Part shown: positions 1 to 63,856 of the stretch, in pieces | Layout of the letters: each line of letters starts with the position of its first letter | Position numbering within the stretch: the stretch's first letter is position 1 | Assembly (NCBI GenBank): GCA_027019175.1 | Contig: JALUXB010000006.1 | Location: 1-63,856, forward strand | Source: Sulfurovum sp. | GTDB taxonomy: Bacteria; Campylobacterota; Campylobacteria; Campylobacterales; Sulfurovaceae | DNA length: 63,856 bases | Reading direction: 5' to 3' | Notes under the pieces: model-generated | Databases searched by the model: none | What the model was told of the DNA's origin: nothing | What the model saw: the letters and a program-made list of their open reading frames with translations, nothing else | Made by a program: the position numbers and the translations under genes

Positions 1-2
1 CA

Positions 3-626
3 GAGCCTGGACCGATTGAACCTGTGGAGAGTGAAGTGCCACGGATTCAAAAGAAAGAGGAGACGACAAAAGAGACTGCACCTCCGGCACAGGAGACGGT
101 ATATGAAAAACGTTTCAAAATACTCGTTTCCAAAATCTATGACCGAGATTACGACCTTGGCAGCTGCTTCGAACGCAACATCACTTTTGTAAGCTTTGTA
201 GACAACACCCTTACATGGGAGTCCACTGCCGAAGATGCAGACCGGAAAATGCTCATCACACACTGGGGTGTCATCAATATGTTCGTCAAAGACCTTTTTG
301 GTGTCAATACAAAAATAGACAATATCGCCAAAAAAAAAACAACGGTAACCAGTGAGCAACAAGTAACGGGGAACGGGCAACCCGCAGAAAACACAGAAGA
401 CTTAACAGAGAAAAGTGAACAGCAACGCAATGCCGTTCACAACGATGCCGACAGCGGCTCAATGATAGAAGAGCTGGAGATGAAAAGCTCTTGCATCGCT
501 CCCGATGCAGGCAACACCGAAGCAGCCAAAGAGAAAGACCCATCCACACTGCTTGAAGAACCTATGGTCAAAACCGCACTGGATCTGCTCAACCCCAAAA
601 AAGTACGTATCAAACGGAATGTCTAA
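3..626 (+). CDS. dnaX: DNA polymerase III subunit gamma/tau, C-terminal part (partial gene)
   Basis: The reading frame is open to the left edge, so the gene begins outside the window and the GTG at 24 is only an internal codon. About 207 residues are visible. A folded block (about residues 30-100 of this piece) contains DYDLGSCFERN, LTWES and VKDLFGV, which I recognise as the C-terminal block of epsilonproteobacterial DnaX. It is followed by a low-complexity acidic Glu/Thr/Asn/Gln linker and a basic end (PKKVRIKRNV). DnaX is the clamp-loader subunit of the replicative polymerase. The ATPase part is not visible, so the call rests on tail resemblance alone. Confidence 0.6.
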   Translation, partial: EPGPIEPVESEVPRIQKKEETTKETAPPAQETVYEKRFKILVSKIYDRDYDLGSCFERNITFVSFVDNTLTWESTAEDADRKMLITHWGVINMFVKDLFGVNTKIDNIAKKKTTVTSEQQVTGNGQPAENTEDLTEKSEQQRNAVHNDADSGSMIEELEMKSSCIAPDAGNTEAAKEKDPSTLLEEPMVKTALDLLNPKKVRIKRNV

Positions 627-675
627 TCCCTCAACATTTCAGACATTTATCTGGACTTGCTGAAAATGCTTCGTT

Positions 676-1794
676 CTATCTTCCCTGAAGCGCATCAATT
701 AGGTTATCAATATATCCACTGCATGCATGCACTTCTCCTTCATTTGAGGGAAGCACAATTTCATCGCCAAGATGAAACAGGTTTGTAATTTTTTCAAGTT
801 TTGGAACCACATCATTTTCATTGACAATTCTGTAAATATTCAGTTTGTCTTTATAGTAGTTACAGAACATATCCGTACCGACAGGAGGTGCACCAAAAGT
901 GTATACTTCTATATTTTCTTTATCAAAACCTGTTTCGCGCAAATAACAGGCGGCCAATGTCGCCAATGCACCTCCAAGACTGTGTCCTGTCAAAATAATT
1001 TTAGTATTACTGTCAGCATTTTTATGATGTTTCAGTACTTTGTTGGCTATCTGCTTTTTAGTGAAATCTTCTTCTTTAATGGTTTTGAAAAAGAGTTTGA
1101 TTGCCTGGTTAAATCCGGAATGTACCTTTCCTTTTTGATTAAAATCTTCATTGAAAAAAGTAAAGTTCGTCATCCAGTCCTGTGGTTCCTGAGAACCTCG
1201 AAAGACTACAACAATACGTTTCTCTCCCGTGTTTTCATCGATTTTTGTCAGGTGCATAAATTGCAGATCTATGACATTTCTTTTACCCCGAAAAAACGTT
1301 AGTAATGCCTTCATAACTCCTTTTTTAAGCAATCCTTTGTGACTCTGTCTGGAATAGTAGCGAAAACTGTCAAAATCATAGTATTTGGAAATACTGTTTT
1401 CAATTTGTTGCGGCTCATCATAGACCAACGTTGACAATTGCGCCAGATAAAGTGCCTTATCATAATCAAAACCAAATGTAAAATCTATTTCACCACTTTC
1501 CCCAAGCCCGCTGTGACTCGTAAAATCAATATCCCATTCTATGGTTATTTCCCGTTTTAAATGCAAGCGCATGATCTCAAGCGGTTTCAATACACTACAG
1601 TTATCCGAAGTTACCAAGGTATGATTTTCGTAATATATGGTTTCAGGGCTCAACCAGACACCATCGGCTGTCATTTTTTCTATGGTCGAACCGGCAACCT
1701 CTTTGGGAAACAGTGTTTTTAGGGGGACTTCGCTGCCCGAGGGAATCGGTAGTACATGTTGACCAATGCCCAACTTTTTCTTTATTTTAGCCAT
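676..1794 (-). CDS. Class 3 lipase (alpha/beta hydrolase)
   Basis: A 372-residue Lipase_3 family protein. The oxyanion strand VVVFRGSQ lies near residues 196-202. The nucleophile elbow GHSLGG at 270-275 gives Ser272, NENDVVP gives Asp328, and His356 in EVHACSG is the likely third catalytic residue. The family cleaves acylglycerols or phospholipids. No signal peptide is obvious; the N-terminal ~110 residues are unassigned. It is the last gene of the CHASE2-CHAT operon, starting 8 bp after the CHAT gene stops. That makes it a candidate substrate or effector of the CHAT protein, but this is inference from position only. Confidence 0.85.
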   Translation of the reverse strand: MAKIKKKLGIGQHVLPIPSGSEVPLKTLFPKEVAGSTIEKMTADGVWLSPETIYYENHTLVTSDNCSVLKPLEIMRLHLKREITIEWDIDFTSHSGLGESGEIDFTFGFDYDKALYLAQLSTLVYDEPQQIENSISKYYDFDSFRYYSRQSHKGLLKKGVMKALLTFFRGKRNVIDLQFMHLTKIDENTGEKRIVVVFRGSQEPQDWMTNFTFFNEDFNQKGKVHSGFNQAIKLFFKTIKEEDFTKKQIANKVLKHHKNADSNTKIILTGHSLGGALATLAACYLRETGFDKENIEVYTFGAPPVGTDMFCNYYKDKLNIYRIVNENDVVPKLEKITNLFHLGDEIVLPSNEGEVHACSGYIDNLIDALQGR

Positions 1795-1802
1795 GACAAT
1801 GT

Positions 1803-4800
1803 TTAAACTCCATTCAAAATAAATCCTGCCCAGTAAAAGGGGTGCATATTTTCCTGTATCATTTTCAACTTCGCTTTTTTCAAAGCTGTAGTGTATGTGT
1901 CGCCAGCACTTATGTTTTTGTAAAATTGTGTCATTAAATCTTTGGTAGCTTTGTCATCTACCGACCAAAGGCTCATGACAATATCTTTCGCTCCTGCCTG
2001 AATAAACGCTTTTGCCAGTCCGCTGACACTCTCCGTTGAGTTGGTATCTACCACTCCTGTTTCACAAGCAGATAAGACGACCAAGTCCGTACCTTTTAAA
2101 TTTAAGCCGCTTAGTTTAAGTGCCGTTACAATTCCTACCCCATTGCCTTTTATTGCTCCGGCGTTTGCTCCGGTCAGGGCAATGCCCGATTTTAGCATCG
2201 GGTTTGGTATTGTGTTGTCTTTTATAAAAAAGCCATGGGTTGCTATATGAAGAAATTTAGGGCTATTTACTTTGTAAAGGTTTTGTTCTGTCGCTTTATC
2301 TTTGATGAATTCATTTAACCCTATTTTCTCTTTAATGGTTTGCGCTATCTCTTTAGCCTCCTGTTTTGTTCCGGGCAGAGGTTTAAAATGCATTTTAAAC
2401 AGTGATTTTATGATTGCGCCTCTTTTTGTATTTGGAGTTGGTACCATTTCTTCTGCTTTCGGGGCTATTACATTTTTATTAAAATCAGGATCTGCAATAA
2501 CTACTGCCTGGTTTTTATTTTCTGCCTTTTTTGCAAACTTGAATAGTCTTATAAGTTCTTTGCCCGATGGTATATATTTTAAATTTTTCTCTTCTATTAG
2601 GTATTTACTCTTTTTTGCATCATACAGTGCTTCAAACGGCAATAATCTTAATGCCCCGTCCGGTGATATAATTAAACTTGAGTATTTAGGCAGAATATCT
2701 TTCAAAGGCTTTTCAAGTACTAAACTATAAAGTTTGGCAAGAGTCTCTTTTGACTGTTTTTGTAGTTTGGTTAACTCTTCTTTAGAAAGTTTGGAGCTAT
2801 TCACTATTGTCTTTATGTCATCTCTAAATGCTTTTACATTTTTATCTATCTCTCTGGTTGCGTTTTTATCTATTTGCCTAAAGGTTATCTTTTCTTTACT
2901 GTCCAAGGTAAAGATATAGTAGTTTTTACCTGCTTTTGCAAAATCAATATAGAGTTCGTTATCTTTTAAGTTTCTGACTATATCTTTGTATCTTACTTTT
3001 CTTAACCCAAGAAACTCTTTAAAAGCAGTAGCGTTGCTTGCAATCTCTTGCTCTAAAGAGGCTATCTTTTTATTAGCCTCATTTACTCTTGTCTGATAAG
3101 TTGCTCGCTCTTTTTCGGTTTTAGGCAGACTTTGGTAGAGTTTTGCCAAATTTCGTTTAGCAAAAATTAATTCTTTTACTTTAGCTTTTAACTTTTTATC
3201 TTTAGTAGATTGGTAAAGCATTGCAATTGCATTTTCGCTATCAAAAATAGCACCTTTATAGTGGATCCAATCGTTGAAGGTCTCTTGGGCAATGGTCTGC
3301 TTCTCGGTAGTAGTGGCGTTGTGTTCCCGGTAGAGGTAGGCATTCTCTAAGAGTAAGGGAACTTTGCCACTATTGGCTTCGAGGTAAAGCTTTTTTTGTT
3401 TGTTACTGAGGACTTGGAAGTTTTTGTCTCTGTTAAGAAGAAAGATATCGAAGGCTTTTTTAGCGTAGTGATAGGCGTTTGAATATGCTTTTGTTTTTTG
3501 ATAGAGATAAGAGATATTACCGTAGCTTGTGGCGGTATCGGGATGTGCTTTTCCGAGAACTTTTTCAAATATATTGATAACTTTTTGATAGTAGCTTAGG
3601 GCTTTGTGGTAGTCGCCCATATGATAATAGACTCCACCTATGTTGCCGTAGCTTATGGCGGTAGTGGGGTGAGGTGTTCCCAAGACTTTTTTATGAATAG
3701 CTAACGCTTTTTGATAGTAGCTTAGGGCTTTGTGGTAGTCGCCCATACTCTCATAGACTCCGCCTATATTGCCGTAGCTTATAGCGGTATAGGGGTGTAC
3801 TTTGCCCAAGACTTTTTCAAAGATATTAACAACTTTTTGATAGTAACTTAGGGCTTTGTGGTAGTTGCCCATACTCTCATAGACTCCGCCAATGTTGTTG
3901 TAGCTTATGGCGGTAGCGAGGTGTGCTTTTCCGAGGACTTTTTCACGGATGGTTAACGCTTTTTGATAGTAGCGGAAGGCATTGGGGTAGTCACCCATAT
4001 CAGCATAGACTACCCCAATATCATTGTAACTGATGGCAGTATCTGGATGGATTTTGCCAAAGACTTTTTCACGGATGGCTAACGCTTTTTGGTAGTATCG
4101 CAGAGCTTTGGGGTAATCACCCATTTTATAATAGACTTCACCAATGTCATTGTAACTGGTAGCGGTAGCAGTGTATGTCTTACCGAGTATTTTTTCTTTT
4201 ACTGCTGTCGCACGTAGATAATACACTATGGCATTGTTATATTGCAATAAATTTTCATAATCATCTGCTATCCAACTAAGAAGATATCCTAAAGTTTCTT
4301 TTTTAGTAGGTTCTCCCCGATAGACTTTTTCAACCTTCTGTAAAACCTCTAACGATTTTGTGTAATTTTTGTCTAAATTGTACACAACCCCCAAGATACA
4401 GAGATTATCTGCTATAAGCAGTCTGTTTTGTAAGCCTGACTCTTTTTGCAGAGCAATCACTCGGCTTAAATCTGTGATGGCATCTTTGTATTTCTTTGTT
4501 TCTCTTGCCTGTTTGTAAAGTGAGTAGAGCCTATCGATCTTTTTAAGTGGCTGATAGATGGCATTCCAAAGTGCCTGACCTTTTTCTATGGCTCTTTTTT
4601 GATTGGGATAGAGTTTGGAGAAAAGTTGAAAATCCTCTTGTGTTACAGTATTTGCATAGGGGATTTCTGTGTTGTATAGAAACTTTTTATAGTATATTTT
4701 TGCTTGAGAAAAGTCTTCTTTGAGGAGGTAACTACTGGCCATATTTCTATAAAATGCAGATAGAGAGCCTTTATGTTTTTTGAGATCTGACTGGAGTATT

Positions 4801-5033
4801 TTGATATTATGTTCATAATCTCCAGCAAGCAGATAATACCAAGAAGTATTTTCATACTCTTTTTGACTTTCATAATATTTAGCACTATCTAAACACTCTT
4901 TTTTTAAAACATCTTTATTTGGTTTCTCTTTTTTTATTTCAGAATCACAAAACTTTTTTGCTTCAATATCTTTAACCACAACTGCACCAAAAAGTAACCC
5001 TAAAACCACTAAAACCTTTAAAAGATGTTTCAC
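1803..5033 (-). CDS. Secreted TPR-CHAT domain protein (caspase-like protease fold)
   Basis: A 1076-residue protein. I place the start at the GTG at 5033, which has an AGGAGG Shine-Dalgarno 7 nt upstream (5041-5046); longer versions run into the transposase relic. The N-terminus (KHLLKVLVVLGLLFGAVVV) is a signal peptide or membrane anchor. Residues ~200-560 carry seven or so 42-residue TPR units of kinesin-light-chain type (YYQKALAIREKVLGK-HP-TA-SY-NIG), then an alpha-helical linker. The C-terminal CHAT domain has the catalytic His in HIATHGFF (~933) and Cys in LSACETG (~990). CHAT is a clan CD (caspase/separase-like) peptidase domain. Export would put it in the periplasm, unlike the cytoplasmic TPR-CHAT of type III-E CRISPR systems. 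Its substrate is unknown. Confidence 0.9.
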   Translation of the reverse strand: MKHLLKVLVVLGLLFGAVVVKDIEAKKFCDSEIKKEKPNKDVLKKECLDSAKYYESQKEYENTSWYYLLAGDYEHNIKILQSDLKKHKGSLSAFYRNMASSYLLKEDFSQAKIYYKKFLYNTEIPYANTVTQEDFQLFSKLYPNQKRAIEKGQALWNAIYQPLKKIDRLYSLYKQARETKKYKDAITDLSRVIALQKESGLQNRLLIADNLCILGVVYNLDKNYTKSLEVLQKVEKVYRGEPTKKETLGYLLSWIADDYENLLQYNNAIVYYLRATAVKEKILGKTYTATATSYNDIGEVYYKMGDYPKALRYYQKALAIREKVFGKIHPDTAISYNDIGVVYADMGDYPNAFRYYQKALTIREKVLGKAHLATAISYNNIGGVYESMGNYHKALSYYQKVVNIFEKVLGKVHPYTAISYGNIGGVYESMGDYHKALSYYQKALAIHKKVLGTPHPTTAISYGNIGGVYYHMGDYHKALSYYQKVINIFEKVLGKAHPDTATSYGNISYLYQKTKAYSNAYHYAKKAFDIFLLNRDKNFQVLSNKQKKLYLEANSGKVPLLLENAYLYREHNATTTEKQTIAQETFNDWIHYKGAIFDSENAIAMLYQSTKDKKLKAKVKELIFAKRNLAKLYQSLPKTEKERATYQTRVNEANKKIASLEQEIASNATAFKEFLGLRKVRYKDIVRNLKDNELYIDFAKAGKNYYIFTLDSKEKITFRQIDKNATREIDKNVKAFRDDIKTIVNSSKLSKEELTKLQKQSKETLAKLYSLVLEKPLKDILPKYSSLIISPDGALRLLPFEALYDAKKSKYLIEEKNLKYIPSGKELIRLFKFAKKAENKNQAVVIADPDFNKNVIAPKAEEMVPTPNTKRGAIIKSLFKMHFKPLPGTKQEAKEIAQTIKEKIGLNEFIKDKATEQNLYKVNSPKFLHIATHGFFIKDNTIPNPMLKSGIALTGANAGAIKGNGVGIVTALKLSGLNLKGTDLVVLSACETGVVDTNSTESVSGLAKAFIQAGAKDIVMSLWSVDDKATKDLMTQFYKNISAGDTYTTALKKAKLKMIQENMHPFYWAGFILNGV
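3530..4200 (-). repeat. Tandem 126-bp coding repeats (TPR units)
   Basis: Within the CHAT gene, successive units of 126 bp (42 codons) are very similar at the DNA level. The phrases 'agggctttgtggtagtcgcc' and 'gccgtagcttat' recur at fixed spacing. The near-identity of neighbouring units suggests recent duplication or gene conversion, so copy number may vary between strains. Confidence 0.8.
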
Positions 5034-5067
5034 TAATTTTTCCTCCTGTTTTTTGCTTAATCTACAA

Positions 5068-5400
5068 TCAAAATAAGTCGCCAACACCTATTCTCTTTGG
5101 ATATCCCAATAAAATCTTATTTGGAAACAGATACTTCAGATAACTGTGTCGTCTTTTTGAGTTGTAAAACATCTCAATATATTCAAATGTCTTCCGCTTT
5201 GCTTCTTCTCCGGTTTTGAAGGTATATTTCTTGACACACTCTTTTTACAGGATCTTGAAAAGCTTTCTAACATAGCATTGTCGTACCAGTTACCCCGTAT
5301 GCTCATGCCAGGAACGTTGTATTTTTTCAAAGTCTACTGCCAGTTAGAAGATACAAACTGTAATCCTTGACCGGAATGCAGAATTACATACCTAAAGAGT
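5068..5400 (-). pseudogene. IS3-family transposase (OrfB) C-terminal relic
   Basis: Reading the minus strand from ~5400 gives fragments of an IS3 OrfB rve (DDE) domain: LHSGQGLQF, then a stop, LKKYNVPGMSIRGNWYDNA, LESF, a frame change, FKIL, a stop, KECVKKYTFKTGEEA, and KTFEYIEMFYNSKRRHSYL to a stop at 5068. At least two in-frame stops and one 1-nt frameshift make it non-functional. The N-terminal half and OrfA are missing. It sits between the TerB-like gene and the CHAT gene, so an insertion once split or joined this operon. Confidence 0.85.
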
Positions 5401-5423
5401 TTAAAACTCATTTACTGAAACCT

Positions 5424-5750
5424 TTAAAATAACTCTTCCCTAATCATCTCAAACACTTCATACTCCCCATTTTCCACACCATCTGCATAAATCAATCCAT
5501 TTAAATACTGCATAAATTTAGCTTTTTGACTAATGTTGTTTGCAAAGGCTTCTTTAACTAATGTTAAATCTTCTTGTATATTCGTGCTGTTTTCTTTTAA
5601 CAACGGTTCAATTTCTGTTTCGTTTAAACCAAACTCTTCTTTAAAGAAAGCAAAAAACTTCTCTTTTTCGGTGGAAGATACTTTCGAATCTTTATAGATC
5701 ACTGCGCAAATCACATTTGCAAACGGTTCTACCAATGCTTTATTTTCCAT
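5424..5750 (-). CDS. TerB-like (tellurite-resistance-type) small protein
   Basis: A 108-residue all-helical acidic protein. The pattern VICAVIYKDSKVSSTEKEKF near the N-terminus and NGLIYADGVENGEYEVFEMI near the C-terminus resembles the duplicated metal-binding helices (IxxADGxxxxxE) of TerB/DjlA-like domains. A strong AGGAGGAAAA site directly precedes the ATG. It lies 9 bp after the secreted 207-residue protein in the CHASE2 operon. TerB-like domains often occur in stress and conflict gene sets; the function here is unknown. Confidence 0.55.
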   Translation of the reverse strand: MENKALVEPFANVICAVIYKDSKVSSTEKEKFFAFFKEEFGLNETEIEPLLKENSTNIQEDLTLVKEAFANNISQKAKFMQYLNGLIYADGVENGEYEVFEMIREELF

Positions 5751-5759
5751 TTTTTCCTC

Positions 5760-6383
5760 CTATTTTTTAATAGACACAACAGCCAGCACATCACCAAAAC
5801 CGTCTGTCACTTTGAGGGTATACCCATTTTTTACACTTGAAACAGGAATAAGAAACGAGGTTTTAAGATCATTGGTATCATTGTATTCCATCTCTTTCAC
5901 CACGTTACCTTTCTCATCATACACCGTTAACTCAATAGGCATCGGTCCCCATGCATCATTTTCCAGCAAGATATATTTTTGATTCGGCTTAAGTGCTAAA
6001 GTGATTTTTTCCTCTTTGACTTCTCCGCCTTTTCTGCTCACACCGTCTACACTTTGCTCTTCTGTCTTTTCAAAAACAGAGGCTATCAGATCTCCGACAT
6101 GTACATTGTCAGACTGTGTACCCTGAACCGGTAATTTTCGGCATGGTGAGCTCTTTTTACTCAATTGTTTCTTATAGCCTTCATCTTTAATCACCAGCCG
6201 TCCATCTCCATTTACATAGCAAATAATGTCTCCGCCCTTCAAAGATATGCTATCAGCCTTTTTTAATGCTTTATCTTGTCCATTCACCGATATTGTCATA
6301 TCTCCTTTTTTAACCTGTCCGACAAAAGCCGAAACATAGCCGGTAGCTACTACCAGCAATAATGTCAATTTTTTCATATTCAC
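5760..6383 (-). CDS. Secreted protein of unknown function (possibly FecR-like)
   Basis: A 207-residue protein with a signal peptide (MNMKKLTLLLVVATGYVSA). The mature N-terminal part (QVKKGDMTISVNGQ, LKGGDIICYVNGDGRLVIKD) reads like a FecR-type beta fold, in which a charge is weighed against a threshold GD turn. The C-terminal ~80 residues look beta-rich (LELT-like strands, VYDEKGNVVKEM) and Ig-like. The start overlaps the stop of the CHASE2 gene by 4 bp, so the two are probably translated together. FecR-like partners of CHASE2 proteins are known in other bacteria; the assignment here is tentative. Confidence 0.5.
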   Translation of the reverse strand: MNMKKLTLLLVVATGYVSAFVGQVKKGDMTISVNGQDKALKKADSISLKGGDIICYVNGDGRLVIKDEGYKKQLSKKSSPCRKLPVQGTQSDNVHVGDLIASVFEKTEEQSVDGVSRKGGEVKEEKITLALKPNQKYILLENDAWGPMPIELTVYDEKGNVVKEMEYNDTNDLKTSFLIPVSSVKNGYTLKVTDGFGDVLAVVSIKK

Positions 6384-7696
6384 TTCTCCTTTTTTATATG
6401 TATTTTAGCAATTATTTTTGGAATGAACTCACGAAGATACTCAAATACTTCAATAAGCTCATACAAGATCAAAGGAACAAACCAATTGAACCAAAGCCGA
6501 TATACTTGTAACAGATAGATGGAAATTGCAATGAGAACAGCCGTGACAACTGCCAGTACAATTAAAAATTCTATCTCTTCATTCTCTATGTTTATACGTT
6601 TAAATACATAGGCTACAAAAACAGAAAGCGCAAAAAATACCGTAAATATCAAAAGCAGACTTTGCAAGAATCCCAACCGCTTCAACTGTCCATGTAAATG
6701 AAAAAGTGTTTCTATTGCATTCGCATGCATTTCTACTCCATAAAAACTTTCACTCCCAAGCACATCCATAGTGTCAAAAACATCATCACTGCTGCTGTAC
6801 GTTGTACCCAGCAGCATAATCGCATTGGAAAAATCATCTTCATCCAAATCATACAGGTTGCAACTTGCAGAATATTTAGTGTAGTTTGTCCAAAAGCTTT
6901 GCATGGAAATACAGTTTTTTTCTTCTATTCGATTTCTATACTCTTTAAGCCATACCCTGTTTGCAATGACATCATTTTTCAAAAAATTCTGTTGAACAAG
7001 AGAAGTATTGATATCCCCGTTTTCAATTAGTTGTTTTGCAGCAATAGCCACATTAATATATGTTTTTGTACCGTTATTATCTTTAAAGTTTTTATAGCTT
7101 AAATATCTACGTGATATACCATCTTCACTTCTCAGAAGAGCCACAGAAACAAAAATCAATTTTCCCTCTTGAATCTTCTTCTGGATATTTGGGTTTTGTA
7201 AATGTTCGATAAAATTATATTTACTTGTTTTCGGCAGTAAAATACGGTAGGGTCTCTCTTTTTCCAGCACTGCTGCCAGTTTTGTGTCACCCGGATTGAG
7301 TTTTTTACCATACTCTGCAGTTGTAAACTTAAAATCAAAATCAAGAAAGAGAAGCTTTGGTCTGTTTTCAGGTTCAACATCTTCTACAAACTCATCTAAA
7401 TTCTCAATAAAATCGGCGATTTTATCATTTGGCAGGAAAAAACCGTAATTGGTTTCATTATCTTCATCCAAAAGTGCATTCGCTTTCAGATAGGTATCAT
7501 CCATTGCAAAAAGGATAACCTTTGGACTTTTTGTCTTTTGTACTTTCTTTGCAACAATAAACTTCTCTACTGTATCAAACGCAATATCCTCAATATTGCT
7601 CCGGATCAACTCATAGTTATAAAAAATATAACTCATTGCAAAAAGCAGCGTAACCACAATACTTTTCACCAATGAATTCATTAGAATGTTTTTCAT
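6380..7696 (-). CDS. CHASE2-domain membrane sensor protein
   Basis: A 438-residue protein. There is one membrane segment near residues 10-28, then an extracytoplasmic CHASE2 domain (~35-345) with KVILFAMDDTYL, KLLFLDFDF, GISRRYLSY, and LLGTTYSSSDD followed by YGVEMHANAIETL. Two or three further membrane helices follow (~350-425) with a short Lys-rich tail. CHASE2 senses extracellular signals, but here no kinase, cyclase or GGDEF output domain is attached. The output may be passed to the downstream products. It is the first gene of the cassette. The ATG at 7694-7696 has no Shine-Dalgarno and lies exactly 6 nt after a TATAAT; an alternative ATG is at 7681. Confidence 0.8.
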   Translation of the reverse strand: MKNILMNSLVKSIVVTLLFAMSYIFYNYELIRSNIEDIAFDTVEKFIVAKKVQKTKSPKVILFAMDDTYLKANALLDEDNETNYGFFLPNDKIADFIENLDEFVEDVEPENRPKLLFLDFDFKFTTAEYGKKLNPGDTKLAAVLEKERPYRILLPKTSKYNFIEHLQNPNIQKKIQEGKLIFVSVALLRSEDGISRRYLSYKNFKDNNGTKTYINVAIAAKQLIENGDINTSLVQQNFLKNDVIANRVWLKEYRNRIEEKNCISMQSFWTNYTKYSASCNLYDLDEDDFSNAIMLLGTTYSSSDDVFDTMDVLGSESFYGVEMHANAIETLFHLHGQLKRLGFLQSLLLIFTVFFALSVFVAYVFKRINIENEEIEFLIVLAVVTAVLIAISIYLLQVYRLWFNWFVPLILYELIEVFEYLREFIPKIIAKIHIKKEK

Positions 7697-7702
7697 TTAT
7701 CT

Positions 7703-7708
7703 ATTATA
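7703..7708 (-). promoter_or_regulatory. -10 box of the CHASE2 operon, leaderless geometry
   Basis: A perfect TATAAT on the minus strand ends 6 nt before the ATG, so transcription should start on the A of ATG. A weak TTAAAG lies 17 nt upstream. No ribosome binding site can fit. Confidence 0.6.
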
Positions 7709-7752
7709 GTACCACATCATTCTATCTTTAAACAGAAATGTATTTTGTAACA

Positions 7753-8568
7753 CTACTGATCCTCTTTCCATGCCTGTGTAACGATTTTTGGATGATCGTC
7801 ATATATTTTTATTTTTTCTGCCCCGATGCAGCGACCCTCAACATCAAGTTCAAACACGATCATCTGCAAGATCGATTTGCAGTTGTCGGGAATGTCGTGA
7901 TGTCCGCCAAGACCGGTCAGGAAACGGCGTAGCGGTACGGCTTTATCCATACCGATGACACCGTCATAGCAGCCGGTCAGCCCTACATCCGTAACATACG
8001 CACAGCCCTGTGATACCTGCAGGTCATCTGTGCCTACATGGGTATGGGTTCCCAAAATGGCCGAAACATCTTCTTTGAGCATATGCAGCAAGACATTCTT
8101 TTCAGAACTTGCCTCGGCATGCATATCAACAACAATATGTCGAATACCTTCTGCACGTAAAGAAGCTACGACAGGGGCAATTGTCGTAAACGGGTTGTCA
8201 ACCATCGGCATGGTGTAATGTCCCATCAGGTTCAGCACCGCAACATCGTACGCTCCGACACGTACACGCAATAATCCTTTTCCCGGAGAAGCTTCCGGAT
8301 AGTTCATGGGACGTATGAGTGGATAGGTTTCAAACAGTTCGAAGATCTCTTTTTTGTCAAAGCTGTGATTGCCTCCGGTCATCACATCGATGCCGCAGCC
8401 AAACAGTTCATCGGCATTCTTGCGCGTCAGTCCAAATCCGTGTGAGGTATTTTCATAGTTGCCAATCACAAGATCGAGAAAATGTTCCTGACGCAGTCTG
8501 GAGAGATGTTTTTTGAGCATTAGGCGACCCGGTTTGCCGACAATATCTCCTATAAATCCGATGCGCAT
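7753..8568 (-). CDS. ymdB: YmdB-family metallophosphoesterase
   Basis: A 271-residue calcineurin-like phosphoesterase of the TIGR00282/YmdB type. Metal-ligand motifs are visible: GDIVGKPGR near the start, GNYENTSHGFGL, GGNHSFD and GTHTHVGTDD. The start is taken at the ATG at 8568 (MRIGFIGD), which has AAGGA 7 nt upstream; the frame extends 12 codons further without support. Relatives hydrolyse 2',3'-cyclic nucleotides and affect mRNA turnover. It lies downstream of fabH in the same direction, about 140 bp away. Confidence 0.85.
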   Translation of the reverse strand: MRIGFIGDIVGKPGRLMLKKHLSRLRQEHFLDLVIGNYENTSHGFGLTRKNADELFGCGIDVMTGGNHSFDKKEIFELFETYPLIRPMNYPEASPGKGLLRVRVGAYDVAVLNLMGHYTMPMVDNPFTTIAPVVASLRAEGIRHIVVDMHAEASSEKNVLLHMLKEDVSAILGTHTHVGTDDLQVSQGCAYVTDVGLTGCYDGVIGMDKAVPLRRFLTGLGGHHDIPDNCKSILQMIVFELDVEGRCIGAEKIKIYDDHPKIVTQAWKEDQ

Positions 8569-8705
8569 GATATGTCCTTCATCTTTTAAAGCGTATACAG
8601 GCATCGGCTATGCTCGCTTCGCTTGCAGCAACAGAACAACAGCCTCTACTTGTTTCTCATTGCTTCCGGGTTCAACCCTCCTAACGACAGGCGGTTATCG
8701 TTTCC

Positions 8706-9722
8706 TTAGCGGCTCACTCCCGCAAACGGCAACAGTGCAGATGCCCATGTAAGCCCGCCCCCGAAAGTATCAAGCAGCATCAGCTCGCCTTGCTTCAATC
8801 GTCCTGATTCCCAAATATCGTTGATTGCCATGGGGATGGAAGCTGCTGAAGTATTCCCATACTTATGGACGGTTACTACAACCTGTTCTTCACGCATTTT
8901 CAGTGCATCTCCTACTGCCTTGATAATACGGTAGTTAGCCTGATGAGGGATAAAGTGGGGAATCTCCCCTGATTCAATATTATTCTTTTTCAAAATTTCT
9001 TTAACATCTTTTGTTAATGTCTTGACTGCCAGTTTAAAGGTTTCATTTCCTTTCATCTGTACATATTGGAGCCCCTCGTCAAGGACTTTTTGGCTAACAG
9101 GGTTAACTGTACCAGGGGCAGGTGTTACCAGGAAATCGGCATAGGCACCGTCTGCACTTGCATGCACATCGATAAAAGCTTCTTCTTTATTATTGGTTGC
9201 CGAGATAACCGCTGCTCCTGCACCGTCACCGAAGAGAATACAGGTGCTGCGATCCGTATAATCGACAATAGATGAAAATTTTTCTGCGCCAATGACCAGT
9301 ACATTCTTTTTCATTCCCGATTCAATGAAAGCTTTGGCAACTGAAAGCCCGTACACAAATCCGCTGCAGGCTGCCGCAAAATCAAATGCCTGTACATTTC
9401 GTATACCGAGTTTTTCGGAGATGATACAGGCTGTTGAAGGCATATTGAAGTAATCAGGTGTCACCGTTGCACAGATCACCAGATCGATATCTTCGGATGT
9501 CAATCCTGCGCGTTCAATGGCAAGTTTGGCTGCTTTGACACCCATGTCGCTCGTATACTCATCATCTGCAGCAAGATGACGTTCTTTAATTCCTGTTCTT
9601 TTTGTAATCCACTCATCACTGGTATCTACCATTTTTTCCAGGTCTTCATTGCTGAGAATCTTTTCGGGAACGTAGGCACCGATCGATTTGAAAGAGGCAT
9701 AGACTGGTTGTGTTGTTGACAT
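8706..9722 (-). CDS. fabH: Beta-ketoacyl-ACP synthase III
   Basis: A 338-residue KAS III that condenses acetyl-CoA with malonyl-ACP to start fatty-acid synthesis. The Cys-His-Asn triad is visible: Cys in AAACSGF, His in PHQANYR, and Asn in KYGNTSAAS. The start at 9722 ([11 protein letters not shown]) has AAGGA 5 nt upstream and is preferred to an ATG 12 codons earlier. It follows plsX by about 108 bp, in the usual plsX-fabH order. Confidence 0.95.
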
Positions 9723-9810
9723 TATGGTCCTTGAAACAGGTTGTATGTATGCATACAAACCCGATAAAATCGTCTCTTATTTTACCATAATATTCTAAGA
9801 ATAGCGGGGA

Positions 9811-9842
9811 GAAAAAGGGAGGAGAAGGCGTTATGCCTTCTC
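9811..9842 (-). terminator. Possible terminator after plsX
   Basis: An 8-bp stem (GAGAAGGC / GCCTTCTC, loop ATAAC, overlapping the plsX stop) is followed after 5 nt by a T5 run on the minus strand. This is a weak candidate because of the gap before the T-run. Confidence 0.4.
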
Positions 9843-10820
9843 GCTGAGGAGTAATTCTATACGCTCATTGACGTTTGATTCAGTATAACGAAGTGCCTGA
9901 AAAATAGCGTTTTTAATCGCTTTGGCGTTGGAAGAGCCGTGGGAAATAATGGCACATCCGTTAATACCAAGCAGCGGAGCACCACCATATTCAGCCGGAT
10001 CCACCTCTTTTTTCATAGAGGTGAAAACCTTCTTTTTCATCATCAGTGCACCGATCTTTGCCGGTAGTGATTTTCGGATATACTGCTTCATCAACGTGAA
10101 AATGGCAGACTGTACCCCTTCAGCTGTCTTCAGCAAAATATTCCCGGTAAAACCATCAGTGACAATGACATCGATTTCGCCACTGAAGATGTCACCGCCT
10201 TCAACGTTTCCGATAAAGCCGTCAAGCCCTTCAAGCAGTTTGAATGCCTCTTTGGTCAAAGCGTTACCTTTGCTGTCCTCTTCACCATTGCTGAGAAGTC
10301 CGACTTTTGGATGGGCTCTGCCCATTACGCTCTGTACGTATGCTTCACCCATATAGCCAAATTCAAAGAGATTCTGCGGTGTACAGTCCGTGACTGCACC
10401 GACATCGAGTACAAGGGAACGACTCCCTTTGACAGTCGGCATAAATGTCGCCAGTGCCGGCTTGCTGATATGCGGCAGCCGCCCGATACGCAGTGTCGCC
10501 AGTGTCATTGTCGCACCGCTGTGCCCGGCAGATACGACAGCATCAGCCTCTTTGTTGCGTACCAGTTCCACGGCTTTGTAAATGGAGGACTCTTTTCGCT
10601 TCAGTGCGTTGGTCGCCTGATCTGCCATATCGATCACATCAGAAGCATCGACAATTTTGACTTTGTTGGTGTAATACTGGGGAAGGAGGGAGAGGATCTC
10701 TTCTCTGTCACCTACAAGAATAGGCAGAAACTGTTTCTCTTCAAGTGCCTGAACGACACCTTCAATGACGGGTTCGGGACCAAAGTCCCCACCCATTGCA
10801 TCGATTGCAACTTTAATCAT
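9831..10820 (-). CDS. plsX: Phosphate acyltransferase PlsX
   Basis: A 329-residue enzyme that makes acyl-phosphate from acyl-ACP for phospholipid synthesis. Family motifs visible are [12 protein letters not shown]-type ([13 protein letters not shown]) at the start, SAGHSGATM near residue 100, and [10 protein letters not shown] near residue 225. It starts 5 bp after the rpmF stop. The ndk - DUF177 - rpmF - plsX - fabH arrangement couples ribosome and lipid genes as in many bacteria. Confidence 0.95.
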
Positions 10821-10825
10821 TACAA

Positions 10826-10987
10826 TTACGCTTTGTTCGTTTTGTACTCACCTGTTGTCATATTCATATGGTGAGGCATTCTCCATGTTCCGTCTGCATC
10901 TTTTACAGGCATAGGAAGTGTCAGTTTGTAGTGTGTTCTTCTTTTTGCCGATCTTGTTTTACTTACACGTCTCTTAGGTACTGCCAT
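10826..10987 (-). CDS. rpmF: 50S ribosomal protein L32
   Basis: A 53-residue protein ([19 protein letters not shown] at the N-terminus, ending EYKTNKA). The MAVPKRRxSK signature is diagnostic of L32. This version lacks the zinc-binding cysteine pairs and is of the C-minus type. It lies between the DUF177 gene and plsX. Confidence 0.95.
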
Positions 10988-11009
10988 GGTCTATCCTTTG
11001 TTACTAATT

Positions 11010-11384
11010 TTAATATTCTATCTCCAGCGCTTCTTCACTTCCGTCACAATTGTCACAGTAGTGAAAAGCCCCTTCGATGGCATTGATCTCGCTCTGGAGG
11101 ATATACGTTACATCAATAACGCCGTCCAAAAACTCGATTATATCCAAATCATCTTTATCTTCCGATACCCTATCGCTGAGTGTCAGCTTCAACGGCATGT
11201 CGATCTGTCGGCGGTAGGATGTACCGCAACGATCGCACACCAAAGGAAGCTCTCCGCTTATGTCCGCATCAAGAAATGCACGATGATAACCGCTCTTTTC
11301 CAATGTTCCCTTTAGACAAACCCCCTGAACTTCCAGTTCAACAGGTCTTGGTGTGGAACCCACCTTCTCAAAAAAGATTTTCAC
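11010..11384 (-). CDS. YceD-like DUF177 protein
   Basis: A 124-residue protein with two CxxC pairs (CDRCG near residue 50, CDNCDG near 112), typical of the DUF177/YceD family encoded just upstream of rpmF. The family is thought to act in 23S rRNA or ribosome metabolism. The stop lies 22 bp before rpmF and the start 12 bp after ndk, consistent with one transcript. Confidence 0.85.
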   Translation of the reverse strand: MKIFFEKVGSTPRPVELEVQGVCLKGTLEKSGYHRAFLDADISGELPLVCDRCGTSYRRQIDMPLKLTLSDRVSEDKDDLDIIEFLDGVIDVTYILQSEINAIEGAFHYCDNCDGSEEALEIEY

Positions 11385-11396
11385 AAAAAATCTTGA

Positions 11397-11813
11397 TTAA
11401 TAAATTTCTCTTTGTGCAAAGAAGAATGCGATCTCGATCGCTGCATTTTCAAGTGAGTCACTTCCGTGTACAGCATTGGCGTCGATGCTGTCTGCGAAGT
11501 CAGCTCTGATTGTACCGGGTGCTGCCTCTTTCGGGTTGGTTGCACCCATCAGCTCTCTGTTCTTTGCCATTGCATTCTCACCTTCAAGCACAGAAACAAC
11601 AACAGGACCAGAGATCATGAAATCAACAAGGTCTTTAAAGAAAGGACGTTCTGCATGTACTGCGTAAAAAGCTTCTGCATCAACTCTGGAGAGTCTGATC
11701 TTCTTTGTCGCAGCGATTCTGAGGCCTGCTTCTTCAAAACGTGCAAGAATCTGTCCTACTACATTTTTTGCTACTGCATCTGGTTTGATGATCGATAGTG
11801 TTTGTTCCATCAT
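11397..11813 (-). CDS. ndk: Nucleoside diphosphate kinase
   Basis: A 138-residue enzyme that transfers gamma-phosphate between nucleoside triphosphates and diphosphates. It shows [10 protein letters not shown] at the N-terminus and the phospho-acceptor His in AVHGSDS near residue 117. Length and motifs are normal. Two adjacent ATG codons are possible starts (11813 or 11810) behind AGGA. Confidence 0.97.
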
Positions 11814-11910
11814 TGTATTCCTAATAGGGGTAATTTACTTCATAGAGAAGTATTCGGGCGGAAGTGTACCCAAACAGACATTAAAATCGTATTAAAAGAA
11901 AAGATAGAGT

Positions 11911-11946
11911 AAGAAGAAAAGTGTGAACCGGGAAATCCGGTCACAC
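11911..11946 (-). terminator. Rho-independent terminator of the ferredoxin gene
   Basis: On the minus strand a GC-rich stem (GTGTGA-CCGG paired with CCGG-T-TCACAC, short ATTTC loop) is followed at once by TTTTCTTCTT. It stands about 15 bp after the ferredoxin stop and separates that gene from ndk. Confidence 0.7.
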
Positions 11947-11959
11947 AGAATAAAGGGGA

Positions 11960-12235
11960 TTAGTCTTCGATGACAGGCTCGCCTTTTGCACCTCTGTTTG
12001 GTGAACAAGGCATACCCTCTACACAGTCATCCCACTGAATACATCCCTCTGTTGGACATGCTTCAGCACATGCTGGTACTTCGTGATAGTCTACACACTC
12101 GACACATTTGTCAGGGTATACGTAGTAGATCTCCTCACCTGTTGGGTTATCGTCCTCGTCAACGATTGCTTCTACCGGACATTCGTCGATACAAGCTGCA
12201 CAGTTGATACAAGTATCTGTAATAATTACTGCCAT
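11960..12235 (-). CDS. 2[4Fe-4S] ferredoxin, YfhL type
   Basis: A 91-residue electron carrier. The first cluster motif is CINCAACIDECP and the second is CVECVDYHEVPACAEACP, with an insertion between the second and third cysteines typical of YfhL/Alvin ferredoxins, which have two low-potential clusters. A further CIQWDDC lies near the C-terminus. It has its own terminator and an AAAGGAG site, so it is probably monocistronic. Confidence 0.92.
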   Translation of the reverse strand: MAVIITDTCINCAACIDECPVEAIVDEDDNPTGEEIYYVYPDKCVECVDYHEVPACAEACPTEGCIQWDDCVEGMPCSPNRGAKGEPVIED

Positions 12236-12296
12236 TTGTTTTCTCCTTTGTTAAGATGCTCAAACTATATCAAAAGTTATTTAAATTATTCTTTAA

Positions 12297-13454
12297 TCAG
12301 ATGGCCAAAAAGTCACGTATCGCATCGACCTTGTCCAGTTTTTCCCAACTAAAGTCCTCATCTTCCCTTCCAAAGTGGCCATAGGCTGCTGTTTTTCGGT
12401 AAATAGGGCGCAAAAGATTGAGTGAATCCATGATCCCTTTAGGGGTCAGATCAAAGAGTTCCTCCACGCAGGCAACGATCTTTTCGTTCGCTACGTTTTC
12501 TGTGCCGTGTGTATCGACATGGATGGAAACCGGTTCTGCCACACCGATAGCGTAGGCAATCTGCAGTGTCGCTTTTTCACAGGCTCCCGCTGCTACCAGG
12601 TTCTTGGCCACATGGCGTGCCGCATAGGCTGCCGAACGGTCTACTTTGGTAGGATCTTTCCCTGAAAAGGCACCGCCGCCGTGCGGGCAGGATCCTCCGT
12701 AGGTATCAACAATGATCTTGCGCCCTGTAAGCCCTGCATCTCCCTGAGGACCTCCGATCACAAAACGTCCAGTCGGGTTGATATGATAGGTAATTTCATC
12801 ATGCAGCATACCGTAAGCTTCAAGTACCGGATTGATCACTTCTTCACGTACCGCCTTCTGTACCTGTTCGAGTGAAACATTGTCATGGTGCTGTGTAGAA
12901 ATGACCACCGTATCGACCGATACCGGTTTACCGTCAACATACTTCACGGATACCTGTGCCTTTCCGTCCGGTCTGAGAAACGGTACCGTACCGTTTTTGC
13001 GTACCTCTGCCAGCTTGGAAGTCAGTCGATGCGCCAGGGTAATAGGAAGCGGCATCAATTCAGGTGTCTCTTTACACGCGTAACCAAACATCAATCCCTG
13101 GTCACCTGCACCAATCTCTCCGCTTTCCTGATCAACCCCCTGATTGATATCGGGAGACTGTTCACCAATACCGTTCAGTACCCCTGCACTGCGATAGTCA
13201 AATCCGTATGAAGCATCGGTATATCCGATATCCCGTACCACTTCTCTGGCGATCTCCTGCATCGGCGCATACGCCTTTGTTTTCAGTTCTCCCGCAATTA
13301 CACAAAAACCGTTACTCAGCAATGTCTCGCATGCCACCCTGGCATTGGGATCTTCTTTAATGATGTAATCCAGGATCGCATCGGAGATCTGGTCTGCCAT
13401 TTTGTCGGGATGCCCTTCAGTTACTGATTCACTGGTAAAAATGTATTCGTTCAT
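12297..13454 (-). CDS. metK: S-adenosylmethionine synthase
   Basis: A 385-residue enzyme making SAM from methionine and ATP. Signatures are [13 protein letters not shown] at the start, [12 protein letters not shown] near residue 115, and the P-loop-like [16 protein letters not shown] near 260. An AAGGAGC site precedes the ATG. No SAM riboswitch could be recognised in the 195-bp leader. Confidence 0.97.
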
Positions 13455-13616
13455 TCATGCTCCTTCTTCTTGAAGGTCAGCAAAGCCGACCGCCAATTCA
13501 TTTACTAAAGCTTCACCTGAGGCTCAGAATGCTTCAATAAAAGATCTTTTAATATTCGTCCACTGTCACTGAACTTAAATAAATCACCGACCGGAGATTT
13601 ATTCAAACCCAGTACC

Positions 13617-13638
13617 GGTGCGTGACTACGCACCCTAC
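13617..13638. repeat. Hairpin repeat (GGTG-n-CACCCTAC family), single copy
   Basis: The sequence ggtgcgtgactacgcaccct followed by ac forms a 7-bp stem with a 4-nt loop plus the CTAC tail. It belongs to the same family as the paired elements at 24519, 40135, 42826, 44285 and 45680. It lies in the dxs-metK gap, next to a heptamer array. Confidence 0.6.
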
Positions 13639-13644
13639 ACACCA

Positions 13645-13665
13645 AATTTCTAATTTCTAATTTCT
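13645..13665. repeat. Heptanucleotide array AATTTCT x3 across the dxs stop
   Basis: Three perfect 7-bp copies (plus a partial AATTT) encode the last residues of Dxs (KLEIRN) and its TAG stop on the minus strand. Copy-number change would alter the C-terminus because 7 is not a multiple of 3. Confidence 0.75.
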
Positions 13666-15470
13666 AATTTTACTCTCTCCGCCAGCTGTTCAGGCAACAG
13701 TCCCAGACTCTCTTCTACCAGTTTCGTATTGCCGTGGGTAATGAATGCATCATCATACTCAAAAGAGGTTAACGCCACTTCCGAAATACCTGCTTCATCC
13801 AGATACTCTCCTATCGCAGAGGCGACACCGCCTTTTCTTGCAGAATCTGAAAAGACGAACCAGTGGCGGTAGCGCCTGGAAAGCTGCTCCAGCATTGCCT
13901 CATCGAGCGGTTTGACAAAACGCAGATCGAGCACGGCAGGCTTTGTTTCCATCAACTCTGCTGTCTGCAGTGCCCTGCCCACACCGTTTCCGTAACCGAT
14001 GAAAAGTACGTCACTTTCTTCTTCTTGCAGCAGGTATGCCTTGCCCAGTTCATAGTCGGGCACATCAAAGTTTTCGGCAAGGAACGCACCGCGTGGATAA
14101 CGGAATGCACAGGGGCTGTCATAATCTCTGGCAAAGGCCATCACTTTTTGCATACCCGTTTCATTGAAGGGTGCCAGCAAAGTCATGTTGGGAATGGCTC
14201 TCAGATAGGAAACATCGAATGCCCCCTGATGTGTTTCTCCGTCCTCTCCGACGATCCCCGCACGGTCTATGGCGAATGCCACTCCCAGGTTCATCAGACA
14301 GATATCGTGTACAACCTGATCGTAACCACGCTGTAAAAAGGTGGAGTAAATGGCACAAAAGGGCTTGAATCCCTCTTTTGCAAGCGGCCCCATGGAAGCA
14401 ACAGCATGCTGTTCTGCAATCGCAACGTCCCAAAAACGCTCAGGGTATTTCTCCATTGCAGCACTCAGTCCCGTACCGCTTGGCATGGCAGCTGTCACAC
14501 CGACGATCTTTTCATCTTCATCGGCCATTTGCACCAGTGTTTCAGAAAATATCTGTGTAGCGGACTTGACACTGCTCTTTTTAAAAGGTTCTCCCGTTTT
14601 GGTATCAAAAGCGCCTACGCCATGCCAGTGTTCTTTGGTACCCTCGGCAATCTCGTACCCCTTGCCTTTCGTTGTCTGCGCATGGATAATAACCGGTTTT
14701 CCAAGGCTTTTGGCCACCTCCATCGTCTCAATAAGCGCAGCAATATCGTGCCCATCCACCGGCCCTATGTATTCGATGCCCATCTCTTCAAACAGGACCC
14801 CCGGGGTGATCAGCTTGAAACTCTCCTCAAAGCGCTTTGCCATATAGGTGGCACTTTCAGGAAAGACTTCCAGCATCTTCTCCACTTTCCCTTTAAACTT
14901 CTGATAGAAAGAGCCTGCCATAGTCTGTGAAAGGAGTTTGGAAATCGCACCAATTGGTTTGGCAATACTCATTTCATTGTCGTTCAGAATGATCACCACA
15001 GGATATTTCCTGTCTCCAAGCTCGTTGAGTGCTTCATACACCATACCTGCACTCATACTGCCATCCCCAATGAAAGCTACAGGAATACGCTCTTCTTTTT
15101 TCAGTGCAATCGCTTTGGCTGCACCGACTGCCAGAGAAATGGATGTCGAACTGTGTCCGGCAACATAGTAGTCATAAGGTGATTCACTGGGCTTGGTATA
15201 CCCGCTTATACCGCCAAAGGTTCTCAGTGTATCAAAACTGTCCCAGCGGTCTGTCAAGAGTTTGTGCGCATAGGCCTGGTGTGAAACATCGAAGATAAAA
15301 GGATCTTTGTCTACATCAAAGACCTTGTGCATTGCTACAATAAGATCGGTCGCTCCGAGTGTCGAGCTGAGATGCCCTCCATTCTTGCTTACAGTGGCAA
15401 GAATACGGCTTCTGATCTGCTCTGCTACCGCTTCAAGTTCTTCAATTGTATAGTTCTTAATATCCATCAT
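13650..15470 (-). CDS. dxs: 1-deoxy-D-xylulose-5-phosphate synthase
   Basis: A 606-residue thiamine-diphosphate enzyme that condenses pyruvate and glyceraldehyde-3-phosphate, the first step of the MEP isoprenoid pathway. Visible are AGHSSTSIS, the ThDP site GDGSMSAGMVYEALN...LNDNEMSI, the Glu in AIAEQHAV (~370), and DRAGIVGEDGETHQG. The C-terminus ends within a heptanucleotide array. It follows a 70-residue ORF and hisC in one dense operon. Confidence 0.96.
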   Translation of the reverse strand: MMDIKNYTIEELEAVAEQIRSRILATVSKNGGHLSSTLGATDLIVAMHKVFDVDKDPFIFDVSHQAYAHKLLTDRWDSFDTLRTFGGISGYTKPSESPYDYYVAGHSSTSISLAVGAAKAIALKKEERIPVAFIGDGSMSAGMVYEALNELGDRKYPVVIILNDNEMSIAKPIGAISKLLSQTMAGSFYQKFKGKVEKMLEVFPESATYMAKRFEESFKLITPGVLFEEMGIEYIGPVDGHDIAALIETMEVAKSLGKPVIIHAQTTKGKGYEIAEGTKEHWHGVGAFDTKTGEPFKKSSVKSATQIFSETLVQMADEDEKIVGVTAAMPSGTGLSAAMEKYPERFWDVAIAEQHAVASMGPLAKEGFKPFCAIYSTFLQRGYDQVVHDICLMNLGVAFAIDRAGIVGEDGETHQGAFDVSYLRAIPNMTLLAPFNETGMQKVMAFARDYDSPCAFRYPRGAFLAENFDVPDYELGKAYLLQEEESDVLFIGYGNGVGRALQTAELMETKPAVLDLRFVKPLDEAMLEQLSRRYRHWFVFSDSARKGGVASAIGEYLDEAGISEVALTSFEYDDAFITHGNTKLVEESLGLLPEQLAERVKLEIRN

Positions 15471-15474
15471 CTCT

Positions 15475-15687
15475 CTACTGCTTTGTCAAATAGGCATTTA
15501 TAATCGCTTTGGTGAATCGGACATGGGCTTCATCAAAAGGAAGCTCAAGTCTCTGTGCGATCGCTTTGATCTCTTTTTTAGTGATCATCTCTTTTTGTAG
15601 GCGGTTTCGGGGAGCGGAAAGAAACTTTTCAAGCTTCAAAGGTTTAACCTTGACACTTCCCGCTTTAACCACCTTGACCCGCTTCAC
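15475..15687 (-). CDS. Small basic conserved-looking protein, unknown
   Basis: A 70-residue Lys/Arg-rich protein. It starts with GTG inside the hisC stop (GTGA overlap) with GAGGT 6 nt upstream, and ends 4 bp before dxs. It is predicted mostly helical with no motif I recognise. The coupling and good ribosome binding site argue that it is real. Confidence 0.6.
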
Positions 15688-16778
15688 CCGATTACCTCGG
15701 CAAAATGTTTGAAGAAAATATCGTTCTGGTGTGCCGTTCCCACCGTAATACGTACCGCATTCATGCCATAGGAGGCAAGATTTCGTATGATCACCCCGCG
15801 TCTGAGCAGTGCATCCGAAATTTCTGTTGAATCCATTGTATCAGGGAAAAGATAGGTAATGAAATTGGTATAGCTGTCGATATAGTCAAACCCGTGCGTT
15901 TGGGCAAACGCTTCATAACGCACAATCTGTTCCTGATGCAGTGCAATGGAAGTTTCCACAAAGGCATTGTCCTCTGCCGCTTCAATCGCTGCAGCAAGCG
16001 AAAGGGTGGTAATGTTGAAAGGCGGACGCATCTTGTAAAGCTCTTTGATAAGGCTGCCCTGCGCAATACCGTAACCCACACGCATTCCGCCAAGACCATA
16101 GGCTTTGGAAAACGTACCAAGGTAGATAACGTTCTCATAGCCAAGCAAATCTTTCGGAACAATGGCATATTTCGGGTCTTTGGCAGCGGCATACTCCATA
16201 TAGGCACCGTCCACGACAACCAATGTATCATTGTCTACGGCTTCGATAATACGTCGTACATCTTCTTTGGCTGTCGCATCACCGGTTGGGTTGTTGGGGG
16301 TACAAATGTAGACGATTTTCGGCTTGTGCTCTTTGTAAGCAGCAATAAATTCGTCCGCCTTGTGCTCAAAACTTGGTGTACGTACAATTTTCGCCCCCAT
16401 CTGTCTGGCATAGATTTCATACATGGCAAATGTCACTGCTGACATCAACACCGATTCATTCTCGTTAAGCAGTGCACGCGAAATGAACTCGAGTACCTGG
16501 TCGCTTCCCGCTCCGATGATGATGTTCTCATCGAGCACATCGAACTTTGCTGCCAGTGCCGCTTTAAGCTCGAACATACTGTCATCCGGGTAGAGGTGTG
16601 CCTTGTCGGCATTGTTCCGGATCACTTCGGCTACTCTCGGAGAAGTACCGATGGGGTTTTCATTGGAAGCAAGCTTCACCACATCTTCAGGGTTGATGCC
16701 AAATTCACGCACAACCAGTTCAATGGGCTTGCCCGCTTCGTAGGTTTTAATATTTTCCAATACTTTGTTGAATCTCAT
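15684..16778 (-). CDS. hisC: Histidinol-phosphate aminotransferase
   Basis: A 364-residue class I/II PLP aminotransferase. Visible are [25 protein letters not shown], and the PLP Schiff-base lysine in [16 protein letters not shown] near residue 220. The start is the ATG at 16778 with GGAG 6 nt upstream; an earlier TTG is unsupported. Its neighbour pheA suggests it may also serve phenylalanine and tyrosine transamination, which is inference. Confidence 0.92.
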
Positions 16779-16806
16779 ACGCTCTCCAATTTTCAATCAT
16801 CTACAT

Positions 16807-16827
16807 GGTGCGTGTTTACACACCCTA
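16807..16827. repeat. Hairpin repeat, degenerate single copy
   Basis: GGTGCGTGTTTACACACCCTA resembles the GGTG-stem-CACCCTAC family in the hisC-pheA gap. The stem is imperfect. Confidence 0.4.
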
Positions 16828-16844
16828 TTGTCACTGCTGCCTGC

Positions 16845-17903
16845 TCAAATATCGTCTGTTTCTTTGACATAGGAGCCAAGCACCTTGACCGAATCTTTGT
16901 GTTTTTCCAAAATTTCTTTAATATGCGGATCGTCTTTATGTCCGTTAAACTCAATAAAGAAAACGGAAACACCTTCGACAATATGCGATTTGATCTTGGT
17001 CAGGTTGATCTTTGCTTTCTCAAAATCATTCAAAAACTCTACCAGTGAACCCGGTTTGTTCGGCAGTCTGACCAGCAGTGACGTTTTGTCATTCCCGCTC
17101 GGTGCATTCTCGAAATCACTGATCACAAAGAAACGCGTACGGTTGTTCTGGTTGTCTTCAATATTTTCGAAGAGTACAGGCAGGTTGTAGATCTTTGCCG
17201 CCACGACCGAACAGATCGCTGCACTCTCCGGATCGTCCGCCGCAAGCTTTGCCGCTTTTGCCGTAGATTCAACCGGAATCTGTTCTACATCGTCCAATCC
17301 AAAATCATTCAAAAAATTCTGACACTGTCCAAACGCAATATCTTTGGAGTAGATACGTTTGATATTCTCGATCTTCTCTGCCTGTGTCGCCAGTACATGG
17401 TGAATATCCACCACTACTTCGGCAATGATTTTGAGGTCATAGTCATTGAGACAGTTGATCGTATCGCTGACAATGCCGTTTGAACTGTTCTCGATAGGCA
17501 CAACACCGAATTTTGCCTTCCCGTTGCTCACCTCACGGAACACTCCTTTGATAGTCGCTACCGGGAAATAGGCACTCATAGCACCAAATTTGCTCTCGGC
17601 TGCCTGATGGGTAAAACTCGCTTCAGGGCCAAGGTAAGCCACCGCTTCAGGACGTTCAAGATTACGTGCTACAGCAAAGAGTTCCAAAAAGAGTGCATCG
17701 ATCGCTTTATCTGTCAGCTTGCCGTCGTTCTGTGCCTTGAGACGCTGCAGAATCGCCTGTTCGCGCTCTGGGCGGTAGATGGGCGCACCGGTAGTGTTCT
17801 TCAGCTCTCCAACCTGATGGACAAGCTCCATCCGTTCATTGTAAAGCTTCAACAGCGTATCGTCAATATGGTCTATCTTTTCACGCAGTTGATCCAGTGT
17901 CAT
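16845..17903 (-). CDS. pheA: Bifunctional chorismate mutase / prephenate dehydratase
   Basis: A 352-residue P-protein. AroQ chorismate mutase covers ~1-85 (LREKIDHIDDTLLKLYNER), prephenate dehydratase ~88-265 (AYLGPEASFTHQAA, VVPIENSSNG, and NRTRFFVI with the catalytic Thr), and the ACT phenylalanine-sensing domain ~272-345 (LPNKPGSLVEFL, ESH-like KIKSHI). It converts chorismate to phenylpyruvate, and the ACT domain implies feedback inhibition by phenylalanine. It lies between lysA and hisC. Confidence 0.95.
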   Translation of the reverse strand: MTLDQLREKIDHIDDTLLKLYNERMELVHQVGELKNTTGAPIYRPEREQAILQRLKAQNDGKLTDKAIDALFLELFAVARNLERPEAVAYLGPEASFTHQAAESKFGAMSAYFPVATIKGVFREVSNGKAKFGVVPIENSSNGIVSDTINCLNDYDLKIIAEVVVDIHHVLATQAEKIENIKRIYSKDIAFGQCQNFLNDFGLDDVEQIPVESTAKAAKLAADDPESAAICSVVAAKIYNLPVLFENIEDNQNNRTRFFVISDFENAPSGNDKTSLLVRLPNKPGSLVEFLNDFEKAKINLTKIKSHIVEGVSVFFIEFNGHKDDPHIKEILEKHKDSVKVLGSYVKETDDI

Positions 17904-17921
17904 GCCATCTCCTTTCGGCTT

Positions 17922-19130
17922 TCAGTGTAGAAATTCTTTTTCCAGTCTTACCTGGTCCTCATATGTTTCACGGCGTCTTATCAGACGGTCATCGCCTCCT
18001 TGCAGTGCCACTTCGGCAGGCTTTGGCCGTGTGTTGTAGTTGCTTGCCATCGTAAAACCGTAGGCGCCTGCAGAGTGTACCACAAGAATGTCATTATGCT
18101 GCAATGGCGGCAGCGGTACGTTCTTGCCGAAAAAATCGCCACTTTCACATACCGGCCCCACTACATCTGCCGGAGTTTTCTCACCCTCTGCACCCGGTGC
18201 CTCAATCCGATGGTAGGCATTGTAAAGGCTTGGTCTGATCAGGTCATTCATACCCCCGTCCACAATCACAAAACGCTTTCCGCCATTGTTCTTCTCGTAA
18301 AGCACACGGGTGAAAAATGCACCTGCATTGGCAACCATATAGCGTCCCGGTTCACACGCGAGTGTCAAGTCAAGTCCTTTGGTTGCCTCTGCAATAGCAT
18401 CCACATACGCCTGCTCTACAATCGGTGTTTCATCATCATACACCACACCGATTCCACCGCCGACATCGAAGAATTTAATATCGATTTTGATCGCTTTGAG
18501 CGAACGTACCAGGTCGGCAACGATCATCGCCGACTCTTTGATAGGGTCAAGATTCGTCAACTGTGAACCGATGTGAAAATGGATTCCTATCGGGTTGAGA
18601 TGCTGTGACTTGTTCGCGTAAATATACATCCGTTTTGCCATGTCGATCTCGACACCAAATTTGTTTTCGTGCAGTCCGGTCGAAATATAGGGGTGTGTCT
18701 GCGGATCGATATTGGGATTGACACGGATGGAGATGCGTGCCTCCTTCCCCAGCTTCTGCGCAACCATTTCCACTCGCTTCATTTCCGCTTCACTCTCAAG
18801 ATTGAGCATCAAGATATCACGTTCAAGCGCCTCTTCGATCTCATCGTCACGTTTACCCACACCTGAAAAGATGATCTTGTACTTGTCTACTCCGGCATCG
18901 AGCGCCCGGCGTACTTCACCGATACTCACGCAGTCTGCCCCTGCGCCAAGTTTTGCCAAATGCTGAATGACAGAAAGATTCGAATTGGCTTTCACCGCAT
19001 AGTTAATCAGTGATTTTTTACCCGCAAATGCCTCTTTGAGTCTGGTGTAACGGTTTTCAATATAGTCAAAATCGTACATATACAGTGGTGTATCATACTT
19101 TTCAACCAATGCTTTGTAATCTATGGACAT
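17922..19130 (-). CDS. lysA: Diaminopimelate decarboxylase
   Basis: A 402-residue fold III PLP enzyme making lysine from meso-diaminopimelate. Visible are the PLP lysine in NYAVKANSN (~45), HIGSQ, the glycine loop FDVGGGIGV, EPGRYMV, and the catalytic Cys region in GPVCESGDFFGK. It lies 19 bp upstream of pheA in the same direction. Confidence 0.96.
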   Translation of the reverse strand: MSIDYKALVEKYDTPLYMYDFDYIENRYTRLKEAFAGKKSLINYAVKANSNLSVIQHLAKLGAGADCVSIGEVRRALDAGVDKYKIIFSGVGKRDDEIEEALERDILMLNLESEAEMKRVEMVAQKLGKEARISIRVNPNIDPQTHPYISTGLHENKFGVEIDMAKRMYIYANKSQHLNPIGIHFHIGSQLTNLDPIKESAMIVADLVRSLKAIKIDIKFFDVGGGIGVVYDDETPIVEQAYVDAIAEATKGLDLTLACEPGRYMVANAGAFFTRVLYEKNNGGKRFVIVDGGMNDLIRPSLYNAYHRIEAPGAEGEKTPADVVGPVCESGDFFGKNVPLPPLQHNDILVVHSAGAYGFTMASNYNTRPKPAEVALQGGDDRLIRRRETYEDQVRLEKEFLH

Positions 19131-19217
19131 GAAGTATCCTCTATGTGATTTGGAGTGATTTTATCCAAAAATCGCTAAGAGGGGAGTTAGGCTCACAAAG
19201 GTACGGAAGGAAGGGGC

Positions 19218-20297
19218 TTAATCCAGTTTGCGTTCATCCGTTGCAAAAACATAGAACGCATAGATCCATAGCAGGACAATAGGCAAAACAGCTGCTGCTT
19301 CAGGAGTAATAACACCATTGGCTCCCATCTGGTAAAGCCCGAACAGTACTCCCCATGAGATAAATGTTACACCGAGTGCTGCGGCGACAACCAGACCAAA
19401 ACGCATCATACGGGCATGGAAAGGCAGTTTGAAAAAGAGAATAATCACCAGGGCAATGGCAAAAAGCGGCATGACCGTCTTTTCATAAAGTGCCGCACGG
19501 ATTTTGTCCGAATTGAGGTGCTGTTTTTCCAGCAGTTTCCAAGTGTTGTAGGCATCGACAATGTTCAGTGCTTTCCCCTCGTAAAGCGACTCAATGATCT
19601 TCGGTTTGTAGCCGCTGAGTGTCATAATGGTATCTTTATGTTCCACACGGTAACGCACCAGCCTTCCCGCTTTGTAAATATGTACCTTTACCGTTGCCTG
19701 CCTTGCCTCCCACGCTTTTCCGTCAAAAAGTGCATAAGGAGCATGGATCGTATAGAGTACACGGTTGCCTTTGACTTTGAAAATGGTAACATTTTCAAGT
19801 CTTTTATGCACGGGATCCAACTTTTGGATATACACGAATGTATCATTGTATTTAAAGAAAAGATCATTGACGTTGTAAGCACTCAACTGTTTTTTGAGCA
19901 GCATCGCCGCTTTATCCTTGGCATAGGAAAATGAGGTCGTATGCAGTCCGACAAATACTGTATAGGTCAGGGTTGCAATGACTAAAAAAGGAACGACCAG
20001 CCGCTGCTTGCTGAAACCGAATGCATGCAATATGGTCATGGTATTCTGTTTGACCAGCATCAGTTTGGTCATAATGAGTGCCAGCACAATCGCCAGCGGA
20101 TAAAGCATTCCCAGTGCCTCCTGCCACATATAGTAGAGGTAAAGTACTTTGTAGCTTCCCGAAACATCCAACTGCGGGATATGCTGAAAATAGTCAATGG
20201 CGGCAAAGGCGAAAGAGAGTCCAAAAAGTATGGCAAGCAGATTTTTCGTGTAATGCCATGATAAATATCGGAAATAAAGCGGCGGCTGCAGTCTCAT
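19218..20297 (-). CDS. LptF/LptG-type lipopolysaccharide export permease
   Basis: A 359-residue YjgP/YjgQ family inner-membrane protein. Membrane helices are near residues 12-30, 55-75, 98-118 and, after a ~150-residue periplasmic beta-jellyroll segment, three more at ~270-350. LptF and LptG move LPS from the inner membrane to the Lpt bridge. Which of the two this is cannot be told here. It overlaps pth by 4 bp. Confidence 0.85.
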   Translation of the reverse strand: MRLQPPLYFRYLSWHYTKNLLAILFGLSFAFAAIDYFQHIPQLDVSGSYKVLYLYYMWQEALGMLYPLAIVLALIMTKLMLVKQNTMTILHAFGFSKQRLVVPFLVIATLTYTVFVGLHTTSFSYAKDKAAMLLKKQLSAYNVNDLFFKYNDTFVYIQKLDPVHKRLENVTIFKVKGNRVLYTIHAPYALFDGKAWEARQATVKVHIYKAGRLVRYRVEHKDTIMTLSGYKPKIIESLYEGKALNIVDAYNTWKLLEKQHLNSDKIRAALYEKTVMPLFAIALVIILFFKLPFHARMMRFGLVVAAALGVTFISWGVLFGLYQMGANGVITPEAAAVLPIVLLWIYAFYVFATDERKLD

Positions 20298-20866
20298 AGA
20301 CAGAGTGCCTCAATGGATTTGAGTGAGTAGTGTGACTTTACTTCATTCAGTTCATGTTTCTGTAAAGCAATACAAGCCTCTTTGACATGTGCAACAAGCC
20401 GGGGGATACACTGCATCTCCTCTTCACTGAAGTCATGCAGTACATAGTCAGCCACCTGTGATTTTCGTTCGGGCTTGCCAACCCCTACGCGCACCCGAAG
20501 GTACTCCCTGCCTACCATTGCATCAATCGATTTAAGGCCGTTATGCCCGCCGTTACCGCCGCCCCTTTTGAAACGAACTGCTCCAAAAGGCAGATCGATA
20601 TCATCATGAATGACAATAATATCTTCAAGGTCGATTTTGAAAAACTGCTTGACAGGAAGTACACTTTTACCCGAAAGGTTCATATAGGTTGCAGGTTTTA
20701 GAAAAAGGGTAGATGCGGTACGGTACAGCTGACCGTGAAATGTGTGTTTGGAGATGTCTCGGGCAGCAAAGTCTTCGACAAGCGCGTCGATGACTTTGAA
20801 GCCGATATTGTGCCGTGTATTTTCGTATTGCGATCCGGGATTTCCAAGACCGACAAAAAGTGTCAC
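20294..20866 (-). CDS. pth: Peptidyl-tRNA hydrolase
   Basis: A 190-residue enzyme that recycles peptidyl-tRNA. Visible are GLGNPGSQYENTRHNIGF with the catalytic His, KPATYMNLSG, the catalytic-Asp region HDDIDLPFG, and GGNGGHNGLKSI. It follows rplY by 13 bp, the common L25-pth pairing. Confidence 0.96.
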   Translation of the reverse strand: MTLFVGLGNPGSQYENTRHNIGFKVIDALVEDFAARDISKHTFHGQLYRTASTLFLKPATYMNLSGKSVLPVKQFFKIDLEDIIVIHDDIDLPFGAVRFKRGGGNGGHNGLKSIDAMVGREYLRVRVGVGKPERKSQVADYVLHDFSEEEMQCIPRLVAHVKEACIALQKHELNEVKSHYSLKSIEALCL

Positions 20867-20879
20867 GACAGCACTTTCA

Positions 20880-21416
20880 TTACTTGGACTTGATCACACC
20901 ACAAACAGCGACGTCAGGTCTGTCCATCATTCTGCACCCTTCAGGTACTTCAATGTCTCTGATGAGGATAGAGTCGTCTCTGTTCAGCGGCTCAACATTG
21001 AGATCAAACTTTGCCGGCATATTTTCGATTGCCCCTCTGACCTTAAGTCTTCTTTTGGACATAACAAGAACACCTTTGTTTTTCAAACCGATTGGTGTAC
21101 CGTGAGTCACAACAGGTACAAGGTAGTCTGTTACCTGACCTGGAACAGCCACTCTAAGGTCAACATGTACCACTTCACCGTGAACCGGGTGCAGCTGATA
21201 CTCCTGAATGACAACATTCAGTTCCTTGTCTCCTACTTTTACGGGGAACGCAAGGTTCTCTTTGGCTCTGACTGCTCTTACAAACTCACCGCGTTTGAAC
21301 GCAGCCTGAATGTTCTCTACACCATTGGCATAAAGGTTTGCAGTTAGATAACCATCTCTTCTAAGCTTCTTTGCAGTAGTCTTTCCGATACTCTCTCTAA
21401 CGATACCTTCTAACAT
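20880..21416 (-). CDS. rplY: 50S ribosomal protein L25/general stress protein Ctc
   Basis: A 178-residue two-domain L25. The N-terminal 5S rRNA-binding domain (LEGIVRESIGK, LRRDGYLTANLY) is followed by a C-terminal beta domain (VPVVTHGTPIG, VRGAIENMP). The start is the ATG at 21416 with AAGGA 7 nt upstream; a 5-codon extension only covers the ribosome binding site. Confidence 0.93.
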   Translation of the reverse strand: MLEGIVRESIGKTTAKKLRRDGYLTANLYANGVENIQAAFKRGEFVRAVRAKENLAFPVKVGDKELNVVIQEYQLHPVHGEVVHVDLRVAVPGQVTDYLVPVVTHGTPIGLKNKGVLVMSKRRLKVRGAIENMPAKFDLNVEPLNRDDSILIRDIEVPEGCRMMDRPDVAVCGVIKSK

Positions 21417-21515
21417 ATGTATGTCCTTCATTTAAAATAGAAGCGGATTATATCGAAATAATTTTAAGGGGAATTGAAAAAAGTTTGGCCGCAAGAGAAA
21501 CCCGCTCAGGCAACC

Positions 21516-22655
21516 TTACGCATCATCATCTTTGAACTCAAAGACATCCATCTCTTTGCTGAGTGCATTTTCATCGACAATGGCACCTTTTCCGACACCC
21601 TGCATTTTCAGTTTCATATCTGCAGGGTTGGTCGCATACTCAAGTGCTGTTTTACCGTCTATCTCCCCTTTTTTAAGCAGATCGAGCAGTGCCTGGTCGA
21701 ACGTTTGTGTGCCATAGATCTCTTTTCCTTCAAAAAGGGCATCAGGAATTTCTGAGTCACAGTTTTCTGCAATCAGCTGTTCGATACGCGCAGTCTTTTT
21801 CAAAATTTCGATTGCTGCGGCGCGACCGCCTTTTACTGTCGGGATCAGACGCTGAGAGAGTACCCCTTCAAGTACAGAAGCCAGAGACATTCTGATACGG
21901 TTCTGCTCATCATTGGGAAACATCCCCACAATACGGTCGATCGTCTCTTTTGCATCGAGTGTATGCAGGGTCGAGAATACAAGGTGTCCGGTATTGGCTG
22001 CATGCATTGCAATGTCGATTGTCTCAAGATCCCTCATCTCCCCGACCAGAATGATGTCCGGGTCTTCACGCAATGCCGCACGCAGTGCATCGGAAAATGA
22101 GTGGGCATCCTGCCCGATACTTCGCTGGTTGATCAAACAGCCTCTGTCCTTGTGTACGAACTCGATCGGATCTTCGACGGTAATGATATGCTTTTTCTGT
22201 TCACGGTTGATTTTGTCCAAAATTGCGGCAAGCGTGGTCGATTTACCCGAACCGGTTACACCGGTGACCAGTACCAGGCCACGCTGAATGTTTGCAAACT
22301 CATTCACGACCGGCGGGAGTTTGAGCTCTTCAATACTGAGAATTTCAACAGGAATAATACGGAAAACAGCACTAAGCCCGTCCATTTGGTAAAAGAAATT
22401 CACCCTGAACCGGTGATCGCTGCCAATAGCATAGGAGAAGTCAAGGTTGCGCTCTTTTTTAAGCTTGTCAAACTGGTCTGGTGTGGTAATCTCCCTGGCC
22501 AACTCTTCCATTTGTGCTGCACTCAGTACATCTTTTCCAAGGAGCTTCAATACTCCATGAATCCTCACGCGTACATTCGATCCCGATTTAAGGTGGAGGT
22601 CACTTCCCTTATTGCTGATCATTGTACGCAGATAGAGTTTGAGTTTCTCTTCCAT
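21516..22655 (-). CDS. pilT: Type IV pilus retraction ATPase PilT
   Basis: A 379-residue secretion ATPase. Visible are GSDLHLKSG, Walker A GVTGSGKSTT (~135-144), the Asp box, GEMRDLETI (Walker B), the His box HLVFSTLHT, and AIEIL. The motor depolymerises pili for twitching. No other pil genes are nearby. It is followed by tal upstream in the same direction. Confidence 0.93.
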   Translation of the reverse strand: MEEKLKLYLRTMISNKGSDLHLKSGSNVRVRIHGVLKLLGKDVLSAAQMEELAREITTPDQFDKLKKERNLDFSYAIGSDHRFRVNFFYQMDGLSAVFRIIPVEILSIEELKLPPVVNEFANIQRGLVLVTGVTGSGKSTTLAAILDKINREQKKHIITVEDPIEFVHKDRGCLINQRSIGQDAHSFSDALRAALREDPDIILVGEMRDLETIDIAMHAANTGHLVFSTLHTLDAKETIDRIVGMFPNDEQNRIRMSLASVLEGVLSQRLIPTVKGGRAAAIEILKKTARIEQLIAENCDSEIPDALFEGKEIYGTQTFDQALLDLLKKGEIDGKTALEYATNPADMKLKMQGVGKGAIVDENALSKEMDVFEFKDDDA

Positions 22656-22675
22656 TCCCGCTCCCTTGCTTCGTT

Positions 22676-23659
22676 TTACTTCAGACTCTCAAGCATTTGG
22701 GCAAATGCCTTTTCAAATGCTTCGAGTCCCTCTTTAAGAAGTGTATCATAAACTTCGTCCATTACAAAACCGCTGTCTGCCAGTCTGGTAAAGTAGCCGT
22801 TGATAACTGCATCATCCATTGGAAGCTGTGGCGGTGTGGGTTTGACTGCCAGCCATGACTCGATGGTTGCAAGCGGTGCCGTATTGACTGAGTGCGGTGC
22901 AAGCAGTGCCCGCATATAGTAGTATGGCGGAAGATCCTCCCCCTTGACACCGGTACTGGCAAAGAGTGTACGGATACGCTCATTCCCGTTTCGCTCGATC
23001 AGATTATAGATTTTTGCCGCATTGTAGACACCTGTCAAACCGGTATCAATGCCGCTTTGTGCCAGTTCATCATCGAGCATACGGTCAAACCGGCTGACAA
23101 AAACAGAAATGACGCCGTCTACTTTTGTATCTGTCTGCTCCATGCCTTTCTCCATCGCTTTGACACAGCGCTGTGCCTGTGTAGGAGAAAAAATAAGTGT
23201 TGCATTGACCGAAATACCATCTGCCAGCAGAGCTGTCATCGCATCGTACCCGGCATTGGTTGCAGGTACCTTAATCATCACATTAGGCTCACCGATAGCT
23301 TCAAAAAGGCGTTTACCCTCTGCGATGGTTCCCTCAGTATCGTTGGAGAGGAAAGGGTCCACTTCAATGGAGATGTAGCCGTCGTTGTCTTCATTATAGA
23401 GCGGTCTGAGTGCCTGGGCAGCAGTTCTAATGTCCTCGATCGCAAGCGCTTCATACTTCTCTTTGGGACTCTTGCCCTCCAGTGACTCAAGCTGTGCCTT
23501 GTATGCAGGAGAGGTCGTGATCGCTGAAGCGAAGATCGCCGGGTTGCTTGTTGCCCCGTTGATAACGCCTTTTTCTATAAGTACTCCAAATTCATTTTTA
23601 AGGTAGTCACGCTCCACAAAGTCCAGCCAGAGTGAAAACCCGATTTCTCTATCTACCAT
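22676..23659 (-). CDS. tal: Transaldolase
   Basis: A 327-residue (alpha/beta)8 enzyme of the pentose phosphate pathway. Visible are LWLDFVERDY, GATSNPAIF, SIEVDP, the Schiff-base lysine in MIKVPAT (~140), NATLIFS and SVFVSRFDR. It starts at the ATG at 23659 with AAGGA upstream. This ATG shares one base with the aat stop (TGATG), so translation is coupled. Confidence 0.94.
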   Translation of the reverse strand: MVDREIGFSLWLDFVERDYLKNEFGVLIEKGVINGATSNPAIFASAITTSPAYKAQLESLEGKSPKEKYEALAIEDIRTAAQALRPLYNEDNDGYISIEVDPFLSNDTEGTIAEGKRLFEAIGEPNVMIKVPATNAGYDAMTALLADGISVNATLIFSPTQAQRCVKAMEKGMEQTDTKVDGVISVFVSRFDRMLDDELAQSGIDTGLTGVYNAAKIYNLIERNGNERIRTLFASTGVKGEDLPPYYYMRALLAPHSVNTAPLATIESWLAVKPTPPQLPMDDAVINGYFTRLADSGFVMDEVYDTLLKEGLEAFEKAFAQMLESLK

Positions 23660-24393
23660 CAATCTTCCTTGTATGTCCATTCAAAATTCTGCCAGCTTCC
23701 AAGATCACTGGGTTTTTGAAGCGTTGCTTCAAGCTCGTTCAAAAAGCGTTCTCTGGACACTGTCTGTGCACCCAGACCCACCATATGATCCGTACGCATC
23801 TGGCAGTCGATAAAATCATAGCCTCTCTGTCCTAAAACGTCACTGAGCGCCTTAAAGGCGACCTTTGATGCATTCGAGACCAGCGAGAACATCGACTCTC
23901 CAAAAAACGCTTTCCCCATAGACACTCCATACAGTCCTCCGACAAGTTCCCCCTCTTTATAGACTTCCACACTGTGGGCAAAGCCCTCTTCATGCAGCCG
24001 AATGTACGCTTCCTGCATCTCTGGAAGTATCCAGGAGCCTTTCTGCCCTTCCCTTGGTACCGTCGCACAATAGCGTATTACATCCGCAAAACGGTGGTCG
24101 AACTTAACGGAAAATCCGCCATTGCGCAACACCCTGCGAAATGATTTTCGCACAATGAAATCACCGGGATAAAGCAACAGTCTGGGATCAGGTGACCACC
24201 AGAGTATGGGATCTCCCTCGGCATACCACGGAAAGATACCGTTACGGTAGGCTGTCAGCAGCCTTGGTGTAGAGAGATCCCCGCCATAGGCAAGCAATCC
24301 TTCATCAGATGCAAAACGGGGGTTGGGAAAGGTGTAGGAATAGTCGCTTAAAGGTGCAATGAGATAGTGGTCTTCGTCGAACATGGAACCCAT
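23659..24393 (-). CDS. aat: Leucyl/phenylalanyl-tRNA-protein transferase
   Basis: A 244-residue enzyme that adds Leu or Phe to proteins with N-terminal Lys or Arg, marking them for ClpS-ClpAP. Visible are YGGDLS, AYRNGIFPWY, WWSPDPR, GGLYGVSMGKAFFGESMFS and DCQM. It lies close to clpA and clpS on the same strand, so the N-degron pathway is clustered here. The ribosome binding site (GGAG) lies in a small 6-bp hairpin (CGCTCC / GGAGCG). Confidence 0.95.
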   Translation of the reverse strand: MGSMFDEDHYLIAPLSDYSYTFPNPRFASDEGLLAYGGDLSTPRLLTAYRNGIFPWYAEGDPILWWSPDPRLLLYPGDFIVRKSFRRVLRNGGFSVKFDHRFADVIRYCATVPREGQKGSWILPEMQEAYIRLHEEGFAHSVEVYKEGELVGGLYGVSMGKAFFGESMFSLVSNASKVAFKALSDVLGQRGYDFIDCQMRTDHMVGLGAQTVSRERFLNELEATLQKPSDLGSWQNFEWTYKED

Positions 24394-24518
24394 TAGGCGC
24401 TCCTTTGGAGCGGCTCAGTGAAGAGTGAAAAGTCCCCCAGGGAAGCTTCTCTTGCTTCGCAATTCACCTTCTGAAGCGTGAAGAGTTTTGGTTTGCATTG
24501 CTGCGCAACGCTTTTTTT

Positions 24519-24590
24519 GTAGGGGGTTGTCTCCTGACAACACCGTAATGCTAATAATCTCTCTGGTGTTGTAAGGGTACAACACCCTAC
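24519..24590. repeat. Paired hairpin repeat element, 72 bp
   Basis: Outward ends are GTAGGGGGTTGTCTCCTGACAACACC and, inverted, GGTGTTGTAAGGGTACAACACC plus CTAC. It lies in the 210-bp gap between clpA and aat and may act as a transcription terminator. The rest of that gap shows only two GTGAARA heptamers and no gene. Confidence 0.7.
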
Positions 24591-24603
24591 GAATCGCAAC
24601 ATC

Positions 24604-26790
24604 TTATACTCCAAAGTCAAACGTCAATGCATTCTCTTTGAAGCCAACTTTGACTTTTCCGCCTTTTTTGAGGCTGCCAAAGAGAATTTCATCGGTCAAA
24701 GCCTCTTTAATCTTCTCGTCAATCACACGGGCAATATGACGGGCACCGTAGCGTTCGTCGTAACCTTCCTCGGCAAGGTATCGCTTGGCTTTTTTGTTCA
24801 CCTTGACAGTGATCTTTTTGCTTTTCAACAGGTCATTGAGTTTTTCAATCTCACGGTCAACAATCTCCATCAGTGCATCGATGCCAAGCGGGTTGAACTC
24901 CACAACGGCATTGAGCCGGTTTCTGAACTCCGGTGCGAAGAAAGCGTTGATCGCCTTGTCTGTTTTCATGGATGTATCTTTGTTGAAGCCCATGACATTG
25001 GGCTCTTTGGTACCGAGATTGGAGGTCATAATAAGCACGACGTTTTTGAAATCGCTCACCACCCCGTTGTTGTCTGTCAGTTTCGCACCGTCCATGATCT
25101 GCAGCAGAATATTCATAATATCAGGATGCGCCTTTTCGATCTCGTCAAGCAGCAGTACCGTATGCGGATGCTTCTTTATCATCTCTGTGAGCAGTCCGCC
25201 CTGCTCGTAACCGACATATCCTGGAGGAGCACCTACCAGGCGGCTGACAGTGTGTGCTTCCATGTACTCGCTCATATCGATACGCTCGAAATGTACATGC
25301 ATCGTTTCGGCAAGCTGTGTCGCCAGTGCCGTTTTTCCTACCCCGGTGGGACCGACAAAGAGGAAGGAGCCGATAGGTCTGTTCTCTCCGTTGAGTCCGG
25401 CATAGGAGCGCTTGATCGCCGTTGCCAGTACCCCAATGGCTTCATCCTGCCCGATGATGTGGCGTTTGAGATCTTTTTCAAGGTTCTTGAGCTTCTTCGT
25501 ATCGTCCCTGCCCACCACCGTGGAGGGCAGCTTCATCATCTTGGCGACACTCTCTTCGATATCTTTTGGCTCCACAGTAACATTCTCTTTGCCGCGCAGC
25601 ATGAAATGTGCCCCTACCTCATCGACAATATCCATCGCTTTGTCCGGCAGGAAACGGTCATGCAGATATTTTACCGAAAGATCGATCGCACGCTGCAGCG
25701 CTTCATCAGTAAATTCGATCTTGTGAAAATTCTCGTACTTGTGCTGTACCCCTTTGAGAATGGTGAAGGTATCCTCGATGCTCGGTTCTTCTACATCTAT
25801 CTTGGCAAAACGGCGGCTGAGCGCCTTGTCCTTGTCAAAAAAGTTTCGAAACTCCTGATAGGTCGTCGCACCGATACACTTGATCTCTCCGCGCGCGAGT
25901 GCAGGTTTGAGCAGGTTGCTGGCATCCATGCTTCCTCCGCTTGTCGCACCGGCTCCGACCATCGTGTGGATCTCGTCGATAAAGAGGATCGCATCTTTCT
26001 CCTGCTTGAGCTCCTTGAGAATGCCTTTAAGCCGTTTTTCAAAATCACCGCGGTACTTCGTCCCGGCGATCAGCGCACCCATATCGAGTGCAAAAACCTT
26101 CGCGTTTTTAAGAATGTCGGGCACATCCCCTTCGCTGATCTTCAATGCCAGCCCTTCGGCAATGGCGGTTTTGCCCACCCCCGGTTCACCCACCAGCAGC
26201 GGGTTGTTCTTTTTACGTCGGCAGAGTGTCTGCATGACACGGTCGATCTCCTCAACACGTCCGATGACAGGGTCGATCTTGCCCGTTTTGGCAAGAGATA
26301 CAAGCTCCATTGTAAACTGATCGAGCAGTGTCTCCTCTTTGTCACTTTTTTGAGAGGGTGTTTCCGTCTCAGTCTGTGCATGAGAGATCACTTCAAGGAT
26401 GTCCACCCGGGCAATCCCCTCTTTTTTCATCAGATAGACAGCATAGGAGTGCTCCTGCATAAAGATGGCCGCAAGCATATCACCCACTTTTGCTTCACTG
26501 CGTCCGGCGGAATGAATGTGTGTCATCATATCGTTGATGGCACGTGAAAGCGCCACGGTTTCAAAGGGCTCCACTGCTTCTTTCAGCGCCGGAACCGTCT
26601 TGTGGATGTGGGAGACGATCCCCTCTTCCAGCCGCTTGGTATCGGCACCGAGTGTCTCAAATATCTCCTGTCCCTTTTCCGAGCGTACAATAGCCAGAAA
26701 GACATGCTCAACAGTCAGATACTCATGTCGGTTCTCTTTGGCATAGGTAACCGCCTCCTTAAATACATCGTTTAGTGCTACACTGATCAT
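24604..26790 (-). CDS. clpA: ATP-dependent Clp protease ATPase ClpA
   Basis: A 728-residue AAA+ unfoldase. An N domain (two Clp_N repeats, ~1-140) precedes D1 (Walker [10 protein letters not shown] ~205, Walker [15 protein letters not shown]) and D2 (Walker [12 protein letters not shown] ~475, [14 protein letters not shown]), with a C-terminal D2-small domain. It lacks the middle coiled coil of ClpB. It feeds substrates, including ClpS-delivered N-degron proteins, to ClpP. It shares a base with the clpS stop (TAATG). Confidence 0.95.
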
Positions 26791-27089
26791 TATGCATCCT
26801 CTTCCATGGTCGCAAGCAGGGGAAACTCATTGCGTTTGGCAAGCTGACGTACCTGCTCGACCTTCATCTGGGCGATCTCATAGGTATACACCCCGCAGAC
26901 TGCCTTGCCTTTTTCGTGAATGAGCAGCATAATCTGCTCAGCCTGCTGGTGGGTCTTGTGAAAAATATCCATCAGCACTTCCACGACAAAATCCATACTT
27001 GTATAGTCATCGTTGTGCAACAGCACTTTGAACATTTGCGGTTCCTGAAGCTCAAGAGCCAGGTCCAGTTCTTCTTCATACTTTGGCAT
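26790..27089 (-). CDS. clpS: ClpS adaptor
   Basis: A 99-residue N-recognin that delivers N-degron proteins to ClpA. Visible are the ligand-pocket motif VLLHNDDYTSMDFV (Asn-Asp-Asp), MLLIHEKGKAVCGVYTYE and the MKVEQV helix. It is divergent from bioD with a 76-82 bp spacer that holds AT-rich promoter-like sequence for both genes (TATATTATAC near 27141). Confidence 0.95.
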   Translation of the reverse strand: MPKYEEELDLALELQEPQMFKVLLHNDDYTSMDFVVEVLMDIFHKTHQQAEQIMLLIHEKGKAVCGVYTYEIAQMKVEQVRQLAKRNEFPLLATMEEDA

Positions 27090-27171
27090 TTATGTTAAAA
27101 TTCCTCTTGAAAAATAGTTTATTTGGTTCTTTAAATCGTTTATATTATACAAAAAATCAGGAGAAATGCAA

Positions 27172-27807
27172 GTGCGATCCCTTTTCATCACCGCCACGGG
27201 CACCAATGTCGGAAAAACCTACACAACCCTGCAGCTTCTCAAAGCCATTGCCGGGCGCGGACTGCGCCCTGGGGTCTATAAACCCATTGAAACAGGCGTG
27301 ACCAAAGAAGCCCCCGATGCAACGGCTCTGCTGCAGGCGTGTCAACATGTCAACCCTGCATTTGAAACGTTGACAACAGCGGATATCACAGCCTATACTT
27401 TCGAACTCCCTGCTGCCCCCTACTGTGCAGACACAAAACGGCAGATAGACCTGCAACACCTCGTTGACAAACACGACATGCTGCAAAAAAAATGTGACAT
27501 TCTGCTTGTCGAAGGCGCCGGCGGACTAATGGTACCCATCACCGAAACCTACCTGATGGTACACCTCATCAAAGAGATCGAAGCCAAAGCACTCCTGGTA
27601 ACCCTAAGCCGCCTTGGATGTATTAACGACACGCTCCTGTCCATGCTGGCACTGCGCAGTTTTGATGTGCCCTTTGACTGGTGTGTCAACCTTTATGAAG
27701 ACAACAAAGACTTTTCCAAAGTCACACAGCCCTATTATGATGCAGTATTTCCGGAGTGGTGGAGTGTCCAGGAGGGATTGGAAAAGTTTGTCGAAACACT
27801 ACTATAG
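27172..27807 (+). CDS. bioD: Dethiobiotin synthetase
   Basis: A 211-residue P-loop enzyme of biotin synthesis. Visible are the Walker A ATGTNVGKTYTT, KPIETG, and VEGAGGLMVPI. The GTG at 27172 is preferred because AGGAG is 8 nt upstream; an ATG at 27166 would be only 2 nt from it. No other bio genes are nearby. Confidence 0.92.
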   Translation: MRSLFITATGTNVGKTYTTLQLLKAIAGRGLRPGVYKPIETGVTKEAPDATALLQACQHVNPAFETLTTADITAYTFELPAAPYCADTKRQIDLQHLVDKHDMLQKKCDILLVEGAGGLMVPITETYLMVHLIKEIEAKALLVTLSRLGCINDTLLSMLALRSFDVPFDWCVNLYEDNKDFSKVTQPYYDAVFPEWWSVQEGLEKFVETLL

Positions 27808-27833
27808 ACACGCCGCTTTTACCATTGATTGGC

Positions 27834-27839
27834 TATAAT
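27834..27839 (+). promoter_or_regulatory. -10 box before pyrB
   Basis: TATAAT within TTGGCTATAATCGC, a core that also occurs at 40255 and 41004. It implies an approximately 30-nt leader before pyrB. Confidence 0.5.
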
Positions 27840-27874
27840 CGCAATATCTATCATAAAACTGCCGAAGGATGCCA

Positions 27875-28756
27875 ATGCAACACCTCGTCGACACCAACAA
27901 TTTCTCTGATGCACAAATTGACAGCCTGCTTTTTGATGCTGCAAACTTCAAGCAACAACGTCCTCCGCAACTGCTCAAAGACAAACTGCTCATCACCCTC
28001 TTTTTCGAACCCTCTACCCGTACACGAAGCTCCTTTGAAGTTGCTGCCAAACGGCTTGGGGCATCGGTAGTGCATCTTGATCCCAGCCGTTCTTCCACCA
28101 AAAAGGGAGAGAGCCTTGCAGACACCTTTGCCAATCTCTGCGCGATGGAGCCTGACGGCGTGATCATCCGACACGAAGAGAATGAAGCACCCGGACAGCT
28201 TGCCAATATGCAAATGACCACCGTCATCAATGCAGGAGCAGGAAACTATGCCCACCCTACACAGGCGCTGCTGGATCTTTTTACCATTAAAGAACATTTT
28301 GGCGGCGACATTGAAGGCAAAACCATTGCCATTGTCGGCGACATCGTCAACTCCCGTGTAGCCAGTTCTGGCATCCGTCTGCTGACACGCATGGGCATGA
28401 AAGTAGTGCTTGTTGCCCCAAAACCCTTTTTACCCCAAAGCAGTGACCTGCCCCAGTATGAAAACCTTGAAGCTGTACTGGACAAAGTCGATGTCATTAT
28501 GAGCCTGCGTGCACAGCTTGAACGTCACAAAAAACCGATCTTCGATGATTACGAAGCATATGCTGAACATTACTGCATTACCAAAGAACGCCTGGGCAGC
28601 CGTAACATTCTGGTACTGCACCCCGGCCCGGTCATGCGCAATATCGACATTAGTGACGAGGTGCTTGAAGATCCCCGATGCAAGGTACTCGAACAGGTCA
28701 AAAACGGTGTCTTTGTGCGTATGGCTATTCTCAAACTCCTCCTGCTCGACTGCTAA
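27875..28756 (+). CDS. pyrB: Aspartate carbamoyltransferase catalytic subunit
   Basis: A 293-residue enzyme of pyrimidine synthesis. Visible are FFEPSTRTRSSFE (carbamoyl-phosphate loop), STKKGESL (80s loop), HPTQALLDL, and HPGPVMRN. The start at 27875 is preferred over an ATG two codons earlier because AAGG is then 6 nt upstream. pabB follows 15 bp downstream. Confidence 0.95.
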   Translation: MQHLVDTNNFSDAQIDSLLFDAANFKQQRPPQLLKDKLLITLFFEPSTRTRSSFEVAAKRLGASVVHLDPSRSSTKKGESLADTFANLCAMEPDGVIIRHEENEAPGQLANMQMTTVINAGAGNYAHPTQALLDLFTIKEHFGGDIEGKTIAIVGDIVNSRVASSGIRLLTRMGMKVVLVAPKPFLPQSSDLPQYENLEAVLDKVDVIMSLRAQLERHKKPIFDDYEAYAEHYCITKERLGSRNILVLHPGPVMRNIDISDEVLEDPRCKVLEQVKNGVFVRMAILKLLLLDC

Positions 28757-28771
28757 AAAGGAAGATAACAG

Positions 28772-29788
28772 GTGGAGAGCAACACAAAAGAACCAAACGC
28801 CTCTCTGTCTTCTGAAAGCCTTTGGCTTTCCCCAAAAGAGGGTTTTGCCTTGATGAACCGCTTAGGCAAAAAAGGCACTCCTTTTCTCTTCATCCTCTCT
28901 TACGACAAAACAAAACTCTTCGTTCAGACCCTTGATAATCTCGATCAAGATATTTTTTACAAACTCGAAACATGGCGTAACTATCCGGTCACAAAACGTC
29001 AAAAGCCCTACCGTTTCACTGCCCGCCCTATTGCTTTTTCAGAATACAAAAAAGCTTTCGATGCCATTATTGAAGAGATACGCTCGGGCAATACCTATCT
29101 GCTCAACCTTACTTTTGAAACCCCTGTCGAAACAGACCTTACGCTCAAAGAGACATTCTGTTATGCCAGAGCCAAATTCAAACTCTACTTCAAAAATACT
29201 TTTATCTGCTTTTCACCCGAACGCTTTGTTGAAATTGAAAAGGACACCATCACCACCTATCCGATGAAAGGGACGATAGACGCAAATCTGCTAAATGCCG
29301 AAGAGCGCATCCTTTCAGACCCGAAAGAGATGGCCGAGCACGTTATGATCGTCGATTTGATGCGTAACGATCTTGGTATTGTCGGCAACGAAGTGACTGT
29401 CGAGCAGTTTCGCTATATCGACCGTATCAAAGCGGGCAGCAGAGAGCTGCTGCAGGTAAGTTCCAAAATCAGCGCCAGACTGCCCCGAAACTGGACTGCG
29501 CAACTCGGTACCATCTTTGACAAACTTACCCCGGCAGGCTCCATTACCGGTACTCCCAAACGCAGTACGGTCTCCATCATAGAACGTGTTGAAAATTATG
29601 AACGTGGCTTCTATACAGGTGTGTTTGGTGTATTTGACGGCAAGGCTGTGAAGTCAGGGGTGATGATCCGATTCATCGAACGAAGAGATGGAAAACTCTA
29701 CTACAAAAGCGGTGGAGGCATCACCATCGATTCAAATGCCAAAAGCGAATATGAAGAACTCCTCAACAAGGTTTATTTGCCGTTTTAG
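28772..29788 (+). CDS. pabB: Aminodeoxychorismate synthase component I
   Basis: A 338-residue chorismate-utilising enzyme for p-aminobenzoate (folate). Visible are IRSGNTYLLNLTFETP, CFSPERFVEI, TYPMKGTI, MIVDLMRNDLG, GSITGTPK and RGFYTGVFGVFDG. The N-terminal domain is shorter than that of TrpE. It starts with GTG behind AAGGA. It converges on the next gene with a 5-bp gap. Confidence 0.9.
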   Translation: MESNTKEPNASLSSESLWLSPKEGFALMNRLGKKGTPFLFILSYDKTKLFVQTLDNLDQDIFYKLETWRNYPVTKRQKPYRFTARPIAFSEYKKAFDAIIEEIRSGNTYLLNLTFETPVETDLTLKETFCYARAKFKLYFKNTFICFSPERFVEIEKDTITTYPMKGTIDANLLNAEERILSDPKEMAEHVMIVDLMRNDLGIVGNEVTVEQFRYIDRIKAGSRELLQVSSKISARLPRNWTAQLGTIFDKLTPAGSITGTPKRSTVSIIERVENYERGFYTGVFGVFDGKAVKSGVMIRFIERRDGKLYYKSGGGITIDSNAKSEYEELLNKVYLPF

Positions 29789-29793
29789 AAGAC

Positions 29794-30240
29794 TCAGGCA
29801 AAGAACTCAGAAGGAAAACTGACCGCCTTTGGCGCAAATAGCTTCGCGTGTACGCTTTCTTCTCCCGGCAGACGCTGCAACTGATAGGGAACATAAATAA
29901 ACCTGCCCGCTATTTTTTTATGCTGCTGCGAACGCTCCTCAAGATGGACACGGATGGCACTTTCAATACCCTCTTCTCCAAGTTCGGCAGGTACCGTTGT
30001 ATCAGCCAGAAGCACAACAATATCTGCCGGCCGTGCCTCTACGCAAAGTTTGATCTCCTCATAGAGTGCTTTGTAGGCATCTTTGAGGTTTTCAATATCG
30101 TTTGTCAGCCGTTCTATCTCCCCGTCTTCATATCGTATCAGTGCAAAAGGTGTAAATTGCTGTTCTTTCTCCAGCATTTCCTGGGCTTCATAAATTCCCT
30201 TCTCAAGCATCATCATCGCACGGTCGTCATCATTCATCAT
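29794..30240 (-). CDS. Hypothetical protein
   Basis: A 148-residue acidic, mainly helical protein with no family I recognise. Adjacent ATG codons at 30240 and 30237 follow a strong AAGGAGGGGG site; the frame extends further upstream without support. The N-terminal half looks coiled coil (EIERLTNDIENLKDAYKAL), then an alpha/beta segment (DIVVLLADTTVP). It lies 10 bp after the lipoprotein gene. Confidence 0.7.
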   Translation of the reverse strand: MMNDDDRAMMMLEKGIYEAQEMLEKEQQFTPFALIRYEDGEIERLTNDIENLKDAYKALYEEIKLCVEARPADIVVLLADTTVPAELGEEGIESAIRVHLEERSQQHKKIAGRFIYVPYQLQRLPGEESVHAKLFAPKAVSFPSEFFA

Positions 30241-30250
30241 TCCCCCTCCT

Positions 30251-30784
30251 TTATGGTTTTCTGTATTCCCTTTCAGGTCTGTGCCGCCATCGGTACGCTT
30301 TGTCCTCTGCAATTTTTGCCGTATATACACTCCCTGTACATCGCCACGGATCAACGACAATACCGTCAAGTACCGGTTCACCCGGCGCACTTACCGCCAG
30401 TGCATTGTGCTCCCGCCAATACTCCCCGATATGGGCACCCATCAGATGAAACGCAAAGTGCGGGTAGCGGTGCTGTGCTGCAAGATGACGGTAAAGACCG
30501 TCACTGTAGTGGTAGCAGAGCCCTTTTTGCTTCACGCCCACATTGACAAGAAAATTATGCCAGTAGGGGTTGCCTTCACGACCAAATGCCTTTTCAAGTC
30601 CGGCCGATGTCTGTATGAGCTCTTCCGCCAGTCTTTTCGCTTCCTCTTTCGGAGCTTCTTTATTCACTGCCAAAAGCAGCTGCGTCAAGTGTGTGACATT
30701 TGTCTTCTCCTTCGGTTTGGGTGCGGATGCACACCCCGACAACAGGAGTAATGCAACGACTGTACTATAGAGCAATCGTTGCAT
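30251..30784 (-). CDS. Hypothetical lipoprotein
   Basis: A 177-residue protein with a lipobox signal (LLLLSGCAS, lipidated Cys17). Its body contains EEAKRLAEELIQTSAGLEKAF, NVGVKQKGLCYHYSDGLYRHL and a WREHNALAV...VLDGIVVDPWR segment. The pattern Cys-His-Trp-Asp resembles papain-like or transglutaminase-like folds, but this is only an impression. It overlaps the rhomboid gene by 20 bp. Confidence 0.7.
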   Translation of the reverse strand: MQRLLYSTVVALLLLSGCASAPKPKEKTNVTHLTQLLLAVNKEAPKEEAKRLAEELIQTSAGLEKAFGREGNPYWHNFLVNVGVKQKGLCYHYSDGLYRHLAAQHRYPHFAFHLMGAHIGEYWREHNALAVSAPGEPVLDGIVVDPWRCTGSVYTAKIAEDKAYRWRHRPEREYRKP

Positions 30785-31445
30785 AGTAGGAAGGCAATGC
30801 GTAGATCATCATCACGGTAACAAGCCCCATAAGCAGTATGTAGCCCCAAAGATGCTGCGGCTTCCGGGAGAGTAGGATACCGCCCGGCAAACCAACTGCC
30901 AATCCTGCAATATGCGCACTCATATCGATAGATGCAACACTCATACCAAGCAGAAAATTCAACCCGAGTATAACGGCAAAATCTTTCATGAACATACGGC
31001 TGTGTTCGGCAAGGACTTTGCGGTGGACAATGAAAAACCCCGCAAGCGCGCCAAAGATACCGAAGATCGCCCCGGAGGCACCTACCCCCACACTGAGCGG
31101 ATGCATGGCCGAAGAGACAATCCCTCCGATAATGCCGGAAAAGAGGTAAATAGCCAGATAGGCTGTCTTGCTGAAGTAAAGCTCAACACCTCTGCCTACG
31201 ATGTAGAGTGAAACCATATTCATCAGAAGATGCGTCATACCGCCATGGAGGAACATCGCACTCAATAGCCGCCACCACTCTCCGTGAAGTACCGTCAGCG
31301 GGCCGTAGAGCGCACCGACGGCAACCAGGGTACGAAGATCGATCTCAATAAAACTGCCGCTGACAACCGCACTCAGCAGATACACTGCCGTACACAGCCC
31401 AATAAGCCCATAGGTAAGCGGGAAACGGCGGAACTCCTGCATCAA
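30765..31445 (-). CDS. Rhomboid-family intramembrane serine protease
   Basis: A 226-residue membrane protein with about six helices. Visible are the HGGMTHLLMNM segment (family HxxxHxxxN), the nucleophile in GVGASGAIFGIFG (~120), and the catalytic His in SAHIAGLAVG (~185). It cleaves transmembrane substrates; the target is unknown. It lies between the lipoprotein gene and a 126-residue hypothetical gene. Confidence 0.9.
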   Translation of the reverse strand: MMQEFRRFPLTYGLIGLCTAVYLLSAVVSGSFIEIDLRTLVAVGALYGPLTVLHGEWWRLLSAMFLHGGMTHLLMNMVSLYIVGRGVELYFSKTAYLAIYLFSGIIGGIVSSAMHPLSVGVGASGAIFGIFGALAGFFIVHRKVLAEHSRMFMKDFAVILGLNFLLGMSVASIDMSAHIAGLAVGLPGGILLSRKPQHLWGYILLMGLVTVMMIYALPSYYATIAL

Positions 31446-31447
31446 AC

Positions 31448-31828
31448 TTAGCAGATCGCCCCTGCAAAAATGACACCGTCGATGCCCCCGCGTGCGATCT
31501 TGGCAATCTCTTTTTCACTATGAATAAGTACCAGTACTTTGGTGTCGAACAGATAATTTTCTGCAATCGGCTGAATAACCAGCGCCGTATCTTCATCACA
31601 GATCATATATAGCGCACCCAGTGCATTGGCATAAATGGCATCATCGAGAGAATTGACCACTACCGCATAGGCAATTTCATTATTGCGGCAGTGCTGTGCA
31701 AGTACATGGGAATCGACAAGCGGTTCAAGCAGCATAATCTGGTCAGGTCTGCTCTTTTCAATATCTTCTTTGGAATACACCCTGCAAAATTCAGGGCTTT
31801 CTATCCATGGATGTCCTATCAGTATCAT
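31448..31828 (-). CDS. Hypothetical protein
   Basis: A 126-residue alpha/beta protein (MILIGHPWIESPEF, VVNSLDDAIYANALGALYMICD, KVLVLIHSEKEI, GIDGVIFAG). It has a strong AGAAGGAG site and ends 2 bp before the rhomboid gene. The repeated small strand/helix units suggest a TIM-barrel-like or PLP-binding-like partial fold. I know no function. Confidence 0.7.
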   Translation of the reverse strand: MILIGHPWIESPEFCRVYSKEDIEKSRPDQIMLLEPLVDSHVLAQHCRNNEIAYAVVVNSLDDAIYANALGALYMICDEDTALVIQPIAENYLFDTKVLVLIHSEKEIAKIARGGIDGVIFAGAIC

Positions 31829-31840
31829 TCTGCTCTCCTT

Positions 31841-32059
31841 CTATACACATTCATCACAATAGTATTTGCCGTTGATCAGTGTCGCCTCTTTGATGCTGAC
31901 ATAAGTACCGCATTTGCTGCACTCTACCAGCGTATCGCCATCGGGCTCTTTTGTTTTGTTTGGTTTACTGCTTTTTTTGGGAACAGTCGGCAGTTTCCCA
32001 CCCATCAGTTTGTAGATAAATATGCCGATGGCGGCAAAGACGATCAGCTTTAAGATCAT
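31841..32059 (-). CDS. PP0621-family small zinc-ribbon membrane protein
   Basis: A 72-residue protein with one N-terminal membrane helix ([15 protein letters not shown]), a charged linker and a C-terminal CSKCGTYV...YYCDEC zinc ribbon. The start overlaps the rsmG stop by 4 bp. Function unknown. Confidence 0.8.
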
Positions 32060-32649
32060 GTACGACCCTTGATGTAAAGATAGTTTCGTTGGTGTTTTTG
32101 TACTATATCATAATCTAACTGATGTTGCACATCCCCGATCTCGTCGAATACCCGCGACCCTTTATAAAAGAGATACCGCGTGTGTGCATCGCTTACTTTT
32201 TGTGTCAGCTTCAGCAGCAGTGCCGTGTTGGTTACCGCCCGTGACGAGATAAGACCGAACGGTGCATGCGCTATCTGTTCAACCCGCTTCGCTTCTACTT
32301 TGACATTGGGGATCCCTACATCGATACAGGCATACTTCAAAAACGCCACCCGTTTCTTCAGCGGCTCGGCAAGCACGACTTCACTTTCGGACAGTGCCAT
32401 GGCCAGCACCAGTCCCGGAAACCCCGCACCTGTACCCACATCAAGCAGTGTTTCTGGCTTTGCTATAAATGTTAACGGATAGAGTGAATCGACAATATTG
32501 GCATAGATCGCTTCTATGCTCTTTGCGCCCGTAAGGTTGTGTACCCCGTTCCACTCATGCAGCAGGGCAGCAAACCGCTCCAGCTTTTCCGTTACGCCAT
32601 CGGAAATGTCAATACCTTCCGATTCCAAATAGGGCTTCAACCGTGACAT
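32056..32649 (-). CDS. rsmG: 16S rRNA (guanine-527-N7) methyltransferase
   Basis: A 197-residue GidB/RsmG enzyme. Visible are [13 protein letters not shown] near the N-terminus and the SAM site [16 protein letters not shown] (~70), then SSRAVTN. The gene shares a base with the end of the PqqD-like gene. Confidence 0.93.
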
Positions 32650-32936
32650 TACCCTGCCTCATTCAGTACTTCTACCAATCCGCTCTTGGCAAGTTTGTCC
32701 ACAAAGGTCAGCAGATCCCGCTTGAGTACCTCTTCTTCCACATCATACACGTCAAGCAGCACTTCCAGTACACGCTCAAGCATACCGTCTTCGGCTTCAA
32801 TCGCCTGCCAGATGGAACTTCCCACTTCATCGAGCCCGAAATAGTTTTCCGAATTCATGTCAAGCAGGACCATCTCACCGTCTACTTCCTGGGCAAATAC
32901 ACTGTCGGCAAATTTCACTTGTTGTGTCAGTTTCAT
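32649..32936 (-). CDS. PqqD-family protein (RiPP recognition-element fold)
   Basis: A 95-residue winged-helix protein of the PqqD type: a beta hairpin ([25 protein letters not shown], given here only as a span of residues 13-37), then GSSIWQAI and helices ([23 protein letters not shown]). PqqD proteins bind the leader of precursor peptides for modifying enzymes. It lies between rsmG and the DsbC-like gene, about 4.5 kb from a Tat-signal peptide and an HprK-like gene. Confidence 0.8.
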
Positions 32937-33688
32937 TACTCTTTCTCATCCTTCAAGAGCTGATTTTGTGAAACAGGCTTGAAGTTGGCGTCATAGATGG
33001 CCGGTGTCCCCCGTAAATTGAGTTCTGCTGCCGCTTTTCTTGACGCTTTCATCTGCTTGCCTGTTTCAGATGAATAGACAAAAGGTTTGTTTGCATCTTT
33101 CATGAGTGAGCGGTATTGGGTTGACCCGTGCAGCATGATCTTGTCATACCGCGCTTTTCTCTCGGCATCATTGCGTCCCTGCATGATCCACTCAACCATC
33201 GCGGGTGAATTTTTGTGAAAAGAGAGCGGGAAAAGGACAACATGCACCGTATAATCATCCAGTTTTCCTGCTGACGTTTTTGCAAACCTGCCACAATAGG
33301 GACACTCCGGGTCGGTAAAAAGATAGATCTCTTTGGGGCCATGACCATAACTGAACGCCACCCCCTTCTTTATCAGCTTTGCATCGGTTGGGAAAACCAT
33401 CTCATTCCCGTTTTTGTCATACCCCGAACCGATATAGAGCGCGCCGCTCTTTTTCATTAAAAATGCAATAAGCTTCTGCACTCCGCCATGTCCGTCGTTT
33501 GCCTCCAAACGCAATATATAACTGTCGGGCTTTTCAATGGCTCCGGTAATGGTGAGTACCGGATTTTGTAAAACTTTGTTGTATTGTTTAAGTTTCTGAA
33601 GCGTTGTTTTGTCTGTAATTGGTTCTGCGGCATGAAGGGAGACAACCATGGCATACACAGCAATCATCAGTATTGAAAGGGATTTCAT
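32936..33688 (-). CDS. DsbC/DsbG-like periplasmic thiol-disulfide oxidoreductase
   Basis: A 250-residue protein with a signal peptide (ILMIAVYAMVVSLHA). After an N-terminal ~110-residue region with GDG-like strands comes a thioredoxin fold with FTDPECPYCGRF (CPYC, ~132) and the cis-Pro loop RGTPAIYD (~230). The family isomerises or reduces disulfides in the periplasm. It overlaps the PqqD-like gene by one base. Confidence 0.85.
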   Translation of the reverse strand: MKSLSILMIAVYAMVVSLHAAEPITDKTTLQKLKQYNKVLQNPVLTITGAIEKPDSYILRLEANDGHGGVQKLIAFLMKKSGALYIGSGYDKNGNEMVFPTDAKLIKKGVAFSYGHGPKEIYLFTDPECPYCGRFAKTSAGKLDDYTVHVVLFPLSFHKNSPAMVEWIMQGRNDAERKARYDKIMLHGSTQYRSLMKDANKPFVYSSETGKQMKASRKAAAELNLRGTPAIYDANFKPVSQNQLLKDEKE

Positions 33689-33829
33689 TGCATATTTTCC
33701 TTGCGTTCTATGTTGAAGGAGTATACCATAAGTCAGATTTAGCGGTGAAATGTTAGAGAGTGTTCAGAAGTATCCTATTCTCTGGCAGAAGCTATTTCAT
33801 TCATCTGCACAAAGATCGAGCCGAAGCGA

Positions 33830-34633
33830 TCACTCCGGCGGCAGTCCAAAACCGTTTTGGCTTTTGAGAGGTTGTTCAACAAAATCCGCCTGCAAGGCTG
33901 TTTTGCTTTCTGCGGCCTGCAGCTTGAGCGGCAGTTCCATATCTTGATCACTGACCGGACCGATCACCCATCTGAAAGAGCGGGCCGTTTTTCCATCCAT
34001 CGTCAAATCGGCATTGGCCAGCTCATCATAGGTGTAGACTTTCTGATTGTCGAGGTCAACCAAATGCAATGCATTTTTCAAACTTTCATCAGAGGAAGGA
34101 CGTTCAACAAACGGTTCCCCTGCTTTTTTATACACATCAAACACACCGTCAATATTTAAGGTCAATGCAGCATCGCTCAACGGGCTGACAACCTGAAATG
34201 TCCATACACGCGGGTCGCTCTCTCCATACCGGTGATAATCTGAAAAGTAGGTTGTATTTTCTGCTTCCCAATCTGGCGTAAACAGTACATAAAGTTTGAC
34301 ATCACGATTGATGCTTCCCATAGACGGGATGTCATGCCTGTCTTTTCCGCCTTCACTGTCTGCAAGTTCACCAAAAACACCGGCTGTTTTATGTTCATAC
34401 ACTTTCCCGTCAGAAGTGGTTACTTTCACAGTTGTACGCATGTACCACCCCTCTTTGGTAAGTGTTGTCTGACTTTCCGCCCCGCTTCCTCCCGTTGAGG
34501 ATCCTGTCGATGCGGTACTTCCGTTGCTACCCGCAGTAGCGTTGCCGCCGCTGTTTTCCACACCTGACTGACAACCCGACAGTACACCGGTTACTATGAC
34601 ACTCAACAGTATATTCATATATCTATTCATCAT
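33830..34633 (-). CDS. Hypothetical lipoprotein ending in GFGLPPE
   Basis: A 267-residue protein with a lipobox (VLSGCQS, Cys21), then a Ser/Gly/Thr-rich flexible spacer and a beta-rich domain (WYMRTTVKVTTSDGKVYEHKT start, LTLNIDGVFDVYKKAG). It ends NGFGLPPE, close to the GFGNPPSD of the small Tat peptide gene 2.4 kb upstream. It lies 8 bp after the thrombospondin-repeat gene. Function unknown. Confidence 0.75.
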   Translation of the reverse strand: MMNRYMNILLSVIVTGVLSGCQSGVENSGGNATAGSNGSTASTGSSTGGSGAESQTTLTKEGWYMRTTVKVTTSDGKVYEHKTAGVFGELADSEGGKDRHDIPSMGSINRDVKLYVLFTPDWEAENTTYFSDYHRYGESDPRVWTFQVVSPLSDAALTLNIDGVFDVYKKAGEPFVERPSSDESLKNALHLVDLDNQKVYTYDELANADLTMDGKTARSFRWVIGPVSDQDMELPLKLQAAESKTALQADFVEQPLKSQNGFGLPPE

Positions 34634-34641
34634 CTCTCTCC

Positions 34642-37056
34642 TTAGAGTTTATTACTCGGGTTGAGCGGGAAAGCAAAAGCATTGGAGGCCTGATCACTGG
34701 TCGATCCCAACAGTTTGATAAAGAAGCCTTCCATCGGACGGATGGATCCTGTATCGAATCCTGGCGTTGCAGGATCGAGGGCAATGTAACCTCCCCCACT
34801 ACTCACACTGTCACCGGAGGTATCTGCACTGTCATGGGTATAGACAATACTCTTGATATAACTGTCATTGTTACTGTCTCCCATAGGATAATAACTTCCC
34901 GCACTCGATCCGTGAGAGAAATAAAGATCTCTTAGGTTGAAAGCATAAGGGAAGACATTGCCCGCCATATATTTTTTATCATTGCCTGACTGGCTGACAT
35001 AGTTGCTGGGTATGGTTGTCTGATGCACTTCTGTGAAATCAGGATCGTTGATACCGATGGTCGAATCGTTGGCATTTTTGGTTGATGTCGGTAAAAGGCC
35101 GTTCAGTGTTTTCGGAATAGTTACCGTATGGTCCGCATTCGTAATGATCCAGTAACTTTTTCCCTGTTCAAGGGTATCATTGCCCGCAAGCATTGTCTTG
35201 TTGGTATTTTTATGCGATGGATTGACTTCGTAGCTGTCATCTCCGGTCTGTTTGTACATGACCCAGTCCGCAGAATCGCCGTACGTACCCAAGTCTGTAC
35301 CAAAGAGCGATACAATATCATTCGATCCCGTATCGCACGGCACACTGATCAGCTTCCACTGGTTGGCTGTCAGTGTAGTCAGTGCTTTCCCGCAGAGGAA
35401 TTCACGGTAACCGACCTCATCGGTATTGCCTGTTTCATTGAAGAGGTCTGAACTTGGCGTGTCTACGTTACCGTTGACATCGGTATAGTCTGTTCCCCCG
35501 CCTGCCCATGATACCAGCCCGTTGGCTTCTACGCTGGTAACTGGACAGCCATTGGACGGAGCATTGTTATTTCCCTCTTCACAGTCGGTGTAACCGTCAT
35601 TGTCGCTGTCACTGTCGAGTGTGTCTGGCTGACCGTCTCCGTCAGTATCAGCAGGCACAATAGCCGTACCGCCGTCATCAGGGTCATAAGCATCATCCAA
35701 GCCGTCTCCGTCTGTATCGGTTCCAGTTGGTGCCGTATACCCGGCTGTAGCTTGAGCTTCAACATTGTCGGGAATACCGTCGTTGTCACTGTCGAGGTCA
35801 ATATCATCGTTAATACCGTCTCCATCGGTATCAGCAGCTGTTGAAAAATTACCTTCAAAAACAACTTCAAGCGCATCACTTCCATCTGAACCCAACCAGG
35901 CGACATCAAATGTCAACTGTGTAAACGGTGTTGTACTTTCAAACGCCACACTCCCCGCAGCGGCACTGTCTGAATTACTGGTCGACTCAGGATCCGTAAG
36001 GTTTGTTGTTGTATCTCTGTAGATTTTTTTACTGCTACTATCGGCAATGAACTGATCATTTCCTGCAAGTCTTGTAAGGGTTACGTCACTGTTACTCAAC
36101 GTTAATTCTATGGAGTTGGCATTGTACCCGTCTGATCCGCCTATACGGTCAAAATGTGCGACGACATGTGTTTGGGGTTGGGAAAAGGTTACGGTTAAAG
36201 TCCGGGTATCACCAACGGTAGCATTCTCAAATGTAAAATAAAGCGCATTGGCTCCATTGACAATATCAGGATTGGACCATAGATCCGGGCCGCCATTGGA
36301 GTTAATCGGATCATTGGGCTTATAGGTCCAGTTGGTTGAACCGTTCCCTGCAGCAGAATCGAAATTAATATTTGTTGTTCCAATATTGCCTGTTGCCAAA
36401 GCATTGCCCTGATCAGTCCACAGCCCGCTTAAACCCAAATTGGGAATAGTCCACTCCACTGTGTCCGGAATACCGTCATTATCATCATCTATATCAATAT
36501 TGTCTGCAATACCGTCACCATCTGTATCAGGCACAAGATCAAAATTGACATACCCGATGGATGCATTGGCTGTCGTTGTCCATCCGCTGCTGTCTGATGC
36601 AAAGCCTATGTATGAGGCACTACTGATGCATGCTGCGGGGAAATTCCCCTGTAGTGTACCATTCCCACTGTTAGCCGTAAGAGACTGCAGTTGCACCCAT
36701 TGACTATTGCCACTGTCGTAACATCCTACATACAGCGCTTCAGACTCCAGTCCGTCCGTTTTAATCTCCATCGAATACGCTACACCGCTTGCACTGCTCG
36801 CATCAAATCCCCTGTAAATGTATTCACTGTCCAAGTCCTGAAAATTCAAATACCCGTTTGCGACCCAAATTCGTCCTGTCGTAGGATCCTGATCTTCACT
36901 GTCGTACCAGTCATTGCCAAAATTAACAGTTCCATCATTGTTGGAATAAGACACGGTATTGAAATCATCCCGTACATTCGGGTATGCAGCAGCAAACAGA
37001 GAAGTTGAAGCGAATACAACGCTTGAAATTATTATTTTTATACTATTTATTTCCAT
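34642..37056 (-). CDS. Large secreted protein with thrombospondin type 3 repeats
   Basis: An 804-residue protein with a signal peptide (IIISSVVFASTSLFAAA). An N-terminal beta-sandwich region is interrupted by Asp-rich calcium-binding repeats, DTDGDGIADN plus DDDNDGIPD near residue 178, and a run of such repeats near residues 410-505 (DTDGDGINDDIDLDSDNDG, TDGDGLDDAYDPDDGG, DTDGDGQPD). The C-terminal ~270 residues (CGKALTTLTANQWKLISVPCD, GKSYWIITNADHTV) resemble a surface-display or sandwich domain. It is probably calcium-stabilised and outside the cell. It lies 15 bp after the Tat-peptide gene, behind the riboswitch. Confidence 0.85.
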   Translation of the reverse strand: MEINSIKIIISSVVFASTSLFAAAYPNVRDDFNTVSYSNNDGTVNFGNDWYDSEDQDPTTGRIWVANGYLNFQDLDSEYIYRGFDASSASGVAYSMEIKTDGLESEALYVGCYDSGNSQWVQLQSLTANSGNGTLQGNFPAACISSASYIGFASDSSGWTTTANASIGYVNFDLVPDTDGDGIADNIDIDDDNDGIPDTVEWTIPNLGLSGLWTDQGNALATGNIGTTNINFDSAAGNGSTNWTYKPNDPINSNGGPDLWSNPDIVNGANALYFTFENATVGDTRTLTVTFSQPQTHVVAHFDRIGGSDGYNANSIELTLSNSDVTLTRLAGNDQFIADSSSKKIYRDTTTNLTDPESTSNSDSAAAGSVAFESTTPFTQLTFDVAWLGSDGSDALEVVFEGNFSTAADTDGDGINDDIDLDSDNDGIPDNVEAQATAGYTAPTGTDTDGDGLDDAYDPDDGGTAIVPADTDGDGQPDTLDSDSDNDGYTDCEEGNNNAPSNGCPVTSVEANGLVSWAGGGTDYTDVNGNVDTPSSDLFNETGNTDEVGYREFLCGKALTTLTANQWKLISVPCDTGSNDIVSLFGTDLGTYGDSADWVMYKQTGDDSYEVNPSHKNTNKTMLAGNDTLEQGKSYWIITNADHTVTIPKTLNGLLPTSTKNANDSTIGINDPDFTEVHQTTIPSNYVSQSGNDKKYMAGNVFPYAFNLRDLYFSHGSSAGSYYPMGDSNNDSYIKSIVYTHDSADTSGDSVSSGGGYIALDPATPGFDTGSIRPMEGFFIKLLGSTSDQASNAFAFPLNPSNKL

Positions 37057-37071
37057 TGTTTCCCTTCCTTC

Positions 37072-37245
37072 TTACCACGCATTGGCATTCGGGTCACTTG
37101 GCGGATTGCCAAACCCTGCTTTTACTTCTGTCGGTTTCGTCAATGCACCCAGTGCCAGCAGCGTCGGTGCTGCATAGGCTGTCTTTTTCAGAAAATTACG
37201 GCGCGACTTTGCCTGCTGGGTGTTATGTATCTCTTTTTTATGCAT
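37072..37245 (-). CDS. 57-residue twin-arginine-signal peptide
   Basis: The ORF begins MHKKEIHN and carries a Tat signal SRRNFLKKTAYAAPTLLALG, then AxA-like VKA, leaving a predicted 14-residue product GFGNPPSDPNANAW. Tat substrates are normally folded proteins, so so short a mature part is unusual. The region is a plain small gene: a G7 ribosome binding site 8 nt before ATG, and a stop 15 bp before the thrombospondin gene. It may be a RiPP-like precursor or a secreted signal peptide. No homologue function is known to me. Confidence 0.8.
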   Translation of the reverse strand: MHKKEIHNTQQAKSRRNFLKKTAYAAPTLLALGALTKPTEVKAGFGNPPSDPNANAW

Positions 37246-37253
37246 GAAGAGAG

Positions 37254-37267
37254 CCCCCCCTTTTTTT
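37254..37267 (-). repeat. A7G7 homopolymer tract at the ribosome binding site
   Basis: On the minus strand seven A are followed by seven G, ending 8 nt before the peptide ATG. The G-run serves as the Shine-Dalgarno. Slippage could tune translation, but the tract is short. Confidence 0.6.
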
Positions 37268-37281
37268 AATATTCAAATTAA

Positions 37282-37356
37282 GGCAGCCTGGCGATCTTTA
37301 AAAGGGAAAAGACCCATAGCTTTCCGACCCTGCTTCACAACAGGTGTGGCATTTGC
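37282..37356 (-). promoter_or_regulatory. GEMM-type (cyclic di-GMP-I-like) riboswitch
   Basis: The minus strand reads GCAAA, a hairpin CCTGTT-GTGA-AGCAGG with a GNRA tetraloop, then GTCGGAAAGCTATGGGTCT, a second stem (GTCTTT / AAAGAT) and AGATCGCCAGGCTGCC. These match, in order, the GEMM-I blocks GCAAA, GNRA-capped helix, GACGCAAAGCCACGGGTCT and AGATAGCCGGGTTGCC. A 7-nt insertion (TGCCACA) after GCAAA and a G for C in the core are deviations. A TATAGT -10 candidate is at 37375-37380. It lies about 37 nt before the Tat peptide ATG. Confidence 0.65.
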
Positions 37357-37469
37357 ATAATTGTTCAGTGTATTACTATAGCATAGAATAATCTCGTAAT
37401 TATAACATTTTTCAACCAAAACCTCAAAAGAGAAAACTGGCAGGCTGTTTTCTATCTACAGGGTTCCAT

Positions 37470-38342
37470 TCAAGAGAGAAGAGTATCTTGAATGGCAGTA
37501 TAGACTTCCCCAAGACGGGCAAAGTTTTGCGGTACCGCTATTTCATAAAGAGGCGTCTGCTTCGCAAACTGCATGTGAAATACAAAATGCTCTTTTTTAA
37601 AAAACCCTATGGGCGAAAAGTCCGCAGCATGGAGCGCCTTGAATTTTGCAATGCCTTTCAGAGGAGCAATGTCTATATCTGCATTGCCTTCTACCTGCTT
37701 TAAGACAAATACTGCACCTATTTTCAGCGGTGAAGTCACAAATGCTTCAGCAGCATCTCCGAGGACAGCAGGCTGCCTATAGGGTCGGACAAAGGGCCAG
37801 GAAGCAACGGCACGGAAGGTGCCATCGTTTTCGGTGTGAATGGCCAGGGTATCATCACCGAGCAGCCTATGTCCCCTTTGCAGGCAGTAATGGGTCAGTG
37901 TTGATTTCCCTCCAAAAGAAGGCGCAGAAAAGATCACCGCTTTGCCGTCAATTTCCACACTGCCGACATGAAACATATGATAGACCTGCTCCAGCTGAAA
38001 CAACAACGGAAGAAAGGTATGATAGACCCAAAAGCGCAGCTGTTCGGGCGTAAATGCTGCCCCTTCTTCATAGCCAATGGTACGGCTATGCGGAAACCAC
38101 ACCAGTTTCAATACATCTGTAACTTCCAGCATCCATTCATGCTGTCCTCCTTTCATCTCCGAAAAAGGTATATGGCTGCCATGACGCACCTCTTTTGCAG
38201 AATGGGGGAAATAGTCGGACAGGTATGCAAACTGCGGCAGTTGTTTTGGTGCGACAGTAATAGGAGAATGCAGAGGTATACCTCCGGATGTATCATTTAA
38301 AAAAGGATATGCTATAAAATCAACCTGGTGCCCAAAAACCAT
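37470..38342 (-). CDS. HPr-kinase-like (HprK-related) protein
   Basis: A 290-residue protein with the HprK/P C-terminal kinase fold: P-loop FSAPSFGGKSTLTHYCL (~140-156), then GHRLLGDDTLAI and the ASWPFVRPYRQPAV region. The N-terminal HprK dimer domain is absent, replaced by an unrelated alpha/beta region. Stand-alone HprK-like kinases occur in RiPP loci; one (PadeK of paeninodin) phosphorylates a precursor C-terminal serine. The start at 38342 follows GGAG. Substrate unknown. It lies directly upstream of the riboswitch. Confidence 0.8.
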   Translation of the reverse strand: MVFGHQVDFIAYPFLNDTSGGIPLHSPITVAPKQLPQFAYLSDYFPHSAKEVRHGSHIPFSEMKGGQHEWMLEVTDVLKLVWFPHSRTIGYEEGAAFTPEQLRFWVYHTFLPLLFQLEQVYHMFHVGSVEIDGKAVIFSAPSFGGKSTLTHYCLQRGHRLLGDDTLAIHTENDGTFRAVASWPFVRPYRQPAVLGDAAEAFVTSPLKIGAVFVLKQVEGNADIDIAPLKGIAKFKALHAADFSPIGFFKKEHFVFHMQFAKQTPLYEIAVPQNFARLGEVYTAIQDTLLS

Positions 38343-38487
38343 TTTGCCCCTACTCCCATTTTGCCTACAACACATAACACTTTTTTTAGAGTGAAACGAT
38401 ATTTTTTATCTTCTTTATTCTACCATAATTTATAAAACAGTGTTCATAAAGTAAAAATTGGAGAGAAAAAGAAGTGCTTCAGTACTG

Positions 38488-39063
38488 CTACAGCAGATGT
38501 CCCATCTGCTCTTTTTTCGTCTTGAGATACGCCTCATTATGGGGATTCGGTTTCATTTTAATAGGAAGGCGTTCAACAATATCTATGTCAGGCAGGCTCT
38601 CTATTTTGGCGGGGTTATTGGTCAGCAGTTTAAGTTTTTTGATACCCAGATGGTGCAAAATGAACTCAACGATTTCATACGTCCGTTCATCCGCACGGAA
38701 CCCCAGCTGATGATTGGCTGCGACGGTATCCAGACCCTGATCCTGCAAGGCATAGGCATTGACCTTGTTAAGCAGCCCGATATTACGCCCCTCCTGACGG
38801 TGGTAAATAACCAGTCCGCCCTCTTTGGCAATGAGGTCGAGTGCGTAATCCAGCTGTTCACCGCAGTCACACTTGACCGATCCGATGGCGTCCCCCGTCA
38901 AACACTCCGAATGGACACGCACAATAGGAGATGCAAGCTGAGAAAGATTTTCGGTAAATACAGCCAAATGCTCTTTTCCAAGATCATCCTTAAATGCTTG
39001 TATCCTGAACGTGCCGTGTTTTGTCGGTAAAGAGGCGATTTGTGAGATCTCTATGTTTTTCAT
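38488..39063 (-). CDS. ribA: GTP cyclohydrolase II (stand-alone)
   Basis: A 191-residue riboflavin-pathway enzyme. Visible are VHSECLTGDAIGS, the zinc site CDCGEQLD, RQEGRNIGL and LLTNNPAKI. It is not fused to RibB. The ATG has no ribosome binding site and lies exactly 6 nt after TATAAT, so the mRNA is probably leaderless. Confidence 0.94.
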   Translation of the reverse strand: MKNIEISQIASLPTKHGTFRIQAFKDDLGKEHLAVFTENLSQLASPIVRVHSECLTGDAIGSVKCDCGEQLDYALDLIAKEGGLVIYHRQEGRNIGLLNKVNAYALQDQGLDTVAANHQLGFRADERTYEIVEFILHHLGIKKLKLLTNNPAKIESLPDIDIVERLPIKMKPNPHNEAYLKTKKEQMGHLL

Positions 39064-39069
39064 GGTGGG

Positions 39070-39075
39070 ATTATA
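39070..39075 (-). promoter_or_regulatory. -10 box of ribA, leaderless geometry
   Basis: TATAAT, CCCACC, ATG. The spacing of six bases places +1 on the start codon. The divergent hemB promoter shares this gap. Confidence 0.6.
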
Positions 39076-39084
39076 CTGTAGAAG

Positions 39085-39112
39085 TTAAAAATTAAAAATT
39101 AAAAATTAAAAA
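39085..39112. repeat. Heptanucleotide array TTAAAAA x4
   Basis: Four perfect copies in the ribA-hemB divergent gap, just upstream of the hemB -10 (TAAAAT at 39120-39125). Changes in copy number would move the promoter elements. Confidence 0.75.
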
Positions 39113-39158
39113 CTTTTGGTAAAATGGTGTCAAACTATATTTACCAAGGCTTATAACT

Positions 39159-40130
39159 ATGTTTACACGATTTAGACGTAAAAGAATCCATCCGGTACTG
39201 CGTGACCTGCTTCAAGAGACAACACTGACAGTCAACGACTTCATCTATCCGCTTTTTGCCAAAAGCGGTGAAGGGTATAAAGAGGAGGTTGCCTCTATGC
39301 CCGGTGTCTACCAAATGAGCATTGACGAGATTGTCAAGGAGTGCGAGGTACTGAAAGCACTGGGTATCAAGTCAGTCATTCTTTTTGGTATTCCCGATGT
39401 CAAAGACTCTGTCGGCAGCGATGCCATGTGCGAACACGGCATCATTGCCGAAACGGTCAGAGCCATTAAAGCGGCACATCCGGATATGTTCGTTGTCACC
39501 GATCTGTGTTTTTGCGAATATACCGACCATGGCCACTGCGGTGTACTCGATCCGGTACTTGAAACCGTTGACAATGACATCACCCTTGACAATCTCGCCA
39601 AACAGGCAGTGGTACATGCCAAGGCAGGTGTCGATATGATCGCGCCCAGCGGTATGATGGACGGTATGATACAGGCTATACGCAAAGGGCTTGACAATGC
39701 CGGTTTTGTCAACCTTCCTGTCATGAGTTATTCGACAAAGTTTGCCTCTGCCTACTATGGCCCTTTCCGCGATGTTGCTGAGAGTGCTCCAAGTTTCGGT
39801 GACCGCAGAAGTTACCAAATGAACCCCGCCAACCGCCGCGAAGCGATCGCAGAATCGGTTGCTGACGAGATGGAAGGCGCAGACATCCTCATGGTCAAAC
39901 CCGCCCTTGCCTACATGGATGTCATCCGTGATGTACGGGAAAACACCACCCTTCCCCTTGCCGTCTACAACGTCAGCGGTGAGTACAGCATGCTCAAGAT
40001 GGCAGCCAAAGCCGGTGTCATTGACTACGATCGCGTCATGATGGAAACCCTGCTCGGTTTCAAACGCGCAGGTGCGGATATTATCATTACCTACCATGCA
40101 AAGGAAGCCGCGGAGTTGCTTCAAAAGTAA
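39159..40130 (+). CDS. hemB: Delta-aminolevulinic acid dehydratase
   Basis: A 323-residue porphobilinogen synthase. Visible are FTRFRRKR at the start, DLCFCEYTDHGHCGVL with zinc-type cysteines (~118-132), APSGMMDGMI with the lysine nearby in SYSTKFASAYYGPF, and VKPALAYMDVI. It makes the heme precursor porphobilinogen. hemN lies nearby in the same direction. Confidence 0.95.
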   Translation: MFTRFRRKRIHPVLRDLLQETTLTVNDFIYPLFAKSGEGYKEEVASMPGVYQMSIDEIVKECEVLKALGIKSVILFGIPDVKDSVGSDAMCEHGIIAETVRAIKAAHPDMFVVTDLCFCEYTDHGHCGVLDPVLETVDNDITLDNLAKQAVVHAKAGVDMIAPSGMMDGMIQAIRKGLDNAGFVNLPVMSYSTKFASAYYGPFRDVAESAPSFGDRRSYQMNPANRREAIAESVADEMEGADILMVKPALAYMDVIRDVRENTTLPLAVYNVSGEYSMLKMAAKAGVIDYDRVMMETLLGFKRAGADIIITYHAKEAAELLQK

Positions 40131-40134
40131 TCGC

Positions 40135-40233
40135 GTAGGGTGTTGTCCCTCGACAACACCTTCTATGTTCAAATATGATGAAGTTTGGGATTGCTATACG
40201 ATGTTTTGGTGTTGTGAGGGCACAACACCCTAC
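40135..40233. repeat. Paired hairpin repeat element, 99 bp
   Basis: Two inverted hairpins with ends GTAGGGTGTTGTCCCTCGACAACACC and its near mirror image flank 47 bp of unique sequence. It lies right after hemB and may terminate its transcript. Confidence 0.75.
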
Positions 40234-40248
40234 AGGTTTATAAATACG

Positions 40249-40293
40249 CTTTTAGCTATAATCGCACCATGTATCTCAAACACAAAACCGCCG
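40249..40293 (+). repeat. Direct repeat, left copy (promoter and 5' end of the amidase gene)
   Basis: 44 of 45 bases are identical to 40998-41042. It holds the TATAAT, the ATG (40269) and the first eight codons of the amidase gene, then reads into unrelated sequence and stops after 27 codons. Confidence 0.85.
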
Positions 40294-40302
40294 ATTTCTC
40301 TC

Positions 40303-40326
40303 GTTCCCATGCTCCTGCGTGGGAAT
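40303..40326. repeat. Palindromic hairpin GTTCCCAT-GC / GC-GTGGGAAT
   Basis: A 10-bp imperfect stem with TCCT loop. The pattern TTCCCA...TGGGAA resembles a REP-like sequence met in other proteobacteria. It marks the left edge of the toxin-antitoxin insertion. Confidence 0.5.
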
Positions 40327-40360
40327 GCATACCACATAGAACTTTTCGATGACACACGAC

Positions 40361-40660
40361 CTACAAGCGCTCGGCAGCTTTGGCATAGACTGCCATATCT
40401 TCCCGTTTCCCGACAACGATCACCTCGACGACAATTTGCATTTCAATGATTCGATAGACGATACGGATCTTTTTTCTGTCCACATAGAGTTTGCGAAGGC
40501 CACTTAAATCGTATCCTGCCTTGTGGCCGAGAAAGTCACCCAACTCAGGAGCACTTTGAAGTTTTTTGAACTGTTTGTACACAAGCATTCTCTGAGTTGA
40601 GGAGAGTTTGGAAAGATCTTTTTGTACCTCTTCCTTAACCTCCAGTCTATAAATCGTCAT
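40361..40660 (-). CDS. RelE/ParE-superfamily toxin
   Basis: A 99-residue RelE-type protein: YRLEVKEEVQKDLSKLS, then LYVDRKKIRIVYRI and VVEVIVVGKREDMAVYAKAAERL. The family cleaves mRNA at the ribosome or poisons gyrase. The conserved Arg and Lys pattern and ending (DxxYxxA-like) fit RelE. The start at 40660 overlaps the antitoxin end by 14 bp. Confidence 0.85.
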   Translation of the reverse strand: MTIYRLEVKEEVQKDLSKLSSTQRMLVYKQFKKLQSAPELGDFLGHKAGYDLSGLRKLYVDRKKIRIVYRIIEMQIVVEVIVVGKREDMAVYAKAAERL

Positions 40661-40931
40661 AAGAGATGCCCTCTTTCTCCAACAGTGTTTCAAAATCGAT
40701 CGTCGCTGAATTTTTACGCTCCTCGACAATCTTGGCTATCTCGATATGCTCCATCAACTCGTAGGCTTCTTTGAGCCGTTCATACTCTTCAATGTCAAGC
40801 AGTACCGCTTCGAGTTTGTTGTTTTTCGAGATGGCGACCTTCTCTTTTGTTTTAACACTGTTGATAGTCCCCGACACGTTACGCGCCAGATCAGTGGCGG
40901 AGATGATCTCGTCTCTTCCATAGGCTACCAT
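40647..40931 (-). CDS. Phd/YefM-family antitoxin
   Basis: A 94-residue antitoxin (ISATDLARNVSGTINSV, KNNKLEAVLLDIEEYERLKE): Phd/YefM DNA-binding domain with a C-terminal toxin-binding helix. It starts at the ATG at 40931 with AAGGAA 6 nt upstream. It is encoded before the toxin in one transcript, probably self-repressed. Confidence 0.88.
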   Translation of the reverse strand: MVAYGRDEIISATDLARNVSGTINSVKTKEKVAISKNNKLEAVLLDIEEYERLKEAYELMEHIEIAKIVEERKNSATIDFETLLEKEGISYDDL

Positions 40932-40997
40932 AAAATTTTCCTTCAATAAAACATATAATTTTATGTATAATACTGCATTTACCCATTTTTGTCAATA

Positions 40998-41042
40998 CTT
41001 TTGGCTATAATCGCACCATGTATCTCAAACACAAAACCGCCG
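40998..41042 (+). repeat. Direct repeat, right copy
   Basis: Carries the functional TATAAT (41006-41011) and first codons of the amidase gene. With the left copy it brackets the toxin-antitoxin pair. Confidence 0.85.
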
Positions 41043-41635
41043 CTTTTTTTGCACTGCTGATCTTCATACTGCTTGGCTACATCTTCTACAAAGCACTCAA
41101 GCCGCCTGTTCCCGTTGTCATTCAGGCAGGGCACGAGGGGCGTACCTGTGGCAATACCGGAGCGGTGTGCAAAAACTACAAAGAGGTGGAGTGGAACATT
41201 TACGTCGCCGATGAAGCGGCAAAAATACTTCGCAAATGGGGCATCGAAGTCAAACGTGTTCCCGCTGATACCGCGCCGATACGCGCAAATATCGCAGTGG
41301 CCATCCACTTCGACTCGGCAAAACACGTTTGCCGTTCCGGCGCATCGGTGGGCTACCCCGATACCAATGCTTCACGCACCTTTGCACAACACTGGAAAGC
41401 CGTCTATAAACCCTACTTTCCTTTTCACTGGCACAAAGACAATTTTACCGACAACCTCAAACACTACTACGCCTACCGTACTATTCATGCAAAAAAGTTT
41501 TTAGTACTCGAACTGGGCGAGATCACCTGCGAAAAGCAGACACGCTGGCTCAAGCCACGGCTTAAAAAGATCGCGCACCTGGTGGCGTATGCGGTCGCTA
41601 GAGAACTTGGGGTAAAAGTAAAAAGCGTTCAATGA
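41018..41635 (+). CDS. N-acetylmuramoyl-L-alanine amidase (Amidase_3-like)
   Basis: A 205-residue protein with an N-terminal membrane helix (AAFFALLIFILLGYIFY). Zinc ligands are likely His in IQAGHEG, Glu in EVEWN and His in AIHFDS; LVLELGEITCEKQ gives the catalytic Glu. It may cleave septal or periplasmic peptidoglycan. It has no ribosome binding site: TATAAT is 6 nt before ATG. Confidence 0.75.
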   Translation: MYLKHKTAAFFALLIFILLGYIFYKALKPPVPVVIQAGHEGRTCGNTGAVCKNYKEVEWNIYVADEAAKILRKWGIEVKRVPADTAPIRANIAVAIHFDSAKHVCRSGASVGYPDTNASRTFAQHWKAVYKPYFPFHWHKDNFTDNLKHYYAYRTIHAKKFLVLELGEITCEKQTRWLKPRLKKIAHLVAYAVARELGVKVKSVQ

Positions 41636-41645
41636 CAAAAAGCCC

Positions 41646-41799
41646 AAATCTCGAAATAGGATTCTTTGAATTTGCGTTATGCTCGTATTTACGGGGTTTG
41701 CAGAAAATTTGAGTCGCACCCGTAGGTTCGGCAATGGTTTTATGCGAAGTCCGTGAATGCGATGATGATGCAAAGTCGTGAATTTCTATTTCGAGATTT
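41646..41799. repeat. 154-bp element with 14-bp terminal inverted repeats
   Basis: AAATCTCGAAATAG at 41646-41659 is perfectly inverted at 41786-41799. The inside has no ORF. It could be a small non-autonomous mobile element or a long-range RNA stem at the 3' end of the amidase gene. It fills most of the 260-bp gap before argF. Confidence 0.5.
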
Positions 41800-41839
41800 T
41801 GGAAAAGATCGCTTCAAACCTAAACAAGCACAACTATGG

Positions 41840-41845
41840 TAAAAT
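41840..41845 (+). promoter_or_regulatory. -10-like TAAAAT before argF
   Basis: TAAAAT in ATGGTAAAATAATC, about 50 nt before the argF start, similar to the hemB upstream box. Confidence 0.35.
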
Positions 41846-41895
41846 AATCTCTTTTAAATTTGCACTGTAATTTTACAGTGTATAAGGACAGTCCG

Positions 41896-42819
41896 ATGAG
41901 ACACTTTTTGACACTGGCAGACTTCACCAAAGCCGAACTGCTGGAGATGATCGACCTTGCAGTCAAAATCAAGGCGCAAACCAAACGCAAAGAGTTCGTT
42001 CCCTACATGGAACGCCAGACACTGGGGATGATCTTTGAGAAGAGCTCCACACGTACCCGTGTAAGTTTCGAGACGGGAATCTACCAGCTTGGCGGTGTGG
42101 GGCTTTTTCTTTCAGCCAATGACATTCAGCTTGGCCGGGGAGAACCTATGAAAGACACCGCACGTGTCATAAGCCGTATGGTCGATATGGTGATGATCCG
42201 TACTTTTGAGCAAAGCAAGCTTGAAGAGTTTTCCGCTTACTCCAAGGTTCCTGTCATCAACGGTCTTACCGACAGCTACCACCCCGTACAGCTGATGACC
42301 GACTACCTGACAATGATCGAATTTGACAAAGCCGACAATCCTGTCTGTGCATATGTCGGAGACGGCAACAATATGGCGCACTCCTGGCTGATGCTGGCGA
42401 GCAAACTTGGTTTCGAACTGCGCATCGCCACCCCAAAGGGCTACGAGTGTGACCCTCAAGTGGTTGCAAAAGCCGGGGAGTTTGCCAGAGAGAGCGGCGC
42501 AAAACTCATTTTTGGCAATGACCCAAAAGCAGCTGTTGCAGACTGTGACGTAGTCACCACCGATACATGGGTCAGTATGGGTCAGGAAGATGAAAAAGAG
42601 ATCCGTCTCAAAGCCTTTGAGGGCTACATGGTCGATGAAGCGATGATGTCCCTTGCAAAAAAAGATGCCATCTTCCTGCACTGCCTGCCTGCCTACCGCG
42701 GCTACGAAGTCAGTGAAGAGACGTTCGAAAAACACGCCGAGGAGATCTTCACTGAAGCAGAAAACCGTCTGCATGCGCAGAAGGGCATTATGGTGTGGCT
42801 GGATCAGCACCGCCAATAG
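41896..42819 (+). CDS. argF: Ornithine carbamoyltransferase
   Basis: A 307-residue enzyme of arginine synthesis. Visible are [13 protein letters not shown] (carbamoyl-phosphate loop), [20 protein letters not shown] and [10 protein letters not shown]. It starts at the ATG at 41896 with AAGGA 7-8 nt upstream; an ATG 12 codons earlier is unsupported. Confidence 0.95.
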
Positions 42820-42825
42820 CAGCCC

Positions 42826-42887
42826 GTAGGGTGTTGTCCCCCGACAACACCCTTTTTACAGCGTGCTGTAAGGGTACAGCACCCTAC
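42826..42887. repeat. Paired hairpin repeat element, 62 bp
   Basis: GTAGGGTGTTGTCCCCCGACAACACC facing GTGCTGTAAGGGTACAGCAC plus CCTAC. The second stem carries CTGT/ACAG where other copies have TTGT/ACAA, a compensatory change. It lies between argF and hemN. Confidence 0.7.
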
Positions 42888-42910
42888 ATTACACTTATGC
42901 AAGGAAAACC

Positions 42911-44278
42911 ATGAGCACGATTGATCTGGAAAAATTCAGCAAATACTCCAAACCCGGTCCCAGGTACACCTCCTACCCTACCGCACTGGAGTTCAGCGAT
43001 ACATTCAAATATAACAACTACATCGACTACCTGGAAAAGGGCGACGAGAAACTCTCACTCTATATACACCTGCCGTTCTGTCGCAGCGCCTGTTACTTCT
43101 GCGGCTGCAACGTCGTCTTTACTTCCAAAGAGGAGAAACTCAGCCAATATATCGAATATCTCAAAAAAGAGATCGATATCCTTGCACAGCATTTGGATAC
43201 TTCCAGAGAGGTAATACAGTTTCACTTTGGCGGCGGAACCCCCACCTTTTACAAAGCCTTCGAGCTGGACGAAATTGTCAGCTATATCAAATCGAAGTTT
43301 CCAAACTGGAGTGACGATGCCGAGATCAGTGTCGAAATAGACCCCCGTTTTTTCAATGAAGAGCAAATGCAAGTCTTTCAAAAACACGGCTTTAACCGCA
43401 TCAGCTTCGGAGTACAGGACTTTGATCCGAAAGTCCAACAGGAGATCCACCGTATTCAGCCTTATGAGTTGACCAAAGCTGCTGTTGATCTGGCACGCAG
43501 ATATGGCATAAACTCTATCAACGTAGACCTCATCTACGGACTGCCCTACCAAACCTTCGAAAGCTTCAAAGCCACCCTTCAAAAAGCGTTCTCACTTGAG
43601 CCGGACAGACTGGCGGTCTTCAACTACGCCCATGTACCCTGGCTGAAGAAAACGATGCGAAAATTTGATGAAACCACCCTGCCAAGCCCTGATGTCAAGC
43701 TGCAGATTTTTCAGTATACCATTGACTTTTTTGAAAACAACGGCTATAAAATGGTAGGTATGGATCATTTTGCCAAACCCGAGGACGAACTTTTTGCTGC
43801 GATCGAAAAGGGTGAACTGCACCGTAATTTCCAGGGCTATACTACCAAAGGGGGTGCAAACCTCATTGGCATCGGCCTGACCAGCATTGGAGAGGGAAGC
43901 CGATACTATGCACAGAACACCAAAGATATGAAGGCATATGAAGCAGCTATCGATGCTGGGAAACTGCCCTTTGAACGAGGTGTCAGTCTCAGCGAAGACG
44001 ATTACCTGAGAAAAGCCGTCATTATGGAACTGATGGCCAACTTCGCTATTGACACTGAACGTGTTGAAAAGGAACACGGCATCGTCTTTGAAGATTATTT
44101 TGCCGATGCTTTGGAGGCATTGCAGGAGTTTGTCGATGCCGGCCTGGTCAAAATCGACGATAAAAAAATCACAGTAAGTCCTACCGGCACCCTCCTGATC
44201 AGAAATATTGCGATGCCGTTTGATGCCTATATGCACCAATATACGGGAAGCAAGAAAAGTTTTTCCAAAACGGTTTGA
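42911..44278 (+). CDS. hemN: Oxygen-independent coproporphyrinogen III oxidase
   Basis: A 455-residue radical-SAM enzyme. The cluster motif is CRSACYFCGC (CxxxCxxCxC), then HFGGGTPTF, RISFGVQDFD and NVDLIYGLP, with a C-terminal HemN domain. It decarboxylates coproporphyrinogen III to protoporphyrinogen IX in heme synthesis under low oxygen. The preceding AAGGAAAACC serves as its ribosome binding site. Confidence 0.93.
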   Translation: MSTIDLEKFSKYSKPGPRYTSYPTALEFSDTFKYNNYIDYLEKGDEKLSLYIHLPFCRSACYFCGCNVVFTSKEEKLSQYIEYLKKEIDILAQHLDTSREVIQFHFGGGTPTFYKAFELDEIVSYIKSKFPNWSDDAEISVEIDPRFFNEEQMQVFQKHGFNRISFGVQDFDPKVQQEIHRIQPYELTKAAVDLARRYGINSINVDLIYGLPYQTFESFKATLQKAFSLEPDRLAVFNYAHVPWLKKTMRKFDETTLPSPDVKLQIFQYTIDFFENNGYKMVGMDHFAKPEDELFAAIEKGELHRNFQGYTTKGGANLIGIGLTSIGEGSRYYAQNTKDMKAYEAAIDAGKLPFERGVSLSEDDYLRKAVIMELMANFAIDTERVEKEHGIVFEDYFADALEALQEFVDAGLVKIDDKKITVSPTGTLLIRNIAMPFDAYMHQYTGSKKSFSKTV

Positions 44279-44284
44279 CGTTTT

Positions 44285-44351
44285 GGTATTGTGAGGGCGC
44301 GTCACCCTACACCTTTATATAACCCGTAAGGTGCTGTACCCTTACAGCACC
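44285..44351. repeat. Paired hairpin repeat element, reversed order
   Basis: Here the GGTATTGTGAGGGCGCGTCA-CCCTAC half comes first and GTAAGGTGCTGTACCCTTACAGCACC second, so the pair points away from each other. It lies between hemN and the Fe-S protein gene. Confidence 0.6.
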
Positions 44352-44378
44352 AATACCTATTAACAATGAAGAGGAAAT

Positions 44379-45683
44379 ATGAGCAAACAAGCAGAAGAGA
44401 TATTCAACTTCACAGAAACCAGTGATGCGTGTATCAAGTGCGGAAAGTGTATTCCCGTCTGTACTATTCATCAGATAAACCCTGACGAAACCACCTCGCC
44501 AAGAGGCTTTATAGATCTGCTGGGCGCCTATCAGCAGGGGCACCTTCCTCTGGATAAAACAGCCAAAAACATTTTTGAAAGCTGTTTTCTCTGTACCAAC
44601 TGTGTTGATGTCTGTCCCAATTCACTGCCGACGGATATGGTCATTGAAGAAGTGCGTGCCGATCTTGCCGAAAAATATGGCATAGCCTGGTTTAAGCGTA
44701 TTGCGTTCTTCCTGCTGGAGAACCGGAAAGTCATGGACATTGTGATGAAATTCGGATACATGTTCAAAACCTGCGCATTGGCAGAAGATGACAAAGGACG
44801 GGGGCTTCGTGCACGCTTTTCCATGCCGATGGTCAAAAAGGGACGCCTGCTTCCTTCTATGGCCAAAACAAGCTTTCTCAACAGTTACCCGGACACGATC
44901 CCTTCCGAAGCAGCAGGCGAAAAAAAGCAAAAAGTTGCTATTTTCATCGGCTGCCTGGCAAACTATAACTATACCGGTATTGGAGATGCGCTCGTTGAGA
45001 TTTTAAAACAGCTCAATGTTGAGATGGTCATTCCAAAAGCACAACAGTGCTGCGGTGCGCCGGCCTACTTCACCGGTGCGGTCAAATCGGTCGAGCGTAT
45101 GACAAAGAAAAACATCGAACTCTTCGAAAACCTGGCAGAGGATGTCGACGCCATTCTCATTCCCGAAGCAACCTGTTCTGCAATGGTCACGCATGACTGG
45201 GAAGTCTTTTTCAAAAACCATAAGATGCCCGACTGGGAAGCACGTGCAAAAGAGGTGGCAAAAAAGGTACATATGGCAACCGAGTGGCTGCACAACCATA
45301 CGGAACTTGCGACACTGCTGAAAGAAAAAGGCAAGCAGTTCGATGAACTGGTCACTTACCACGACCCATGCCATGCGCGCAAGGTACAGGGTATTTGGGA
45401 AGAGCCGAGAAACCTGCTTGGTGCAAACTATCCGATGGTTGAAATGAGCGACCCCAACCGCTGCTGCGGTTTTGGCGGTGTAACAATGCAAACGGAGAAG
45501 TTCCACTTTGCAGAAGCAGCCGGAAAACCCAAAGCCGCGATGATAGAAGAGACAAAAGCCCACTACGTCAGTGCTGAATGTTCTGCCTGCCGTGTCCAGA
45601 TAAGCGAATCGATGAACAATGCCAATGTCGAAACAATCTTCAAAAATCCGTTGGAGTTGATTGCGGAAGCGCTAAAATCGTAG
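44379..45683 (+). CDS. (Fe-S)-binding oxidoreductase subunit, GlcF/LutA-like CCG-domain protein
   Basis: A 434-residue protein. Two 4Fe-4S motifs at the N-terminus (CIKCGKCIPVC ~18-28, CFLCTNCVDVCP ~68-79) are followed by two CCG domains (QCCGAPAYF ~225 and CCGFGGV ~365). This layout is found in GlcF, GlpC and LutA subunits that hand electrons from hydroxyacid or glycerophosphate oxidation to quinones. The flavoprotein partner is not here, so the substrate is unknown. Confidence 0.85.
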   Translation: MSKQAEEIFNFTETSDACIKCGKCIPVCTIHQINPDETTSPRGFIDLLGAYQQGHLPLDKTAKNIFESCFLCTNCVDVCPNSLPTDMVIEEVRADLAEKYGIAWFKRIAFFLLENRKVMDIVMKFGYMFKTCALAEDDKGRGLRARFSMPMVKKGRLLPSMAKTSFLNSYPDTIPSEAAGEKKQKVAIFIGCLANYNYTGIGDALVEILKQLNVEMVIPKAQQCCGAPAYFTGAVKSVERMTKKNIELFENLAEDVDAILIPEATCSAMVTHDWEVFFKNHKMPDWEARAKEVAKKVHMATEWLHNHTELATLLKEKGKQFDELVTYHDPCHARKVQGIWEEPRNLLGANYPMVEMSDPNRCCGFGGVTMQTEKFHFAEAAGKPKAAMIEETKAHYVSAECSACRVQISESMNNANVETIFKNPLELIAEALKS

Positions 45684-45794
45684 GGTGTTGTCCCCCCGGC
45701 AACACCTTCTGTTGTATCAAGATCATATGAAACTTGATTTGCATGTTATTATCACCCTTTAGCGTATTCGTGTTGTGAGGGCACAACACCCTAC
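45680..45794. repeat. Paired hairpin repeat element, 115 bp
   Basis: GTAGGGTGTTGTCCCCCCGGCAACACC faces GTGTTGTGAGGGCACAACAC plus CCTAC with ~64 bp between. It lies between convergent genes and could terminate both. Confidence 0.75.
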
Positions 45795-45797
45795 GAT

Positions 45798-45818
45798 GCT
45801 CAGTGCTCAATGCTCAAC
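45798..45818. repeat. Heptanucleotide array GCTCARY x3
   Basis: GCTCAGT, GCTCAAT, GCTCAAC, followed by the related GCTACTT that contains the arsS stop. It directly adjoins the paired hairpin element. Confidence 0.6.
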
Positions 45819-45819
45819 G

Positions 45820-47052
45820 CTACTTCTCCGGTACCAACATAAAGATATTGTTCCCTTTCTCATGCCGGTATCCCAGCCGGTATCCGATCTTCTTTAAAAT
45901 ACTGTCGACAATGTAGAGTCCCAGCCCAAAACCGGCACTGCGCTTTTCTGCCTGAGAAAAGGGTTCGGTATAGTAGGAGAGCGGGTGTTCAAGAGGATCG
46001 CCTTTGGAAACCACTTCTATGATCCCGTTATGGGTACGCAGCAGGGCACACTTATCCTTGCCGTATTTGAGTGCATTGTCCAACAGGTTTTTAAGTACAA
46101 GTACCATCAGTTTCTTATCGGTTGTCAATGCCATCTCTTCCACATCGGTATGGACACAACTTCCTTCGGACATCAATAGATCTTTACTCTCTTCAATGAG
46201 TTCACTGAGCATAATGTACTCAAAATTGGGCTCGAAACTCTGCGTCGTGACCCGCTCGATCTCTGCAAGCTCGGAGATAAGCTCGTTCATACGTTCAAAT
46301 GCACGGATGAGTACCTTTTTGGTTGCTTCGTCATCAAGCATTTCCACCACAATACGCCCTTTTGTAATAGGGGTTTTAAGCTCATGCATCAGGTTCCGCA
46401 TAAAAAGGTTTTTCGAAGTACTCAGATGATTGATATGCTTGATGGCATCGTCGAAACTCTTGGCGATCTTGCCTATTTCATCATCATGTTCATAGGTAAT
46501 TTCGACATTCATATCTCCCTGTGCAAAACGCTGGATCTGCTGATGCAGCTTTTTGAGAGGATAAAGTTTTTTGAGGACTGCAAAATAGAGCAGCAGCAGC
46601 AAAACGATCAAAATCACTCCGAGAGTAACGGCAATTTCGAAAAAAAAGTTTTCAGGTGCTGCATCTCTAAGCAGCAAATTGTAACTCATACGCTGTACGT
46701 AAATATAGCGTTTACCATCGAGTTTAAAGACACGTACCTGTCCAAGCAGTTGGGAACCGCCCCGAAAAATCGTCTCCCCCCGCTCCATGATCTCTTTTTT
46801 GACCTCTTCGACTTTCTGCGGAGGGATCGGCTTGACATGCAGCTCCTTATAGAGCTTTTCGAGCTCCTGCTGTGAAGGATAAAGGCGAAGATTGGAAAGA
46901 AATGTCAGAGAAATAAGCTGATAGCGTTTGAATTCATCGATCTTCTGTCTGTCTTTGTTCCAAAAATGGAAAAGCGTGAAGGTGGCCACCAGGATAATGA
47001 TCGCCACCGAAAAGAGGATATGGATGAAAGTGGTAACGGAGAGGTTTTTCAT
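45820..47052 (-). CDS. ArsS-like sensor histidine kinase
   Basis: A 410-residue membrane kinase. N-terminal helix (~8-25), periplasmic sensor (~30-130), second helix (~140-160) and HAMP precede the phospho-His in MHELKTPITKG (~220). The catalytic part has NLLDNALKYG (N box) and GFGLGLYIV (G box). The layout matches acid-responsive ArsS of Helicobacter. It overlaps its response regulator by 4 bp. Confidence 0.9.
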   Translation of the reverse strand: MKNLSVTTFIHILFSVAIIILVATFTLFHFWNKDRQKIDEFKRYQLISLTFLSNLRLYPSQQELEKLYKELHVKPIPPQKVEEVKKEIMERGETIFRGGSQLLGQVRVFKLDGKRYIYVQRMSYNLLLRDAAPENFFFEIAVTLGVILIVLLLLLYFAVLKKLYPLKKLHQQIQRFAQGDMNVEITYEHDDEIGKIAKSFDDAIKHINHLSTSKNLFMRNLMHELKTPITKGRIVVEMLDDEATKKVLIRAFERMNELISELAEIERVTTQSFEPNFEYIMLSELIEESKDLLMSEGSCVHTDVEEMALTTDKKLMVLVLKNLLDNALKYGKDKCALLRTHNGIIEVVSKGDPLEHPLSYYTEPFSQAEKRSAGFGLGLYIVDSILKKIGYRLGYRHEKGNNIFMLVPEK

Positions 47053-47729
47053 AGCCTGTCAGTCAGCATATATCCCACACCGCGGATGGGTTTGATATAG
47101 ACATGGTCTGGATCGATCTTCGCGATCTTCTGTCGAATACGTGAAATGATCACATCAATGTTTTTGATGGAGCTGTCATCATCGATATGGTCACTCTCAT
47201 AGAGCAGCTGTTCGCGGGAGACCGAACCGTTCTTATGCTGCAGCAGCATGGAAAGAATGTCATACTCTGCCGCTGTCAGATCAAGAAAATGGCCTTTGAA
47301 AAGAATGGTACGTGCCGACGGATCGGCAACGAAGAGCTCTTCTTTCTCTTTTTTCTTTTCATCCGCACTGTGTGTCCGGCGAAGAATCGTCTTAATGCGG
47401 GTAACAAGTTCACGCGGATCGTAGGGTTTGGGCATATAATCGTCCGCCCCGCGTTCAAGACCGATAACCTTGTCGGTAATGTCATCCCGTGCAGAAGAGA
47501 TAATGATGGGAATATCGGTGATTTCCCTGATCTTCGGAATGACCTCAAGCCCATCCATCCCCGGCAGTGTCAAATCGAGGATGATCAGATCGAAGTCATG
47601 CTGTGTCAGAAGCGAAAGTCCGATGTAGGGATCTTCCGCACCGATCACCTCCATATCATACTTGGTAAGGTAATTGGTCAGGATGAGCGCGAGTTCCGGG
47701 TCATCCTCTATAATGAGTATCTTGATAAT
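47049..47729 (-). CDS. OmpR-type response regulator with apparent AUU start codon
   Basis: A 226-residue regulator. The receiver begins IIKILIIEDDPELA; the acid pocket is Glu-Asp-Asp, the phospho-acceptor Asp lies in LIILDLTLPGMDG, and the switch Lys in DYMPKPYDPREL. The C-terminus is a winged helix (LTAAEYDILSML, VDVIISRIRQKI-like, IRGVGYML). Upstream of this point no ATG, GTG or TTG occurs before an in-frame stop. The ATT at 47727-47729 aligns with the family Met and has AAGGA 6 nt upstream. The first ATG would delete 25 essential residues. Confidence 0.85.
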   Translation of the reverse strand: MIKILIIEDDPELALILTNYLTKYDMEVIGAEDPYIGLSLLTQHDFDLIILDLTLPGMDGLEVIPKIREITDIPIIISSARDDITDKVIGLERGADDYMPKPYDPRELVTRIKTILRRTHSADEKKKEKEELFVADPSARTILFKGHFLDLTAAEYDILSMLLQHKNGSVSREQLLYESDHIDDDSSIKNIDVIISRIRQKIAKIDPDHVYIKPIRGVGYMLTDRL

Positions 47730-47791
47730 GGCCGATCCTTTCTTCTGTAATAATGAATTTCAATTGTAAACGATAAAGCTTAACAGCATGA

Positions 47792-48814
47792 TTAACCCGC
47801 ATCCGAATAGTCCAGATAGACCTTTGTGATTGCGATCAGGAATGATGTGATCGCCGGCCCCAAAATCATACCCCAGAAACCGTATGTGCTCATCCCCGCC
47901 AGAATGGAGAAGAAGATGAGAATGGAGTTGATCTGGAGAGTGCTTTTGAGAAAGTCTTTCTTGATCACTTCTATGATCATCGGTTTGATGAACGTATCGG
48001 CAATGACCGAAATGACGATCACCGAATAGGAAGCAATAATGATCGCCGTCTGCGTATCGATCTTTGTCCAGACATAGAGTGATACAGGTGCCCAGACGAT
48101 CACCCCGCCAATGATAGGAATGAGTGAGGCAAAACCGTAAATGACACCGAAGAAAAGACCATTAAAGCCAAAATAGCTCATCATGATTCCAAAGAGAAAG
48201 CCTTCAAAGATCGCTGTAACAATAATGGAATAAAAAACAATTTCCATTGTCGCGGAAACCTCTTTCATCATGCGCTCTCCTTTTTGCGGAGAGACGGGGA
48301 GAAGTTCCAGAATTGTGTCAAAAAAACGGTTTCCGTAGTAGTTGATGAAAAAATAGAAAAGGACAACAAAGAACATGTTTTTCATGAACCCAAGACCGGT
48401 ACTGCCTGCAACGGTCAAATAGGCTGTCGACTCTTTGATATATGCTGCGATCTGTTCATCACTCATATACTGATGGGTCAACTCTTTAAGAAAAGGGAAG
48501 TGTTCCACCATCGTACGCAGTGCCGCAAGGGTATCTTTGACCCCCTGTTTGTCGATTTGGGAAATGTATCCTACCCCTATAGTCGCCAGGTAAATGATAG
48601 GAGCAAAAAGCAACAGCATCATCAATAAAGTCGAAATCATGGCAGAGATCTTTGCAGAACCCGTGAAGTCGACCAGTTTTTTGGTCAGGTTGAACGTTCC
48701 CATTGAGAGCAAAATCGCCACGGTCATCGACAGTAAAAAAGGCTGATAGACGCTGTATGCCCCAATGAGCCCCAACACAAACAAGGCGGTGATCATCAAC
48801 TGCGTTTTAGTCAC
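47792..48814 (-). CDS. AI-2E family (PerM-like) membrane permease
   Basis: A 340-residue protein with about eight helices, of the UPF0118/AI-2E exporter family ([36 protein letters not shown]). Members move autoinducer-2 or other solutes; the substrate is not known. The GTG at 48814 is preferred, 7 nt after GAGGGG and 8 bp inside the ruvB end. Confidence 0.85.
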
Positions 48815-49817
48815 TGAAGAGCCCCTCATTCATACCGCCAAGTTTGAAGTGTTCGTAACTCTTCTGGGTGGCAATACGTCCTCTGGCAGTACGTTCGATG
48901 TACCCGTTGGCAATCAGATAGGGTTCGAGTACATCTTCAATGGTGCCTTCATCTTCACTCAGTGCCGCGGCAATGGTACTCAGCCCCATCGGACGGCTTT
49001 TGGCACTTACCAACAGTTCAAGCAGCTGAATATCCTGCTCGTCAAACCCCAAGGTGTTGACCCCAAGCTCATCGAGCGCATACTTCGCACGTTCGAGTGT
49101 CACGACCTCTTCATTGGCCACTTCGGAAAAATCACGCACACGGCGCAGCAGACGCAGGGCGATACGCGGTGTACCACGGCTGCGTCTGGCAATTTCATGT
49201 GCCGCTTCGGGTTTGGCAGGTTTGTCAAGTTTCAGTGCCGCCTGCTCAACGATCTTCGCCAACTCGTCAGGTGTATAGAACTGCATCCGAAAATGCATCC
49301 CGAAACGCTCACGCAGCGGGTTGCTCAGCATCCCCGCACGTGTCGTTGCCCCAATGAGGGTAAAGCGCGGCAGATCTATCTTGACCGTCTGTGCGGCAGG
49401 ACCGCTGCCGATGATGATGTCCAGCCGGAAATCCTCCATCGCAGGATAGAGAATTTCCTCTATTGCCGGGCTCATACGGTGAATTTCATCAATAAAGAGA
49501 ATATCTCCCTCTTCGATATTGGTCAGCAGTGCCGCCAGATCTCCCGCTTTTTCAATCATCGGTGCCGCGGTGGTTTTAATGTTTGCCTGCATCTCCGTTG
49601 CGATAATATTCGCCAAAGTCGTCTTTCCCAGTCCAGGAGGGCCGAAAAAAAGAATGTGATCCAGCGCTTCTTCACGCCGTTTACTGGCTTCTATAAAAAC
49701 ACGCAGGTTCTTTTTGATCTTCTCCTGCCCGACATACTCATCCCACGAACTCGGCCGCAGTGTCACCTCATAAGAAGCTTCACCGTCAAAGCGTTCGATC
49801 TCGACCATTCTTTCCAT
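48807..49817 (-). CDS. ruvB: Holliday junction helicase RuvB
   Basis: A 336-residue AAA+ ATPase. Visible are [12 protein letters not shown], Walker [13 protein letters not shown] (~60), Walker [19 protein letters not shown] (sensor 1 region) and the C-terminal winged helix ([22 protein letters not shown]). It shares one base with the panB stop (TGATG); an alternative ATG lies three codons on. Confidence 0.96.
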
Positions 49818-50629
49818 CAGTAGCTATGCTCGGTATCTGGAAATTGACGTGCTTTGACCTCTTTGACATACGCTTCGAGCCCATCACGCACCTCTTTGGC
49901 ACCGTTACAGTAGCGTTTGACAAATTTTGGCTTGAAGGCTTCGAAGAATCCGAACATATCGCTCCATACCAATACCTGACCGTCGGTGACATTACCGGCG
50001 CCAATACCGATGGTCGGTACCTTGACCGCCTCTGTCACTGCTTTGGCGGCTTCAGACTTGACACCTTCCACCAGCACTATTGCCGCACCTGCCGCTTCAA
50101 GCTCCAGGGCATCTTCAACTAAGCGCTTGATATCCTCTTCATCTTTGCCCCGCACTTTGTAACCGCCTTCGCTTCGCACGTGCTGAGGCATCAACCCGAT
50201 GTGTGCGACAACCGCAATACCGTTATCCGCAAGGGTACGTACAATATCGGCCTTTTCTCTGCCCCCTTCTATCTTGACAGCCTGTGCACATGTTTCACGA
50301 TAGACACGGGTGGCATTCTCAAGCGCAACCTGTGGTGTTGTGTAGCTGCCAAAGGGCATATCGAAAACAATACACGCATGTTTTGCCCCGTTACAGACTG
50401 CCTGCGTGTGGTAGACCATCTGATCCATCGTGGCCGAGAGGGTATCATCTTTACCCAGAAAGCTCATATTGAGGCTGTCTCCGACAAGGATCATCTCTAC
50501 CTCACCGTCAAAAAGCTGCGCAAAAAGCGCATCGTATGCCGTTACCATCGTGATGGGCTCGACCCCTTTCATCGCGGCAACCGTACTCATGGTTATTTTT
50601 TTGTCAATACGCGGTGTATGGATGCTCAT
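49817..50629 (-). CDS. panB: 3-methyl-2-oxobutanoate hydroxymethyltransferase
   Basis: A 270-residue enzyme of pantothenate synthesis. Visible are [45 protein letters not shown], and ATVLVEGV-like IVLVEGV with TIGIGAG. No other pan genes are nearby. Confidence 0.95.
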
Positions 50630-50648
50630 AAAAAACGCCTTTGGAGTT

Positions 50649-50683
50649 TGATTGATGGTTGATAATTGATGATTGATAATTGG
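50649..50683. repeat. Degenerate heptanucleotide array TRRTTGA x5
   Basis: TGATTGA, TGGTTGA, TAATTGA, TGATTGA, TAATTGG in the panB-trpA divergent gap. Confidence 0.65.
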
Positions 50684-50718
50684 TGCATTTTGGATTGCTG
50701 CCTTGTTCTCTGTTTTAT

Positions 50719-50752
50719 AAATGAGATAATTTTACTCATTTTATCATATAAT
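50719..50752 (+). promoter_or_regulatory. trpA promoter with upstream inverted repeat
   Basis: TATAAT at 50747-50752. An inverted repeat AAATGAG-N9-CTCATTT (50719-50741) occupies the -35 to spacer region and could bind a regulator. Confidence 0.5.
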
Positions 50753-50782
50753 GTTAAAAATTTATGACATAAAGAAGCGATA

Positions 50783-51523
50783 TTGAAAAAATTAGTTGCC
50801 TATATCACAACCGGATTCCCTTCACTCGATTTTACTGTAGATGCTGCACTCGCACTTGCCGAGGCTGGTGTAGACACCCTTGAGCTTGGCATGCCTTTCT
50901 CCGACCCTGTCGCTGACGGTCCTGTTATTGAAGCTGCAAACCTTAAAGCGCTGCAAAACGGCTTCAGGCTGCAGCACCTGTTCGATGCATCAGAAAAGAT
51001 CGCACCCCACATCGATACGCTCTGGATGGGATACTTCAACCCTTTCTACCATAAAGGTATGGAAACATTCATTACCGAAGCGAAGCAAAGCGGCGTCAAC
51101 GGATTCATCATTCCCGACCTGCCTTTTGAAGAGGCACAGCCCTACAAACCTTCCGTAGAGGAAGCAGGACTCAGCCTCATCGACTTCATTGCACCGACCG
51201 ATTCCAAAGAGCGTATTGCCCAAATCGTACCCGATGCCAAAAAGTTCATCTACCTCGTCGCCTATGCCGGTATTACCGGGGCTGGCAAAAGCGAAGACCT
51301 GCAGGAGATTGTTGCGAACATCAAAGCCCACACCCAGACACCTGTGTATGTCGGGTTTGGCGTTGATACACACACAGCACAAGAGAAAGCAAAAGGGGTT
51401 GACGGCGTGATTGTCGGATCAGCATTTGTCAAAGTACTGCTTGACGACACCCTGAATGGTACACAGAAAATTGCCAAAATTTCCGAAATTGCCAAAGAGA
51501 TCAAAGAGAAGATCAACGCATAA
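50783..51523 (+). CDS. trpA: Tryptophan synthase alpha subunit
   Basis: A 246-residue TIM barrel converting indole-3-glycerol phosphate to indole. Visible are LELGMPFSDPVADGP (catalytic Glu), IIPDLPFEEA, IDFIAPTDSKERI, VAYAGITGAG and VGFGVDT. It starts with TTG. No trpB lies beside it, so trp genes are dispersed. Confidence 0.94.
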   Translation: MKKLVAYITTGFPSLDFTVDAALALAEAGVDTLELGMPFSDPVADGPVIEAANLKALQNGFRLQHLFDASEKIAPHIDTLWMGYFNPFYHKGMETFITEAKQSGVNGFIIPDLPFEEAQPYKPSVEEAGLSLIDFIAPTDSKERIAQIVPDAKKFIYLVAYAGITGAGKSEDLQEIVANIKAHTQTPVYVGFGVDTHTAQEKAKGVDGVIVGSAFVKVLLDDTLNGTQKIAKISEIAKEIKEKINA

Positions 51524-51549
51524 CCGCTGCGTGGTTAAAACTTTTCGAG

Positions 51550-51555
51550 TATAAT
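51550..51555 (+). promoter_or_regulatory. -10 box of lgt
   Basis: TATAAT about 28 nt before the lgt start codon. Confidence 0.5.
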
Positions 51556-51583
51556 ACCTCCATTCCATCTAAAGAGGTATGCT

Positions 51584-52393
51584 TTGACACATTTCGTCTG
51601 GAACATCGATCCGGTTCTTCTCCATCTTGGCCCCCTGCAGCTGCGCTGGTACGGCCTGCTCTTTGTCGGCTCCTTTTTTCTCGGTCTGCTGCTTCTGCAG
51701 TACATTTTCAAACGTGAAGGGAAAGACCCTGCACTGCTTGATACATTCCTTGTCTATATTATGATCGGGGCCGTTGTCGGTGCCAGGCTGATGCACTGTT
51801 TTGCCTACGAACCGGCTTTCTACCTCTCCCATCCGCTCGAAATACTGAAAATCTGGAAAGGCGGTTTGGCAAGCCACGGCGGTCTGATAGGCTCCATTCT
51901 TGCCATCTGGCTTTTCAGCAGAAAATACCGTTTCGATTTTATGTGGCTGCTCTCGCGTACTGCTATTGCCGGCACTATCACCGCGGCATTCGTACGTTTT
52001 GGCAACTTCTTCAACTCAGAAATCCTCGGCAAACCGACCGATCTGCCCTGGGCAGTCATCTTCGAACGTGTTGACATGCTTCCCCGTCATCCTGTCCAGC
52101 TCTATGAAGCCTTCAGCTATCTCGTACTTTTTGCAATCATGATGCTGGTCTACCTCAACACCAAACCCAAAACCGCTACACAGCTGCTTCCCGGCATCTT
52201 TCTGACCTACATGTTCACAGTCCGCTTTCTGCTTGAATACACCAAAACCAAACAGGCCGACTACACCTGGGATCTTCCTCTCACCACCGGCCAGGCACTC
52301 AGCCTTCCCTTCATCCTCATAGGCATCCTCTGGCTCCTCTACGCCTGGAGACAGATACAAAAAGAGAAGTCAGGAGCGCACAATGCACCCTAA
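51584..52393 (+). CDS. lgt: Prolipoprotein diacylglyceryl transferase
   Basis: A 269-residue inner-membrane enzyme with seven helices. Visible are LQLRWYGLLF, GARLMHCFAYEP, the KGGLASHGGLIGS signature, RFGNFFNSEILGKPTD and PVQLYEA. It adds diacylglycerol to lipobox cysteines. It starts with TTG behind AAAGAGG. Confidence 0.94.
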   Translation: MTHFVWNIDPVLLHLGPLQLRWYGLLFVGSFFLGLLLLQYIFKREGKDPALLDTFLVYIMIGAVVGARLMHCFAYEPAFYLSHPLEILKIWKGGLASHGGLIGSILAIWLFSRKYRFDFMWLLSRTAIAGTITAAFVRFGNFFNSEILGKPTDLPWAVIFERVDMLPRHPVQLYEAFSYLVLFAIMMLVYLNTKPKTATQLLPGIFLTYMFTVRFLLEYTKTKQADYTWDLPLTTGQALSLPFILIGILWLLYAWRQIQKEKSGAHNAP

Positions 52394-52407
52394 CACATCC
52401 AATAAAA

Positions 52408-52424
52408 GCGTTGCAAAGCAACGC
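52408..52424. repeat. Short perfect hairpin after lgt
   Basis: GCGTTGC-AAA-GCAACGC, 15 bp after the lgt stop. No T-run follows, so it is a doubtful terminator. Confidence 0.4.
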
Positions 52425-52436
52425 ATACCACACCCT

Positions 52437-52464
52437 CTCAATCCTCAATCCTCAATCCTCAATC
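52437..52464. repeat. Heptanucleotide array CTCAATC x4
   Basis: Four perfect copies end one base before the hairpin that covers the activase start codon. Confidence 0.8.
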
Positions 52465-52505
52465 CTAACGCGTACATTCAAAGGAAATTTGAATGTACGC
52501 GTTAG
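52465..52505 (+). promoter_or_regulatory. 18-bp perfect hairpin over ribosome binding site and start codon
   Basis: Left arm 52465-52482 (CTAACGCGTACATTCAAA), loop GGAAA, and right arm 52488-52505 are perfectly complementary. The Shine-Dalgarno (AAAGGAAA) lies in the loop and ATG (52493) in the right arm. Such a stem should strongly block initiation unless opened. Confidence 0.8.
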
Positions 52506-55500
52506 GCATCGACATCGGCTCCACTACCGTCAAGTACGTCCTCTGCGACAAAGACTTCAACATTGTCGCCAAAGCCTACACTCCCCACGATACCAAACAG
52601 GCTCCCACCCTTCTGAAACTGCTTGAAACACTTTCACAAACCCACAAAGAAGCATATGACAATATTGGGAAAGTCTACATTACCGGTTCTGGTGCAAGCC
52701 GCATCGCGCCGACTCTCAATGCCCGTTTTGTGCAGGAGGTCAATGCCGTTGTGCTTGCCGTAGAGCATCTCCACCCCGATGTCCGCTCCGTTGTCGAACT
52801 GGGCGGACAGGATGCGAAGATCATCCACTTCAAAGAGAGTGAGGATGGTAAAAAGACGGTACTCACCTCCATGAATGACAAATGCGCTTCAGGTACCGGA
52901 GCGACGATCGAGAAGTGTACGATGAAGGTGGGTATGGAGCCTGAAGAGGCATCGAAACTTGCATTCAGTGCCCAAAAACTGCACCATGTTGCCGCAAAGT
53001 GCGGGGTTTTTGCCGAAACTGATATTGTCAACCTCGTCAAAACCTCTGTACCTGCCAATGAGATCATGAACTCACTGGCCGATGCCATTGTCATGCAGAA
53101 CCTTACAGTACTCACCCGAGGCAATACGCTGATGCCAAAGGTTCTGCTGCTTGGCGGTCCCAATACCTACCTGCCCTTTTTGCAGGAGTGCTGGCGCATG
53201 CGCATCGCCGAGCTCTGGGATGAACGCGGCATTGCCTACGACAAGGAAAAGCTTGAAAAACTCATCATCGTTCCTGACAATGCCCAGTACTACGCAGCCC
53301 TTGGCGCGGTCATTTTCGGAGAGGGCGAAGCCAATCATGACAAATGTTTTAGCGGGCTTATTGCGCTCAAAACACTGGTTGAAAGCAGTGGTGCGGGAGA
53401 AAGTGACACTGTCGATGCACCCCTGGTACAGAGCAAAGCAGACCTTGAAGCATTTCAAAAACGCTACACCATCCCTCCCTTCATCCCGCCAAAACCTACT
53501 TCCAAAACTGTCTGCTTTCTTGGCATTGACGGCGGTTCTACCTCTTCCAAAGCCGTGCTGGTCAATGAAAAAGGTGAATTGATGCTGAAGGTCTACCAGC
53601 TCTCCAAAGGTAACCCCATCGCCGATACGGTCGAACTGCTTCAGAAGATCAAAGCACAGGATCCCGAAAGTCACTATGACATCAGAGGGCTTGGTGTCAC
53701 CGGCTACGCCGCAGATGTTTTGGAGGGGGCGCTCAGAGCCGATGCGAATATCATCGAAACCATCGCCCATATGAAGAGCGCACAGGCAGCCTTTGGCACA
53801 AGTGTGGATGTCATCTGCGACATCGGCGGGCAGGATATCAAGGTACTCTTCATGGAGAACGGCATGATGAAGAACTTCCGTCTCTCCAACCAGTGCAGTG
53901 CGGGCAACGGTACACTCTTGCAGAGTATGGCCAAACAGTTCGGTGTTCCTGTCGAAAAATATGCCGAGGTAGCATTTGAAGCCAAACAGGCACCAAGGTT
54001 CAACTACGGCTGTGCCGTCTTCCTCGATACCGACCGGGTCAACTTCCAGAAAGAGGGCTACACCAAAGAGGAACTCTTTGCCGGTATTGCCAAAGTACTT
54101 CCAAAGAATGTCTGGCAGTACGTGGTACAGGCTCCAAACCTTGCGATGCTCGGCCGTCACTTTGTCCTTCAGGGCGGCACACAGTACAATCAGGCAGCCC
54201 TCAAAGCACAGGTAGACTACATCCGCTCCCAGGTACCCGATGCTACTGTCGACGTACACCCCCACCCCGGTGAAGCCGGTGCCATCGGTGCAGCACTCGA
54301 AGCGCTCCACAGTGTCAATGCACGCGGCTACGCTACCTTTGTAGGGCTGGAAGAGGCGCTGCAGATGACCTATACCTCACGCACCGACGAAGAGACACGC
54401 TGCCGCTTTTGCTCCATCAACTGCTCCCGTACCTTCATAGACACACAAACCCCTTCTGGAAACAGTGCACGCTATATTGCAGGGTTTTCCTGCGAAGACG
54501 GCACAGTCGAATCGGTCGATGCGCTTAAAAGTCTGAGGGCATCCAGAAAATCCCTCCAGGAGAGTGTCCCCAACCTCGTTAGAAAAGAGGCCGAAAAGCT
54601 CTTTGCACCCCTCTACACCCCCAATGCAAAACCGACACCCGAACACCACATCGAAGAACAGCGGGTACGTGTGACACTCGGAGGATGGGGTCCCACACTC
54701 CGCACAACACAAAAACGCCCTTTTCAGACCAGCTCCGCAGAAGATGCCGCTTACCGTGAATCGCTTACCATTGCCATTCCAAAAGTACTTAACGTCTACT
54801 CCCTTGCCCCCTTTTTGCGTACCTATCTCGAAGCACTGGGCATACAGCGCCACAACATCCTTTTTTCAACTTTTTCTAACGAAGATATGTACCTCGAAGG
54901 TGCCAAATACGGCTCGGTAGACAGCTGCTACCCGGCAAAAGTGGCACAGTCACATGTCTATCAGCTGCTTTTTGCAAAAAAATATGCCAAAAAAGGCATA
55001 GACTACCTCTGGTTCCCTGCCGTCACCCATCTGCCCGGCTACGTAACGCACTCAATGGGACAAACCTCCTGTCCCATTGTCTCGGGTACCCCCAAAGTAG
55101 TCTATTCTGCTTTTACCAAAGAGCGCAACCTCTTTAGCGAAAAAAACATTACCTTTGTAGACGAAGCCCTTGACTTCGACAACCGGGCACTGCTCAAAGC
55201 ACAGCTTTTCGATATCTGGGGCAAACGGCTGCGCATCACCAAAGATGAAAGCGACTGGGCTGCTGAAGAGGGTTGGAAAGCACTGGCACAGCAGGATACA
55301 CAGATTATGCAGGAGGGTAGAAACATACTCGATGAGGCAGAAGCAAACGGCGAAGTGGTCATTTTGATGCTGGGACGCCCTTACCATTCTGACCCCGGGC
55401 TCAACCACGAAGTACTCGATGAGTTCCAGTCTCTGGGCTTCAAGACCCTCTCGATGCGTGCCGTTCCTAAAGAGCACAACTACCTGATGCGCTTTTTTGG

Positions 55501-55867
55501 AAAAGATGTAGAAGCGGGAATCATTGCCGATGTGTTCGACATCCGTGATGTCTGGAAAGAGAACTTTTCAACCAATTCAGCACAAAAAGTCTGGGCTGCC
55601 AAATTTGCCGCCCGCCACCCCAATGTTGCCGTACTCGACCTAAGCAGCTTCAAGTGCGGCCACGATGCCCCCACCTATGCCATCATTGACAAGATTCTTG
55701 GTGCTTCACGCACCCCACACCTGCCCCTGCATGACATCGATGCCAACAAACCCGGCGGCTCTATCAAGATCCGTGTCAAAACCTTTGCCTACACACTCGA
55801 ACAATACGCGGAGGAATTAAAAATTAAAAGGGAAAAATTAAATTTAGCCCGAGGAGATTTCCAATGA
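52493..55867 (+). CDS. Acyl-CoA dehydratase activase (two BcrAD/BadFG ATPase domains plus DUF2229)
   Basis: A 1124-residue protein. ASKHA ATPase domain 1 spans ~1-260 (LGIDIGSTTVKYVL, ELGGQDAKII, NDKCASGTGATIEK). Domain 2 spans ~340-590 (FLGIDGGSTSSKAVL, DIGGQDIKVLF, NQCSAGNGTL). DUF2229 follows (~640-1100) with CRFCSINCSRTF, SCYPAKVAQSH and a CGHDAPTY end. Related activators use ATP to inject electrons through a 4Fe-4S cluster into 2-hydroxyacyl-CoA dehydratases. Four bases overlap the next gene. The last codons lie in an ATTAAAA-type heptamer array. Confidence 0.88.
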   Translation: MYALGIDIGSTTVKYVLCDKDFNIVAKAYTPHDTKQAPTLLKLLETLSQTHKEAYDNIGKVYITGSGASRIAPTLNARFVQEVNAVVLAVEHLHPDVRSVVELGGQDAKIIHFKESEDGKKTVLTSMNDKCASGTGATIEKCTMKVGMEPEEASKLAFSAQKLHHVAAKCGVFAETDIVNLVKTSVPANEIMNSLADAIVMQNLTVLTRGNTLMPKVLLLGGPNTYLPFLQECWRMRIAELWDERGIAYDKEKLEKLIIVPDNAQYYAALGAVIFGEGEANHDKCFSGLIALKTLVESSGAGESDTVDAPLVQSKADLEAFQKRYTIPPFIPPKPTSKTVCFLGIDGGSTSSKAVLVNEKGELMLKVYQLSKGNPIADTVELLQKIKAQDPESHYDIRGLGVTGYAADVLEGALRADANIIETIAHMKSAQAAFGTSVDVICDIGGQDIKVLFMENGMMKNFRLSNQCSAGNGTLLQSMAKQFGVPVEKYAEVAFEAKQAPRFNYGCAVFLDTDRVNFQKEGYTKEELFAGIAKVLPKNVWQYVVQAPNLAMLGRHFVLQGGTQYNQAALKAQVDYIRSQVPDATVDVHPHPGEAGAIGAALEALHSVNARGYATFVGLEEALQMTYTSRTDEETRCRFCSINCSRTFIDTQTPSGNSARYIAGFSCEDGTVESVDALKSLRASRKSLQESVPNLVRKEAEKLFAPLYTPNAKPTPEHHIEEQRVRVTLGGWGPTLRTTQKRPFQTSSAEDAAYRESLTIAIPKVLNVYSLAPFLRTYLEALGIQRHNILFSTFSNEDMYLEGAKYGSVDSCYPAKVAQSHVYQLLFAKKYAKKGIDYLWFPAVTHLPGYVTHSMGQTSCPIVSGTPKVVYSAFTKERNLFSEKNITFVDEALDFDNRALLKAQLFDIWGKRLRITKDESDWAAEEGWKALAQQDTQIMQEGRNILDEAEANGEVVILMLGRPYHSDPGLNHEVLDEFQSLGFKTLSMRAVPKEHNYLMRFFGKDVEAGIIADVFDIRDVWKENFSTNSAQKVWAAKFAARHPNVAVLDLSSFKCGHDAPTYAIIDKILGASRTPHLPLHDIDANKPGGSIKIRVKTFAYTLEQYAEELKIKREKLNLARGDFQ
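55816..55843. repeat. Heptanucleotide array ATTAAAA-type x4 in the activase 3' end
   Basis: ATTAAAA, ATTAAAA, GGGAAAA, ATTAAAT encode part of the C-terminal EELKIKREKLNL. The same 7-bp period recurs at five other places in the window. Confidence 0.5.
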
Positions 55868-57381
55868 GCCTCTCATGTAGCAACATAAAAACCCCCGACA
55901 ATAACGGTGATTTGCACTTTTTGCACCACACACCCCACCAGTGGCGCGAAGGTCCTACAGAAGCCATCGGGTACGCCCCCAAAGAGGAGACAGTTTTTCT
56001 CTCAGGAGGGCTGACACTTTTGCAGGACAAACTCATCGAAGCTGCACTCAACAGTCTCGGCACCACCTTCACTGCACTGCCAAACCCCGATTTTAAAGCA
56101 TTTCAGACAGGCAAGGCATTCGGTAACCGCGGACAGTGCAACCCTACGTACTTTACGGTAGGCAACCTTGTCCGATATCTGCAACATCTGCGTGACGAAA
56201 AAGGGCTCTCGACAGAAGAGATCATCCGAAAGTATATCTATATCACCGCAGGTGGCTGTGGCCCCTGCCGCTTTGGCATGTACATTACCGAATACAAAAA
56301 AGCCCTTGCCGATGCCGGGTTCGAAGGTTTCAGAATCACTTCATTCGACCACGAAAAAGGTATTTTTCAGGGTGATGAAATAGAGGAGCAAATGCTTGAC
56401 TATACGCCGACATTTTTCATTACACTTGCAAAAGCAGTCGTTATCGGCGACATCATCAACATGCTCGGCTACAAAATACGTCCCTATGAAGTGGAAAAAG
56501 GTACTACTGATGCCGCCCTTGCACAGTGTAGAGCAATCGTCGCAAACGCTTTTTTGAAGCACACAAGCCTTATAGCCGCAATGTGGCAGTGCAGAAAAGT
56601 ACTCTCTGCCGTCAAACTCGACCGTCTTCAGGTCAAACCAAAAGTGATGGTTATGGGGGAGTTCTGGGCGGCAATGACCGAAGGGGACGGAAACTACAAC
56701 CTTTACCGGTTTTTGGAAGCAGAAGGGGCAGAATGTATTCCCCAGCCTATCATCAACCGTCTGATGCTCAGTCTATGGGAAGCGGAGCAGTCGAACCTCA
56801 AACAGCAGCATCTTCCTGGAGAAAACAGACCGGCAGTCGACTTCTCCAGCCTCAAGAGCAGGCTGCTCATCAAAGCGGGAAAGGCAGCGGTCAAAACCCA
56901 CTTCACGCTCTATGCAAAAACAATCGGTCTGCACGACTATGACGTACCCGACATCGACAAGCTTGCCGAACTTGCCAAAGCGTACTATACCCTTGAGTGC
57001 AGCGGCGGCGAAGGGCATCTGGAAGTCGCACATCTCATCGAGGCGGTCAAACACAACCTCGCCCACCTGGTCATCTCCGTCAAGCCTTTTGGATGCATGC
57101 CAAGTTCAGCCGTAAGTGACGGAGTACAGTCACTGGTCACCGCCCGATATCCGCAGGCAAACTTCCTTAGCATCGAAACTTCCGGTGAAGGTGCGGCAAA
57201 CTTTTACAGCCGTGTACAGATGGCTCTTTTCAAGGCAAAACAGGCGGCAAAAGAGGAGTTTGAAGCTATCCGTAAAGATGAGAATATCCCTGCCAAGGTA
57301 AACAACTATCTTTACCAGCCGACGAATGACAAAATCGGTACAGCCGCAGCACTATTGCAAAGTATTTCCGTTCTAAAGTAA
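55864..57381 (+). CDS. 2-hydroxyacyl-CoA dehydratase-like (HgdB/double-cubane type) protein
   Basis: A 505-residue protein partner of the activase. Conserved cysteines lie in NRGQCNPTYF, AGGCGPCRFGMY and VKPFGCMPSS, matching the HgdB/HgdC-associated family with Fe-S ligands. The well-known members dehydrate 2-hydroxyacyl-CoA; double-cubane members reduce small molecules. The substrate in a sulfur oxidiser is unknown. AGGAGATTTCC before the ATG is inside the activase end. Confidence 0.8.
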   Translation: MSLSCSNIKTPDNNGDLHFLHHTPHQWREGPTEAIGYAPKEETVFLSGGLTLLQDKLIEAALNSLGTTFTALPNPDFKAFQTGKAFGNRGQCNPTYFTVGNLVRYLQHLRDEKGLSTEEIIRKYIYITAGGCGPCRFGMYITEYKKALADAGFEGFRITSFDHEKGIFQGDEIEEQMLDYTPTFFITLAKAVVIGDIINMLGYKIRPYEVEKGTTDAALAQCRAIVANAFLKHTSLIAAMWQCRKVLSAVKLDRLQVKPKVMVMGEFWAAMTEGDGNYNLYRFLEAEGAECIPQPIINRLMLSLWEAEQSNLKQQHLPGENRPAVDFSSLKSRLLIKAGKAAVKTHFTLYAKTIGLHDYDVPDIDKLAELAKAYYTLECSGGEGHLEVAHLIEAVKHNLAHLVISVKPFGCMPSSAVSDGVQSLVTARYPQANFLSIETSGEGAANFYSRVQMALFKAKQAAKEEFEAIRKDENIPAKVNNYLYQPTNDKIGTAAALLQSISVLK

Positions 57382-57413
57382 AAAGATTATCCTCTCCTCT
57401 AAGAAAAAGTCCT

Positions 57414-57419
57414 TATAAT
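57414..57419 (+). promoter_or_regulatory. -10 box of the diguanylate cyclase gene
   Basis: TATAAT in CCTTATAATAGGG, about 28 nt before the start. AGGAGG follows before the GTG. Confidence 0.5.
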
Positions 57420-57446
57420 AGGGAAAAGCGCTAAAAGGAGGAGACT

Positions 57447-58379
57447 GTGTATGTGTGCATATTTTTGTTTTTTTTAATAGTCCTCCTTTTGGCTCTCTTT
57501 TATTACTACTATCAATCCTCTTTTGACCAGCATCTGCGTACTTTTATTGAATTCAACACTGATATTACCGTTATTACCGACCGTATCTATATCATTGCGA
57601 TGAATCAGGCCGGATTACGGTTTTTTGAAAAAAAAGATTTAAAAGCACTTCTTTCCAAAACACGCTATCTCAGTAAACTCATCAAGGAAGAAGTTTCCGA
57701 TGACAACCGTTACATCACCACCAAAACATGGGTAACCAAAGTAGATAGAGATCACCCTATCAAGGTTACTATTTCACGTCCGACCATCAACCAGACGTTC
57801 ATGATGCGTGTAAGTAAAATCAATGCCAGACGCTATATGATTACCTTCCATAACATTTCAAAAGCACTTGCCGAAAAAAATGTGATGACACAAATTGCCG
57901 AAAAGGATGAGTTGACCAAAATTTACAATCGTAAAAAGTTTAACAGTATGCTTTCTGCAGCCATCAGGGAAGCAACAGTCTACGCCACTCCTTTCACCAT
58001 TATTCTTTTTGACATTGACCATTTTAAATCAGTCAATGATACCTATGGACACAATGTCGGAGACAAAGTGCTTATCCAAATAAGTGCATTGGTCAGGAAC
58101 CTTCTGAGGGGAGATGACCTGCTTGCACGGTGGGGAGGGGAAGAGTTTATTATTCTGTCACCTTCCACACGGGAAAACGATGCCTATGAACTTGCCAACC
58201 GCCTGCGTAAAGAGATCGAACTGTTTCCGTTCACACATGTCAAAAAGATGACATGCAGTTTTGGTGTAGCCGAGTTCTCAAGCAACGACACCGCTGCCGA
58301 ACTGATCCAAAAAGCAGACAAAGCGCTCTACAAAGCAAAGGTCTCAGGACGTAACAAAGTCAGGATTGCCCAAGATTAA
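57447..58379 (+). CDS. Membrane diguanylate cyclase (GGDEF)
   Basis: A 310-residue protein. One N-terminal helix (YVCIFLFFLIVLLLALFYY), a PAS-like region (~30-140), then a GGDEF domain with DELTKIYNRKKF, the metal Asp region FDIDHFKSVNDTYGH, and active-site RWGGEEF (GGEEF). It makes cyclic di-GMP. I see no RxxD inhibitory site at the expected place (LLARWGGEEF has RNLLRGDD five residues earlier, which may serve). A c-di-GMP-type riboswitch lies 20 kb away. Confidence 0.9.
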   Translation: MYVCIFLFFLIVLLLALFYYYYQSSFDQHLRTFIEFNTDITVITDRIYIIAMNQAGLRFFEKKDLKALLSKTRYLSKLIKEEVSDDNRYITTKTWVTKVDRDHPIKVTISRPTINQTFMMRVSKINARRYMITFHNISKALAEKNVMTQIAEKDELTKIYNRKKFNSMLSAAIREATVYATPFTIILFDIDHFKSVNDTYGHNVGDKVLIQISALVRNLLRGDDLLARWGGEEFIILSPSTRENDAYELANRLRKEIELFPFTHVKKMTCSFGVAEFSSNDTAAELIQKADKALYKAKVSGRNKVRIAQD

Positions 58380-59152
58380 CACTTTTTCGCCAAAATATGA
58401 ATATACCGTCCCATATTCCGGAAGGTAGGACGACGGCAATAGCGATACTCAACTTCCATCAACTCATCAAAGTTAGTATTTTGCAGCGCCTCTTTGCCCA
58501 TATAATCGTAAAACACACGGATGCCCGTTTGCACATCAATATCAAAACCGTTTGCTCCCAGCCACGCAATAAGCGTTTCCGGTGCCTGCGGATGGGGCGG
58601 TGTCAGGCGTTTGCCTCTCCCGTACCAACGGTTTTGCAAAATAGTTCCAAGCCTCCAGCTTCCCTGCATAACGTTACGGTAAATCAGAGAATGTTGGTTA
58701 AAAAAGAGTAAAGAAAGATGGCCCCCGGGTTTGACCCGGCCTGCAACCACACCCAACGTCTCCAGCGGCTTTGCCGTCCATTCTATGACGGCATGGTAGA
58801 GCACCAGATCCTGCAGCGGTAAAGAGGCGGCAACCTCCTGTGCAGGTGCTTTGTGAAAATCTGCCATACACCCTGCTTCGGCAAAGTGTGTCTGCGCCTT
58901 TTCAAGCATTTTGAAAGAGATGTCATTGCAGGTAAGCCGATGGCCTGCCTCGGCAAACCAGAGTGCCATCTGTCCCAGACCGCACCCGGCATCCCACACA
59001 TCAAGTTGAGAGCCATCGTGCAAATGCTGCAAATCTTCTTTTAACAGCTTCAAACGCCATTCTCCTTTGAATGAACCGTAAATAGACTTTTCGAACTTTT
59101 CGACAAAACCGTCAAAATTGTAATCGTATTTACCCCGTTCTTTTGCCATCAC
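58376..59152 (-). CDS. CmoM-like SAM-dependent tRNA methyltransferase
   Basis: A 258-residue class I methyltransferase. The N-terminus (NFDGFVEKFEKSIYGSFKGEWRL) resembles CmoM, followed by SAM motif VWDAGCGLGQMALWFAEAGH and a late YDYMGKEAL...EYRYCRRPTFRNMGRYIH end. CmoM makes 5-methoxycarbonylmethoxyuridine at tRNA position 34. It is the last gene after modC, overlapping it by 4 bp. Confidence 0.8.
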   Translation of the reverse strand: MMAKERGKYDYNFDGFVEKFEKSIYGSFKGEWRLKLLKEDLQHLHDGSQLDVWDAGCGLGQMALWFAEAGHRLTCNDISFKMLEKAQTHFAEAGCMADFHKAPAQEVAASLPLQDLVLYHAVIEWTAKPLETLGVVAGRVKPGGHLSLLFFNQHSLIYRNVMQGSWRLGTILQNRWYGRGKRLTPPHPQAPETLIAWLGANGFDIDVQTGIRVFYDYMGKEALQNTNFDELMEVEYRYCRRPTFRNMGRYIHILAKKC

Positions 59153-59814
59153 ACCTCTCCGTAAAGCCGATCAAGCATTGAAATCGGGTACTCTTTCATT
59201 CTACCGTCTTCTACAAACCACAGCCGTGTCGCCAATGCCTTGGCTTCACTCACGTCATGGCTTATCATCAGTGTCGTCATCCCAAAACGCTCATGCAGCG
59301 CTTTGATCTGCGTGCTGAGTTTTCTACGCATACGCGGATCGAGTGCAGAAAGCGGCTCATCCATCAGCAAGAGTTTTGGACGGCGCATCAGCGCCCGTGC
59401 AAGCGCTACCCGCTGCTTCTGCCCACCGCTGAGTGTCGTAACATTGCGTGTTGCTATTTTCCCGATCTCCATCATTTCAAGCAGCTCACCGGCCAATGCT
59501 TCATCTCTATTGACAAAAAGCAGATTTTCCTTGACATTCATATTGTCAAAAAGTGCATAATCCTGAAAAACAAACCCCACATTGCGCTGCTGTACGGGCA
59601 CTCTTTTTTTCTCTCCAAGCCAAGTCACACCGTCACAGACAATACGGCCGTTTGCGGCTTCAAGCCCGGCAAGAATACGCAGGAAGGTACTCTTTCCGGC
59701 ACCGCTCTCTCCCATGATAACAATAAAGTCTCCCCTGTCAACGTCAACATTGACAGAAAGTGTCATGAGACCGCTGCTGCCGTGCAGGTTTTTTTCAACA
59801 GAAATATTCAGCAT
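59149..59814 (-). CDS. modC: Molybdate ABC transporter ATPase ModC (short form)
   Basis: A 221-residue ATPase: Walker A GESGAGKST, Q loop FVFQDYALFDNM, signature LSGGQKQRVALARAL, Walker B LLLMDEPLSALD, and HDVSEA. It lacks the C-terminal TOBE domain; the TOBE domains are on the neighbouring ModE. It powers molybdate (or tungstate) import with ModA and ModB. Confidence 0.9.
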   Translation of the reverse strand: MLNISVEKNLHGSSGLMTLSVNVDVDRGDFIVIMGESGAGKSTFLRILAGLEAANGRIVCDGVTWLGEKKRVPVQQRNVGFVFQDYALFDNMNVKENLLFVNRDEALAGELLEMMEIGKIATRNVTTLSGGQKQRVALARALMRRPKLLLMDEPLSALDPRMRRKLSTQIKALHERFGMTTLMISHDVSEAKALATRLWFVEDGRMKEYPISMLDRLYGEV

Positions 59815-59815
59815 A

Positions 59816-60508
59816 CTATAGCATCCCTACATGCATCTTCTGGCGGTGATTGAAAAAGTATACCCCCAGCAGTACGGTAAAGCTGAATACAAGCAGCACG
59901 CCGGCATAAATGTTCGCCTGTGCATAATCCATCTCCTCAACCAGGTCGTAAATGGCCACCGATGCTACCCGTGTCTCATGAGGTATGTTCCCGCCCACCA
60001 TCAGTACAACACCAAATTCGCCTACCGTATGCGCGAAGGTAACAATCACCGCTGTCAAAAGCGAAGGTTTGATATTGGGAAGCGCTACTTTCCAAAGTGT
60101 AGTACGGGTATTTTTCCCTGCCAGATAGCTCGCTTCGATCATATGCGGATTGAGTGATTCAAAACCGCTCTGCAGCGGCTGTACCATAAACGGAAAGGAG
60201 TAAAAGCAGCTTGCAACTACCAGCCCGGTAAAGCTGAAGGCCAACTTGATGCCGAGTGCCTCTTCAAAAAAGTGCCCAAGCGGTGAATTGTGAGAGAGCA
60301 GCAGCAGCATATAGAATCCCAATACTGAGGGAGGTAGTACTATGGGCAGCGATGTAACCGCTTCAAGCACGGGTTTGAACCGTGAACGGCTCTGTGACAG
60401 AAACCAGGCAAAAGGAAGTGCAACAAAAAAAAGAATGGTTGCCGTCAACCCTGCCAGTTTGAACGAAAGCAGAAACGGTGCCCACTCTATCTGCTCCCAG
60501 AATGTCAT
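59816..60508 (-). CDS. modB: Molybdate ABC transporter permease ModB
   Basis: A 230-residue permease with five helices. The EAA-type loop appears in [21 protein letters not shown] (as family EAA-G motif), with [15 protein letters not shown] and [14 protein letters not shown]. It lies 1 bp from modC. Confidence 0.92.
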
Positions 60509-60517
60509 ATCCCACTC

Positions 60518-61282
60518 CTATTTTTCACTGTCAGGCACACTGAAACCGTACTGTTTCATGATTTGCTGCGCCTTTGGTGTCTGAAAAAAATCATAAAAAG
60601 CTTTTGCAAGCGGATTGTTCGTACCGTATTTGGTAATGCCGTATCCCTGCCTAAGCGGCTGGTGCAGACTGTCGTCAATCAGATAATAGGCGGCATGTGT
60701 ACTCTTGGCCACTGTAGGTGCAAGCACCAATGACAGTGCAATGATCCCGACATCGGCTGCCTTTATTTTAATAAAGTTTGCCGTTTGGGAAATGTTCTCC
60801 CCCAAAACGATTTTGGGTTTCAGTTTTGCATAGAGATACTTGCTCACCAGTGCCTGTTTTGCCTTTTCCCCATAAGGTGCATGTGTAGGATTGGCAATCG
60901 CAATCTTCTCAACCCAGGGAGCAGTAAGATTCTCAAAGCCTCTGGAAGCATTGAAATCATCACGCATACTCCATATGACCAGCCGTCCAATGGCATAGAG
61001 CTTCGGTTCCGTTACAATGTCGCCGTTTTTATATAGGGCTTGAACATAATCCATATTGGCCGAGAAGTAAAGATCGTACGGCGCGCCGTTCGCAACCTGT
61101 ACTTTTCCCTTTCCCGAAGAACCGTAGATCATGCGTACGCTGTCATGTGGGTGCATTTTCAAAAAATCCGCTTTGATCGTATCGAGCGCAAACTTCAGAT
61201 CACTTGCGGCAAAAACAGTCAATTCTCCCGCCTGCAGGCTGCTCCATACTATCAACATACCCAATATCACTTTTTTAAACAT
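60518..61282 (-). CDS. modA: Molybdate-binding protein ModA
   Basis: A 254-residue periplasmic binding protein with a signal peptide (ILGMLIVWSSLQA). Visible are VFAASDLKFALD, IYGSSGKGKVQV, PYDLYFSANMDYV and DVGIIALSLVLAP. It captures the oxyanion for ModBC. Confidence 0.94.
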   Translation of the reverse strand: MFKKVILGMLIVWSSLQAGELTVFAASDLKFALDTIKADFLKMHPHDSVRMIYGSSGKGKVQVANGAPYDLYFSANMDYVQALYKNGDIVTEPKLYAIGRLVIWSMRDDFNASRGFENLTAPWVEKIAIANPTHAPYGEKAKQALVSKYLYAKLKPKIVLGENISQTANFIKIKAADVGIIALSLVLAPTVAKSTHAAYYLIDDSLHQPLRQGYGITKYGTNNPLAKAFYDFFQTPKAQQIMKQYGFSVPDSEK

Positions 61283-61291
61283 CTTTACTCC

Positions 61292-62770
61292 TTAAAAGAG
61301 ATAATCCACTTCTGCACGCAATTCATCGTAGGAGGGATCCAGTTTATAGGCTCCCGGCTTTCCGGGGAACGGTGTATGGGTATCACCCCACACATGAGCG
61401 TAACGCACCTTCCAGTAAAACTGCTGTTTGGCACCAAATCCCTGCATCACTTCCAGTGTCGCCACATTGTTGTCTGCCGGTACAGATGCTTTTGCATCGT
61501 CAAAATCCTGATAGCCGTAGCTTCCCACAATTTTCATATCGTATTGCTTCCAATCATACCCTACTTTTCCGACATAGGTTTTGGTGTTGGCATCCCAGTT
61601 GTACTGTCCCATCAAACGGGTAAATCCACCGGTAGGAAAACCGCGCCAGGGTGCAATAATATCTCCTTTATCCGCGACACGTGTGTAGCCAAGATGTACT
61701 TTCCATGCATCATATTTTGCATCGAGCCGCACACCAAGCAGCCAGCTGTCAAGACTTTTAGGGTCTTTATACCCTGTGACAAGCAGCTTTTGGCTTGCAC
61801 CGCCAATCTCACCCGCACCGTTGTCAAACTGCTGCATATAGCGTATACCCGGCCTCCATGTCCAGCTACCGCTTTTAAACGTATAGTCAGCCTGAAGCAT
61901 TGCAAAAGAGAGCAGTTGGGGCACTGCTGTATAGTTGGCTGTCAGGGTAAGATTTTCGATACTGCGGTTCTCTACCTCTGCAATCCACAGCCTGTCTTTA
62001 ATACTTTTCGCCTCCAGCTTGGAAAGTGTCAATCCTTTGTGCATGCCGGCATCATCGTTTTGCGTATAGTAGGAATATGGCTCACCCTTCACATATCCTG
62101 TCGCAAGTACATGGTGAAAATGGCTGTGGTCACGCAGTTTTTGTCGGGTGATGTAGGCTGCCTTGAAAGTCGTATCCGGCAGATCATGTGTCGTTACTGT
62201 TACACCTTCAAAGGTATTGGGAATCATCTTGCCGTCATTGCTTTTGGTAAGGAAACTCTCGAAAATCTGCCGCCCTGCTTTCACATCGGTATGGCTGTAG
62301 CAGTACTCAAGATAGGCTTCTGCGAAGGTGGCAATATAGGTTTTTCCATCTGTCAGACGGTCATACCTGCTAAAGGTATCTTTCCCTGCTTTGTAAAGAT
62401 ACGCCTGGTCTCTTCCAAGACTGCCTATACCGTCTGTAAAATAAAACCCTGCCGTTGCGCCAAATCCATTATAGTAGGCTGTTTTATACGTCAGACTTCC
62501 TCCAACCCCTACGATCGTACTGTTTTTACGTACATTTTTCCCTTTAATCTGCAGCTCATGCCCCCATTTGTCCACAAAAAGATGTGTACGCAGCCTGCCG
62601 TACCACATCCCTTTGCTGAATATCTCCTTGACATTCGAAGCATCTCCGGGCTGCTTGTTGTAGACGTGAATCATATTGGGCTTGAGTGAATGCTTGAAAG
62701 GTGCTGTCGTCTGCGCCTGTGCAAAAAATGAGGCCACTGCCATACCAAGCCATCCATATTTTATTTTCAT
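61292..62770 (-). CDS. Outer-membrane porin (OprD-like) in the mod operon
   Basis: A 492-residue protein with a signal peptide (GWLGMAVASFFAQA) and alternating beta strands ending in aromatic VDYLF, as for outer-membrane barrels. The pattern resembles the Campylobacter/OprD-like porins (GRQIFESFLTKSNDGKMIPNTFEG). It lies between modE and modA with spacings of 2 and 9 bp, so it is co-expressed with molybdate transport and may pass molybdate or tungstate. Confidence 0.8.
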   Translation of the reverse strand: MKIKYGWLGMAVASFFAQAQTTAPFKHSLKPNMIHVYNKQPGDASNVKEIFSKGMWYGRLRTHLFVDKWGHELQIKGKNVRKNSTIVGVGGSLTYKTAYYNGFGATAGFYFTDGIGSLGRDQAYLYKAGKDTFSRYDRLTDGKTYIATFAEAYLEYCYSHTDVKAGRQIFESFLTKSNDGKMIPNTFEGVTVTTHDLPDTTFKAAYITRQKLRDHSHFHHVLATGYVKGEPYSYYTQNDDAGMHKGLTLSKLEAKSIKDRLWIAEVENRSIENLTLTANYTAVPQLLSFAMLQADYTFKSGSWTWRPGIRYMQQFDNGAGEIGGASQKLLVTGYKDPKSLDSWLLGVRLDAKYDAWKVHLGYTRVADKGDIIAPWRGFPTGGFTRLMGQYNWDANTKTYVGKVGYDWKQYDMKIVGSYGYQDFDDAKASVPADNNVATLEVMQGFGAKQQFYWKVRYAHVWGDTHTPFPGKPGAYKLDPSYDELRAEVDYLF

Positions 62771-62772
62771 CT

Positions 62773-63546
62773 TTACCTTCCTATCATAATATCTCTGGGC
62801 TTGATGCCAAGACGCACCTTGTCCCCAGTTTGCAGTGTCGTACTGTATATTGAAAACGGTACCACAGAGACAACCGTATCATGCCCGCCAATGTCTACTG
62901 TCAGCTTGATGTGCTTTGTATCTTTCTCAACCATGGTGATCACCCCTTCAAGCAGGTTGATCGGCTCTGCTTCATCAGGATGCACCACAAACACATTGGA
63001 AGATTTGCATACCGCTATCACACTGCTGCCAGCTTCAATATGAAGATCTTCAACTGCTTCGGCAGTGATATGTGAAAGCAACTGCTGAGTACCTTTCAAG
63101 CGCAGGGTAACTGCCGCATTTACACCATCTTGCTGTACCTGTGTTACCACTGCCTGTATCTGGTTACGCGCAGAGAGTTGAAGCCCAAGTCGTCCAATCG
63201 TGCCAAACGTACCCTCTTCCCCGTCCACCAAAGATGCCAGCCGTGCAATAAAACGGCTGTGCTCTTCTTCCAACAGTGCATAATGATTCAAGAGCCGTTT
63301 TCCGTATGCGGTCAAGACGGTACCGCCTCCCTCTCTGCCTCCGGTCTCCCTGTTTACAATGGGTTCCGGAGAGAGCGCATTCATCGCATCGACCGCTTCC
63401 CATGCACTCTTGTAGCTCATCGGTACCGCCTTGGCCGCCTTGGAGATGGAGCCATGTTCATCAATGGCATGCAGCAGCCGTATCCGCTTCTCAAGCAAAA
63501 ACGGTTTCCCAAACATTTCCAAAGAGAGTGTCGAAGCAAGCTCCAT
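62773..63546 (-). CDS. modE: ModE molybdate-responsive regulator
   Basis: A 257-residue protein: N-terminal winged helix (LLHAIDEHGSISKAAKAVPMSYKSAWEAVDAMN, residues ~20-52) and two C-terminal TOBE/Mop domains (LQLSARNQIQAVV ~120, LTAEAVEDLHIEAG, then HIKLTVDIGGHDTVV and GIKPRDIMIG). It binds molybdate and represses mod genes. The start at 63546 follows AAGGA. It is the first gene of the operon and probably controls itself. Confidence 0.9.
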   Translation of the reverse strand: MELASTLSLEMFGKPFLLEKRIRLLHAIDEHGSISKAAKAVPMSYKSAWEAVDAMNALSPEPIVNRETGGREGGGTVLTAYGKRLLNHYALLEEEHSRFIARLASLVDGEEGTFGTIGRLGLQLSARNQIQAVVTQVQQDGVNAAVTLRLKGTQQLLSHITAEAVEDLHIEAGSSVIAVCKSSNVFVVHPDEAEPINLLEGVITMVEKDTKHIKLTVDIGGHDTVVSVVPFSIYSTTLQTGDKVRLGIKPRDIMIGR

Positions 63547-63552
63547 AGCCTT

Positions 63553-63576
63553 CCTTATATACCATACTACATAACG
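63553..63576 (-). promoter_or_regulatory. ModE operator
   Basis: CGTTATGTA-GTATGG-TATATAAGG on the minus strand matches the known ModE box CGTTATATA-N6-TATATAACG in 16 of 18 arm positions. It lies downstream of the modE -10 and overlaps the ribosome binding site, a good repression position. Confidence 0.75.
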
Positions 63577-63589
63577 ATGAAATCCTACC

Positions 63590-63595
63590 ATTATA
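63590..63595 (-). promoter_or_regulatory. -10 box of the mod operon
   Basis: TATAAT in GGTATATAATGG; predicted start near 63583, just upstream of the ModE operator. Confidence 0.55.
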
Positions 63596-63615
63596 TACCT
63601 TAAGATACAACGCTC

Positions 63616-63644
63616 TTGACAAAGTCATCCAAACGTGATATTAT
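63616..63644 (+). promoter_or_regulatory. Sigma-70 promoter upstream of ssrA
   Basis: TTGACA at 63616-63621, 17-nt spacer, TATTAT at 63639-63644. The start would be near 63651, giving a ~90-nt leader before mature tmRNA, to be trimmed by processing. A nearer promoter cannot be excluded. Confidence 0.6.
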
Positions 63645-63740
63645 CCGCCCAGTTGAGTAAACAGAGGTATTGCACAACAATACCTACCATAACTCTTCAT
63701 TATTAATCCTTCACTTCAAAATGTACAGTATTTTGAGTAT

Positions 63741-63856
63741 GGGGGTGACTTGGTTTCGACTGGAGCAGTCGGGGCTATGTGCATGTCGGACTGGGCAATT
63801 CCGTTACGCGGCCCAACGCGCATAAACGCAAACAACACAGATTATCGTCCAGCTTA
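63741..63856 (+). ncRNA. ssrA: tmRNA, 5' part
   Basis: The block GGGGGTGACTTGGTTTCGAC is the standard 5' end of bacterial tmRNA (tRNA-like acceptor and D-arm). The tag reading frame resumes at GCA (63828): Ala-Asn-Asn-Thr-Asp-Tyr-Arg-Pro-Ala-..., typical of epsilonproteobacterial tags (ANNT...). The gene runs past the right edge of the window. It rescues stalled ribosomes. Confidence 0.93.

Follow-up and report, generated by a model that had tools for sequence, protein, structure and literature searches.

A perfect hairpin over an activase start codon in Sulfurovum sp. belongs to a dispersed heptamer repeat with a flank-derived second hairpin

Why does the start codon of a long gene lie inside a perfect, highly stable hairpin, and does that structure serve the gene it covers or belong to something else? 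The question is raised by a locus of Sulfurovum sp. on contig JALUXB010000006.1 of assembly GCA_027019175.1, analyzed as a single stretch of 63,856 nucleotides that we call the window. Here lgt, encoding prolipoprotein diacylglyceryl transferase (51584-52393, plus strand; an open reading frame matching Pfam PF01790, E = 1.3e-67), lies upstream of a gene on the same strand for an 1124-residue activase with BcrAD_BadFG ATPase domains and DUF2229 (52493-55867; PF01869, E = 7.7e-76; PF09989, E = 1.6e-45). The arms of the hairpin, designated hairpin 2, are CCTAACGCGTACATTCAAA (52464-52482) and TTTGAATGTACGCGTTAGG (52488-52506, containing ATG 52493-52495 and the first activase codons), an exact inverted repeat around the five-nucleotide loop GGAAA. 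The first-pass annotation was right that the pairing is perfect (100% complementary), although the stem is 19 bp rather than 18 bp long, and right that a heptamer array adjoins it (CTCAATC, plus strand, 52437-52466, 4.3 copies with 100% matches). Its placement of the Shine-Dalgarno sequence in the loop and the ATG in the stem needs one amendment: the Shine-Dalgarno AAAGGA and the apical loop share positions 52480-52487, with the GGA in the loop, but its A residues extend into the stem.

The stem has a predicted energy of -29.6 kcal/mol (z = -11.6), with no shuffled sequence equally stable, and a 171-nt context still gives z = -8.3. The runner-up perfect hairpin within the window has 11 bp. A scan of the 1.82 Mb of unmasked sequence in the genome (of 1.85 Mb, N excluded), requiring 12 bp or more per arm and a loop no longer than 12 nt, found 32 perfect hairpins, among which hairpin 2 is the longest except for two GTAGGGTG-type REP palindromes of 22 bp; five of the 32, the activase hairpin included, were flagged as adjoining a heptamer array. 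Hairpin 2 is no assembly artefact, because separate assemblies of related species show hairpins in the same place (L054, 20 bp; L093, 18 bp with two mismatches; L057, 11 bp).

Two other hairpin families of this genome may be recorded here. The 22-bp perfect palindromes, GTAGGGTGCGT...ACGCACCCTAC at L117:9457-9510 and L112:15499-15554, form a separate REP-type family with several shorter copies elsewhere, one of them near window position 13600-13650 beside an AATTTCT array. Four near-identical hairpins of 12-13 bp (GAGAAATATTTGA ccctgcggc TCAAATATTTCTC) at L152:173-207, 623-657, 1066-1100 and 1670-1702, with AACAAATCATTGGA upstream and AACTCAGTCGTTA downstream, resemble an integron-type attC cassette array.

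Seen at this one locus, the structure invites two simple readings. It could be a cis-regulatory RNA switch, kept by selection, that conceals the activase start and is opened by heat, a helicase or a ligand, and the loop position of the Shine-Dalgarno sequence, the ATG in the stem and the energy of -29.6 kcal/mol all suit such a device; an Rfam search of 51500-53500 returned no match at gathering score, and so no RNA thermometer or riboswitch family. Alternatively, an isolated inverted duplication could have arisen by chance or recombination beside a tandem repeat, which a view of the single locus would allow.

A dispersed composite repeat

Upstream of the heptamer array lie stem-loop 1 (52408-52424, plus strand; GCGTTGC AAA GCAACGC, fold -10.5 kcal/mol) and a conserved GCATACC box (52423-52429, plus strand), and the same architecture recurs in other copies. 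The composite repeat consists, in order, of an AAAGC-stem-loop-GCATACC segment, a CTCAHTC-type heptamer array, and an inverted copy of whatever sequence follows; its consensus is AAAGC-stem-loop-GCATACC-(AHTCCTC)n, and the letters of stem-loop 1 differ among copies with pairing preserved. Of 78 genomes searched in the genus, 22 contain a strict pattern, GCATACC followed after 0-30 nt by CTCAHTCCTCAHTC, with up to about ten matches each; in the class, 6 of 397 genomes contain it, and these six fall in two genera belonging to one family. Neither set contained the reversed pattern. The repeat thus belongs to Sulfurovum and one neighboring genus and is not class-wide.

Each array is homogeneous, and the unit varies between copies and between orthologous sites: CTCAATC, CTCATTC, CTCACTC, CTAATTT and others were seen, none of them TAACTGA. 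Further CTCAATC arrays lie on other contigs of the same genome, whose organism groups with Sulfurovum relatives. One of these, C65:554 (minus strand), lies within the phosphohexomutase gene, where a palindrome made of coding sequence, TGGACGCATCGA/TCGATGCGTCCA, follows it; another, C37:44489 (minus strand), lies upstream of coaD with GCATTGCAAAGCAATGCATACC before it, and is followed by a hairpin with a Shine-Dalgarno sequence in its loop and an ATG in its stem. Across the genome, counterparts of hairpin 2 cover the starts of coaD, murB, murD, murI, holA, lon and an agmatine deiminase-like gene, cover the stop codons of fabI, secF and a MoxR-type ATPase gene, and occur in frame inside the phosphohexomutase and CCA tRNA nucleotidyltransferase genes. 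The names given to these repeat-bearing genes are putative family assignments based on the translated sequences rather than on profile searches.

The association of array and hairpin was measured on an unselected set of 33 copies, chosen by stem-loop 1, GCATACC and array, blind to the downstream sequence, with the window copy excluded. Eleven of the 33 (33%) continue from the array end into a perfect hairpin of 8 bp or more, compared with 0.55% of 4000 random genomic positions (binomial P of about 2e-17); about half of the copies show no downstream hairpin above 5 bp. A second sample, 24 arrays from relatives chosen by the array only and sharing a few loci with the 33-copy set, yielded 15 with a hairpin of 6 bp or more, the frequency at random sites being 5.5%. 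This genome- and genus-wide association refutes the chance duplication, which we regard as extremely improbable. The inverted arm always adjoins one particular array end and matches its own flank alone. The proposal that the left arm copies the gene start in inverted orientation is borne out, and relatives without the repeat lack this arm.

Since the same signature appears at gene starts, gene ends and gene interiors, the second hairpin is not gene-specific: built from the host sequence beside the array, it comes with the repeat and was not designed around the activase gene. The proposed shut-off of translation relieved by heat or a helicase finds no support, on the same ground, the identical design being present at 3' ends and in interiors where there is no start to hide, and also because hairpins cover murB, murD, coaD and holA, which must be expressed. 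These four genes are generally held to be essential. The letters and lengths of the hairpins, moreover, vary gene by gene, which also counts against the RNA switch. The case cautions against taking each start-codon hairpin for a regulatory switch.

CTCAHTC arrays contain no stop codons in the direction of the genes, and in the opposite direction carry TGA in every frame if the unit is CTCAYTC, so that the repeat would be tolerable on both sides.

Several arrays are worth listing in their own right. Long arrays of 12-18 units without stem-loop 1, at G000:C65:16193-16280, L117:16137-16249 and L192:12-137, are candidate length-variable loci. In the window itself, a TGATTGA-like heptamer array on the minus strand (50629-50682) lies immediately upstream of a panB-like gene start and is followed by AACTCC-AAA-GGCGTT, with five of six pairs and a Shine-Dalgarno sequence within; it is probably a decayed second copy of this design. 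At L321 (genome G012), a CTCATTC array precedes a 16-bp perfect hairpin, TTCCTGCTATAATTTT gaa AAAATTATAGCAGGAA, that holds a promoter-like TATAAT.

Arms that change together, and how the repeat may move

Orthologous sites were compared across the three nearest genomes. In the activase hairpin of L054 a C-G pair has become A-T, with an accompanying Ala to Ser codon change, and an inner pair is also altered; L057 has a different stem of 11 bp at this site, L093 has two mismatches, and L055 is almost stemless. At the end of fabI, four pairs are altered on both sides, CAAAATAAGTGC becoming CGAAGTAAGCGT together with its partner arm. Double-changed pairs number four at the activase and four at fabI, against zero or one in slid controls, in alignments that are small (four and three sequences). 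The murB, murD and agmatine deiminase sites show additional compensated changes, while the coaD and lon sites show none in the orthologue comparison, their arms having drifted. At secF, in a single case, the four-base loop GTTA has turned into its reverse complement TAAC between species. The heptamer unit, too, is swapped blockwise at orthologous sites: CTCAATC versus CTCAACA at phosphohexomutase, CTCATTC versus CTACCTC at murB, and TTCACTC versus ATTCACT at holA. Blockwise replacement of this kind fits turnover of the arrays by slippage.

Multi-base compensation and loop inversion are known marks of replication template switching (PMC8794818, PMC8604942), and the sites show perfect arms with the one or the other. 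Selection for RNA pairing would also yield compensation, and the double compensatory changes, one of which alters the encoded protein (the Ala to Ser codon), speak for the RNA switch; such selection would not yield loop inversion, however, and is difficult to envisage where the hairpin lies within a gene. With the stem broken in the close relative L093 and nearly absent from L055, with the same array and hairpin at 3' ends and inside genes, and with no Rfam family at the locus, the RNA switch appears quite unlikely. Copying of one arm from the other by DNA polymerase template switching may instead keep the arms perfect, and slippage may turn over the arrays. Dozens of sites in several related species provide a natural series of long perfect hairpins that have arisen again and again and track changes in coding sequence, so that the birth and upkeep of such hairpins become directly testable in Sulfurovum.

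A different possibility is that a specific enzyme of a mobile element makes array and arm together, by fold-back priming at the target end and copying of a heptamer template. The constancy of the arm at one array end, its exclusive match to its own flank, the homogeneity of arrays whose unit differs between copies and orthologous sites, and the presence of the inverted arm in array-only copies lacking stem-loop 1 (C65:554 in algC, and lon) would all be expected of such an enzyme; yet replication template switching plus slippage yields the same pattern enzyme-free, reverse transcriptase is absent from this 99.99% complete genome and several repeat-rich genomes, and the Y1 transposase is missing from 7 of the 22 repeat-positive genomes. 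We rate the enzymatic route as rather unlikely.

Of the two enzymes examined, reverse transcriptase and Y1 transposase, neither tracks the repeat, and no transposition event was observed. Retro-insertion by a reverse transcriptase, comparable to that of LINE and SINE elements with tails ending in short repeats, was rejected, RVT_1 being absent from the genome itself and from G022, G048, G063 and G065. RAYT or IS200-type mobilization was likewise rejected for want of a positive association with Y1_Tnp. Inverted stem-loop-GCATACC pairs bracket the intergenic regions of coaD and agmatine deiminase, with single copies elsewhere, and by analogy these pairs recall the ends of MITEs; no direct target-site duplication was recognized at repeat copies. 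We suggest tentatively that this may be a new type of mobile repeat in bacteria, one that on insertion copies its target flank in inverted form and caps it with a fresh heptamer array. If so, every insertion would bring its own flank-matched hairpin, and heptamers that are stop-free on one strand with stops in all frames opposite would let the repeat sit at starts, ends and interiors with the gene spared.

A displaced start and a leader frame

What, then, becomes of a gene whose start the repeat has reached? The activase of 43 repeat-free relatives starts at or near the end of lgt, often overlapping it, with N-termini such as M-T-K-P-L-I-A-K-Y-A-L-G. For 35 of these relatives, with M-T-K...K-Y N-termini, the distance from the lgt stop to the Tyr codon is at most 46 nt, as against 96-147 nt in five repeat-bearing species, in which the activase begins M-Y-A-L-G or M-Y-S-L-G. 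In the window, a frame of 40 codons (MHPNTSNKSVAKQRIPHPLNPQSSILNPNAYIQRKFECTR, beginning MHPNTSNK) with its own Shine-Dalgarno sequence AGGAG runs on the plus strand from ATG 52383, at the 3' end of lgt, across the repeat and both hairpins to a TAG stop at 52503-52505, 13 nt into the activase. This ATG lies where relatives begin the activase, and it is probably the gene's ancestral start codon.

The frame and its stop at +13 are the same in four species, which include L054, L093 and L026, although the distance spanned is 104, 110 or 116 nt; the L057 leader terminates in TGATG at the activase start. Leaders of coaD end in ATGA, those of holA in TGACATG or TGATG, and those of agmatine deiminase in ATGA or GTGA. 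A frame that crosses the structure and ends at the start was found in five species for the activase, three for coaD, three for holA and two for agmatine deiminase; the lon site showed no long leader. With three frames available, a nearby stop is no rarity, so the coupling seen at any single locus is weak evidence. In phosphohexomutase (algC), CCA-transferase (cca) and murD, the repeat is read through in frame, in three to four species each (for example ...FANYQPIRTLTPNPQSSILNPQLDASIDASIMITGSHNP), and the products of these genes are predicted to carry repeat-encoded insert peptides such as PNPQSSILNPQLDASI.

Melting of a structure by upstream translation is one of two proposed routes of translational coupling (PMC7538156), and the activase is probably still translated by ribosomes arriving from the leader frame. 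The earlier suggestion of a coupled lgt transcript thus points in a useful direction, coupling being supported by the leader from the lgt 3' end in four species, but the coupled frame is not lgt itself.

We consider it probable that three processes met at this locus: insertion of the repeat, copying of the arm by template switching, and rescue of expression by translational coupling. One repeat copy, 52407-52495, would have inserted directly behind the original activase start codon, its right end bearing an inverted copy of the downstream flank and so creating the perfect hairpin. The old ATG would survive as that of a leader frame crossing the hairpin and stopping inside the activase, and leader ribosomes would unfold the stem and reinitiate at the new Shine-Dalgarno sequence and ATG at its apex. 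A repeat may, on this account, sever a gene from its start codon while a coupled restart saves the gene.

Comparison with known systems

A literature search found no description of the composite heptamer repeat in Sulfurovum. GTAG and CGTC repeats of the REP/RAYT kind have been reported in Sulfurovum NBC37-1 (PMC3733652), and these are likewise dispersed short stem-loops of the same genus; they carry a GTAG or CGTC tag, however, whereas stem-loop 1 ends in GCATACC and shows no association with a Y1 transposase. Quasipalindromes produced by template switching (PMC8794818, PMC8604942) share the perfect arms made in one event, the compensatory changes and the loop inversion, but are known as scattered single events, whereas the hairpins of Sulfurovum recur beside one repeat family and at gene borders. 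Translational coupling (PMC7538156) similarly involves a translated upstream frame that traverses a structure hiding the next start, and the short upstream open reading frame of iraD (PMC5574718) is alike in passing through a start-hiding structure; in the Sulfurovum activase, in contrast, the leader is probably the gene's own old start, cut off by the repeat.

The TAACTGA heptamers of Beggiatoaceae, Cyanobacteria and Bacteroidetes also form arrays, mostly directed toward starts and ending just upstream of them, with some inside open reading frames, and a binding-protein role has been proposed for them; their unit is different, and the portion of the report seen (PMC4679880) describes no flank hairpin, GCATACC stem-loop or leader frame. 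Rickettsia palindromic elements and MITE-like repeats (PMC10969869) are, like the Sulfurovum repeat, short, dispersed, rich in hairpins, devoid of a protein of their own and found in frame within genes. The Rickettsia elements, however, are palindromes of their own sequence, whereas the Sulfurovum repeat adds a heptamer array and a second hairpin taken from the host. By its sequence, the Sulfurovum repeat stands outside both the Rickettsia elements and the TAACTGA family, and the flank-derived hairpin is what sets it apart.
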